From Bacillota bacterium (GTDB lineage: Bacteria > Bacillota > Bacilli > Alicyclobacillales > SLC66), in NCBI GenBank assembly GCA_021793015.1, contig JAJYTO010000010.1, positions 1 to 35,227 of the forward strand: DNA of 35,227 nt, read 5' to 3'. The translations under genes and the position numbers were made by a program. Every line of letters begins with the position of its first letter. Position 1 is the stretch's first letter. The notes under the pieces were generated by a model. It saw nothing but the letters and a program-made list of their open reading frames with translations, ran no database searches and had not been told where the DNA came from. Shown piece by piece: positions 1 through 35,227 of this stretch.

Positions 1-2
1 GG

Positions 3-725
3 CAGCGACGGGCGAACAATCCGGATTGCTACGACGAACAAGGCCGATTCATCAAAGGAAAACGCCTGAAGAACAAGAGTCGCCGGCAGCAGGAGACACA
101 AGCGGAACTGGCCGAACTGTTCCAGCGCGAAGCGGCGCATCGCAAGACCCTGCACGGGCAGATGGCGAATCGGATCATCGCGATCGGAACCGATATCCAT
201 ACTGAGAAGTTGAGCTATCGCGGATTTCAGAAGCTGTACGGCAAGTCCATTTCTGTTCGCGCACCGCGCACGTTTTTATCGATCTTAACCCGCAAGGCAG
301 AAAGCGCCGGCGGGAAGGTGATCGAATTTGCCACGCGCACGACGGCGTTGTCGCAAGTCTGCGTATGCGGTCAGAAACACAAGAAGAGACTCTCGGAGCG
401 CGTCCATGCCTGCGATTGCGGTGCAACGATGCAACGGGATCTGTTCAGTGCGTATCTGGCCCGGCATGTGAAAGACAACCTGCTCCAAGTCACCGAGGCG
501 AACGAGTCTTGGTCAGGTGCGGAACCGCTCCTGCGGACGGCTTGGGGACAGGCGACCATAAACCAACCTGCGAGTGGAAGGCGGATGCCTTCCTCCTTCG
601 GTGTCTTCGGACGCCCGAGTCAGAGCGGGTCGTCCGAACAAGAGAGCCTGCCCACGCATGAGGCGACGGATGTTGTAGCGAGGGCGAAAGCCAGCGCGAG
701 AGCCGACGAGAGTGCAGCGGTATAG
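3..725 (+). CDS. tnpB: TnpB-type RNA-guided nuclease / IS200-IS605 accessory protein, 5'-truncated by window edge
   Basis: The reading frame is open from base 3, so the gene begins outside the window; the first ATG inside (162) is not the real start. The visible part holds the second half of a RuvC-like domain: a glutamate in the TEKLS motif (second catalytic acid), a zinc ribbon with CVCG and CDCG, and the third acid in QRDLFSAYLA. TnpB proteins of IS200/IS605 and IS607 elements are RNA-guided DNA endonucleases that help keep the transposon. After the third acid there is an 80-residue tail of low complexity (G/S/A/R-rich), which probably reflects the guide-RNA scaffold overlapping the 3' end of the gene rather than a folded domain. 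A right-end hairpin follows directly. Whether the element is intact cannot be judged because its left part is missing. Confidence 0.85.
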   Translation, partial: QRRANNPDCYDEQGRFIKGKRLKNKSRRQQETQAELAELFQREAAHRKTLHGQMANRIIAIGTDIHTEKLSYRGFQKLYGKSISVRAPRTFLSILTRKAESAGGKVIEFATRTTALSQVCVCGQKHKKRLSERVHACDCGATMQRDLFSAYLARHVKDNLLQVTEANESWSGAEPLLRTAWGQATINQPASGRRMPSSFGVFGRPSQSGSSEQESLPTHEATDVVARAKASARADESAAV

Positions 726-764
726 GCTTTTAGAACCCCCTGGATTCATCCATGGGGAGGTTCA
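560..764 (+). ncRNA. Candidate omega RNA (reRNA) and right end of the IS element
   Basis: Bases 733-763 form a hairpin: GAACC pairs with GGTTC, CCC with GGG, and TGGAT with ATCCA around a short loop. Such a hairpin a few bases after the tnpB stop is typical for the right end of IS200/IS605-type elements. In studied TnpB systems the guide RNA is made from the 3' part of tnpB plus the right end, and its guide is the flanking host DNA. By analogy the scaffold would run from roughly 560 to the hairpin and the guide would start soon after 764. The 5' boundary is a guess; the hairpin is seen directly. Confidence 0.5.
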
Positions 765-861
765 GGGGCTCATTATACCATGCGCGCACGCCGCAGCCAC
801 ACGGATAATCCCAGGCTCCCCAAGCATTCGAAGTGTGCAAAGCATTCGAAGCGACGGCCTC

Positions 862-906
862 TTGACATTGTATGAAGTGATCTAATACACTCCACATGTG
901 AGGTGG
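862..906 (+). promoter_or_regulatory. Promoter, possible operator and RBS of the GntR-ABC operon
   Basis: TTGACA (862-867) is followed 15 bases later by TAATAC (883-888). An interrupted palindrome AGTG-N8-CACT (876-891) overlaps the -10 box and is a plausible autoregulatory site for the GntR protein encoded just downstream. AGGTGG (901-906) is the ribosome site for the GTG at 912. Upstream, AAGCATTCGAAG occurs twice (822-833, 840-851), 18 bases apart. The spacing of 15 is short, so the promoter call is moderate. Confidence 0.5.
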
Positions 907-911
907 TCATT

Positions 912-1292
912 GTGGCAGAGGAGTCATTGTGGTATCCGGATGTGCGCATCGACCCGTCGCGACCGCTGTACGAGCAATTCTGCGAATGCATGCGAGCCGA
1001 TATCGCGCGCGGAGCGTTGCAGCCAGGAGTTCGCCTGCCTTCGGTGCGGGATCTGGCGGCGCAGTTGCGGGTCAATCCCAACACGGTCATGCGCACCTAC
1101 CAGGAACTCGAACGCGACAAACTGCTCGTGACGCGCCGCGGACAGGGCACGTTTGTGACCGACGACGTGTGTATTGTGGAGAAGAGCAAACGCGACATCG
1201 CACGCCAGGCTGTCGCGCAGCTTCGCGCCAGGGCCGCGTCGATCGGGCTGACAACGGAACAGTTATGGTTGCTGGGTCAAGGGGAGGGCTAG
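912..1292 (+). CDS. GntR-family transcriptional regulator, YtrA-like
   Basis: A protein of about 126 residues with a GntR winged helix in its first 75 residues (Pro-Leu-Tyr-Glu-Gln start of helix 1, then LPSVRDLA and [13 protein letters not shown] for the recognition region, and RRGQGTFV for the wing). Only a short C-terminal helical part follows, as in the YtrA subfamily, which lacks a large ligand domain and usually sits first in an operon with ABC transporter genes. That is the arrangement here: the ATPase gene begins 6 bases after the stop. The start is chosen at GTG 912 because AGGTGG lies 5 bases upstream; GTG 903 is in frame but has no spaced ribosome site. Likely an autorepressor responding to cell-envelope stress or a small molecule, by analogy. 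Confidence 0.88.
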
Positions 1293-1297
1293 GGGGT

Positions 1298-2014
1298 ATG
1301 GAAGCTATGCAACGTCAGGATGCGATTGCCGTGCACTGCCGCAATGTCTCGATGAAAATCCGCAAGAAAACGATCCTGCACGACGTGGATCTCACGATTG
1401 AGAGCGGCCGCATCGTCGGATTGCTGGGTCCCAACGGGGCGGGCAAATCAACCTTGCTGAAAATGATCGCCGGTCTCACCCGGCCAGTATCCGGCGAGAT
1501 TCGCATCTTCGGCCAAATAGCCGGCGTGGGTACACTGGATCGCGTCGCTTTCCTCCCGGATCGCGGCAAGCTGCCAGGTTGGCTTACCGGCGCAGAGTGG
1601 CTGCAATTTGCGGCGTCGATTTACCCGGACTGGAATCGGGAACGAGCGCGCTATCTGGTCGAAGCGCTCAAAGTGAATCTCGATACACGCATATCGTCGC
1701 AGTCGCGAGGGGAAGAGGCGCGGCTGCAGTTGCTGACCTGTCTTGCCCGCGAGGCGCCGCTCATTCTCCTGGACGAACCGTTTGCCGGCGTGGATCTTTT
1801 GTCGCGCGAAAAAATCGCGTCCTCGGTGGTGGCGGATCTGGCGGACGGCCATCGCACTCTGATCATGGCGACACACGACATTCGCGAAGTGGAGCCGCTT
1901 TTCGATCAGGTTGTCTTTATTCACGAAGGTTGGGCCTCCAGTCCCGAAAGCGTCGAACTCCTCCGCCAGTCAGGGCGCTCCGTGGAGACTCGGTACAAGG
2001 AGGTGTTCGCATGA
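1298..2014 (+). CDS. ABC transporter ATP-binding protein (YtrB-like)
   Basis: About 238 residues, the usual length of a single ABC ATPase domain. Walker A is GPNGAGKST, Walker B is [12 protein letters not shown], and the switch histidine is in ATHDI. The signature region reads [11 protein letters not shown], a weak match to the LSGGQ consensus, as is common in YtrB/BcrA-type drug and peptide exporters. The protein would energise the permease encoded next. The start is ATG 1298 (GGGGAGGG 9-16 bases upstream); ATG 1307 is also possible. The frame is open far upstream over the GntR gene, but that stretch is a shadow. The stop overlaps the start of the permease gene (ATGA), so translation is probably coupled. 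Confidence 0.9.
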
Positions 2015-3711
2015 AATCAGTGCTGGCCCTGGCGCGCCTGGAATATTCCCGTCACGAGGCATGGGCTCTGTTCTCAAGGAGACGGGAAGACAAACCCTAT
2101 GCGGCCATTTTGGCGATCGCGATCGTCGCGCTTGGTATCTTGCTGTTTGACGGCCTCCTGATCAAGAGACTCGGGCCGGCGCAGGAGTGGATCTACTTGT
2201 GGGGCGTCGCGTGCCTCTTCCTCGTGATGGTGTTTCACTGGTCGATCACTCTTGCCATCGGGCAGACGCTGGAACGGGACTGGTGGCTGTCATTTCCCCA
2301 CCCGCGCCTCCACCTGATGCTGGGAAAAAGTCTGGCAACGGCGGCGATCAGCGCGCGCATCGGAGCCATACTGGCCATCGGTTTCGCCGTGGCGCACACC
2401 TTTCTTGCGGTTCTCTATCGCGCATCCGTCGGCGTTTCACCGAGTCAACTCGTCTACGGACTGCTCGTCGGCCTGAGCGTGGTCATCCTGTTGCCGTTTG
2501 CGATCGGATTCAGTTCGCTGGCGGTGGCAACTGCGAAAGGATGGCTGCGGATTCTTGTCGTGTTGCAGTTCTTTGTCATATGGGCGATGCTCTTTATTCC
2601 TGTGTTCTCTGCCGCAACGGGCGCGTTCGGCGGTCTCTCGCGCCTCGCCTCCACGACGGCGTTGTTGCGCGCGCTGCCATGGTTTTTCCTCGGATGGCCG
2701 TTTGCGGCCGTCTGTCTGGCGCTGACGCCGTGGGGACTGGCGCGTCTCGGAGACGCCCGCTTTCCAAACGCGGGCTCGCCAAGCTATCGGGACGACGCGG
2801 TGCTTTCAAACAGGAAAGGCAGATCGCAGGCGAGCGGAAAGGCGCTTGGCGCTGCGGACAGGGCGCTTCGTGGCGAGGCCAGAAGAGGGACGCGGTTGCA
2901 GCAGGAATGGCAATCTGACGCGCAGTCCGATTTGCCGCAACGGCCGCACCGTCCGTACGTCGCCTTGTTTCGGTTGGAGTTGACGCGGTATCGGGCACTG
3001 TCTCGATCCGCGAATCGATTCGCCTCGGCGGCGGCGTATACATGGCTGTTTCTGATGGCTGTGGGCGGCTTTTTTGTTGAACTGTCGAGCACCGCCATGT
3101 TTCTCGCTCCCATGTTCCTATCCTGGTTCCTCATGTATGGACTGTACACCTCCAGCATGAACATAAGGAACCTTGATCGCACGCGTGGATACCTGCCATG
3201 GCTGCTCTCCTTTCCGCTCGCGCGCTGGAAGCTGCTCGTTGTCGAGAAACTGGCAGCGCTCTGCGTGATGATTTTCTCCATCCTGCTCAGCTTGGCGGCG
3301 TGCGCAGCCGGTTTTCTGATTCATGCCCTGTTTACGCCCGTGCCCGGCCAGGCGGGGCAAAGCCTGATGCTGTTGGGGCAGGCGGAACTGCCGCTGCTCC
3401 TGACCGGAGCCCTTGGGTTAGGGCTCGCGTCATGCTACGCCTGGCTCCTGGCGCGCCCGTCGCGAGCGCTTCTCTTGCTGCCGTTGGCATACGCGCCGAT
3501 GGCCGTTTTCTACTTTATGAACAACCTCTTTTTCTCGGGACCCAACGGCAATTCATTGCCTGCGACGCTGGCGGGCTACGGTTCCGCGCTGGCCTGGATC
3601 ATCGGAGTTGGACTGCCTCTGGCCGTGTGGGGAGTCTGGATAGGCGCGCGCTATCAGCACATCTACATGCAGGTCGCCACGTCAAAGCTTCACTTTCAAT
3701 CCGCCAGGTAG
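2011..3711 (+). CDS. ABC-2 type transporter permease
   Basis: A 566-residue membrane protein with two similar halves. The first half has hydrophobic segments at about 32-51, 60-82, 113-135, 148-172, 181-200 and 223-245. A hydrophilic Arg/Lys/Gln-rich loop of about 80 residues (roughly 248-330) follows, and then a second set of membrane segments runs to the C-terminus. The start is ATG 2011, overlapping the ATPase stop, with a strong AAGGAGGTG six bases upstream. The long cytoplasmic linker suggests a fused duplicate of two ABC-2 permease units, so one such chain with two ATPases could make the transporter. The substrate is unknown; relatives in YtrABC-type operons are linked to envelope-active antibiotics. 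Confidence 0.85.
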
Positions 3712-3741
3712 ACTTCCATGGCGCTGGCGCGCCACCAACAA

Positions 3742-3776
3742 CCGGGAAGAAAATGCGCCTGCGGCGATTTTCCGGG
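3742..3776 (+). terminator. Hairpin after the ABC operon, candidate terminator
   Basis: GAAAAT (3749-3754) pairs with ATTTTC (3767-3772) and CGCC (3756-3759) with GGCG (3763-3766), with one bulged base and a 3-base loop; outer CCGG arms can extend it. There is no T-run after it on the plus strand, so intrinsic termination is uncertain. Confidence 0.35.
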
Positions 3777-3782
3777 TAGACC

Positions 3783-3853
3783 CGCATGATCGTCTTCTTC
3801 CGAAACGCCAGCAGAACATGAAAATCCGAATTGATCAAGAAGACGATCATGCG
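3783..3853. repeat. Long inverted repeat, 17-bp perfect arms
   Basis: CGCATGATCGTCTTCTT (3783-3799) is repeated in inverted form at 3837-3853, with 37 bases between. No reading frame with recognisable product covers it. It may be a decayed mobile element end or a regulatory structure. Confidence 0.5.
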
Positions 3854-3884
3854 ATAGCACAAGCGATCCCGCATTTTCAAGATT

Positions 3885-3927
3885 GACATCCACGCCTGAG
3901 TTTTGCGAGGCAAAATCTCACCTGCGC
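3885..3927 (+). repeat. 43-bp dispersed repeat module, copy 1
   Basis: This 43-base stretch recurs at 20773-20815 in the same orientation with 36 of 43 identical positions by eye. The centre is itself palindromic (GAGTTTTGC, then GCAAAA and CTC). In both places it lies next to a copy of the hairpin family described for 3958-4217, but on opposite sides of it, so the two modules move or recombine separately. Confidence 0.65.
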
Positions 3928-3957
3928 AGCGCCATCAGTGAATGAAAAAGGCGCTGG

Positions 3958-4217
3958 CAGTGTTCTTCGCGGACGCAACACCCGCTCGGGGAAGAGTCAT
4001 GTATTGTGCCCGTCGCGAGTTGTGCGAAGCGCTGGATTCCCGCCAGGATGGATCATGCATGCCGCTGCGGCGAGTATTAGCGACCGGTAGGTCGCGGCTG
4101 TCTGAGCCGCAGTGGCATGCATGATCCATCCTGGCAGGCAGTGGCATGCATGATCCATCCTGGCGGGCAGTGGCATGCATGATCCATCCTGGCGGGCAGT
4201 GGCACAATACATGACTC
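3958..4217 (+). repeat. Hairpin-family repeat, copy A, enlarged by internal inverted and tandem repeats
   Basis: The element starts with CAGTGTTCTTCGCG (3958-3971). The outer arms GAGTCATGTATTGTGCC (3994-4010) and their exact complement (4201-4217) are 17 bp long. Next to the left arm is the family core CGAGTTGTGCGAAGCGCTGGA (about 4015-4035). Inside, a 22-bp inverted pair occurs at 4042-4063 and 4113-4134. The innermost part has CTGCGG/CCGCAG and CGACC/GGTCG stems. The whole 224 bases can fold into one very long stem-loop. Copies B (20636-20750) and C (30511-30632, inverted) share the ends, arms and core but lack the interior expansion. Confidence 0.8.
4112..4204 (+). repeat. 29-bp tandem repeats, three units plus a partial fourth
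   Basis: Units lie at 4112-4140, 4141-4169 and 4170-4198, with the first six bases of a fourth at 4199-4204 that merges into the right arm of the hairpin element. Units 2 and 3 are identical; unit 1 differs by one base (CTGGCAGG against CTGGCGGG). An inverted copy of 22 bases of the unit lies at 4042-4063. No spacers separate the units, so this is not a CRISPR array. Confidence 0.85.
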
Positions 4218-4327
4218 CGACCGACGCCGACGCACTGCATGCGTATTGACTGGCCGCGTATACCCATCATACAATGGGAAGAGACGGATATTTTGAAAAC
4301 AACATCCTGAAGAGGAACGTGATCGCC

Positions 4328-4891
4328 GTGTCAACCCCAAAAATGGACGGAAGTGAGCGTTACACCTACAGCGACTATATCACGTGGCCCGATAATGAAC
4401 GCTTCGAACTGATCGACGGCGTGCCGTATTTGTTGGCAAGTGCCACACCGGAGCATCAGGAAGTCTCCGCGCAGTTGCACGCGTCATTCGTCGTATATTT
4501 GCAGAACAAAGAATGCCGGGCTTACGCTGCTCCGACAGATGTGACATTCGAGGTTGACATGAACACCAGGCAGACTGTCCAACCAGACCTATTCGTGATG
4601 TGCGGCCGCTACGAACGGGAGAAGCGCATCATTGGCGTTCCGGTTCTGGTCATTGAGATTCTGTCTCCCTCGAGCGCCAAGCATGACCTGATCCGTAAAA
4701 TGACCCTATACCAAAGAGTGCATGTCAAAGAATACTGGGTGGTGGACCCAGAGGACAAACTGATCAACGTATACCTGCACGACGGACTGGGACTCAGGTG
4801 GTCGGCGGCATATGCGGTAGACGACAACGTCACACCATCCATGTTTGAGGATCTGGTGATCGCTGTGGGAACGGTATTCGAACGGCGTTGA
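4328..4891 (+). CDS. Uma2-family putative endonuclease (DUF820), paralogue 1
   Basis: About 187 residues with the Uma2/DUF820 PD-(D/E)xK-like fold: FELIDGVPY near the N-terminus, QPDLFV with the metal-binding aspartate, VLVIEILSPSS with the glutamate, and the conserved KEYWVVDPE segment. GTG 4328 is preferred as start because the protein then begins M-S-T-P and lines up with the paralogue at 18032-18592, which begins M-S-K-P, and AGAGGA lies 11 bases upstream. GTG 4319 and ATG 4274 are in-frame alternatives. The biological role of Uma2 proteins is not settled; they are often multi-copy and linked to mobile or repeat DNA. Here the gene sits directly after repeat copy A. Confidence 0.85.
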   Translation: MSTPKMDGSERYTYSDYITWPDNERFELIDGVPYLLASATPEHQEVSAQLHASFVVYLQNKECRAYAAPTDVTFEVDMNTRQTVQPDLFVMCGRYEREKRIIGVPVLVIEILSPSSAKHDLIRKMTLYQRVHVKEYWVVDPEDKLINVYLHDGLGLRWSAAYAVDDNVTPSMFEDLVIAVGTVFERR

Positions 4892-4910
4892 GGATTCTGC
4901 CGCGAACAGG

Positions 4911-6170
4911 TCAGCGCAACCTCCGGCGCATCTCGCGGTTCAGGTGGCCGACATGGCTGTCGTACAGTTCGCTCCATGCGCTCTCATAGCGCCTGTGCAA
5001 GGTCGGATAATGGCGGCGCAGGCGCAGAATCCCGGCCGCGATCTCTTCGTGGAACCGCTCCTCCTGCCGCAATAGCGGCGCCAGCTCCCTCTCCATGTCA
5101 TCCAACAAGTCCCGCAGCGAATCGTCTTCAGTATCCTCGACCACCCACTGAACCAAATAATACATGACAAGCGGAATGACATGCCGGTCGCCCATCAGAC
5201 GGTCCAGTTCCCGCTCAAACCGCAACTGCTCCTCCAATTCGCGGCGCGATTCCAGAAGTGCCTTGTCTTTGGGTTTCAGGTACAACGCCAAATCCAGGAA
5301 GGCAAGCGCCCCTCTGGTATACCCGTCCTCCGACCATGTATCGTGCTTTTCGACGAGATCGTCGATCGCCGCCTGCCTGTCCTCAGCGGTTGCCAAACAG
5401 CGAAAAAATCGGCGGACGCGCGTCTGCACCTGCGACCAGTCCTGCCAACGCTCCATATCCACCAGGAGGTCGACGCGCAAGATGAACCAGAAGAGATCGC
5501 CCGGTGTGTCTTTCTGCAAATCGCGGATGTTGGCGTTCACCAGTTCCAGCGCCTCGTCATAGCGTTCGACCCGACGCAGCACGTTTACCCTGTTTCTCTC
5601 AATCTCCGCCTTTTGCGCGGGAAACTTCGAAGCTGCGAGACTGAGTTCCGCCAGCGCCTGTTCGACTCGCCCTTCGTCCAAGAGCATCCGCGCTGCGATG
5701 ATATGTATAGTCGCCCGATTCTCATCCGTGTGTTCCTGCGTCAGGAGATCGTCAATCTCGGCGCGAAACTGGCGGTCATCTCCCCTTTGCAACGCGAGAG
5801 AGGACAGAAACACGCGAACCCCAAAATGACTGGGGTCCATTTCCTTTGCCGTTCTCAGGATCTGTTCGGCCTGCTTCAGCTTGTCTTCCCTCACCAGTTC
5901 ATTGGCGCGGGCAAACATCTCGTCGACGCTTGAACCGTATTTCCGGACGAGATCATACCGTTTGCGCTCCTGCGGATTGCGAAGCACTTCATAGGCGCGA
6001 CGGATCTGCTCGAATTCCGCCGCATGCGTCTCTGGCGGAAACAGCCTGACCAGCCGCAGATAGCTGTCCTTAATCTCTTCCGGTTTCGCCTTGACCGGCA
6101 CATCCAGAATGTCGTAGTAATCCTCGCCGACATTTTGGGTGCTCTTTCGCTGCCGTTTTCGTGCCGCCAT
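4911..6170 (-). CDS. J-domain protein with TPR-like helical repeats, HPD motif lost
   Basis: 419 residues. Residues about 17-75 look like a J domain (DYYDILDV, then IRRAYEVLRNPQERKRYD), but the HPD tripeptide needed to stimulate Hsp70 ATPase is replaced by FPPETH. From about 80 on the protein is helical with TPR-like units (MFARANELVREDKLKQAEQI, ALAELSLAASKFP, ALAFLDLALYLKPKD). It is the last gene of a GrpE-like, DnaK-like, J-protein operon, so it probably serves as the dedicated co-chaperone or scaffold of that DnaK paralogue. The start ATG 6170 has AGGTGG seven bases upstream. It lies 134 bases after the DnaK-like stop. The protein may bind its Hsp70 without the normal J-domain catalysis. 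Confidence 0.82.
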   Translation of the reverse strand: MAARKRQRKSTQNVGEDYYDILDVPVKAKPEEIKDSYLRLVRLFPPETHAAEFEQIRRAYEVLRNPQERKRYDLVRKYGSSVDEMFARANELVREDKLKQAEQILRTAKEMDPSHFGVRVFLSSLALQRGDDRQFRAEIDDLLTQEHTDENRATIHIIAARMLLDEGRVEQALAELSLAASKFPAQKAEIERNRVNVLRRVERYDEALELVNANIRDLQKDTPGDLFWFILRVDLLVDMERWQDWSQVQTRVRRFFRCLATAEDRQAAIDDLVEKHDTWSEDGYTRGALAFLDLALYLKPKDKALLESRRELEEQLRFERELDRLMGDRHVIPLVMYYLVQWVVEDTEDDSLRDLLDDMERELAPLLRQEERFHEEIAAGILRLRRHYPTLHRRYESAWSELYDSHVGHLNREMRRRLR

Positions 6171-6304
6171 CAGATCGCCACCTCAAATCGATCAATCGAT
6201 CCATCCATCCATCGCGCAATCGTCCACGTTTCCGGAACCAAGGGACCACCCCGCAGGGCATCCTCCCGATCCCGATCCTCCCGCAACCCGGTTGTTCCAG
6301 GTCC

Positions 6305-8014
6305 TCATCGACCAGATCCGGATCCTCCAACGTCTTCGTCGTCCAGTTCCGAGTCCTCCAGATCCTCGTCGTCAAGGCCTTCCTCCCAATCCTCGTCATC
6401 GTCCAGATCCGAGCCTTCCAGCCAGTCGTCGTCCAGATCCTCTTCATCCACGGCAGGCGCGGACTGGCTCAAGGAATCGATCCGCTGCCGACTCTCCTCA
6501 AAGGCCTCCTGCGAATCCCTCTTCAGCGCATCCTGGACGATCAGGCGCATGCTCTGCCCGTTTGACACGGAGGTCGCGGAGACATCGAGGATGCCGTTTA
6601 AGTTATAGCGGAACTGCACCTGAATCGCCTCAGCCTCTTCTTGATTCTCCGGGATGCCTTCAAGGAGAAATTCTCCCAGGCTGTGATTGTACTTGACCCA
6701 CTCGTTCTCTCCCTGATAGATCTCGATCGCGACCTGTGTCTGGCCAGGCAACGCGGTGTAATAGCGCTCCGATTTCGTCACCGGGATGGTCGAGTTGCGC
6801 GGAATGATGACCGAAAACGCTCCTGGCTTAACGCTGCGCCCTGACATGTGTCTCAGTACCGCGATGCCCATGGAAAACGGAGCCACATCCGTCACGACGA
6901 GACCGCTGGCAGACAATGCGCCCGACTTGAGACCCGCCTGCACTGCCGCGCCGAGAGCGACCGCCTCGTCTGGATTGATATCCATGCGCGCCGCTCGGCC
7001 AAAGAACGCCTGCATGAGCGACTGGACGCGTACGATGCGCGTGGAACCTCCGACCAGCAGAATTTCGTCCACATCGCCTGCGGTCAGACGTGCATCTGCC
7101 AGTACTTTGCGAACGCTCTCCATCGTCTCCTCAAGCAGATCGTCGATCAGGGTCTCGAACTCTTCGCGCGACATTGCGATGTGCAGTCCGACGGGGCGGT
7201 TATCCTTCACCGTGACCAGCGGAAGCGAGACGGATACTGTCGCCTCGGCGGATAGGCGCTTCTTCACCCGTTCCGCCTCTTCCTTCAACAATGCGCGGGC
7301 GCGTATGTCCAACCTGGGATCGACGCCATGTTCCGCGATCATGCGGTCGGCGAACATGTCGACTAAACGCCAGTCAAAATCCTCCCCGCCCAATTGCCGA
7401 TTTCCTGTGCTCGCCTGCACTTCCAGAACGCCGCCCATCAGTTCGCACACGGAGACGTCAAATGTACCGCCGCCGAGGTCATAGACCAGCACGTGCGCAT
7501 GATCGTCCAAATGTTCCAGCCCATAGGCAAGCGCAGCGGCTGTGGGTTCGTTGATGATGCGCTCGACGGCGAATCCCGCCAATTCCCCCGCGCGCTTCGT
7601 GGCGCGCCGCTGTTCGTCCGTGAAGTAGGCGGGCACTGTGATCACGGCTTCCATCTCACCCTCGCCCAGCGCTGCGTCCGCATAGCGCTTCAACTCTTTG
7701 AGGATGAGCGCCGAAATCTCTTCGGGCAAGAGGGCTTGTCCAGCGATGGAAAGCGGCTCGCCGGTTCCCATTTTTCTTTTTACCGCAGCCACAGTGCGAT
7801 CCGGCATGGCCACCAGAGACGCGCGCGCTTCCTCGCCCACCGCCACTTTCCCGTCGAGGTCGATCATGACGACGGACGGAGTGATACGATCGCCGCGCGG
7901 CGACGGAATGATCTCAGGCCGCCCGTCCCTTATGTGGGCGATAGCGGAATTTGTCGTGCCCAAGTCAATGCCGACGATCGGCCGGAATGTATTCTCTCCT
8001 GCGTCAAAACTCAT
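6305..8014 (-). CDS. DnaK-like Hsp70 chaperone with acidic C-terminal tail
   Basis: 569 residues, about 40-70 shorter than housekeeping DnaK. The nucleotide-binding domain is complete: GIDLGTTNSAIA (phosphate 1), VYDLGGGTFDVS (phosphate 2), LLVGGSTRIVRVQ (adenosine). The interdomain linker is VVTDVAPFSMG instead of the usual LLLDVTPLSLG. A substrate-binding beta domain follows (IPRNSTIPVTKS), but the helical lid is nearly absent and is replaced by about 45 residues rich in Asp/Glu with Trp and Leu (DDDWLEGSDLDDDEDWEEG). ATG 8014 overlaps the end of the GrpE-like gene by 11 bases. No CIRCE element is seen upstream of the operon, so HrcA control is not indicated. The acidic repeat DNA continues past the stop in another frame (see findings). 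Confidence 0.92.
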   Translation of the reverse strand: MSFDAGENTFRPIVGIDLGTTNSAIAHIRDGRPEIIPSPRGDRITPSVVMIDLDGKVAVGEEARASLVAMPDRTVAAVKRKMGTGEPLSIAGQALLPEEISALILKELKRYADAALGEGEMEAVITVPAYFTDEQRRATKRAGELAGFAVERIINEPTAAALAYGLEHLDDHAHVLVYDLGGGTFDVSVCELMGGVLEVQASTGNRQLGGEDFDWRLVDMFADRMIAEHGVDPRLDIRARALLKEEAERVKKRLSAEATVSVSLPLVTVKDNRPVGLHIAMSREEFETLIDDLLEETMESVRKVLADARLTAGDVDEILLVGGSTRIVRVQSLMQAFFGRAARMDINPDEAVALGAAVQAGLKSGALSASGLVVTDVAPFSMGIAVLRHMSGRSVKPGAFSVIIPRNSTIPVTKSERYYTALPGQTQVAIEIYQGENEWVKYNHSLGEFLLEGIPENQEEAEAIQVQFRYNLNGILDVSATSVSNGQSMRLIVQDALKRDSQEAFEESRQRIDSLSQSAPAVDEEDLDDDWLEGSDLDDDEDWEEGLDDEDLEDSELDDEDVGGSGSGR

Positions 8015-8654
8015 CGTCCGAACTCCTCTCCCGCGCCGTAACCACCAGCGCTTTGCGAATGATCTCTCCATTTGCCCGGACAAAACCCCGCCGGAGCACC
8101 TGCAGCACCTCGTAAGGCGCTCGGCCCTCCGACGGGTCAACCTCCACCGACTCAGCGGCTTCACAAAAACGCGCGTCAAAGGACCTTCCCGCCACCGGCA
8201 TCTCGCGCACTTCCAGTGCGGAAAGCTCACGCAATATCTGATCCCGCCATTGCGCCACAGTCTGGGCCCATGAGGACGGCGACTCGGTCGTGAGCTGCCG
8301 CAGCAGCTCGTCCAGGTCATCCAGCCAACGCATCATGACCGTCACGATGCGCCCTGTGCGGTCCTCGGCCAATTGGAGAAGATCCTCAGCCAGCCTCAGG
8401 CGGCGCACCGCCTCCTCCAGGCTGTCCCGCTGCTGGAGCAATTCGCCCAAGGCGGCGTCGATGGCCGCCAATTTTGCACCGTGTTCCTGCCCTGTCCGGT
8501 ACTGCAGCCGACCCAGTTTGTTCACGTGTTCACTGATCTGATCAAGCTTCTCCCGCGAGCGGCTGACGTCGCCCCCTATGTCGTTCAGGGCTGCGGACCA
8601 TTCTTCGCGCCGCGTCTCTGCTTCTTTTCTCCTGTTATTCCATCGCCAGGCCAC
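8004..8654 (-). CDS. GrpE-like nucleotide exchange factor
   Basis: 216 residues. The N-terminal two thirds are a predicted long coiled coil (heptad-like stretches around SRSREKLDQISEHVNKLG and LLQQRDSLEEAVRRLRLAED), as in GrpE dimers. The C-terminal 60 residues resemble the GrpE beta domain: GRSFDARFCEAAESVEV corresponds to the FDPxxHEAV region, and VLRRGFVRANGEIIRKALVVT to the final GYxxxxRVLRPAxVxV strand region. It would release ADP from the DnaK-like partner encoded by the next, overlapping gene. The start is GTG 8654 with AGGGGG six bases upstream. It is too divergent to be the housekeeping GrpE. Confidence 0.75.
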   Translation of the reverse strand: MAWRWNNRRKEAETRREEWSAALNDIGGDVSRSREKLDQISEHVNKLGRLQYRTGQEHGAKLAAIDAALGELLQQRDSLEEAVRRLRLAEDLLQLAEDRTGRIVTVMMRWLDDLDELLRQLTTESPSSWAQTVAQWRDQILRELSALEVREMPVAGRSFDARFCEAAESVEVDPSEGRAPYEVLQVLRRGFVRANGEIIRKALVVTARERSSDDEF

Positions 8655-8717
8655 GAGATCCCCCTTCGCTCTTGCCTTCGCCGCATTGCAATATCCTTGT
8701 TGATGATTCTGAAAGAC

Positions 8718-8747
8718 ATTCTAGCACAATACAACGAATGTGTGTAA
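8718..8747 (-). promoter_or_regulatory. Candidate sigma-A promoter of the GrpE/DnaK/J operon
   Basis: On the minus strand TTACAC (8747-8742) is followed after 18 bases by TAGAAT (8723-8718), about 64 bases upstream of the GTG start. The -10 box is good and the -35 box weak. Confidence 0.45.
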
Positions 8748-8785
8748 GCCACAGTGAAAGCCGCACGTCTGCGACAAAGTCCGCT

Positions 8786-8800
8786 CGGGTGTAGCACCCG
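8786..8800 (-). terminator. Short hairpin after the DinB-like gene
   Basis: CGGGTG (8786-8791) and CACCCG (8795-8800) form a 6-bp stem with a 3-base loop, 43 bases after the minus-strand stop at 8844. No strong U-run follows. Confidence 0.3.
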
Positions 8801-8843
8801 CTCCGCCGCCTTTCATCGCCTGAATTCCCGCGGCAAGGACCGA

Positions 8844-9548
8844 TTAGCCGATCAGCTTGGGCAACAGGCGGCGCAGTTGCTTGATGTGCAACAACTCATG
8901 CCATACCGCTCTGCGAAGGACTTTTTTGGCAGTCCATTGTTCTCCGTTGCGCTGAAAAATCCGGCAACGGTCAGCATCTGACATTCGCCTGAGCCTGCGA
9001 GAAAAATCGTTCGCGAACATGTCGCGGATGCCCTGCAACCGCATGAAGGCGTCTTGTCCGAAGTCTTTCCACGGACGTACGGCGGACGGATCAGGAGCAA
9101 TGCGGGTGGTGTACCACCATTCAGCTATGGCTATATGGTCCAGAATTTCACGTGCAGTTCGTTTCCCATCGACAAATCTCCTGTCCAATACGTCATTGGA
9201 GAGATCTTGGACGAGTTCCAGGAGATCATTTCGGCTCACAGACAGCAGTTCTGCTGATTCATCCAACATCAGATCTTCGAACGCCTCCTTGTCCCAGACA
9301 AAAAAAGCTTCCGAATCACATTCCAACGGTTTCCCAGTCGCTTTTACCGATTCCACAATCTGCAGCTCGCCGTCAGGCTTGTCACAGCGAAATCCATGTC
9401 CTGACATCCATAGTTCCGTACAAAACACATCCTGCTGCAATTTCTGCGCAGCGCTGACCCACGAAGGTCCCCATCCACACGCTCCCGGATACGCGAACGC
9501 AAACAATATGGTCTCTCCACGCTCGTTCGCTTCTGTCCACACTTTCAC
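8844..9548 (-). CDS. DinB/YfiT-like protein with an unusual N-terminal half
   Basis: 234 residues from GTG 9548, chosen because GGAGGG lies seven bases upstream. The C-terminal half (about 110-234) looks like a DinB-like four-helix bundle: LLELVQDLSNDVLDRRFVDG at the start, DHIAIAEWWY with the first histidine, and HELLHIKQLRRLLP with two more, which would give the His triad that binds a divalent metal in this superfamily. Members are thiol-dependent enzymes or of unknown function. The N-terminal half (Gly/Trp-rich CGWGPSW, then an acidic part) is reminiscent of a small alpha/beta domain but is not recognised. The gene follows the LysR gene on the same strand after 52 bases. Confidence 0.65.
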   Translation of the reverse strand: MKVWTEANERGETILFAFAYPGACGWGPSWVSAAQKLQQDVFCTELWMSGHGFRCDKPDGELQIVESVKATGKPLECDSEAFFVWDKEAFEDLMLDESAELLSVSRNDLLELVQDLSNDVLDRRFVDGKRTAREILDHIAIAEWWYTTRIAPDPSAVRPWKDFGQDAFMRLQGIRDMFANDFSRRLRRMSDADRCRIFQRNGEQWTAKKVLRRAVWHELLHIKQLRRLLPKLIG

Positions 9549-9600
9549 GATCTCACCCTCCTCAATAATTCTGGAACAGCGCCCATGCAAAATGCTCGTC

Positions 9601-10509
9601 TCACAAGGTTGCCTTCAGCCGCTCCACGAAGGTCACAAATTGCACGACGGCGGGAGAAACAGACGTCCGCGTCATCAGAAACGTCTGTGCGACAGGCAGG
9701 TGAACGCCCGGTGCGGGCACTGAGGCCAGCCTCCCTTCCATGCGCTCGCGAACGATCGTCGACGCGGGCAAAAAAGAGATCCCGAGACCTTCCTCGATAA
9801 ACCTTTTCGTGATGTGCACCTGCGTCACCATCATCGTGCTCATGTGAGGCGCGACTCGGCGCAATTGCGCCAACAGGTCGTCCCAGTAGCCAGGGTGGTT
9901 ATGCGTCAGAACCTTGTGCGTGTCAAGAAGTTCCGCCAGACTTGCGGCCGGTCCGTCAATATCGACGTCGGCGGTTGGAACCACGCACACGATGCGGTCG
10001 TCATAGAGCGACGTTGCGGCGATGTCCCTTTGCCGAGCAGCCGTGCGCGACAATCCGACATCGATCACCAAATCGGACAGCGCGTCCTCAATCTCAAACG
10101 ACTCCATGATGCGAATCCGCAGTTCCACCTCTGGGTGTGCAACTGAAAACTTCGCGACGATCCGAGGCAATACGGAAGCGGCAATGAGCGGTGACACGCC
10201 CAGTGTCAGTGTACTCGTATACCCTTGCAGCCAACTGCGAAACTGTTGAACATTGTCATCGTGGACATCCACAATGTGCTTGGCCTCACGCAAAAACCGT
10301 CTGCCCGCGGCGCTCAGCCGTACACTGCGGCCACGCCTCTCAAACAGCGCCACGCCCAGCTCTTCCTCCAATTGTCTGACATGCACGCTGACCGTTGGTT
10401 GTGAGATGAAAAGCGCTTCACTTGCAGCGCGAAAGTTTTCCTTGGCGGCCGCCGCAATAAACGTTCGCAAGCACTCGATATCCGTATCCCATCCCCGTCC
10501 TTCGCGCAA
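9601..10509 (-). CDS. LysR-family regulator divergent from citrate synthase (CitR-like)
   Basis: 302 residues, the usual LysR length. The helix-turn-helix is in residues about 11-70 (FRAASEALFISQPTVSVHVRQ, then LGVALFERRGRSVRLSAAG). The co-inducer domain follows from about residue 95 (TLTLGVSPLIAASVLP). In Bacillus subtilis CitR is a LysR protein encoded divergently from citA and represses it; the same arrangement here makes control of the adjacent citrate synthase gene the best guess. The start appears to be TTG 10509, as no ATG is in frame before the HTH; the ribosome site is weak, so the true N-terminus could differ by a few codons. Confidence 0.85.
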   Translation of the reverse strand: MREGRGWDTDIECLRTFIAAAAKENFRAASEALFISQPTVSVHVRQLEEELGVALFERRGRSVRLSAAGRRFLREAKHIVDVHDDNVQQFRSWLQGYTSTLTLGVSPLIAASVLPRIVAKFSVAHPEVELRIRIMESFEIEDALSDLVIDVGLSRTAARQRDIAATSLYDDRIVCVVPTADVDIDGPAASLAELLDTHKVLTHNHPGYWDDLLAQLRRVAPHMSTMMVTQVHITKRFIEEGLGISFLPASTIVRERMEGRLASVPAPGVHLPVAQTFLMTRTSVSPAVVQFVTFVERLKATL

Positions 10510-10564
10510 CAGGCCGAGCGCCTCAGATCGTTCTGTGCATCCTGCCCATCCTGCATTTCCGTCC

Positions 10565-10616
10565 TTGATTTATATTTTTAATCAAACTGATTCAAATGAT
10601 TTTCTTTTCTTATAAT
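10565..10616 (+). promoter_or_regulatory. Citrate synthase promoter with LysR-type operator
   Basis: TATAAT (10611-10616) is a consensus -10 box. Upstream at 10565-10586 TTGATT and AATCAA form an inverted repeat in AT-rich DNA, centred about 48 bases before the likely start site, where LysR regulators often bind. A second half-site like ATCAAA...TTCAAATGAT (10581-10600) overlaps the -35 region, which itself matches consensus poorly. Confidence 0.55.
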
Positions 10617-10656
10617 GGCCTTGCTCATATACTGCTGTCAAGAAAGAGGTGCAGAT

Positions 10657-11781
10657 ATGGTCATCATAAACGGACTCGATAATGTAGTTGCTGTGCAAAG
10701 CGAGATCAGTCTGGTTGACGGGGAGCGCGGGCAACTCATCTATAGAGGGATGCGGGCAGAGGACGTGGCTTCTCGACACACGTTCGAGGAGGCCGCCTAC
10801 CTGATCTGGCATGGGCGACTGCCTGCATCATGGGAACATGCAGAGATGCGCGCCGCGCTCGCGGACAATCGCGATCTGCCGCTCCATGTGCAAACGATCA
10901 TCAACGCTCTGCCCGAGGGAACGGGCGTTATGGACACACTGCGCACCGCTGTCTCGAGCCTAGGCGCGGGAATGACTTTCCCCGCCTCCATGAGCGAGAT
11001 GGTGTCAATCACTGCAAAAATCCCCACCGTGATCACCCATTGGTTAGCCCGCAAAAAAGGGATCACGCCCACTCCCGCGCCGTCTGGTATCGGTCACGTA
11101 GAATATTTCCTGTATGCTCTGCACGGTGAGTTGCCAAGCCAGGCTCATGCAGATGCTCTGAATGTCTACTGGATCCTCAGCATGGAGCACGGGATGAATG
11201 CGTCCACCTTCGCAGCCCGCGTCACTGCTTCGACGCAGACAGATCTTGCCTCCGCACTTTGCGCCGCCATCGGCGCAATGAAGGGGCCACTGCACGGCGG
11301 CGCGCCGTCAGAAGTGTTCGAAATGCTCGATGAGATAGGAAGCGCCGACCACGCCGAGTCCTGGTTGCGCGACAAGCTCGACCGCCAAGAACGATTGATG
11401 GGGTTCGGTCACCGCGTCTACCGGACGTACGATCCAAGAGCGGCCGCGCTGCGGGCAGTCGTCAGGAAGCACGCGGCGGAAGACCCGTGGTTTTCCTTGG
11501 CCGAACGAGTGGAAACGACGGCGCTTGCGTTGCTGAAGGAGTACAAGCCGCAACGCCCACTGTATACGAATATCGAATACTATGCAGCCGCCGTGATGCG
11601 AGCCCTGCAGATACCAAAAGAACTGTACACGGCCACTTTTACCGCCAGCCGTATCGTGGGTTGGTGCGCCCACATTCTCGAACAGGAGGCGCACAACCGA
11701 CTGATTCGCCCTCAGTCCACATACGATGGCCCCTTGCCGGAACCGCTTTTCCCATCAGAGGCCACTGCAGTCGACGCATGA
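10657..11781 (+). CDS. citA: Citrate synthase, CitA-like
   Basis: 374 residues from ATG 10657 (GAGGTG six to eleven bases upstream). It condenses acetyl-CoA and oxaloacetate to citrate. Key motifs are GPLHGGAPSEVF and GFGHRVYRTYDPRA with the two active-site histidines, and TASRIVGWCAHILEQ near the C-terminus. Where most citrate synthases have the catalytic aspartate in an N-V-D-F-Y motif, this one reads NIEYYAA, with glutamate; as I recall, the minor Bacillus CitA shares this, which supports CitA rather than CitZ. The divergent LysR gene fits a citR-citA pair. No other TCA-cycle gene is adjacent, but a malate synthase lies 3.6 kb downstream. Confidence 0.9.
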   Translation: MVIINGLDNVVAVQSEISLVDGERGQLIYRGMRAEDVASRHTFEEAAYLIWHGRLPASWEHAEMRAALADNRDLPLHVQTIINALPEGTGVMDTLRTAVSSLGAGMTFPASMSEMVSITAKIPTVITHWLARKKGITPTPAPSGIGHVEYFLYALHGELPSQAHADALNVYWILSMEHGMNASTFAARVTASTQTDLASALCAAIGAMKGPLHGGAPSEVFEMLDEIGSADHAESWLRDKLDRQERLMGFGHRVYRTYDPRAAALRAVVRKHAAEDPWFSLAERVETTALALLKEYKPQRPLYTNIEYYAAAVMRALQIPKELYTATFTASRIVGWCAHILEQEAHNRLIRPQSTYDGPLPEPLFPSEATAVDA

Positions 11782-11887
11782 CCGACGCCCCCGTTCAGGT
11801 GGGCCGACAATGCAGGGACATCCGGATCAACAATGCGAAGACGCCGGGCCGGCAAAACAGAGATGGTCGGGTCGGCAAAACAAAACT

Positions 11888-11911
11888 GGCCGGGTCAGCA
11901 AAGACCCGGCC
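11888..11911. terminator. Terminator between citA and the disulfide oxidoreductase gene
   Basis: GGCCGGGTC (11888-11896) and GACCCGGCC (11903-11911) form a perfect 9-bp stem with a 6-base loop. On the minus strand it is followed by AGTTTTGTTTTG, so it most likely ends the minus-strand rhodanese-oxidoreductase transcript; it may also stop citA readthrough. Imperfect copies of CGGGTCGGCAAAACA lie just to the left. Confidence 0.7.
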
Positions 11912-11931
11912 TCCGTGGTTCTCGTGGTTTG

Positions 11932-12591
11932 CTACTTGCTCGCGCCGACGGCGGCGACGACTTTCTCCAGCAACATGTGTTCAGGGGCCGCTCCTTCAAG
12001 CGAATAGTCATCGGTCTGGTTGAGCACCGTTTTTGGCACTCCGTACACGTTGAACCGGTTGGCCCACTCCGAAAACTCCGTCGCCTCCACCATGTTGCCC
12101 ACGACATGAGACGACTCAAAGGCAAATTGATGCGCAAGCCGCACCGCGGCTGGACAATACGGTCAGGTGGGTGTGACAAAAACGGACAGTTCTATGGCTT
12201 TGTCCATAGCCGCCAAAGCCGCTTTCGTATCCGGACGCAATCCCGAATCACCGCCCGAAACCATGAGAATGTCTTCGAGCAGCGTGGCGAATTCATACCC
12301 GCTCGGCGCCCCGTAAAAACGAATTCCATAGTCTTCCCGACTGTCATCGGTCAATGCGATGACTGGCGTTTTCTCGACACCAGCCTTTTTTGCCTGCGCC
12401 TCATCCGCGTATACATTGTACGTCTCCAGAGTCAGCAGATCCGACAATCCGCAAAGTTCCTGAAGCAGCATTTTGATTTCGGGGCAAGATGCGCAGTTGA
12501 GCGACGACTCGTAAAACTGAACCACAACGGGGTGGACCAATTCTGTGAAGCGGTCCCGGATTGCCGTTCGGTTCTTTTCTGAAATCAGCAT
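11932..12591 (-). CDS. Two-domain protein disulfide oxidoreductase (PDO/glutaredoxin-like) with in-frame UGA: candidate selenoprotein
   Basis: Read through one TGA (12163-12165) the frame gives 219 residues and matches archaeal-type protein disulfide oxidoreductases over the full length: two thioredoxin folds, each with a CxxC. The first site is NCASCPEIKMLL (about residue 33). The second should read VTPTCPYCPAAVRLAH; here the first cysteine codon is TGA, giving VTPT-U-PYCP. After it the conserved VGNMVEATEFSEWANRFNV and GVPKTVL (cis-proline) regions are intact and end at a normal TAG. ATG 12591 has GGGAGA seven bases upstream. The gene lies 20 bases after the rhodanese gene. The best reading is a selenocysteine at the redox-active position; the alternative is a recent nonsense mutation. 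Annotation tools would call a 142-residue truncated protein. Confidence 0.8.
12137..12165 (-). promoter_or_regulatory. Candidate bacterial SECIS element with the UGA codon
   Basis: On the minus strand the UGA (12165-12163) is followed after 11 bases by AGCCGC (12151-12146), the loop GGU (12145-12143) and GCGGCU (12142-12137): a perfect 6-bp stem with a loop that begins with G. The apical loop starts 17 bases after the UGA. As I recall the published bacterial SECIS model, it asks for a stem of four or more pairs, a loop of 3-14 bases with a G in the first two, and 16-37 bases from UGA to loop; all are met. The stem lies in coding sequence, as bacterial SECIS elements do. Confidence 0.6.
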
Positions 12592-12610
12592 GTTTCATTC
12601 TCCCGTCCGT

Positions 12611-12916
12611 TTATTCGACGTTGCCATCCCATGCGGACATGCCGCCCAGCAGGTTGTAGACCTTTGCATACCCCACGCTTCCTAACATCTGGCAAGCCGT
12701 GCTGCTGCGTCCGCCGCTTGCGCAGACGATGACACTCTCCACATGGGGGTCGATCTCCTTGTATCGGGCTGGCAATTCGCCAAGGGGGATCAATTTGGCC
12801 CCCGGAATATGGCCAGACCGAAATTCACCTGGTTGGCGCACATCAATAATCTGCAACGATTGCTGAGATTTCATTCTTTCCTTGACATCGACAGACATCC
12901 ACTGTGAAATACCCAC
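12611..12916 (-). CDS. Single-domain rhodanese-like sulfurtransferase
   Basis: 101 residues, one rhodanese domain: IIDVRQPGEFRSGHIPGA near the N-terminus, the catalytic cysteine in VCASGGRSS (about residue 64), and LLGGMSAWDG at the end. Such proteins carry a persulfide on the active cysteine and pass sulfane sulfur between partners in the cytoplasm. GTG 12916 has GGGAGTG about six bases upstream; ATG 12898 is a possible alternative. It is the first gene of a two-gene operon with the disulfide oxidoreductase and lies behind a CsoR/CstR-like operator, which fits a sulfide or persulfide response. Confidence 0.9.
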   Translation of the reverse strand: MGISQWMSVDVKERMKSQQSLQIIDVRQPGEFRSGHIPGAKLIPLGELPARYKEIDPHVESVIVCASGGRSSTACQMLGSVGYAKVYNLLGGMSAWDGNVE

Positions 12917-13402
12917 TTCGTCACTCCCATTTTACAATAAAATTGTCCCAAAAGGTCAAGTCGCCCGCAATCATCGCCGCCGGAACGATCCCTCACAGCC
13001 GCCTTGTGTCGCAAGGCAGCGCAGACATGAATTATTTATATACCCTGCCGGGTATATAGTCAAGTAGAGCGACACCCATATTTTTTCTCCGGACCCTCTC
13101 CAGGTCGTGTTTCTGACCGGGAAGCGGCCCGCGGCAACTCGCGATGGTACACGACGGCCAGTGCGGCTGTTTGCGGCTTGCGACGGCTTGCGACGGCTTG
13201 CGACGGCCTATGATTGACCACCTGCGTCCGCCCTGCAATTCTGCCATCTTGTTCTGTATTGTGGATTTGTGTTCCGCAATTCATAACACTCTGCTACAAT
13301 GTACATTAGATGCAGGCCATTGCCGCCGCTTTCTTGAGGAGGAAGAAGCAGCATCGCAATAACCTGTGCTTATGTCATCCAAATATGGTATAATCGTATT
13401 GG
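12917..13402. other. Intergenic region between rhodanese promoter and the IS607-like remnant
   Basis: Besides the operator and promoter above, it holds three exact tandem copies of GGCTTGCGAC at 13175-13204, and AT-richer DNA with a consensus -10 box TATAAT (13389-13394) for the HTH gene that follows. I see no convincing gene here. Confidence 0.6.
13035..13063 (-). promoter_or_regulatory. Rhodanese-PDO promoter with CsoR/CstR-type palindromic operator in the spacer
   Basis: On the minus strand TTGACT (13063-13058) and TATAAA (13040-13035) are 17 bases apart, a near-consensus promoter. The perfect palindrome TATATACCC-N4-GGGTATATA (13037-13058) fills the spacer. ATACCC-N4-GGGTAT is the type of site bound by CsoR-family repressors, including the persulfide sensor CstR. 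A second weaker promoter-like pair (TTGACC then TGTAAA, 17 apart) lies closer to the gene near 12930-12965. The leader of about 110 bases holds a 9-bp hairpin (CTGCCTTG / CAAGGCGG, about 13003-13025). Confidence 0.75.
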
Positions 13403-13588
13403 GTGAAAAAGCTAATGGAAGAAAAGTATGCGAGTGTCGGAATGGCCGCGAAGATGCTCGGTGTCAGTATTGGCGCCTTGCGAAAATGGGAAGAGAACGG
13501 CCTATTAAAGCCAGAGCGGACGCCAACCGGGCATCGCCGCTACCGTGTCGCCGGGTTGCAAAAGGTTTTACAAATGGTCGCACGGTGA
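13403..13588 (+). CDS. MerR-type HTH protein, shortened IS607 TnpA-like
   Basis: 61 residues (GTG 13403) or 57 (ATG 13415). It is a MerR-like DNA-binding domain: YASVGMAAKMLGVSIGALRK with the HTH, then WEENGLLKPERTPTGHRRYR with the wing. IS607 TnpA has this domain at its N-terminus followed by a serine recombinase domain, but here the frame stops after the HTH and no recombinase domain is found in any frame before the TnpB gene. TATAAT lies 9 bases before GTG 13403. It is either a truncated transposase or a small stand-alone DNA-binding protein paired with TnpB. Confidence 0.75.
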   Translation: MKKLMEEKYASVGMAAKMLGVSIGALRKWEENGLLKPERTPTGHRRYRVAGLQKVLQMVAR

Positions 13589-13676
13589 GAAGTGTCTGTT
13601 GTCCTGGCGGAGGGAAAAAGCTCGTTGAAGTCGTTCGATCCACATGACAAGACCCCGTGACGGGAGTGGGATCGGA

Positions 13677-15164
13677 ATGAAAACGACGTTTCAAGGCGTA
13701 TTGCTTGAAGTTGGCGGAGAGATCGCCCAAGGCTTGGACCGCCTGATGCGGAAATACGGATTCATGGTGCGCTACGCCTTTAAGCGGTTATTGGAGTCAG
13801 GCACAAAAGTGGGCGAATTGGAACGCATTCTGGCCGCGGAAACCGGATTGCCGCTTCGTTACGCAAAAGACGCCGTGGCCGAAGCCAAGCAACTGATCAT
13901 CGGCCAAAAGGTCCTCGTCAAGGAGCATTGGCAACTGTGGCAACGACGCGAGAAAAAGACGGCGGCAAGGATACACAAGATCGCGAGACAGGATCCAACC
14001 TCACGCAAGTTGCCGGGACTCCGAAGCAAACTGGAGAAGCAGCAACGCAAGGCGGCGTTTTACCAACAACATGCAGAGCAAAGTACGTTTCCTCCGGTGA
14101 TTTTCGGAAGTCGTGAACTGTATCTTTCGCAGTTCAAAGAGGGTGTCAATCAGGCAGCGTGGCGACAAGAGTGGGATGACGCCAGAAACGGCCGCTTGGC
14201 TGCAAGAGGAGATCGTACAAAGAAAGGAAACCCACTCCTTCGGATTCACGAACAAGACGGCGCGTGGCGGCTGGAGATTTCGCTGGATCATGGTGAAGTA
14301 CACGGCAAAAGCATTCGATACGACAAACTGACGGTTCCCCTGTATGTGCCGCGGAAAGTGTCGAAGACGACGGGGGCCATTAACGGGCGGGATTACGTGG
14401 CGCTATTGCACCAGGCGATCGAACGGGGTGATCCGTACCAGGTGGAAATCCTGCGCAAGCGCGGTGTTTACCACGTTCACGTCACGGTCGAGGAAATGCC
14501 CGCCAAGCTGGTGACGTATCCGGTCAACGGATGGGTCGGGATGGATACGAACCCGACACTCTTAGCTCTGTGCCATGTTCGAGCCGATGGAAACCCGCAA
14601 GCATTTCAGTGCTATCGAGAAGGACAACTGTACGATGCGCGAAGTCAGCGCCGCGATTGGTTGACCGGGAATCTGGCTCGGCAAGTCGTCGGGTACGCGA
14701 AGAAACGCGGCGCCGGACTGGTCATGGAAGATCTGAGATTCGTAAAGGATCAGGAAGTGAGCACGAAGTTTCGCCGGATCACTCATCAGTTTGTGTATCG
14801 CAAGGTATTGGTCGCGGTGGAACGCGAAGCTAAGCGGGAAGGCGTGGAGGTTCGGAAAGTGCATCCCGCGTACACGTCGGTGATTGGCCGGTTGAAATAC
14901 CAGCCACAATACGGCATCAGCGTGCACGAGTCGGCGGCGTTGGTGATTGCAAGGCGCGGCGGGTTAAAGATTCGGCGGGAAAACGTCCCAAAACCAATCA
15001 AGGATTGGCTGGTTGCCAAGCAAACGTTCAATGAGGCGGCGTACCGAAAAAGGGATTGGGGTATTTGGAATCAAGCAAAGAAGCTGATTGAAAAAACCTT
15101 GCAGGGGAAAGGAGGTAGCCTGGTTTCGTGGTTGGATCAACGCAAGGGACTGCTTCAAGGGTAA
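13677..15164 (+). CDS. tnpB: Divergent TnpB-like protein without zinc finger (IS607-associated type)
   Basis: 495 residues from ATG 13677 (GGGAGTGGG just upstream; ATG 13644 is in frame). The N-terminal half is helical and basic. The RuvC core has [15 protein letters not shown] with the first aspartate and GLVMEDLRF with the glutamate. The expected zinc ribbon cysteines after HPAYTS are absent, and where the third acid normally sits in a D-x-N-A-A motif the sequence is [14 protein letters not shown], with His at the Asp position. The protein may be a catalytically altered branch of TnpB, or use the neighbouring Glu. It follows the HTH gene after 88 bases. Its 3' flank is a long structured non-coding stretch, as expected for a guide RNA. 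Confidence 0.8.
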
Positions 15165-15366
15165 CGAAAGGCTCCTGCCGTGTACACGCGGAGAAAGGCG
15201 CGGCGGGAAATCTGATCGGGACCGGGTAACACCCGGGAAGATGGAAACACGAATCAGACATAGGAAAAGGCAACTTTTCTGTTCTCTGGTCCGGCACATC
15301 TTCGGTGGTGCGAGAGCAGCCTCCAAGCGGATGAATCCTGCAAGACCGCGGACTCGAAAGAGTCGG
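15165..15366 (+). ncRNA. Candidate TnpB guide-RNA scaffold downstream of tnpB
   Basis: This GC-rich non-coding stretch contains several small hairpins, for example CCGGGT-aac-ACCCGG (about 15223-15237) and GACTC-gaaa-GAGTC (about 15351-15364). No protein is recognised in any frame, although the malate synthase frame is open across it. By analogy with TnpB omega RNAs, a scaffold downstream of tnpB with its guide at the 3' end is likely. The boundaries are not determined. Confidence 0.4.
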
Positions 15367-15367
15367 G

Positions 15368-15397
15368 AAAGCCTACTGGAGATTATAGTAGGCTTTT
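15368..15397 (+). terminator. Terminator-like hairpin just upstream of malate synthase
   Basis: AAAGCCTACT (15368-15377) and AGTAGGCTTT (15387-15396) form a perfect 10-bp stem with a 9-base loop, ending in TTTT. It ends 18 bases before the malate synthase ATG. It may terminate the insertion element transcript, or attenuate aceB if the promoter lies upstream. No promoter was found between it and the ATG. Confidence 0.65.
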
Positions 15398-15414
15398 CGA
15401 ACCAGGTTTGTGAG

Positions 15415-17013
15415 ATGAATGAGTATCAGTGCCCACCGGGCATCGCGATCACCGGAACGTACGAGCCAGCGTTTGCCGCCGTTCTGACGCCGGACGCTTT
15501 GACGTTTATCGCCGCCTTGGTACGCACATATGCAGCGCGCCGCACCGAACTGCTGCGGCGACGGACCGAGCGCCAACAAAACATCGACGCCGGCCAACTC
15601 CCCGATTTTCTTCCCGAAACAAGGCACATTCGAGAAATGGACTGGACTGTCGCCCCCATCCCCGCCGATCTTCAGGACCGTCGAGTGGAGATCACGGGCC
15701 CCGCAAGCGATCGCAAGATGGTGATCAACGCCCTCAATTCAGGCGCCAAGGCATTCATGGCAGATTTCGAAGACGCCAACTCCCCCACCTGGAATAACAC
15801 GATTCGCGGACAGATCAATCTATACGACGCCATTCGGCGGCAAATCGCCTTCACCAACCCTGACGGCAAACGGTACGCGCTGAACGACGAAATCGCCACG
15901 CTGATTGTTCGACCGCGGGGCTGGCACCTGAACGACAGGCACGTCATGGTGGACGGAGAACCAGTGCCTGGCGGGATTCTCGACTTCGGCCTGTATGTCT
16001 TTCACAACGCCGCCGAACTGTTGGCGCGTGGATCCGGACCCTATTTTTATCTGCCCAAAATGGAAAGCCATCTGGAAGCGCGCCTATGGAACGACATCTT
16101 TCGCGACGCCGAAAAGATGTTGGGGATTCGTCACGGCGCCGTCAAAGCCACCGTTCTCGTGGAAACCATTTTGGCGACATTTGAGATGGACGAGATTCTG
16201 TACGAACTGCGCGATCACATCGCGGGCATCAATTGCGGACGTTGGGACTATATTTTCAGCTACATCAAAAAACTGCGCAATCAGCCTGACGTCATTCTTC
16301 CCGATCGGGCGCAGGTCACGATGGCAGTCCCTTTCATGCGTGCTTATTCGCTCCTGGCGATCAAGACATGCCACCGCAGAAACGCGTTTGCGATCGGCGG
16401 GATGGCGGCGCAGATTCCGATCAAGAACGATCCTGCCGCCAATGAGGACGCGCTGGCCAAGGTCCGCGCAGACAAGGAACGGGAGGCGCGCGATGGGCAC
16501 GACGGCACGTGGGTGGCACATCCGGGCCTGGTTCCCGTGGCGATGGCCGTATTTGACGAACTGATGCCCACCCCGAATCAGGTGGACAGGAAGCGCGAGG
16601 ACGTTCACGTCACCGCCGCAGATCTATTGGCCGTTCCTGACGGCGCGATCACGGAAGCGGGTGTCAGAACGAACATCAACGTGGGAATCCAATATCTGGA
16701 GGCGTGGCTGCGCGGGTCAGGCGCCGTGCCCATCTTCAACTTGATGGAGGACGCCGCAACGGCGGAGATCTCACGGGCGCAAGTGTGGCAGTGGATCCGG
16801 CATCAAAAGGGAGTGCTGGATGATGGCCGCAAGGTGACCGTCGATCTGGTGAGCCAGTTGATGAAAGAGGAACTCGACAGGATCCGCGGCGACGCGGGTG
16901 CAGAATCGGCGCATGCGAAGTTGGAGGCGGCGCAGAAGCTCTTCTGGGAACTGACAACCAATGATGAGTTCATCGAGTTTCTGACTTTGCCAGGATACGA
17001 GGCGTTGATCTGA
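15415..17013 (+). CDS. aceB: Malate synthase A
   Basis: 532 residues, the normal length of the MSA type. It makes malate from glyoxylate and acetyl-CoA in the glyoxylate shunt. Motifs include [28 protein letters not shown] with the active-site arginine, [33 protein letters not shown], and [15 protein letters not shown] near the catalytic aspartate. The start ATG 15415 is chosen by alignment with the family ([14 protein letters not shown]); the ribosome site is poor (CCAGG nine bases upstream) and the frame is open upstream through the previous element. No isocitrate lyase gene is in the window. An IclR regulator faces it downstream. Confidence 0.93.
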
Positions 17014-17085
17014 GTGCCCGGCCATCGCCGTAAAGACCTGTCTGCATCATCCGCTTCGAAAGTTCCATCGGCTTCATTCGCTTCG

Positions 17086-17874
17086 CTAACCGCGCGTCTC
17101 GGCCAACGGTTCCTTCCGATGGCCGAGACGCAAAGAGATCGTTCGCGCGCAATCCTTCACGATCGGAACCAGTTCGCGCAGCCGCGTCGGCGTCATGCGG
17201 CTGCTCGGGCCGGACACGCTGCAGGCCGCCACGATCTGACACGCGTGATCGAAGATCGGGGCCGCCACACAACAGACGCCGAGTTCATTTTCCTCCTGAT
17301 CAAACGCGTAGCCAAGCTGCCGCGTCTCTAACAGAACGCGTTCGAACACATGCGGATCGCAAATGGTGTGCTCTGTCAAAGACGGCATCCCATAGCGCGC
17401 AACGATGTCCGCCGCCTCTCCCTCCGGCAGGTGCGCCAAAATCACCTTGCCCAGACTGGTGGCGTGCACAGGCACACGTTTGCCGATGCGGGAGTGCATC
17501 CGCGTGGTGTTGTCGCTCTCCATCTTGTCGATGTACACGATCTCTCCGCGGTCCATGAGCGCAAGGTGTACGATCTCATTGGACAGTTTGGCAAGCTCTC
17601 TGAGCGCAGGCGCCGCCTCTTTGCGCAAATCAATCGACGACAGCAGCCGCATGCCGAGATCAAGCACGCGATAACCGAGTTTGTACTGTCCTGTCTGCGC
17701 GTCCTGTTCAATGTAACCGCGGCGCATAAGCGTGGTCAGCAGCCGATGAACGGTGCTCTTGTACATGTCCACTTCAGCAGCCAGTTCGGTAATGGTGATC
17801 CCCTGTGGATGCTCACTGACGACATCGAGCAGAAAACAGGCCTTGTCCACAGACTTTACGGTATAATCATCCAC
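17086..17874 (-). CDS. IclR-family transcriptional regulator
   Basis: 262 residues from GTG 17874, with AGGGGA seven bases upstream; the frame is open 21 codons further, which is ignored. The N-terminal winged helix (GITITELAAEVDMYKSTVHR, then RRGYIEQD) is followed by the IclR effector domain (RIGKRVPVHATSLGKVILAH, ELGVCCVAAPIFD). IclR itself controls the glyoxylate shunt genes in enteric bacteria, and this gene is convergent with malate synthase, so control of acetate or glyoxylate metabolism is a reasonable but unproven guess. The gap between the two stops is 72 bases without a clear terminator. Confidence 0.88.
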   Translation of the reverse strand: MDDYTVKSVDKACFLLDVVSEHPQGITITELAAEVDMYKSTVHRLLTTLMRRGYIEQDAQTGQYKLGYRVLDLGMRLLSSIDLRKEAAPALRELAKLSNEIVHLALMDRGEIVYIDKMESDNTTRMHSRIGKRVPVHATSLGKVILAHLPEGEAADIVARYGMPSLTEHTICDPHVFERVLLETRQLGYAFDQEENELGVCCVAAPIFDHACQIVAACSVSGPSSRMTPTRLRELVPIVKDCARTISLRLGHRKEPLAETRG

Positions 17875-17968
17875 GCAAAAATCCCCTAAGAGTCGTGTTC
17901 CAAACAGAACATCCGCCCATCCGAACAACCTTGGCAAGTGTTCCCTGCGTTCAGTGTATCACGGGGTC

Positions 17969-17986
17969 GGCGCTGTGACCAGCGCC
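17969..17986 (-). terminator. Hairpin after Uma2 paralogue 2
   Basis: GGCGCTG (17969-17975) pairs with CAGCGCC (17980-17986) around a 4-base loop, 46 bases beyond the minus-strand stop at 18032. No U-run follows. Confidence 0.4.
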
Positions 17987-18031
17987 GCTCCGCCTCGCCT
18001 GTTGGGCTATTTGGGGGCCATGAACGACCTT

Positions 18032-18592
18032 TCATTCTTCAATGCGTTGAAATATTTCCGCCATGGCAACCTGAATCTCGGGCAAACTCGCACTCTCCAG
18101 GATGTCCTCGACACCGTAAAAACCTCTGTATTTAAAATAACTGCCCTCCAGTACAAATACATCGATACCCCGATTTTCAATGTCAACGATCCAATACTCC
18201 TTGACCCCAGCCTTTTGATACAGATTGAATTTGCGCATTTTGTCATGTTTCATTGTCGATGGGCTTAAAACCTCAATTACAAGTACCGGAACACCAACGA
18301 CTCTTGATCCAACCTCATACTCGCCGCACATGACAAATACGTCTGGCTGAACAACGCGATCCGTTTCTTCTGAAGCAAGAAACGTAAGGTCCATTGGAGA
18401 TGCAAATGTTTCACATCCTTCTTGCATCGACCCATCCAATCGTCCGGCCAACCGAGTCACAATGCGCTGATGGTTCCCATGCGGACTCGTCATCATATAG
18501 GCTGCCCCGTCAATCAGTTCCCACCGCTCGTCGCCTGTCCATGTCACATAATCAGCGTAGGTATAGTGTTTGTCCCCCATTGGTTTGCTCAA
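18032..18592 (-). CDS. Uma2-family putative endonuclease (DUF820), paralogue 2
   Basis: 186 residues. It shows the same landmarks as the protein at 4328-4891: YTYADYVTWTGDERWELIDG at the start, VQPDVFVMCG, VPVLVIEVLSPST and GVKEYWIVD, so the PD-(D/E)xK-like residues are present. TTG 18592 is taken as start because GGGGAGG lies about ten bases upstream and it gives M-S-K-P, matching paralogue 1; ATG 18580 is an alternative. The two paralogues are clearly related but far from identical, so they are old copies or separate acquisitions. Confidence 0.87.
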   Translation of the reverse strand: MSKPMGDKHYTYADYVTWTGDERWELIDGAAYMMTSPHGNHQRIVTRLAGRLDGSMQEGCETFASPMDLTFLASEETDRVVQPDVFVMCGEYEVGSRVVGVPVLVIEVLSPSTMKHDKMRKFNLYQKAGVKEYWIVDIENRGIDVFVLEGSYFKYRGFYGVEDILESASLPEIQVAMAEIFQRIEE

Positions 18593-19283
18593 TTTGGCTT
18601 TCCTCCCCGGAGAATCTTCAAATCATGACACGTACTGCCCGATTGACAAGTCTATAAGACAGCAATGCAATCCCTCTTACCTATATATTTACAGTGTATT
18701 TCTTGTGCCGTTAAAGTGCAACCGGAATTCGAACCGTTAACGGCGGTGCGCCGACGCCGACTCGCGAGGCGACTGCGCGACCGCTGAGTGATACATCCGG
18801 CTGTTCCGCCATGCGCCGCTCCATATCGATGCGTCACGGGTTGGCCGACAGTTCCGTCGGCAACCCGACCGCCCGATCACACGCCGTACTGCACACGGGG
18901 GAACTCGCCTTTCACAAGCTTCACATGGTCTCGACGCTCCGCAGAGATGACGGTTCATGCGGTCTCTCCAACACGAACTCATGCGTCACCACCGCGTCCT
19001 GTTCGACGTGATTGACAAACGGTGAAACTGGCGATAGGGTTGAACACAGGTGAAGTCTGGAGATTGACCCTACAGCAAAGAGGTTTAAGAATAGGAATCA
19101 GAATATTCACATAAACATCACAGGTTTGCGACTTTCCCGTTATGGTGAGAGTGGAACACGTTTCATCGTCGAGAAAGTCAGGAAAATGCGTCAAGGAGCA
19201 GCAAGTCATGAAGAGGTGGTGTACTGCGTGAGATCACCTCTCCACGCAGATTTTGGCACGAAATTTTCCGGAGGTGTGGCGCA
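18593..19283. other. Gene-poor region with a strong hairpin
   Basis: No frame here looks like a real gene. A hairpin lies at 18838-18866: GGGTTG pairs with CAACCC and CCGAC with GTCGG around AGTTCC, with one unpaired base on the 5' side. The section 18700-19010 is GC-rich and has several short open frames without family resemblance; it could be decayed coding DNA. From 19020 the base composition turns AT-richer, as in a promoter region for the gene at 19284, but no clear -35/-10 pair was found. Confidence 0.5.
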
Positions 19284-19787
19284 ATGGAACGACAGGTCAC
19301 GACAGGCAGTGTGGAAACATCGTCCAAAGTAAAATCGACGGGATTTGTTCTCGGATTGGGAGCGGTACTGCTGTTTGCCGTATTTTATATTCACTTGGCC
19401 CTCTTTCTGACCTTGATCGGCGTCAATCGCATGCTTGGCGTCCTGTTCCTGATCAACGCGCTCGGATCGCTCATCGCCCTGATCGGCGTCCTGAATCGGG
19501 CCCGGTGGTGGGGGTGGGTTCTCGGCATCGTCATGGCCGCCGGAGCCGCCGTGATCAAGCTTGCCATGGATATGATTCCGAGCTTTGCAGCGTTCCTCCT
19601 TGGCATCCACGCCGGGTCCGGCGTCGCAAATCATCCACACCCGCATGTGCTCACGGCAACTGTGATCCCCACATTCACCAATCTGAAAGCACTCGGTACG
19701 ATTGCCATCGTGATTGAACTGGTATTCGTACTGTGTGCAAGTTTCGCACTGAGAACAAAACGGCAGACCGATCCGTCAGACCGCTGA
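19284..19787 (+). CDS. Unrecognised four-helix membrane protein
   Basis: 167 residues, not assigned to a family. Hydrophobic segments lie at about 20-48, 50-70, 75-98 and 138-160. Between helices 3 and 4 is a loop with HAGSGVANHPHPHV; the H-P-H-P-H cluster could bind a metal, but this is only a pattern. ATG 19284 has GGAGGTG seven bases upstream, so translation is well supported. The gene stands alone. Confidence 0.75.
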   Translation: MERQVTTGSVETSSKVKSTGFVLGLGAVLLFAVFYIHLALFLTLIGVNRMLGVLFLINALGSLIALIGVLNRARWWGWVLGIVMAAGAAVIKLAMDMIPSFAAFLLGIHAGSGVANHPHPHVLTATVIPTFTNLKALGTIAIVIELVFVLCASFALRTKRQTDPSDR

Positions 19788-19856
19788 TCGCTGCTCTGCG
19801 GTGAAGGAGATTGACGGACCCGATGACGGGAAGCGACGCGCGTCTGTGGTGTACCA

Positions 19857-19884
19857 GGCAGGAAGAAACCTGCGTCTTCCTGCC
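19857..19884. terminator. 10-bp hairpin after the membrane protein gene
   Basis: GGCAGGAAGA (19857-19866) pairs with TCTTCCTGCC (19875-19884) across an 8-base loop. It lies between two convergent genes but lacks a T-run on either strand. Confidence 0.4.
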
Positions 19885-19927
19885 GTCGCGGCGACTCACT
19901 CTGTTCAAGACCAGATTTGCGGAAAAT

Positions 19928-20458
19928 TTACCTTAGGGTATATCCTTGCAACCAGCTTTTCATTAACTCATTCGAAATATTTAGAGCTTGACTTCTATTG
20001 TTTGCAGGTCCAGAGATCATAAGACCGTTAGCTGCATTCCACCCCTCATCATTCTTATTTATTCGAAATTCCTGAATTGTAATATTGCTAAAATTGTTGT
20101 TTGCAAATATGCTGCCATAAGTATAGATGATGGGGGTTCCATTCTTGAAATATGCGTACTGTATTAACCCCTGACCGTTCGTTCCGAATTCGATTTTTAA
20201 TTGTCTTCTGTTATCCGAATTGGGAACACTTGTTCCTTCTATACTGATGATTCCTCTGAATGTTCTCCTCCCCGTCAATCCCCTGCGCAATTGGCCATCT
20301 ATTTGTATTCTCACTGGGTTTGCATGATGCTGTCCTGCCCCCAACTGATACTCCACACCCTCAATCGAGAGAGCGAGTTGTCTTGGGTACGTATAAATCA
20401 CACTGGTGGAAATCAAGACTAAGAGGACAACGAATGCAGCAATCAAGAATTTCTTCAT
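19928..20458 (-). CDS. Small secreted or membrane-anchored protein of unknown function
   Basis: 176 residues from ATG 20458 (GGAGG six bases upstream; ATG 20461 would be too close). Residues 4-24 are a single hydrophobic helix after MKK, either a signal peptide without obvious cleavage motif or an N-terminal anchor. The rest is beta-rich by eye and has a low charge density (VRIQIDGQLRRG, FRGIISIEG, GSIFANNNFSNITIQEF). The DNA is clearly more AT-rich than its neighbours, which suggests later acquisition. I do not recognise the family with confidence. Confidence 0.7.
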   Translation of the reverse strand: MKKFLIAAFVVLLVLISTSVIYTYPRQLALSIEGVEYQLGAGQHHANPVRIQIDGQLRRGLTGRRTFRGIISIEGTSVPNSDNRRQLKIEFGTNGQGLIQYAYFKNGTPIIYTYGSIFANNNFSNITIQEFRINKNDEGWNAANGLMISGPANNRSQALNISNELMKSWLQGYTLR

Positions 20459-20635
20459 CATGAGCCTCCGTCGATAGTTTTCTGCATTCTCTCGCGTTAC
20501 CCCCCCCCCTTCAATCGAAGACGGAGGGCGATCCTCCGCGATCGGCAGGGACCCTCTTATTTTTGTACGGCTGGCGGTGGTCGTCAGACCATGTTGGTTT
20601 CGGGACAGACCGTCATGGCGCCTGCGCGCCGCCGT

Positions 20636-20760
20636 CAGTGTTCTTCACGAATGCAAGTCCTGCTCGGGTCGGAGACATATATTGCGCCCGTGGCGAGTTG
20701 TGCGAAGCGCTGGACTCCGCAGGGGCGCAATATATGTCTCCGACCGGCAGGGACCGTCCT
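20636..20760 (+). repeat. Hairpin-family repeat, copy B
   Basis: CAGTGTTCTTCACG (20636-20649) marks the left end. GGAGACATATATTGCGCCC (20671-20689) and its exact complement (20723-20741) form a perfect 19-bp stem around the family core CGAGTTGTGCGAAGCGCTGGA. The right end CGACCGGCAGGGACC follows. Copies A and C have the same plan with different, still complementary arms. Confidence 0.85.
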
Positions 20761-20772
20761 ATGTTCCGGATA

Positions 20773-20815
20773 GACTTCCATGCCCGAGTTTTGCGAAGCA
20801 AACCCTCACTTGCGC
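20773..20815 (+). repeat. 43-bp dispersed repeat module, copy 2
   Basis: It matches 3885-3927 at 36 of 43 positions without gaps and in the same orientation. Here it lies to the right of the hairpin element; at copy 1 it lies to the left. Confidence 0.65.
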
Positions 20816-20869
20816 GTCAAGATCCCTCGCTGGCGCGTCCGTCGATGGGCCGATCAAATTGCACTCGTC

Positions 20870-20933
20870 CCCTAGAGGAGCGGTGATAAAGTCCGCGCAT
20901 GCCCAAATTGGGTTTATCACTGCTCCCCTAGGG
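20870..20933. repeat. Second palindrome family, copy 1, overlapping the stop of the YcdB/SLH gene
   Basis: The left arm (20870-20890) reads CCCTAG, A, GGAGC, G, GTGATAAA; the right arm (20913-20933) is its near-exact complement with two unpaired positions. GTGATAAAGTCC and AAATTGGGTTTATCAC recur at 31751-31856. The right arm covers the minus-strand stop codon at 20928-20930. It may act as a 3'-end stem for that transcript. Confidence 0.7.
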
Positions 20934-23324
20934 AGCTCCCGCCGCGCCCATCCCGCCGCCTTGGTAAAAGAGCGGTCTGCCGCTGCTGTAGTCGCTCGCA
21001 ACCTGTACCACGGCGGCCGCCGCACGCGCCAGGCTCACCGTTCCGCTCCCATTGAAGTTATTGTTCTGAAGCGGCAGCAGATTCAACGCATAGGCGACGG
21101 CGTCGCCAACCAGTTGGTCTTGCGGAATCGAGGCCGCATCTTTTGCAGGCAGAGAAAATATCTGTGAATGGCTGAGCAAAGCACGGTATCCGAGCGCCCG
21201 CACCATGATCTGCGCCGCTTCCGTCCGCGTGATGGGCTGGTTGGGATGAAAGAGATGGCCAGCGCTTAGCCATCCGTTCGCAAAGGCCGAGCGAATCGCG
21301 CTGTAAGCCGGAGATCCGGTCGCAATGCCCTGCATCGCTTGTTTCGCCGCCAGCGGGAGCGGTCCCCCGTTATTCATGCCCAGCGCGTTGACCACCAGGG
21401 TCACAAACGCCGCCCGCGTCATCTGCTGTGTCGGATTGATCGCCCCGGTCGGACTGACCTGCAAGAGGCCATGGCGAACGAGCAAGGTGATTTCCGGCGC
21501 CTCCTGTACGCCTCCGAGTCCGTGAATCGCTCCCGAATACGCCTGTTGGCCCTGCTGGTTGCCGATAAATGCGCCCGTCGCCGCGTTCAGCGTCGCCCCA
21601 TACGGCAAGCCGTTCGGCGTGTACAGAAGAAGGACGTGCGCCGGCGCCGTCGACTCTTTCGCCGTATGCGAGATCAGTTGCAGTTTCTGGCCAATTTGCG
21701 GCTGTGTCAACCCATACTGAAGCGTGAGCGGCTGCGCCTTCATCCACACGGCTTCCGCCTGCGCCATGGGTATCGCGGCCGAAGGCGACGGTATGGCCGC
21801 CGAAAGCGGAGTCGACTGCCAGTAGAAGTTCTGCACCTTGCCGGTCTGGCTGTCGACCGTCACGTTCCCGGTAGCGCCTTGCAAAGGAAGGCCGTGGATC
21901 AATTGCCGGATTTCAAAGGACGTTTGAACCTGTCCTCCATAAGGCCGATATGGATCGGCCACAACCGCCAGGCCGCCCGTATCGTGTGGAAAAAGTGCTT
22001 TCACAAACGCGTCCGCCGCCGCCGTTGCCTGACTTTGGCTGATTTTTGTGGATTCTCCACCATTTGGTTGGACGAATTTTCCGGAGTTCAGCGTATACTC
22101 CCCATAGTTTTGCAACACACCGAGTGTCGCGTCAACGCTCGCATTCAGTTGCTCGCCGTTCGGACCCTTCCAGTTGAATGACCACTGCACATCGCCGTTT
22201 GGCATATTCTGCGATTCGCTGGATCCCGTCAGTCGATCGGCGGAGGTGATGCCGAGGGCCGATTCCGCATAGCGCAGAGACTGTGCGCGCGTCCAATTGA
22301 CTTTGACCGATCCCGCGGCTTGCGTCGGACCACCTGGAACGAGCGCCGCCGGCCGCTGAAAAGCGGGCAGCGGATGAACCGCGCCGGTGGCGTCCACCGG
22401 CTGTCCGGTCAGCGCGTCAAGGACCGGCAAACCGATTGTGTTTTGCGCTGAAGCGCCATACTGGTTGTTCCACCACTGCGGGTAAATTCCACCGGTGGAT
22501 TGCGTGTAACTCAAGTACACATTCGAAGTCACGGTCTGCCACTCGGTCGTATAGGCCAGGCGCAGACCGAGGTTCTTCTGATAATCCGCGTTGGCCTGCG
22601 TCAGACTGATCGCCTGACCGGGAGCCGGAAAACTTAACCCGTTTGACCACGTGTCTTGAACGGACGTCAGATACCCATTTTCATCAATGGTCATGGAGAA
22701 TCCATCGAACGGCGCCGCGATGCCGTTTACGTACCGTTCGAAATTGAACTGGTAGGTCAGCGCTTGCGTCAGCGGCCCCTGTTGATTGGCCACCATGTGC
22801 ATCTGTGTACTCGGATACTGTGTGGGATAGAGCTTTTTCGCCCACTGGACGGCGATCTTCTGCGCCTGTGTTTCAGATACCGACACCGGGTACGTGAAGG
22901 GTGTCTGGCCCTGCCAGCTGCTGTAATTGAGTACGGCGCCCGACTGTGCGTCGATGGAAACACTCACGTTCTGGTACTGGTTGGCTGGACTTTTGTATGT
23001 GTATGTGAAGCTGTAGGACGCGGGATTTCCGGGCCCCTGGCTACTGTTGTAATTCTGCTGCGTCAGCGTATAGTACGCTGGAATCGAAAAATCCTTCTGC
23101 ACCACCGCGAGGGCCTGCGTCTCCGTCAGCGACTGCGTGGCCGCCTGGACGGCGCCTGACGAAAGCGCGCCAGACGCTGCGAGACCGGCCATAAGCGCCG
23201 CTGCTGCGGGCAAAGTCCCGCTCATTTTTCTTCTGTCGCCTCGTTCCTGGTACTTGGCGCCGCGTCTCTCGTTTTCATCGCCGCTCCTCTTGTCTTTGGC
23301 GCAGTTCCTCTTGTCTTTGTGCAT
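20928..23324 (-). CDS. Secreted protein with YcdB/PepSY-like repeats and C-terminal S-layer homology domains
   Basis: 798 residues from ATG 23324, which has AGGAG nine bases upstream; the frame is open 8 codons further. A long basic N-region (about 35 residues) leads into a signal peptide core (LPAAAALMAGLAASGAL) ending in VQAAT. The body has repeated YcdB/YcdC-type units of PepSY-like look: SLTETQALAVVQKDF, VSETQAQKIAVQWAKKLYP, ISQSQATAAADAFVKALFP, with VSVSIDAQSGAVLNY and VTVDSQTGKVQNFYW between. The last 200 residues hold S-layer homology units (TRAAFVTLVVNALGM, PNQPITRTEAAQIMVRALGY, VSLARAAAAVVQVASD), which anchor proteins to cell-wall polymers. Function beyond cell-wall attachment is unknown. 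An ECF-type promoter lies upstream. Confidence 0.87.
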   Translation of the reverse strand: MHKDKRNCAKDKRSGDENERRGAKYQERGDRRKMSGTLPAAAALMAGLAASGALSSGAVQAATQSLTETQALAVVQKDFSIPAYYTLTQQNYNSSQGPGNPASYSFTYTYKSPANQYQNVSVSIDAQSGAVLNYSSWQGQTPFTYPVSVSETQAQKIAVQWAKKLYPTQYPSTQMHMVANQQGPLTQALTYQFNFERYVNGIAAPFDGFSMTIDENGYLTSVQDTWSNGLSFPAPGQAISLTQANADYQKNLGLRLAYTTEWQTVTSNVYLSYTQSTGGIYPQWWNNQYGASAQNTIGLPVLDALTGQPVDATGAVHPLPAFQRPAALVPGGPTQAAGSVKVNWTRAQSLRYAESALGITSADRLTGSSESQNMPNGDVQWSFNWKGPNGEQLNASVDATLGVLQNYGEYTLNSGKFVQPNGGESTKISQSQATAAADAFVKALFPHDTGGLAVVADPYRPYGGQVQTSFEIRQLIHGLPLQGATGNVTVDSQTGKVQNFYWQSTPLSAAIPSPSAAIPMAQAEAVWMKAQPLTLQYGLTQPQIGQKLQLISHTAKESTAPAHVLLLYTPNGLPYGATLNAATGAFIGNQQGQQAYSGAIHGLGGVQEAPEITLLVRHGLLQVSPTGAINPTQQMTRAAFVTLVVNALGMNNGGPLPLAAKQAMQGIATGSPAYSAIRSAFANGWLSAGHLFHPNQPITRTEAAQIMVRALGYRALLSHSQIFSLPAKDAASIPQDQLVGDAVAYALNLLPLQNNNFNGSGTVSLARAAAAVVQVASDYSSGRPLFYQGGGMGAAGAP

Positions 23325-23356
23325 TGTGTATCTCCTCTCCCTTCGCATTTACACTA

Positions 23357-23385
23357 TAGACGATACTGCACCCTGTCAGGTTACA
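23357..23385 (-). promoter_or_regulatory. Candidate ECF-sigma promoter of the YcdB/SLH gene
   Basis: On the minus strand TGTAAC (23385-23380) and CGTCTA (23362-23357) are 17 bases apart, matching the AAC / CGTC pattern of Bacillus ECF sigma factors such as SigM, SigV and SigX. An overlapping sigma-A-like pair (CTGACA and TATAGT, 15 apart) exists. The site is about 33-60 bases before the start codon. Confidence 0.45.
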
Positions 23386-23595
23386 ACACACCCGAAAAAA
23401 CCATGCAAAAGAATTGCCAGTCCCCGCATTGAGAACTGGCGACCAGAATTCCCGCCACCAATGCGGCAGTGTTGGACATCGCCAACCAGCAGTTTGAACG
23501 GCGGCGAAAGAGGATAGCTGGATTTGATGGAGAATTAACCACTTTAGAACATGTCGCACTTTGATAATATGACTCAGTGGGAGGGAAATTCCAGG

Positions 23596-25065
23596 ATGGC
23601 CATACTGGCGGAATTGCAACCGGTCATGCACGATTTTCTCCAGCGCGGACTGGTGATAAGCCCCTGGCTGGCGGGCGTCAATGAAAATCGGCGGTTCGAT
23701 GAAGAGGTCTTCTTTCTCATCGACAAAGCGGCGCAGGAATATACGGAGACGGCTTGGACGGAGGAATTGCAGAGCAGGGTGTTTCAGGACTTGCCCGCGA
23801 TGCCACGCTTGCCGAGAACCGCGTTCTATGAAATCTGCGCTTCGACAGCCGTCTGGCTGGCGCATGGGGAGATGGGCCAAACGGACGCAACCGTCGAACT
23901 GGCGGCGCGCGCGATCGCGACGGTCCAGCAGTTTTGCCGCGACTACGATCTCGGGACTCTCGTTCAACTGTACGGACTGTCCACGCAGTACGAGAACCAC
24001 CAGGCTGTGGCGTATTACGGGCAAATGCCCGAGCGGATCTTCGCTCTCGGGCATTGGCACCGACCGTGGGTGGATTATTCACTGAGCGACGAATTGGCGT
24101 TCGGAATACTGGTGGGAAATTATCTTGTCCGGGAGGTGGACGGACAGAGCATGGTCACGCTCTCCGCCAAAGGCATGAAGACCTTTCGGGAGACGGAACA
24201 GTTTCTGACGGAAACGGGCTATCTGGCCCACCGGGTGCGGCAGCTCCACCTCTCGCGCTTCAGCCTGTTGCCGAACTTTGAGGAGTTGGCCACAGCGATC
24301 TTGCCGGACTGGATTCCGCAGAGGCGGGAGTTCTGTGTGTGGACGGGCGTCGAACCGGGAATGAAGGTGCTGGAGTTGGGATGCGGCGACGGCCTGTTCA
24401 CGTTTGAGAGCGGGTTGGCGGATCGCGTGGGCCCATCCGGACGGCTGGTCGCGACAGATCCGGCCAATGAGATGCTCGCAAAAGCGATGGCCAAGGGCCA
24501 GAAGAGGGCGGCAGATTGGGTCGAGTTTGTCCGGTCTCCGGCAGAGCGGCTGCCGTTTCCGGACGGCGCCTTCGACGCGGTTGTCGGCGTCTCCTTTTTG
24601 CATTTTACGGACCTGCCGCGAGCGCTGGCGGAGATGCGGCGGGTGGTGAAGCCGGGCGGAATCGCGGCGACCTTTTATCCGCTCCCTATGTCCCTCAGCG
24701 CCCCCTTTATTCAGGAGTGGTTCGCGCCGCTGCTGAAGTTGGCGGCGCAAGACCGGCGGGAAAGGCCGGACGATTTCCTGATCACCGCTGCGGAGATGGC
24801 CCAAGCCTGGAAACAGGCCGATTTCGGACACATGCAATTCCGTTCGGTGACCAGCCGGACATTATACTGGGATCCAGAGATGCTCAATCAGTTGTTCCTG
24901 GCAGTCGGATGGGGTCAGGAGGAATTGGCCAGGATACCCTGGAAGGCCCGAGAGGATGTGTTGGCGCAGGTGGCCGACCGGGGTGTGGATGTCTGCCGTC
25001 GGTATCCAAAGGAGGAGCGGATAGTCGGTTTCCCCATGCAGATGCTGAAGGCGACTCCCGTATAG
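23596..25065 (+). CDS. SAM-dependent methyltransferase with large N-terminal domain
   Basis: 489 residues from ATG 23596, with GGGAGGG ten bases upstream. The class I methyltransferase fold begins near residue 250: VLELGCGDGLFTFESG (motif I), VATDPANEML (acidic end of strand 2), FDAVVGVSFLHFTD (motif IV) and LAEMRRVVKPGGIAA (motif VI), as in the UbiE/Methyltransf_11 group. The N-terminal 240 residues are unrecognised, with many Trp, Tyr and Phe (VISPWLAGVNENRRFDEE, YGLSTQYENHQAVAYYG); they could bind the substrate. It is not in an operon. The substrate is unknown. In-frame starts at 23551 and 23569 lack ribosome sites. Confidence 0.85.
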   Translation: MAILAELQPVMHDFLQRGLVISPWLAGVNENRRFDEEVFFLIDKAAQEYTETAWTEELQSRVFQDLPAMPRLPRTAFYEICASTAVWLAHGEMGQTDATVELAARAIATVQQFCRDYDLGTLVQLYGLSTQYENHQAVAYYGQMPERIFALGHWHRPWVDYSLSDELAFGILVGNYLVREVDGQSMVTLSAKGMKTFRETEQFLTETGYLAHRVRQLHLSRFSLLPNFEELATAILPDWIPQRREFCVWTGVEPGMKVLELGCGDGLFTFESGLADRVGPSGRLVATDPANEMLAKAMAKGQKRAADWVEFVRSPAERLPFPDGAFDAVVGVSFLHFTDLPRALAEMRRVVKPGGIAATFYPLPMSLSAPFIQEWFAPLLKLAAQDRRERPDDFLITAAEMAQAWKQADFGHMQFRSVTSRTLYWDPEMLNQLFLAVGWGQEELARIPWKAREDVLAQVADRGVDVCRRYPKEERIVGFPMQMLKATPV

Positions 25066-25195
25066 CATGGGCAGGCGCAACTGAGCGCCATCGATGCATG
25101 GGAAGCAACTCGACACAGTCCATGGACTGCAGGAAGTCCGCCTGAGCCGCCCAGCATCGGAAACAGACACTGGACGGGCCGGCAGTCGCCTTCTG

Positions 25196-25213
25196 GAACC
25201 GCTCTGCCGGTTC
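25196..25213. terminator. Hairpin between convergent methyltransferase and glnS
   Basis: GAACCG (25196-25201) pairs with CGGTTC (25208-25213), loop of six. A competing stem pairs CCGGCAG (about 25180) with CTGCCGG (25204-25210). No long T-run on either side. Confidence 0.35.
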
Positions 25214-25218
25214 TTCAC

Positions 25219-26871
25219 TCATACTCCAAACGAACTCTTCAGCGAAACGACGCGATTGAATACGAGGCGATCCGGTGTGGTCAACTTGGGATCGGCGCTG
25301 AAGTAGCCGTGTCGAAAAAACTGAAACTTGTCGTACGGTTTGGCGCTTTTCATCGATGATTCCACAAAGCCCTGCACGATTTCCAGCGAATTCGGATTGA
25401 TCCGTGTCAGCATGGAATCGGATTCATCGGTTGCGCCGTCTCTTACCAACGGCTCGTACAGGCGAAACTCAGCCGGCGCGGCGTCGTCGGCGCTCACCCA
25501 ATGGATGGTGCCCTTGACCTTGCGTCCGCTGAAACCTGATCCGCTCTTTGTCTCCGGATCATACGTACAGAGCAGTTCCGCAACACGCCCGTCCGCATCC
25601 CTGACGACCTCCTCACAACGGATGAAGTAGGCGTGCTTGAGCCGCACTTCATTGCCAGGGTACAGCCGGAAGTATTTGGGCGGCGGATTATCCATAAAAT
25701 CATCCTGTTCAATGTAAATCACTCTGGAAAATTTCACGGTTCGCGTTCCGAGGTCCGGGTTTTCGGAGTTGTTTTCCGCCTCCAGCCACTCCATCTGTCC
25801 TTCCGGATAATTGATGACGACCACGCGCAACGGTCGCAGCACGGCCATGGTCCGAGGAGCCTTGAGCTTGAGATCTTCACGCACAAAATGTTCCAGCATC
25901 CGTTCATCAACGATGCTGTTGCTCTTGGACACACCGATTGCCCGTTCGAAGTTGCGAATCGCTTCTGGCGTATAACCCCTGCGCCGAAGTCCCGACAGCG
26001 TCGGCAGGCGCGGGTCGTCCCATCCGTCCACCACCCGTTCACTCACCAATTGTTTCAGCTTGCGCTTGCTCGTCACGGTATTCGGCAGGTTGAGCGGCGC
26101 AAATTCATACTGCCGCGGCCGATTTGGCATCTCGCATTCGCGCACAACCCAGTCGTAGAGCGGTCGGTGGTCCTCGAATTCGATGGTGCAAAGGGAATGG
26201 GTCACGCCTTCAATCGCGTCTCCAAGCGGATGCGCGTAATCATACATCGGATACACGCACCACGCGTCTCCAGTGCGATGGTGCACGGCGTGGGCAATGC
26301 GATACAACACGGGATCCCGCATATTGAGATTCGGCGAAGCCATGTCGATTTTCGCGCGCAGCACTTTCGCGCCGTCGGCATATTCGCCTCTCTTCATATG
26401 CGTGAAGAGCTCCAGGTTCTCCTCCACGCCGCGGTTTCGAAACGGACTCTCCTGACCTGGTACGGTCAGCGTTCCGCGAGTTTCGCGAATGCGCTCGGCA
26501 GATAAATCGCACACGTACGCCTTGCCCTTTTGTATCAGCAGCCGCGCACGTTCATACATCTCCTCAAAATAATCAGAAGCAAAGCACAGACTGGCCCACT
26601 CAAAACCGAGCCAGCGCACGTCTTCCTCGATCGCCCTGACATATTCCTCATCCTCTTTGAGCGGATTGGTGTCGTCAAAGCGCAGATTCGTTCTCCCGCC
26701 AAACTCGGCTGCGAGTTCAAAATTGAGACATAGAGACTTTGCGTGTCCAATATGCAGGTAACCGTTGGGTTCTGGAGGAAATCTCGTGACAACTTGCGGC
26801 GTCTGACCAGAACGGACATCTCCGCTGATTATACTCTTAATGAAATTCGACGGCATCGATACTTTATCCAA
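25219..26871 (-). CDS. glnS: Glutaminyl-tRNA synthetase
   Basis: 550 residues, like bacterial GlnRS. The class I signatures are [15 protein letters not shown] (HIGH at 40-43) and the KMSKS variant VTSKRKL (about 270). Other GlnRS landmarks are [30 protein letters not shown] (GluRS lacks this spacing) and the C-terminal anticodon-binding barrels ([30 protein letters not shown]). It charges tRNA-Gln directly. TTG 26871 is the longest start and AGAGGATGGG lies before it; ATG 26856 is an alternative. GlnRS is uncommon in Bacillota, most of which use GluRS plus GatCAB. Confidence 0.95.
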
Positions 26872-27223
26872 GTGTACCCATCCTCTGTTCTATATGAATT
26901 GCCAACTTGTCATTCAATCATGTCGTACAAAAACAGGCAAATTGAATGGATTTTTCATCCGATCATATCGACAGCACATCTGTTTGTCAACACCTCCGGA
27001 AAAATCTTCGGAAAGATCTCCAGAGACCTTGCGGGATCCTTCCTTGCACTGTGCGATTCCCGCCGCAATCAAGCGCTGACCCATCATGCCGTGTCCGCGG
27101 GAGCAGGGATGCCGTCCACCCGGCGCTTCCCATGTGATTGCAGACTCCCCCTCCTCATGCTAACCTACTGGAGGCCGTCCTAACAGAGACTGCCCGCACG
27201 CGGAAAACAGCATGGAGGTTGTT
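26872..27223. other. Intergenic region between divergent glnS and pcrA
   Basis: It holds the glnS promoter near 26890-26917. The rest (26930-27200) has no convincing gene or clear structure; the pcrA promoter was not located. Confidence 0.5.
26889..26917 (-). promoter_or_regulatory. Sigma-A promoter of glnS
   Basis: On the minus strand TTGAAT (26917-26912) and TATAGA (26894-26889) are 17 bases apart. The predicted transcript starts only about 10 bases before TTG 26871, leaving a very short leader without room for a T-box. Confidence 0.6.
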
Positions 27224-29374
27224 ATGGCTACGGTTCAAACGACAACATTGACAGACAGGAAAGCGATCATAAGCGGACTCAACGACGAACAGCGCAGCGC
27301 GGTTGAAACGACGGAGGGACCATTGCTCATTGTGGCGGGCGCGGGTTCCGGGAAAACGAGCGTCATGACCCGGCGCATCGCCCATTTGATGAACCGCGGC
27401 GACGATGTCGATCCGTGGAATATCCTGGCGATCACATTCACAAACAGAGCCGCCCGCGAAATGAACGAGCGCGTCGAGCAGCTTGTCGGGGAAGCGGCCA
27501 GTGACATGTGGATATGCACATTCCACTCCATGTGCGTGAAAATTCTCCGCCGAGAAGCAGAACGAATCGGCTATCAGAACAATTTTTCCATTCTTGATGC
27601 GGACGATCAGGTGTCCACCGTCAAACAGTCAATGCTCGATTTGAACTACGACCTAAAAAAATTCGATCCCGCCGTGGTTCAATGGAAAATCTCCGCTGCA
27701 AAAAATGAACTTCTGACGCCCCGCGAATGGAAACGGGCGGGGCGAAAGTCATTGATCGACTCCGTGGCGGCTACGGTTTACACAGAATACCAGGCAAAGC
27801 TCGTCAGCAGCAACGCCATGGACTTTGACGATCTGATCTTTCGGACGGTCGATCTGTTCCTCACCCATCCTGATGTGCTGAAACTCTATCAACAGAAATT
27901 TCGCTACATTCACGTCGATGAATATCAGGATACGAATCGCGCCCAGTATAAGCTCGTCAGACTGCTGTCCGATAGACACCGCAATCTGTGTGTGGTGGGG
28001 GACTCCGATCAGGCCATTTATCGCTGGAGAGGGGCCGATATCTCCAACATTGTCAATTTTGAGCGCGACTACCCGGAAGCGGTTGTCATCAAGCTGGAAC
28101 AGAACTATCGCTCCACCGGCACAATCCTCGACGCCGCCAACGCAGTGATCCAAAACAATAGCCAACGCAAGGACAAGCGTCTGTGGTCTGCCAAGGGAGA
28201 GGGCGAAAAACTCGCGATCTACGCTGCGCTGGATCAAAGCGACGAAGCCGTCTACGTGATCGCAAAGGTGCAGGAACATGTGGCAAACGGCGGGCAGTTC
28301 AGCGACTGTACGGTGCTGTATCGAGCCAACGCGCAGTCGCGGGCCATTGAAGAAGCGTTCCTGCAGGCAGCCATGCCGTACAGGATCATCGGTGGCATGA
28401 CGTTTTACGACCGCCGGGAAATCAAGGATGTCATGGCTTATTTGAAGGCGCTCGCCAATCCGCAGGATGAGATTTCCCTGCTGCGCATCTGCAATGTGCC
28501 AAAACGCGGCATCGGCGAGGGAACGATCAGACGGTTGCTTGATTTTGCCCATGAGAATGAACTCACGCTGCTCGAAGCCATGGGCCGCGCGCAGGAGGCT
28601 GGACTGGTCGGCGGCGCCGCAGAGACGGTCCAGAACTTCCATACGCTCATACAGGGTCTGCACGATATGCAGGAGGGAATGTCCGTCACGGATCTGCTGC
28701 AGCAGACGCTCACACGCACAGGCTATCGCGACATGCTGGAGACAAGCCATAAAGAGGAAGATCAGAACCGGCTGGAAAACATTCGCGAGCTGTCGACTGT
28801 GACGCGCTCATTTGACCGCAGACGCCGCGGCGCCCTGGCGGATTTTCTGGCCGAAACCTCCCTCCTCTTTGATACAGACAAGGAAACGGGCAAGACCGAC
28901 AACGCAGTGCGCATGATGACGATGCACGCGTCAAAAGGGCTGGAGTTCCCCGTCGTGTTCATGATCGGCGTCGAAGAAACGCTCCTGCCGCACGCCCGTT
29001 CGCTGGATACGATCGAAGGCGTCGAGGAGGAGCGCAACCTGTGTTATGTCGCCATCACAAGGGCCAGAGAGAAGTTGCATCTCACTTACTGCGCAGAGCG
29101 CTCACTGTTCGGGCAGTGTCAACTCAATGACCCATCGCGCTTTTTGTCTGAAATTCCGCCCGCGCTGACGGAGCGGTCAGGCGCCGATCTGCAGGTGCAG
29201 ATCCGCTGGGGCGTCGGGCTGTCTGTTCGCCACCCCCAATTCGGGGTGGGTGTGGTCACAGACCTCGCGGGAAGCGGCGACGACCTTGAATTGACCATCA
29301 CGTTCTCGTCGAGGCACGGAACAAAGCTGGTGAAACCGAAACTGACGAGATTGCGGGTCATTGACGGTCAGTAG
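27224..29374 (+). CDS. pcrA: UvrD/PcrA-type superfamily 1 DNA helicase
   Basis: 716 residues from ATG 27224, preceded by GGAGG five bases upstream (the ATG at 27212 overlaps this ribosome site). It is a 3'-5' DNA helicase for repair and plasmid replication. Motifs in order: LNDEQRSAVETTEGPLLIVA (Q motif), AGAGSGKT (Walker A, 38-45), ITFTNRAAREM (Ia), HVDEYQDTN (II), VVGDSDQAIYRWRGA (III), LEQNYRST (IV), MTMHASKGLEFPVVF (V) and VAITRAREKL (VI). The C-terminal end (VRHPQFGVGVVTDL) resembles the PcrA Tudor-like region. The usual Bacillota partners pcrB and ligA are not adjacent. Confidence 0.95.
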   Translation: MATVQTTTLTDRKAIISGLNDEQRSAVETTEGPLLIVAGAGSGKTSVMTRRIAHLMNRGDDVDPWNILAITFTNRAAREMNERVEQLVGEAASDMWICTFHSMCVKILRREAERIGYQNNFSILDADDQVSTVKQSMLDLNYDLKKFDPAVVQWKISAAKNELLTPREWKRAGRKSLIDSVAATVYTEYQAKLVSSNAMDFDDLIFRTVDLFLTHPDVLKLYQQKFRYIHVDEYQDTNRAQYKLVRLLSDRHRNLCVVGDSDQAIYRWRGADISNIVNFERDYPEAVVIKLEQNYRSTGTILDAANAVIQNNSQRKDKRLWSAKGEGEKLAIYAALDQSDEAVYVIAKVQEHVANGGQFSDCTVLYRANAQSRAIEEAFLQAAMPYRIIGGMTFYDRREIKDVMAYLKALANPQDEISLLRICNVPKRGIGEGTIRRLLDFAHENELTLLEAMGRAQEAGLVGGAAETVQNFHTLIQGLHDMQEGMSVTDLLQQTLTRTGYRDMLETSHKEEDQNRLENIRELSTVTRSFDRRRRGALADFLAETSLLFDTDKETGKTDNAVRMMTMHASKGLEFPVVFMIGVEETLLPHARSLDTIEGVEEERNLCYVAITRAREKLHLTYCAERSLFGQCQLNDPSRFLSEIPPALTERSGADLQVQIRWGVGLSVRHPQFGVGVVTDLAGSGDDLELTITFSSRHGTKLVKPKLTRLRVIDGQ

Positions 29375-29505
29375 ATGTTTGGGTACAGACGAAACAGCGG
29401 CGGGAATGTTCTGGCTGCTGTGGCCCGAGTGATGGCGGACCGTGTAAAGTACAGATGGAACCGTTGCGGGCATGTTCCCGCAGACAGGAAGGCGGGGCTG
29501 ATCAT

Positions 29506-30486
29506 ATGACCTCTGCGTTGCCCCAGGGCCTGCAGACATGGCTCGCCGATCACGGATGGACCGCGCTGAGCAGTGAGCGGTTGACCGGAGGATTTTCAGC
29601 ATCCCTGTTCGCGCTTTGCATGCGCTCACAGTATGGCGCTGAGCGAAACATGATCTACAAGCAGTTTGCGCCCGGACGGTCCGATGAACTTTATGTGTAC
29701 AGACAACTGATTCCAAGGCTCGGCGGATACGCTCCCACTGCGCTGGCGTTCATTGACACGCCTGGGGAGTTGGGCATTCTCATGGATCATGCTGGTATAC
29801 CGGTAAAGTCAGTGCTGCTCATGAAAGACCGTGCAGGGCGGCAAGCAATTCTGACTGCCGCAATCACATGGCTGGCGGATCTCCATGTGCGATTTGCCGA
29901 GCACAGTCAATCCTGGCTGCAGGCGGGGATCATCGGACTCTATCCGTTTCAGTCTTCATTGGCCTATGCACAGGAGGCTCTGCAAGCGTTAACCTGGCTG
30001 GCCGAGCCACGCCAGCCGAGAAGTGTTGTCGATGCATCCACTCTATCCGAAATCAGCGCGATGATGGAATGGTTCTATCCACGCTATCCCGATTTTATGG
30101 ATGGCCGCACGACCATCACGCACGGCGATCCGCATCTGGAGAATCTGCTGTTTCAACACGGCCGCTTTTGTCTCATCGACTGGGAGTATACGGCGGTCGC
30201 CGTTCCTTCGCGCGACCTCGCCATCCTGCTGCAGGATGTGTTGGACGACGATATGCGCCACTCCCTGCGGACGACCTATTGGGATCAGTTGCGCCAGAAC
30301 GGATGGAGAGTCGATGAAGACGCATTTGAAATCGGATACCAGGCGTGTCTGTTTGACAATACGCTGATGATGTTGGGCTGGGAAGTGAGCAAATTCCGCG
30401 ACGGTCACCTCAACCAACCTGAACTCGAAGTGATCGTCGCGACGAAACTGCGCTGGCTGCGCGAATGCTTCCGACGGCTGCTCTGA
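29506..30486 (+). CDS. Aminoglycoside phosphotransferase-fold kinase-like protein
   Basis: 326 residues from ATG 29506 (AGGAAGGCGGGG nine or more bases upstream; ATG 29455 is in frame). APH/choline-kinase fold: a glycine-rich region LTGGFSASLFAL near residue 27, the catalytic loop THGDPHLENLL (Brenner motif, about 205-215) and the metal-binding LIDWEYTAVAVPSRDLA. Such proteins phosphorylate small alcohols, amino sugars or antibiotics; spore-coat CotS-type relatives are also common in Bacilli. The substrate cannot be told. It is 131 bases after pcrA on the same strand and may be co-transcribed. Confidence 0.82.
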   Translation: MTSALPQGLQTWLADHGWTALSSERLTGGFSASLFALCMRSQYGAERNMIYKQFAPGRSDELYVYRQLIPRLGGYAPTALAFIDTPGELGILMDHAGIPVKSVLLMKDRAGRQAILTAAITWLADLHVRFAEHSQSWLQAGIIGLYPFQSSLAYAQEALQALTWLAEPRQPRSVVDASTLSEISAMMEWFYPRYPDFMDGRTTITHGDPHLENLLFQHGRFCLIDWEYTAVAVPSRDLAILLQDVLDDDMRHSLRTTYWDQLRQNGWRVDEDAFEIGYQACLFDNTLMMLGWEVSKFRDGHLNQPELEVIVATKLRWLRECFRRLL

Positions 30487-30510
30487 ATCGCTCCCTGTGC
30501 AGCAAATACG

Positions 30511-30632
30511 GTGGTTCCTGCCGGTCGGATTCGTATATTGCGCCCCTGCTCAGACAGCGCTGTCGCACAACTCGCGACGGGCGCAATATACGAATCCTCC
30601 CCAAGCGGGTATTGCATTCGCGAAGAACACTG
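30511..30632 (-). repeat. Hairpin-family repeat, copy C (inverted)
   Basis: GGATTCGTATATTGCGCCC (30527-30545) and its exact complement (30579-30597) form a 19-bp stem. The core between them reads, on the minus strand, GTCGCGAGTTGTGCGACAGC, and the outer end CAGTGTTCTTCGCG is at 30632-30619. The element lies in opposite orientation to copies A and B, between the APH-fold gene and nadA. Confidence 0.85.
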
Positions 30633-30715
30633 TCGGCGTCTTTTTCATCCTGCTGATTGTGGTAGTGCGCGAGCGGCGTGGATGTCTGTTCTGGCAAATC
30701 ACCCGCCCAGAATTC

Positions 30716-30754
30716 GCCATCGGTTGATCACCCGATGGGCGATCAACCGATGGC
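30716..30754 (-). terminator. 14-bp hairpin across the nadA stop codon
   Basis: GCCATCGGTTGATC (30716-30729) and GATCAACCGATGGC (30741-30754) pair perfectly around an 11-base loop. The right arm includes the nadA stop (30743-30745). No U-run follows on the minus strand, so it may protect the 3' end of the nad transcript rather than terminate by itself. Confidence 0.5.
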
Positions 30755-31702
30755 GATCATCCGGTCGATGGCGACGCGCGCCCGCTCTGCAACGGCGTTC
30801 GGCACAGTCACGACATGCCTGTTCTGCTGCAGGGCGTCGAGCACTTTCTCGCGTGTGATCATCTTCATGAATGGGCAGACCGCCTCCCGATTCGCCGCGA
30901 CAAATCGCTTATCGGGACTTTTGCGGCGCATCTGGTGCAATATGCCCACCTCGGTCGCTACGATGAACTCCTTTGCGATGGAGTCGCCGGCGCGCCTCAG
31001 CATACCGCTCGTGGACAGCACATGGGTCCGTTCCACTGGAAGCGTGCCGTCAGCCAACTGATACAGACTCGCAGTGGAGCATCCACATTCGGGATGCACC
31101 AGCAGTTCTGCCTCCGGGTGTTCCATTAGCACAGTCTCCACCTGGCTGGCGGCGATCCCCGCGTGTACGTGACATTCCCCCATCCAGATATGCATGTTTT
31201 CACGCTGTGTCACTCGCTGCACATACGATCCCAGGAACAGATCCGGAAGAAACAGTATCTCCTGCTCCTCGGGAATCGACCGCACCACCTGTACAGCATT
31301 GGATGACGTGCAGCAATAATCGCTCTCCGCCTTCACCTCCGCGGAAGTATTGACGTAAGCGACGACAGCAGCACCCGGATAGTCAGCCTTCCAGGCGCGC
31401 AGGTCGTCTGCGCTGATCGAATCCGCGAGCGAACAGCCCGCTTCCAGATCGGGAAGCAGCACAGTCTTTGTGGGATTGACGATCGCCGCTGTCTCAGCCA
31501 TAAAATGCACCCCACAAAATACGATCACATCCGCATCCGTGGCGGCCGCCGCACGCGCCAGCGCCAGGGAATCCCCCACCTCATCGGCGACGTCCTGAAC
31601 CTCGGGCCGCTCGTAATTGTGAGCGAGAATGATAGCGTTCCGCCGTTTTTTCCACTCCCTGATGTCCGCGTCAAGCCGCGGTGTGACGCCCACTGTGGTC
31701 AT
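30743..31702 (-). CDS. nadA: Quinolinate synthase
   Basis: 319 residues, NadA length. It condenses iminoaspartate and dihydroxyacetone phosphate to quinolinate in NAD synthesis, using a 4Fe-4S cluster. Cysteines for the cluster are likely those in EAGCSLAD, PECGCS and REAVCPFM. Other family motifs are ILAHNYERPEVQDVAD, VFCGVHFMAETAAI, YVNTSAEVKAESD and IWMGECHVHAGI. ATG 31702 has GAGG five to eight bases upstream. It is the last gene of the nadC-nadB-nadA operon, separated from nadB by a 150-base structured spacer. Confidence 0.97.
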   Translation of the reverse strand: MTTVGVTPRLDADIREWKKRRNAIILAHNYERPEVQDVADEVGDSLALARAAAATDADVIVFCGVHFMAETAAIVNPTKTVLLPDLEAGCSLADSISADDLRAWKADYPGAAVVAYVNTSAEVKAESDYCCTSSNAVQVVRSIPEEQEILFLPDLFLGSYVQRVTQRENMHIWMGECHVHAGIAASQVETVLMEHPEAELLVHPECGCSTASLYQLADGTLPVERTHVLSTSGMLRRAGDSIAKEFIVATEVGILHQMRRKSPDKRFVAANREAVCPFMKMITREKVLDALQQNRHVVTVPNAVAERARVAIDRMIAIG

Positions 31703-31750
31703 ACCGCCCTCACTCCTCTCCCTCTCCGTTTGCGGTCAGCCAGGGAACAT

Positions 31751-31856
31751 GCGATAAAGTCCTCTGCGCAGGCGACCTGATTCCAGAAATAGCGTTTGAG
31801 GCTTCAGCCAAACGCTATTTCTACTGCCACTCGCCTGCCGAAATTTGGTTTATCAC
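31751..31856. repeat. Second palindrome family, copy 2, with nested hairpins between nadB and nadA
   Basis: GATAAAGTCC (31753-31762) and the TTTATCAC end (31849-31856) match the copy at 20883-20920. Inside are two further stems: GCAGGCG (31768-31774) with CGCCTGC (31832-31838), and AGAAATAGCGTTTG (31785-31798) with CAAACGCTATTTCT (31809-31822), 14 perfect pairs. The nadB stop (31853-31855) lies in the right end. The structure would separate nadB from nadA in the mRNA. Confidence 0.75.
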
Positions 31857-33388
31857 ATGCTCCCCAGGCAGACAGCGTGCTCCTTGCACAGCAACGTATC
31901 GTTTGCAAACTGCGGATCGACGACAGGATAGTCCGTGCGATAGTGCGCTCCGCGACTCTCTCTGCGCGCCAGTGCGGACTTGACGATCAAAGACGCAGTC
32001 ACAACGACGGAAGACTGCGGATCATGCCGCTCCATCTCACTGAGCGTGCGAAGTCCTTCCTGCAATGAAGCAGCGCAACGTTCAATTCCGGCTGAACGCC
32101 ACAAGATAGTCTGCACTTGATGCAGCGCATCTGGAGAAGCGGAGGACAACTCACGCCCCGCCGCGAACCGCACCGACCCTTCCCTTTGTCCGCGTCGCTC
32201 CGTCGACGAATCCTCCTTCATCGCACGGGCGAGTTCAAAGGCCGTCACCAGACACTCCAGCAGAGAATTGCTGGCAAGGCGGTTGGCGCCATGCACACCC
32301 GTGCAGGCCGCCTCACCGAGCGCATACAGGCCGGGAACATTTGTCTGGCCCGACAGCGAAGCGGCAATCCCGCCCATCATAAAATGGGCGGCTGGAGACA
32401 CAGGCAGCGGCGTCGTTTGCGGATCAATGCCGCGCGCCCTGCAGTATTCATGAATCGTGGGAAAGCGCGCTGAAAAGTCGGAAATCAGCGTCGTATCCAG
32501 ATACACGTCGCCCGTCAGCGACTGGTGTCGGTAGATCGCGCGCGCAACCACATCGCGCGGCGCCAGATCGCCAGCGCCGTTTGTCATGACAGGACGCCCC
32601 GCCGCGTCAATCAGTCGGGCGCCAGCACCCCGCACCGCCTCCGATACGAGAAATGGAGGACTGTCCGCAACCGCGAGCGCCGTCGGGTGAAATTGGACAA
32701 ATTCCAGGTTGCGCACCTGCGCACCCGCCTCATAGGCCAATGCGACGCCGTCTCCCAGCGCCCCCGGCGGATTGGTTGTTCGCGAAAACAGCTGGCCGCT
32801 TCCCCCCGTCGCCAGGATAACCGCGCGGCGCGCCAACCAGGCGACCCTGGAGCCAGGCGACCCGCTCTCGATCGCCAGCGCTCCCGCCACCCGCCCGCCG
32901 TGATCTTTCAGCAGCTTGCCCACCTGAACATTGTCAACCTGCAAGAGATTCGAACGCCCCGCCAGCAGCCGTCGAACCGTCTCCAGGATATGGCGGCCAG
33001 TCGCGTCGCCGCCGGCGTGCAGTATCCGATGGGCGCCATGTGCGCCCTCCAGCCCGAGCGCCAGATCGCCAGCTTCATTGCGGTCAAACGACACGCCGCT
33101 GTCCATCAGCCACCGCATCAGTTGCGGCGCTCGCGAAGCCAGCAGCGACACGGCATCCGGGTTGCACAGTCCACTGCCCGCCAGCAGAGTGTCAGCCGCA
33201 TGGCGTAGAGGAGAATCCTCCCTGCTCATGGCGGCGGCGACACCACCCTGCGCCGCGAAAGAATTGCTCCCCTGCGCAGATTCCTTTGACAGCAGCGCGA
33301 CATCGCCCAGTTCGCACAGTGCATAGGCGACAGTGCTGCCTGCCAGACCGCTGCCAACAACGACGAAGTCAGCCTCCCTGACCTTCAT
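31853..33388 (-). CDS. nadB: L-aspartate oxidase
   Basis: 511 residues. This FAD enzyme oxidises L-aspartate to iminoaspartate, the substrate of NadA. Motifs: VVVGSGLAGSTVAY (FAD-binding, about 9-22), NSFAAQGGVAAAM, HRILHAGGDATGRHI, FVQFHPTAL, and the C-terminal FAD region GLYALGEAACTGVHGANRLA. ATG 33388 overlaps the nadC stop by four bases, so the two are translationally coupled. The stop codon lies inside a repeat-derived palindrome. Confidence 0.97.
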   Translation of the reverse strand: MKVREADFVVVGSGLAGSTVAYALCELGDVALLSKESAQGSNSFAAQGGVAAAMSREDSPLRHAADTLLAGSGLCNPDAVSLLASRAPQLMRWLMDSGVSFDRNEAGDLALGLEGAHGAHRILHAGGDATGRHILETVRRLLAGRSNLLQVDNVQVGKLLKDHGGRVAGALAIESGSPGSRVAWLARRAVILATGGSGQLFSRTTNPPGALGDGVALAYEAGAQVRNLEFVQFHPTALAVADSPPFLVSEAVRGAGARLIDAAGRPVMTNGAGDLAPRDVVARAIYRHQSLTGDVYLDTTLISDFSARFPTIHEYCRARGIDPQTTPLPVSPAAHFMMGGIAASLSGQTNVPGLYALGEAACTGVHGANRLASNSLLECLVTAFELARAMKEDSSTERRGQREGSVRFAAGRELSSASPDALHQVQTILWRSAGIERCAASLQEGLRTLSEMERHDPQSSVVVTASLIVKSALARRESRGAHYRTDYPVVDPQFANDTLLCKEHAVCLGSM

Positions 33389-34248
33389 TCCCGCATTCCT
33401 CTCCTGTCAGCGGTGAGCTCAATATCCATGCCGACATCTACGCTGACTGCCGAATGAGTGAGCGCCCCCATCGAAATATAGTCCACCCCCGTCTCGGCCA
33501 CTTCCCGAATGCGCGCGAGCGTCATGTTGCCTGACGCTTCCAGCCGCGCACGGCCGCGCGTCTGCTGAACTGCCTGGCGCAATCTGCCGGTGTCCATGTT
33601 GTCAAGCAAAATCACATCCGCACCCGCCTCCAGCGCAAGTTCCAATTGCTCAAGCGTGTCGACTTCAACCTCCGTCTTTAGCGAGAGCGCGTTGGAGCGA
33701 TGGGCGAGCGCCAGCGCCTCGCTCACTCCGCCCGCAAGAGCGATGTGATTGTCCTTGAGCAGAATCATGTCATCCAGGCCGAAGCGGTGATTGTGCCCGC
33801 CTCCCATGCGCACCGCGTATTTTTCAAGACTGCGCCAGCCTGGCGTGGTCTTGCGCGTGTCGAGAATCTTGACGCCAGTTCCCCGTACGCGCTCCACCGC
33901 CTCTCTGGTCAATGTGGCGATACCGCTCAGACGACCGAGAAAGTTCAGCGCCGTACGCTCTCCATACAGCAGCGCGCGGGCATTGCCCGCCACTTCACAG
34001 ACGATCACCCGCTCCGCCGCATCGTCGCCGTCTGGCACATGCACCGTCACCTGCAGCGCTGGATCGAGCGTATGAAATACAGCCTCGACAAGTGGCGTCC
34101 CCGCCACGCGCGCCGCCTGTTTGATCCAAATCTGCCCGTTCGCCTGCGCGTCGGCAGCGACAATGAGGTCCGTCGTACAGTCCCCGCGTCCGATGTCCTC
34201 CGCCAACGCCAATCGAATGAGTTTTCTGACAGAGTCAGTCAGAAACAC
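33385..34248 (-). CDS. nadC: Nicotinate-nucleotide pyrophosphorylase (quinolinate phosphoribosyltransferase)
   Basis: 287 residues from GTG 34248, which gives the usual N-terminus (RKLIRLALAEDIGRGDCTTD); the frame is open to 34311 but that part matches nothing. A G-rich stretch GGTGGGG lies just before the GTG. It turns quinolinate and PRPP into nicotinate mononucleotide. Motifs: ERTALNFLGRLSGIATLTR, DTRKTTPGWRSLEKYAV, GGGHNHRFGLDDMILLKDNH, LEASGNM and VDYISMGALTHS. It is the first gene of the operon. A 17-bp palindrome lies about 60-100 bases upstream. Confidence 0.96.
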   Translation of the reverse strand: MFLTDSVRKLIRLALAEDIGRGDCTTDLIVAADAQANGQIWIKQAARVAGTPLVEAVFHTLDPALQVTVHVPDGDDAAERVIVCEVAGNARALLYGERTALNFLGRLSGIATLTREAVERVRGTGVKILDTRKTTPGWRSLEKYAVRMGGGHNHRFGLDDMILLKDNHIALAGGVSEALALAHRSNALSLKTEVEVDTLEQLELALEAGADVILLDNMDTGRLRQAVQQTRGRARLEASGNMTLARIREVAETGVDYISMGALTHSAVSVDVGMDIELTADRRGMRE

Positions 34249-34306
34249 GATTCCCCACCATTCCCTTCCTCCACCGATCAGCCTGATGAAGCAGCGCACA
34301 TGAAAT

Positions 34307-34348
34307 AGCAAACTAGTGTATATACAAAAGAATATACACTAGTTTGCT
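34307..34348. promoter_or_regulatory. 17-bp perfect palindrome upstream of nadC, candidate operator
   Basis: AGCAAACTAGTGTATAT (34307-34323) and its exact complement (34332-34348) are separated by 8 bases. It lies 59-100 bases before GTG 34248 in AT-rich DNA where the nadC promoter is expected. It could be a repressor site (NAD genes in Bacilli are controlled by NiaR/YrxA) or a leader stem-loop. I cannot match it to a known NiaR site with confidence. Confidence 0.6.
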
Positions 34349-34421
34349 GCAAATAGCTCTCTATTCGCGCGCTCCCTATTCCAAAGTTCTCTGTACCCTG
34401 CTTGCATGTGCTTTCAATGCG

Positions 34422-34567
34422 TGTCCGAAAAGGGTCGAGGTAAGACGCTTGCAGGGGATTGGTGAAGCCCGGGCAGGCGCGCGCAGTGTACATGTAGGGT
34501 ACATGAGCACGCCTGTTCGGCGCAAGCCGAGCCCCTGCAGCGCGGAGTTCTCGACCCTTTTCGGACA
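34422..34567. mobile_element. 146-bp MITE-like element with 18-bp terminal inverted repeats
   Basis: TGTCCGAAAAGGGTCGAG (34422-34439) is repeated as exact complement at 34550-34567. Inside, GCAGGGG (34451-34457) pairs with CCCCTGC (34532-34538) and CAGGCG (34474-34479) with CGCCTG (34510-34515), so the whole element can fold into a single hairpin. No open frame of interest is inside and no clear target duplication is visible. It could instead be a complex terminator for the symporter gene. Confidence 0.55.
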
Positions 34568-34600
34568 ACCTCTTGCAGTGTCACTGCTGCAGACGGTCGA

Positions 34601-35227
34601 TCATGAAGCGCATTCCGATGACGCCGCGGGAACAGCCGCCGCCGTTCGCCGCACGCCCATCGTCACCGCCATGAACGCCACGACGACCCCACTGCAAAAC
34701 AGCGCTCCCCGAAGCCCTGGCGCGGACGACCATAAAACGATGAGCGTCGCCCAAAAGATCACCGCGATCGCTAACAGCATAGTTGCCCGCTTGTTGTGTT
34801 TCCACTCCATGGGTTGGCCTGTTATTGCCATTTCCAGAACAGTTGCGACAACCAGGGCGATCATGGAGACGCTGAGACCCACCCACATGGGGTTGACGCC
34901 CCAGAGAAACGCTGTTGCAGAAAATCCGGTTCCCGCATTCCAGAGCAGGCTGCTCGCCACACCGAGCGACATCGACCACAGGACCGCGCGTTTCGTCGCT
35001 GCCGGCCACAGAAAGAACGCGATGGTCGGAGCAAATATGGCCGCGCTGCGAATCGTCTGCCCGAACACGCGCCACCAAGCCAACTCATCAGGCCGCAGCA
35101 GCGCGACGACAATCACAAGCGCACCCTGGATCAACAGTCCATATTGAGTGAGACGCCGCACGTTGGAGCCCTGCGCAAGAAGTCCTGCGCGGTCCTGCGT
35201 ACGCGCCCGAAACAGATCGGCGCCCAG
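34601..35227 (-). CDS. Sodium:solute symporter family protein, C-terminal part
   Basis: The frame is open to the window edge, so about 208 C-terminal residues are seen; GTG 35161 is not the real start. GADLFRARTQDRAGLLAQGS resembles the SSS-family cytoplasmic loop (D-I-F/Y-R-P... pattern), followed by about five hydrophobic segments (YGLLIQGALVIVVALL, IFAPTIAFFLWPAATKRAVL, MWVGLSVSMIALVVATVL, TMLLAIAVIFWATLIVLW and ALFCSGVVVAFMAVTMGV). SSS proteins couple sodium entry to uptake of sugars, amino acids, pantothenate or organic acids. The substrate cannot be told from this part. Confidence 0.7.
   Translation of the reverse strand: MGADLFRARTQDRAGLLAQGSNVRRLTQYGLLIQGALVIVVALLRPDELAWWRVFGQTIRSAAIFAPTIAFFLWPAATKRAVLWSMSLGVASSLLWNAGTGFSATAFLWGVNPMWVGLSVSMIALVVATVLEMAITGQPMEWKHNKRATMLLAIAVIFWATLIVLWSSAPGLRGALFCSGVVVAFMAVTMGVRRTAAAVPAASSECAS

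Follow-up and report, generated by a model that had tools for sequence, protein, structure and literature searches.

The apparent stop codon inside a protein disulfide oxidoreductase (PDO) gene, found in the 35,227-nucleotide stretch of DNA analyzed here (the window), is almost certainly read as selenocysteine (Sec). On the basis of sequence, it is very probable that the product is both a selenoprotein and a member of a thiol-disulfide redox class. Sec-PDO occurs widely across this order of Bacilli, to which Alicyclobacillus belongs.

The PDO gene and its in-frame TGA codon

The gene and the two elements that bear on its decoding are the following:

11932..12591, minus strand: predicted Sec-containing PDO of 219 aa (TIGR02187 match, start shared with homologues)
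12163..12165, minus strand: predicted Sec codon, a TGA that opens the C-terminal CPYC motif (TGA at the equal codon in 35 distinct genes)
12137..12151, minus strand: predicted bacterial SECIS hairpin AGCCGC-GGU-GCGGCU (rules of the model satisfied, third positions frozen)

Translation of the minus-strand frame (12591-11932) gave 219 codons with a single internal stop and a terminal TAG. This agrees with the preliminary description, which had placed the only interruption on the codon for the first of the two Cys in the C-terminal CPYC: the TGA is located at 12165-12163 and is flanked by VFVTPT and PYCP. The start of the protein (MLISEKNR) agrees with that of the homologues. When the TGA is read as Sec, the protein matches TIGR02187, a model named PDO_seleno_TRX in NCBIfam, with 257.5 bits over residues 5-213 (cut-off 185). 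It contains two thioredoxin domains with the motifs CASC in the N-terminal domain and UPYC, where Sec replaces the first Cys, in the C-terminal domain. The closest solved structures were 1j08 and 1a8l, both of which are PDOs, and AhpF structures were also among the matches. The alignment to the solved PDOs covers the full length of the two thioredoxin domains, therefore the fold is beyond doubt. As judged by its family match (TIGR02187), the protein is predicted to belong to the disulfide reductase/oxidase class.

A TGA at the identical codon was found, in translated loci, in 35 distinct homologous genes, a recurrence far beyond chance, and homologues with Cys at this position exist too. The preliminary description had considered a recent nonsense mutation or a sequencing error (TGC or TGT to TGA), which would make the gene a pseudogene. 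In favour of such an event, the assembly behind the window is a draft in 321 contigs, and Cys homologues occur; however, the same-codon TGA is shared by independent assemblies, which refutes this explanation. The 35 genes come from many genomes, one of them a closed chromosome; the remaining frame is conserved, the hairpin behind the TGA is under synonymous-site constraint, and selA co-occurs with the TGA form. A mutation or an error can thus be excluded for practical purposes. The codon could also be a true UGA stop, so that the product would be a single-domain thioredoxin-like protein of 142 aa and the downstream frame would be translated separately or remain untranslated. The 142-aa N-terminal domain by itself is an intact ORF, but the C-terminal domain gives a strong family match and its protein sequence is conserved across all Sec genes. 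Furthermore, no in-frame start is found close behind the TGA, and closely related paralogues show Cys at its position, which makes a true stop highly improbable. Gene callers that take the TGA as a stop cut the PDO at residue 142, therefore half of the protein and the Sec active site would be missing from annotations, a loss that touches a group with cultivable Alicyclobacillus.

SECIS hairpin, selenocysteine machinery and distribution

The SECIS-like stem noticed in the preliminary description is present exactly at 12137-12151 and fits the published model. The hairpin has a 6-bp stem (AGCCGC/GCGGCT) and a GGT loop that starts 17 nt after the UGA, and its energy is -8.7 kcal/mol. It satisfies every rule of the bacterial SECIS model: a loop of 3-9 nt, a stem of 4-16 bp, a G among the first two nucleotides of the loop, a distance of 16-37 nt from the UGA and a minimum free energy of at most -7.5 (PMC13188914). 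These published rules were applied instead of an Rfam family, whose search in the PDO region gave no SECIS match. In the main group, the hairpin codons GCC GCG GTG CGG are invariant in 19/19 Sec genes, and their four third positions are the only sites with zero diversity among 39 fourfold sites (mean over the 39, 0.57), while comparable fourfold sites vary freely in the Cys genes. A model hairpin of -7.5 kcal/mol or lower was found in 29 of the 35 Sec genes vs 2 of the 53 Cys genes (p = 1.1e-13 in the energy comparison). The Sec hairpins show at least six different stem sequences, such as CCGGGCG/CGCCUGG, CCGCGCG/CGCGUGG and GGCUGC/GCAGCC, and at locus L046 the hairpin is shifted six bases downstream. 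Comparison of these sequences indicates that the hairpin structure is retained despite the sequence change.

The search for selA, selB, selD and tRNA-Sec proposed in the preliminary description found all of them encoded in the source genome (3.82 Mb, 321 contigs, 91.9% complete). It contains a tRNA-Sec with the anticodon tca (UCA; 60.4 bits), SelA (502.8 bits), SelB (380.9 bits for both pieces together) and two SelD genes, one of which follows selA on contig C201. The two SelD share only 45% identity, and in both the catalytic GU(G/A)CK motif (GUGCK and GUACK) contains an in-frame TGA, located at positions 1531-1533 of locus L018 (contig C201) and 1528-1530 of locus L019 (contig C30). Both paralogues appear to be selenoproteins, and the pair may come from mixing within the draft assembly. 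A search for formate dehydrogenase gave no match above the cut-off and no TGA. In another genome (G051), a gene encoding a single-domain thioredoxin (L084:100-405, minus strand) shows a TGA at the first motif Cys (ADW-U-PYC), about 2 kb from a Sec-PDO, and its product is a probable Sec thioredoxin. For the PDO of the window, UGA would in all likelihood be decoded by the genome's own SelA, SelB, SelD and tRNA-Sec, directed by the downstream SECIS. The machinery in the genome, the TGA in relatives and the SECIS behind the codon all bear out the Sec reading that had been proposed.

A PDO with one internal TGA was found in 21 of the 59 genomes of the order. The carriers include the isolate Alicyclobacillus tolerans BL-1 (L025) and the closed chromosome of A. 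mengziensis S30H14 (L026), and wherever a translated locus shows the conserved motif, its TGA invariably falls on the same codon. Members with a single TGA were also found beyond the order, in the class and in the phylum; a few phylum-level hits (L124, L127, L128 and L131) fell outside the motif pattern on which the codon assignment rests. Full or split selA was found in 20/21 genomes with the TGA form vs 3/13 Cys-only genomes of the order (Fisher p = 2e-5), and the sole TGA-form genome without a full selA, G045, is just 60% complete. Sec and Cys paralogues are found together in five genomes of the order (G018, G020, G039, G040 and G041) and in one of the class (G059), which offer a natural setting to ask why selenium was retained. 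A phylogenetic tree of 88 PDO sequences, built with the Sec column masked, places the PDO of the window in a clade of six sequences, all of them Sec (SH-aLRT 96). Since the tree shows at least six changes between Sec and Cys labels, three of which are forced by well-supported branches, Sec and Cys have been swapped several times.

Rhodanese operon, operator-like palindrome and proposed role

Four further elements were found next to the PDO gene:

12611..12916, minus strand: single-domain rhodanese (PF00581, 74.8 bits), 19 nt upstream of the PDO
11888..11911, minus strand: intrinsic terminator-like stem-loop past the PDO stop codon (9-pair stem and T-rich tail)
13035..13063, minus strand: promoter-like TTGACT-17 nt-TATAAA, identified by eye, whose spacer overlaps the operator-like palindrome
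13040..13055, no strand assigned: palindromic operator-like ATACCC-N4-GGGTAT, CsoR/CstR-family-like (it occurs once in the window, against an expectation of 0)

The rhodanese and the PDO are probably encoded in one operon. The nearest relative (L078) shows a rhodanese with 95% identity adjoining a Sec PDO, and 14 of the 20 Sec loci examined have a same-strand gene with a rhodanese domain no more than about 650 nt away. Genes encoding a TauE-type sulfite exporter, a CsoR-family repressor, an MBL-rhodanese fusion and a CoA-disulfide reductase are recurrent near PDO genes. Relatives show a similar promoter layout, e.g. TTGACA...TATAAT in L088; a stricter scan for the sigma-70 consensus gave no call at 13035..13063. 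Beside the operon, the window contains a 506-aa ORF (13644-15164, plus strand) that by eye resembles an IS605-type TnpB/transposase and has no Pfam match at 1e-5.

The operator-like palindrome is located upstream of the rhodanese-PDO operon, inside the promoter-like spacer. Both Sec and Cys genes can carry the motif ATACCY-N4-RGGTAT upstream: 36 of the 88 PDO genes have it, vs 0.01 expected by shuffling, and among the Sec genes 13/35 show it. Its strict form, ATACCC-N(2-6)-GGGTAT, occurs just twice across the genome, once at the rhodanese-PDO operon and once where two rhodaneses lie on one side and a gene for a BshB-like deacetylase on the other. At this second locus (L134, contig C198), two copies of ATACC(C/T)-N4-GGGTAT (1501-1516 and 1599-1614) lie between the rhodanese pair and the divergent gene of the BshB-like (bacillithiol) deacetylase, and the regulator of the PDO operon probably also acts at these palindromes. 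The CCC/GGG runs of the PDO motif, of three bases, are shorter than those reported in most CsoR-RcnR sites, which have four or more.

The source genome contains one CsoR-family gene (PF02583; L133 1285-1752, contig C178), which is downstream of TauE and rhodanese genes. CsoR has a metal-binding His that the CstR type lacks. The encoded protein, the sole member of the family in the genome, shows two Cys (KACKD and GENMERC) and an Asn in place of this His, and is predicted to be CstR-like. CstR proteins reportedly repress rhodaneses and sulfite exporters and sense reactive sulfur (PMC10318464).

The rhodanese neighbour and the operator motif point to a specific and testable role in reactive-sulfur handling. 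In the mechanism that we propose, the bicistronic rhodanese-PDO operon would be repressed by the CstR-like repressor of the CsoR family and de-repressed by reactive sulfur. The rhodanese would shift sulfane sulfur, and the PDO would reduce the resulting protein and small-molecule persulfides or disulfides. The selenolate of Sec would be the nucleophile that attacks the disulfides or persulfides, and the Sec intermediate would be resolved by the C-terminal Cys of UPYC, three residues on, perhaps with the help of the N-terminal CASC. Sec-PDO could then be recycled with electrons from a thioredoxin reductase, of which the source genome has one clear representative.

Gene context and operator motif make a persulfide role of Sec-PDO a tentative but serious proposal, and, with the same reserve, the enzyme could be the terminal persulfide (sulfane-sulfur) reductase of the CstR-like regulon. 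If so, Sec would give an edge in attacking the protein and low-molecular-weight persulfides passed on by the rhodanese, its operon partner, and a physiological role would be available for a selenoprotein family that was predicted in 2004 and is, as far as we found, uncharacterized. Some Sec loci have no rhodanese or operator motif, and Sec-PDO might instead be a general protein-folding or antioxidant enzyme, such as a peroxiredoxin reductant like the AhpF N-terminal domain, to which rhodanese and operator are linked incidentally. Archaeal PDOs are regarded as disulfide-shuffling enzymes, and the N-terminal domain of AhpF is a relative of the PDO family, in line with the AhpF structures matched, all of which would suit a general function. 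However, the co-location of a rhodanese-domain gene at most of the Sec loci examined, the strong enrichment of the operator motif and the position of its other genomic site, adjoining two rhodaneses and the BshB-like gene, argue against an incidental link, and we consider a general enzyme plausible but somewhat less likely.

Comparison with known systems

The Sec form of TIGR02187 is already known, and the new elements are its spread in the order, the predicted co-operon with a rhodanese and the CsoR/CstR-like operator. The preliminary description knew of no Sec form of the two-domain PDO in Bacilli. This holds for the Alicyclobacillus-type Bacilli, for which the open-access literature gave no description and no link to a sulfur-responsive regulon, but the Sec form of the family had been catalogued before: it is listed with UxxC and ABB15282.1 in Table 1 of PMC13188914, which cites Kryukov & Gladyshev 2004, and was reported in Carboxydothermus hydrogenoformans and Symbiobacterium thermophilum (PMC1794560, 2006). 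The catalogued protein, a Grx-like homolog of the AhpF N-terminal domain, shares with the present one the family model and the UxxC motif with Sec for the first Cys. They differ in that the genomes named for it are those of Carboxydothermus and Symbiobacterium, whereas the present gene comes from the order of Bacilli to which Alicyclobacillus belongs. In the papers searched, no SECIS comparison, operon or regulator was found for the TIGR02187 family, and no description of a Sec-PDO as CstR target gene.

The solved archaeal and bacterial PDOs (1j08, 1a8l; 2ayt/2ywm, 2hls) have, like Sec-PDO, two thioredoxin domains and the C-terminal CPYC motif, but show Cys at the first position of this motif (1j08 alignment), where the present gene has Sec. 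Sec thioredoxin and Sec glutaredoxin share UxxC in a thioredoxin fold, but they are single-domain proteins of other families. Finally, the present system resembles the CstR persulfide regulons (PMC10318464) in its CsoR-family repressor without the metal-binding His, whose gene lies next to TauE and rhodanese genes, and in the palindrome at the promoter; it differs from them in the operator, for which ATACCC-N4-GGGTAT is the candidate site.
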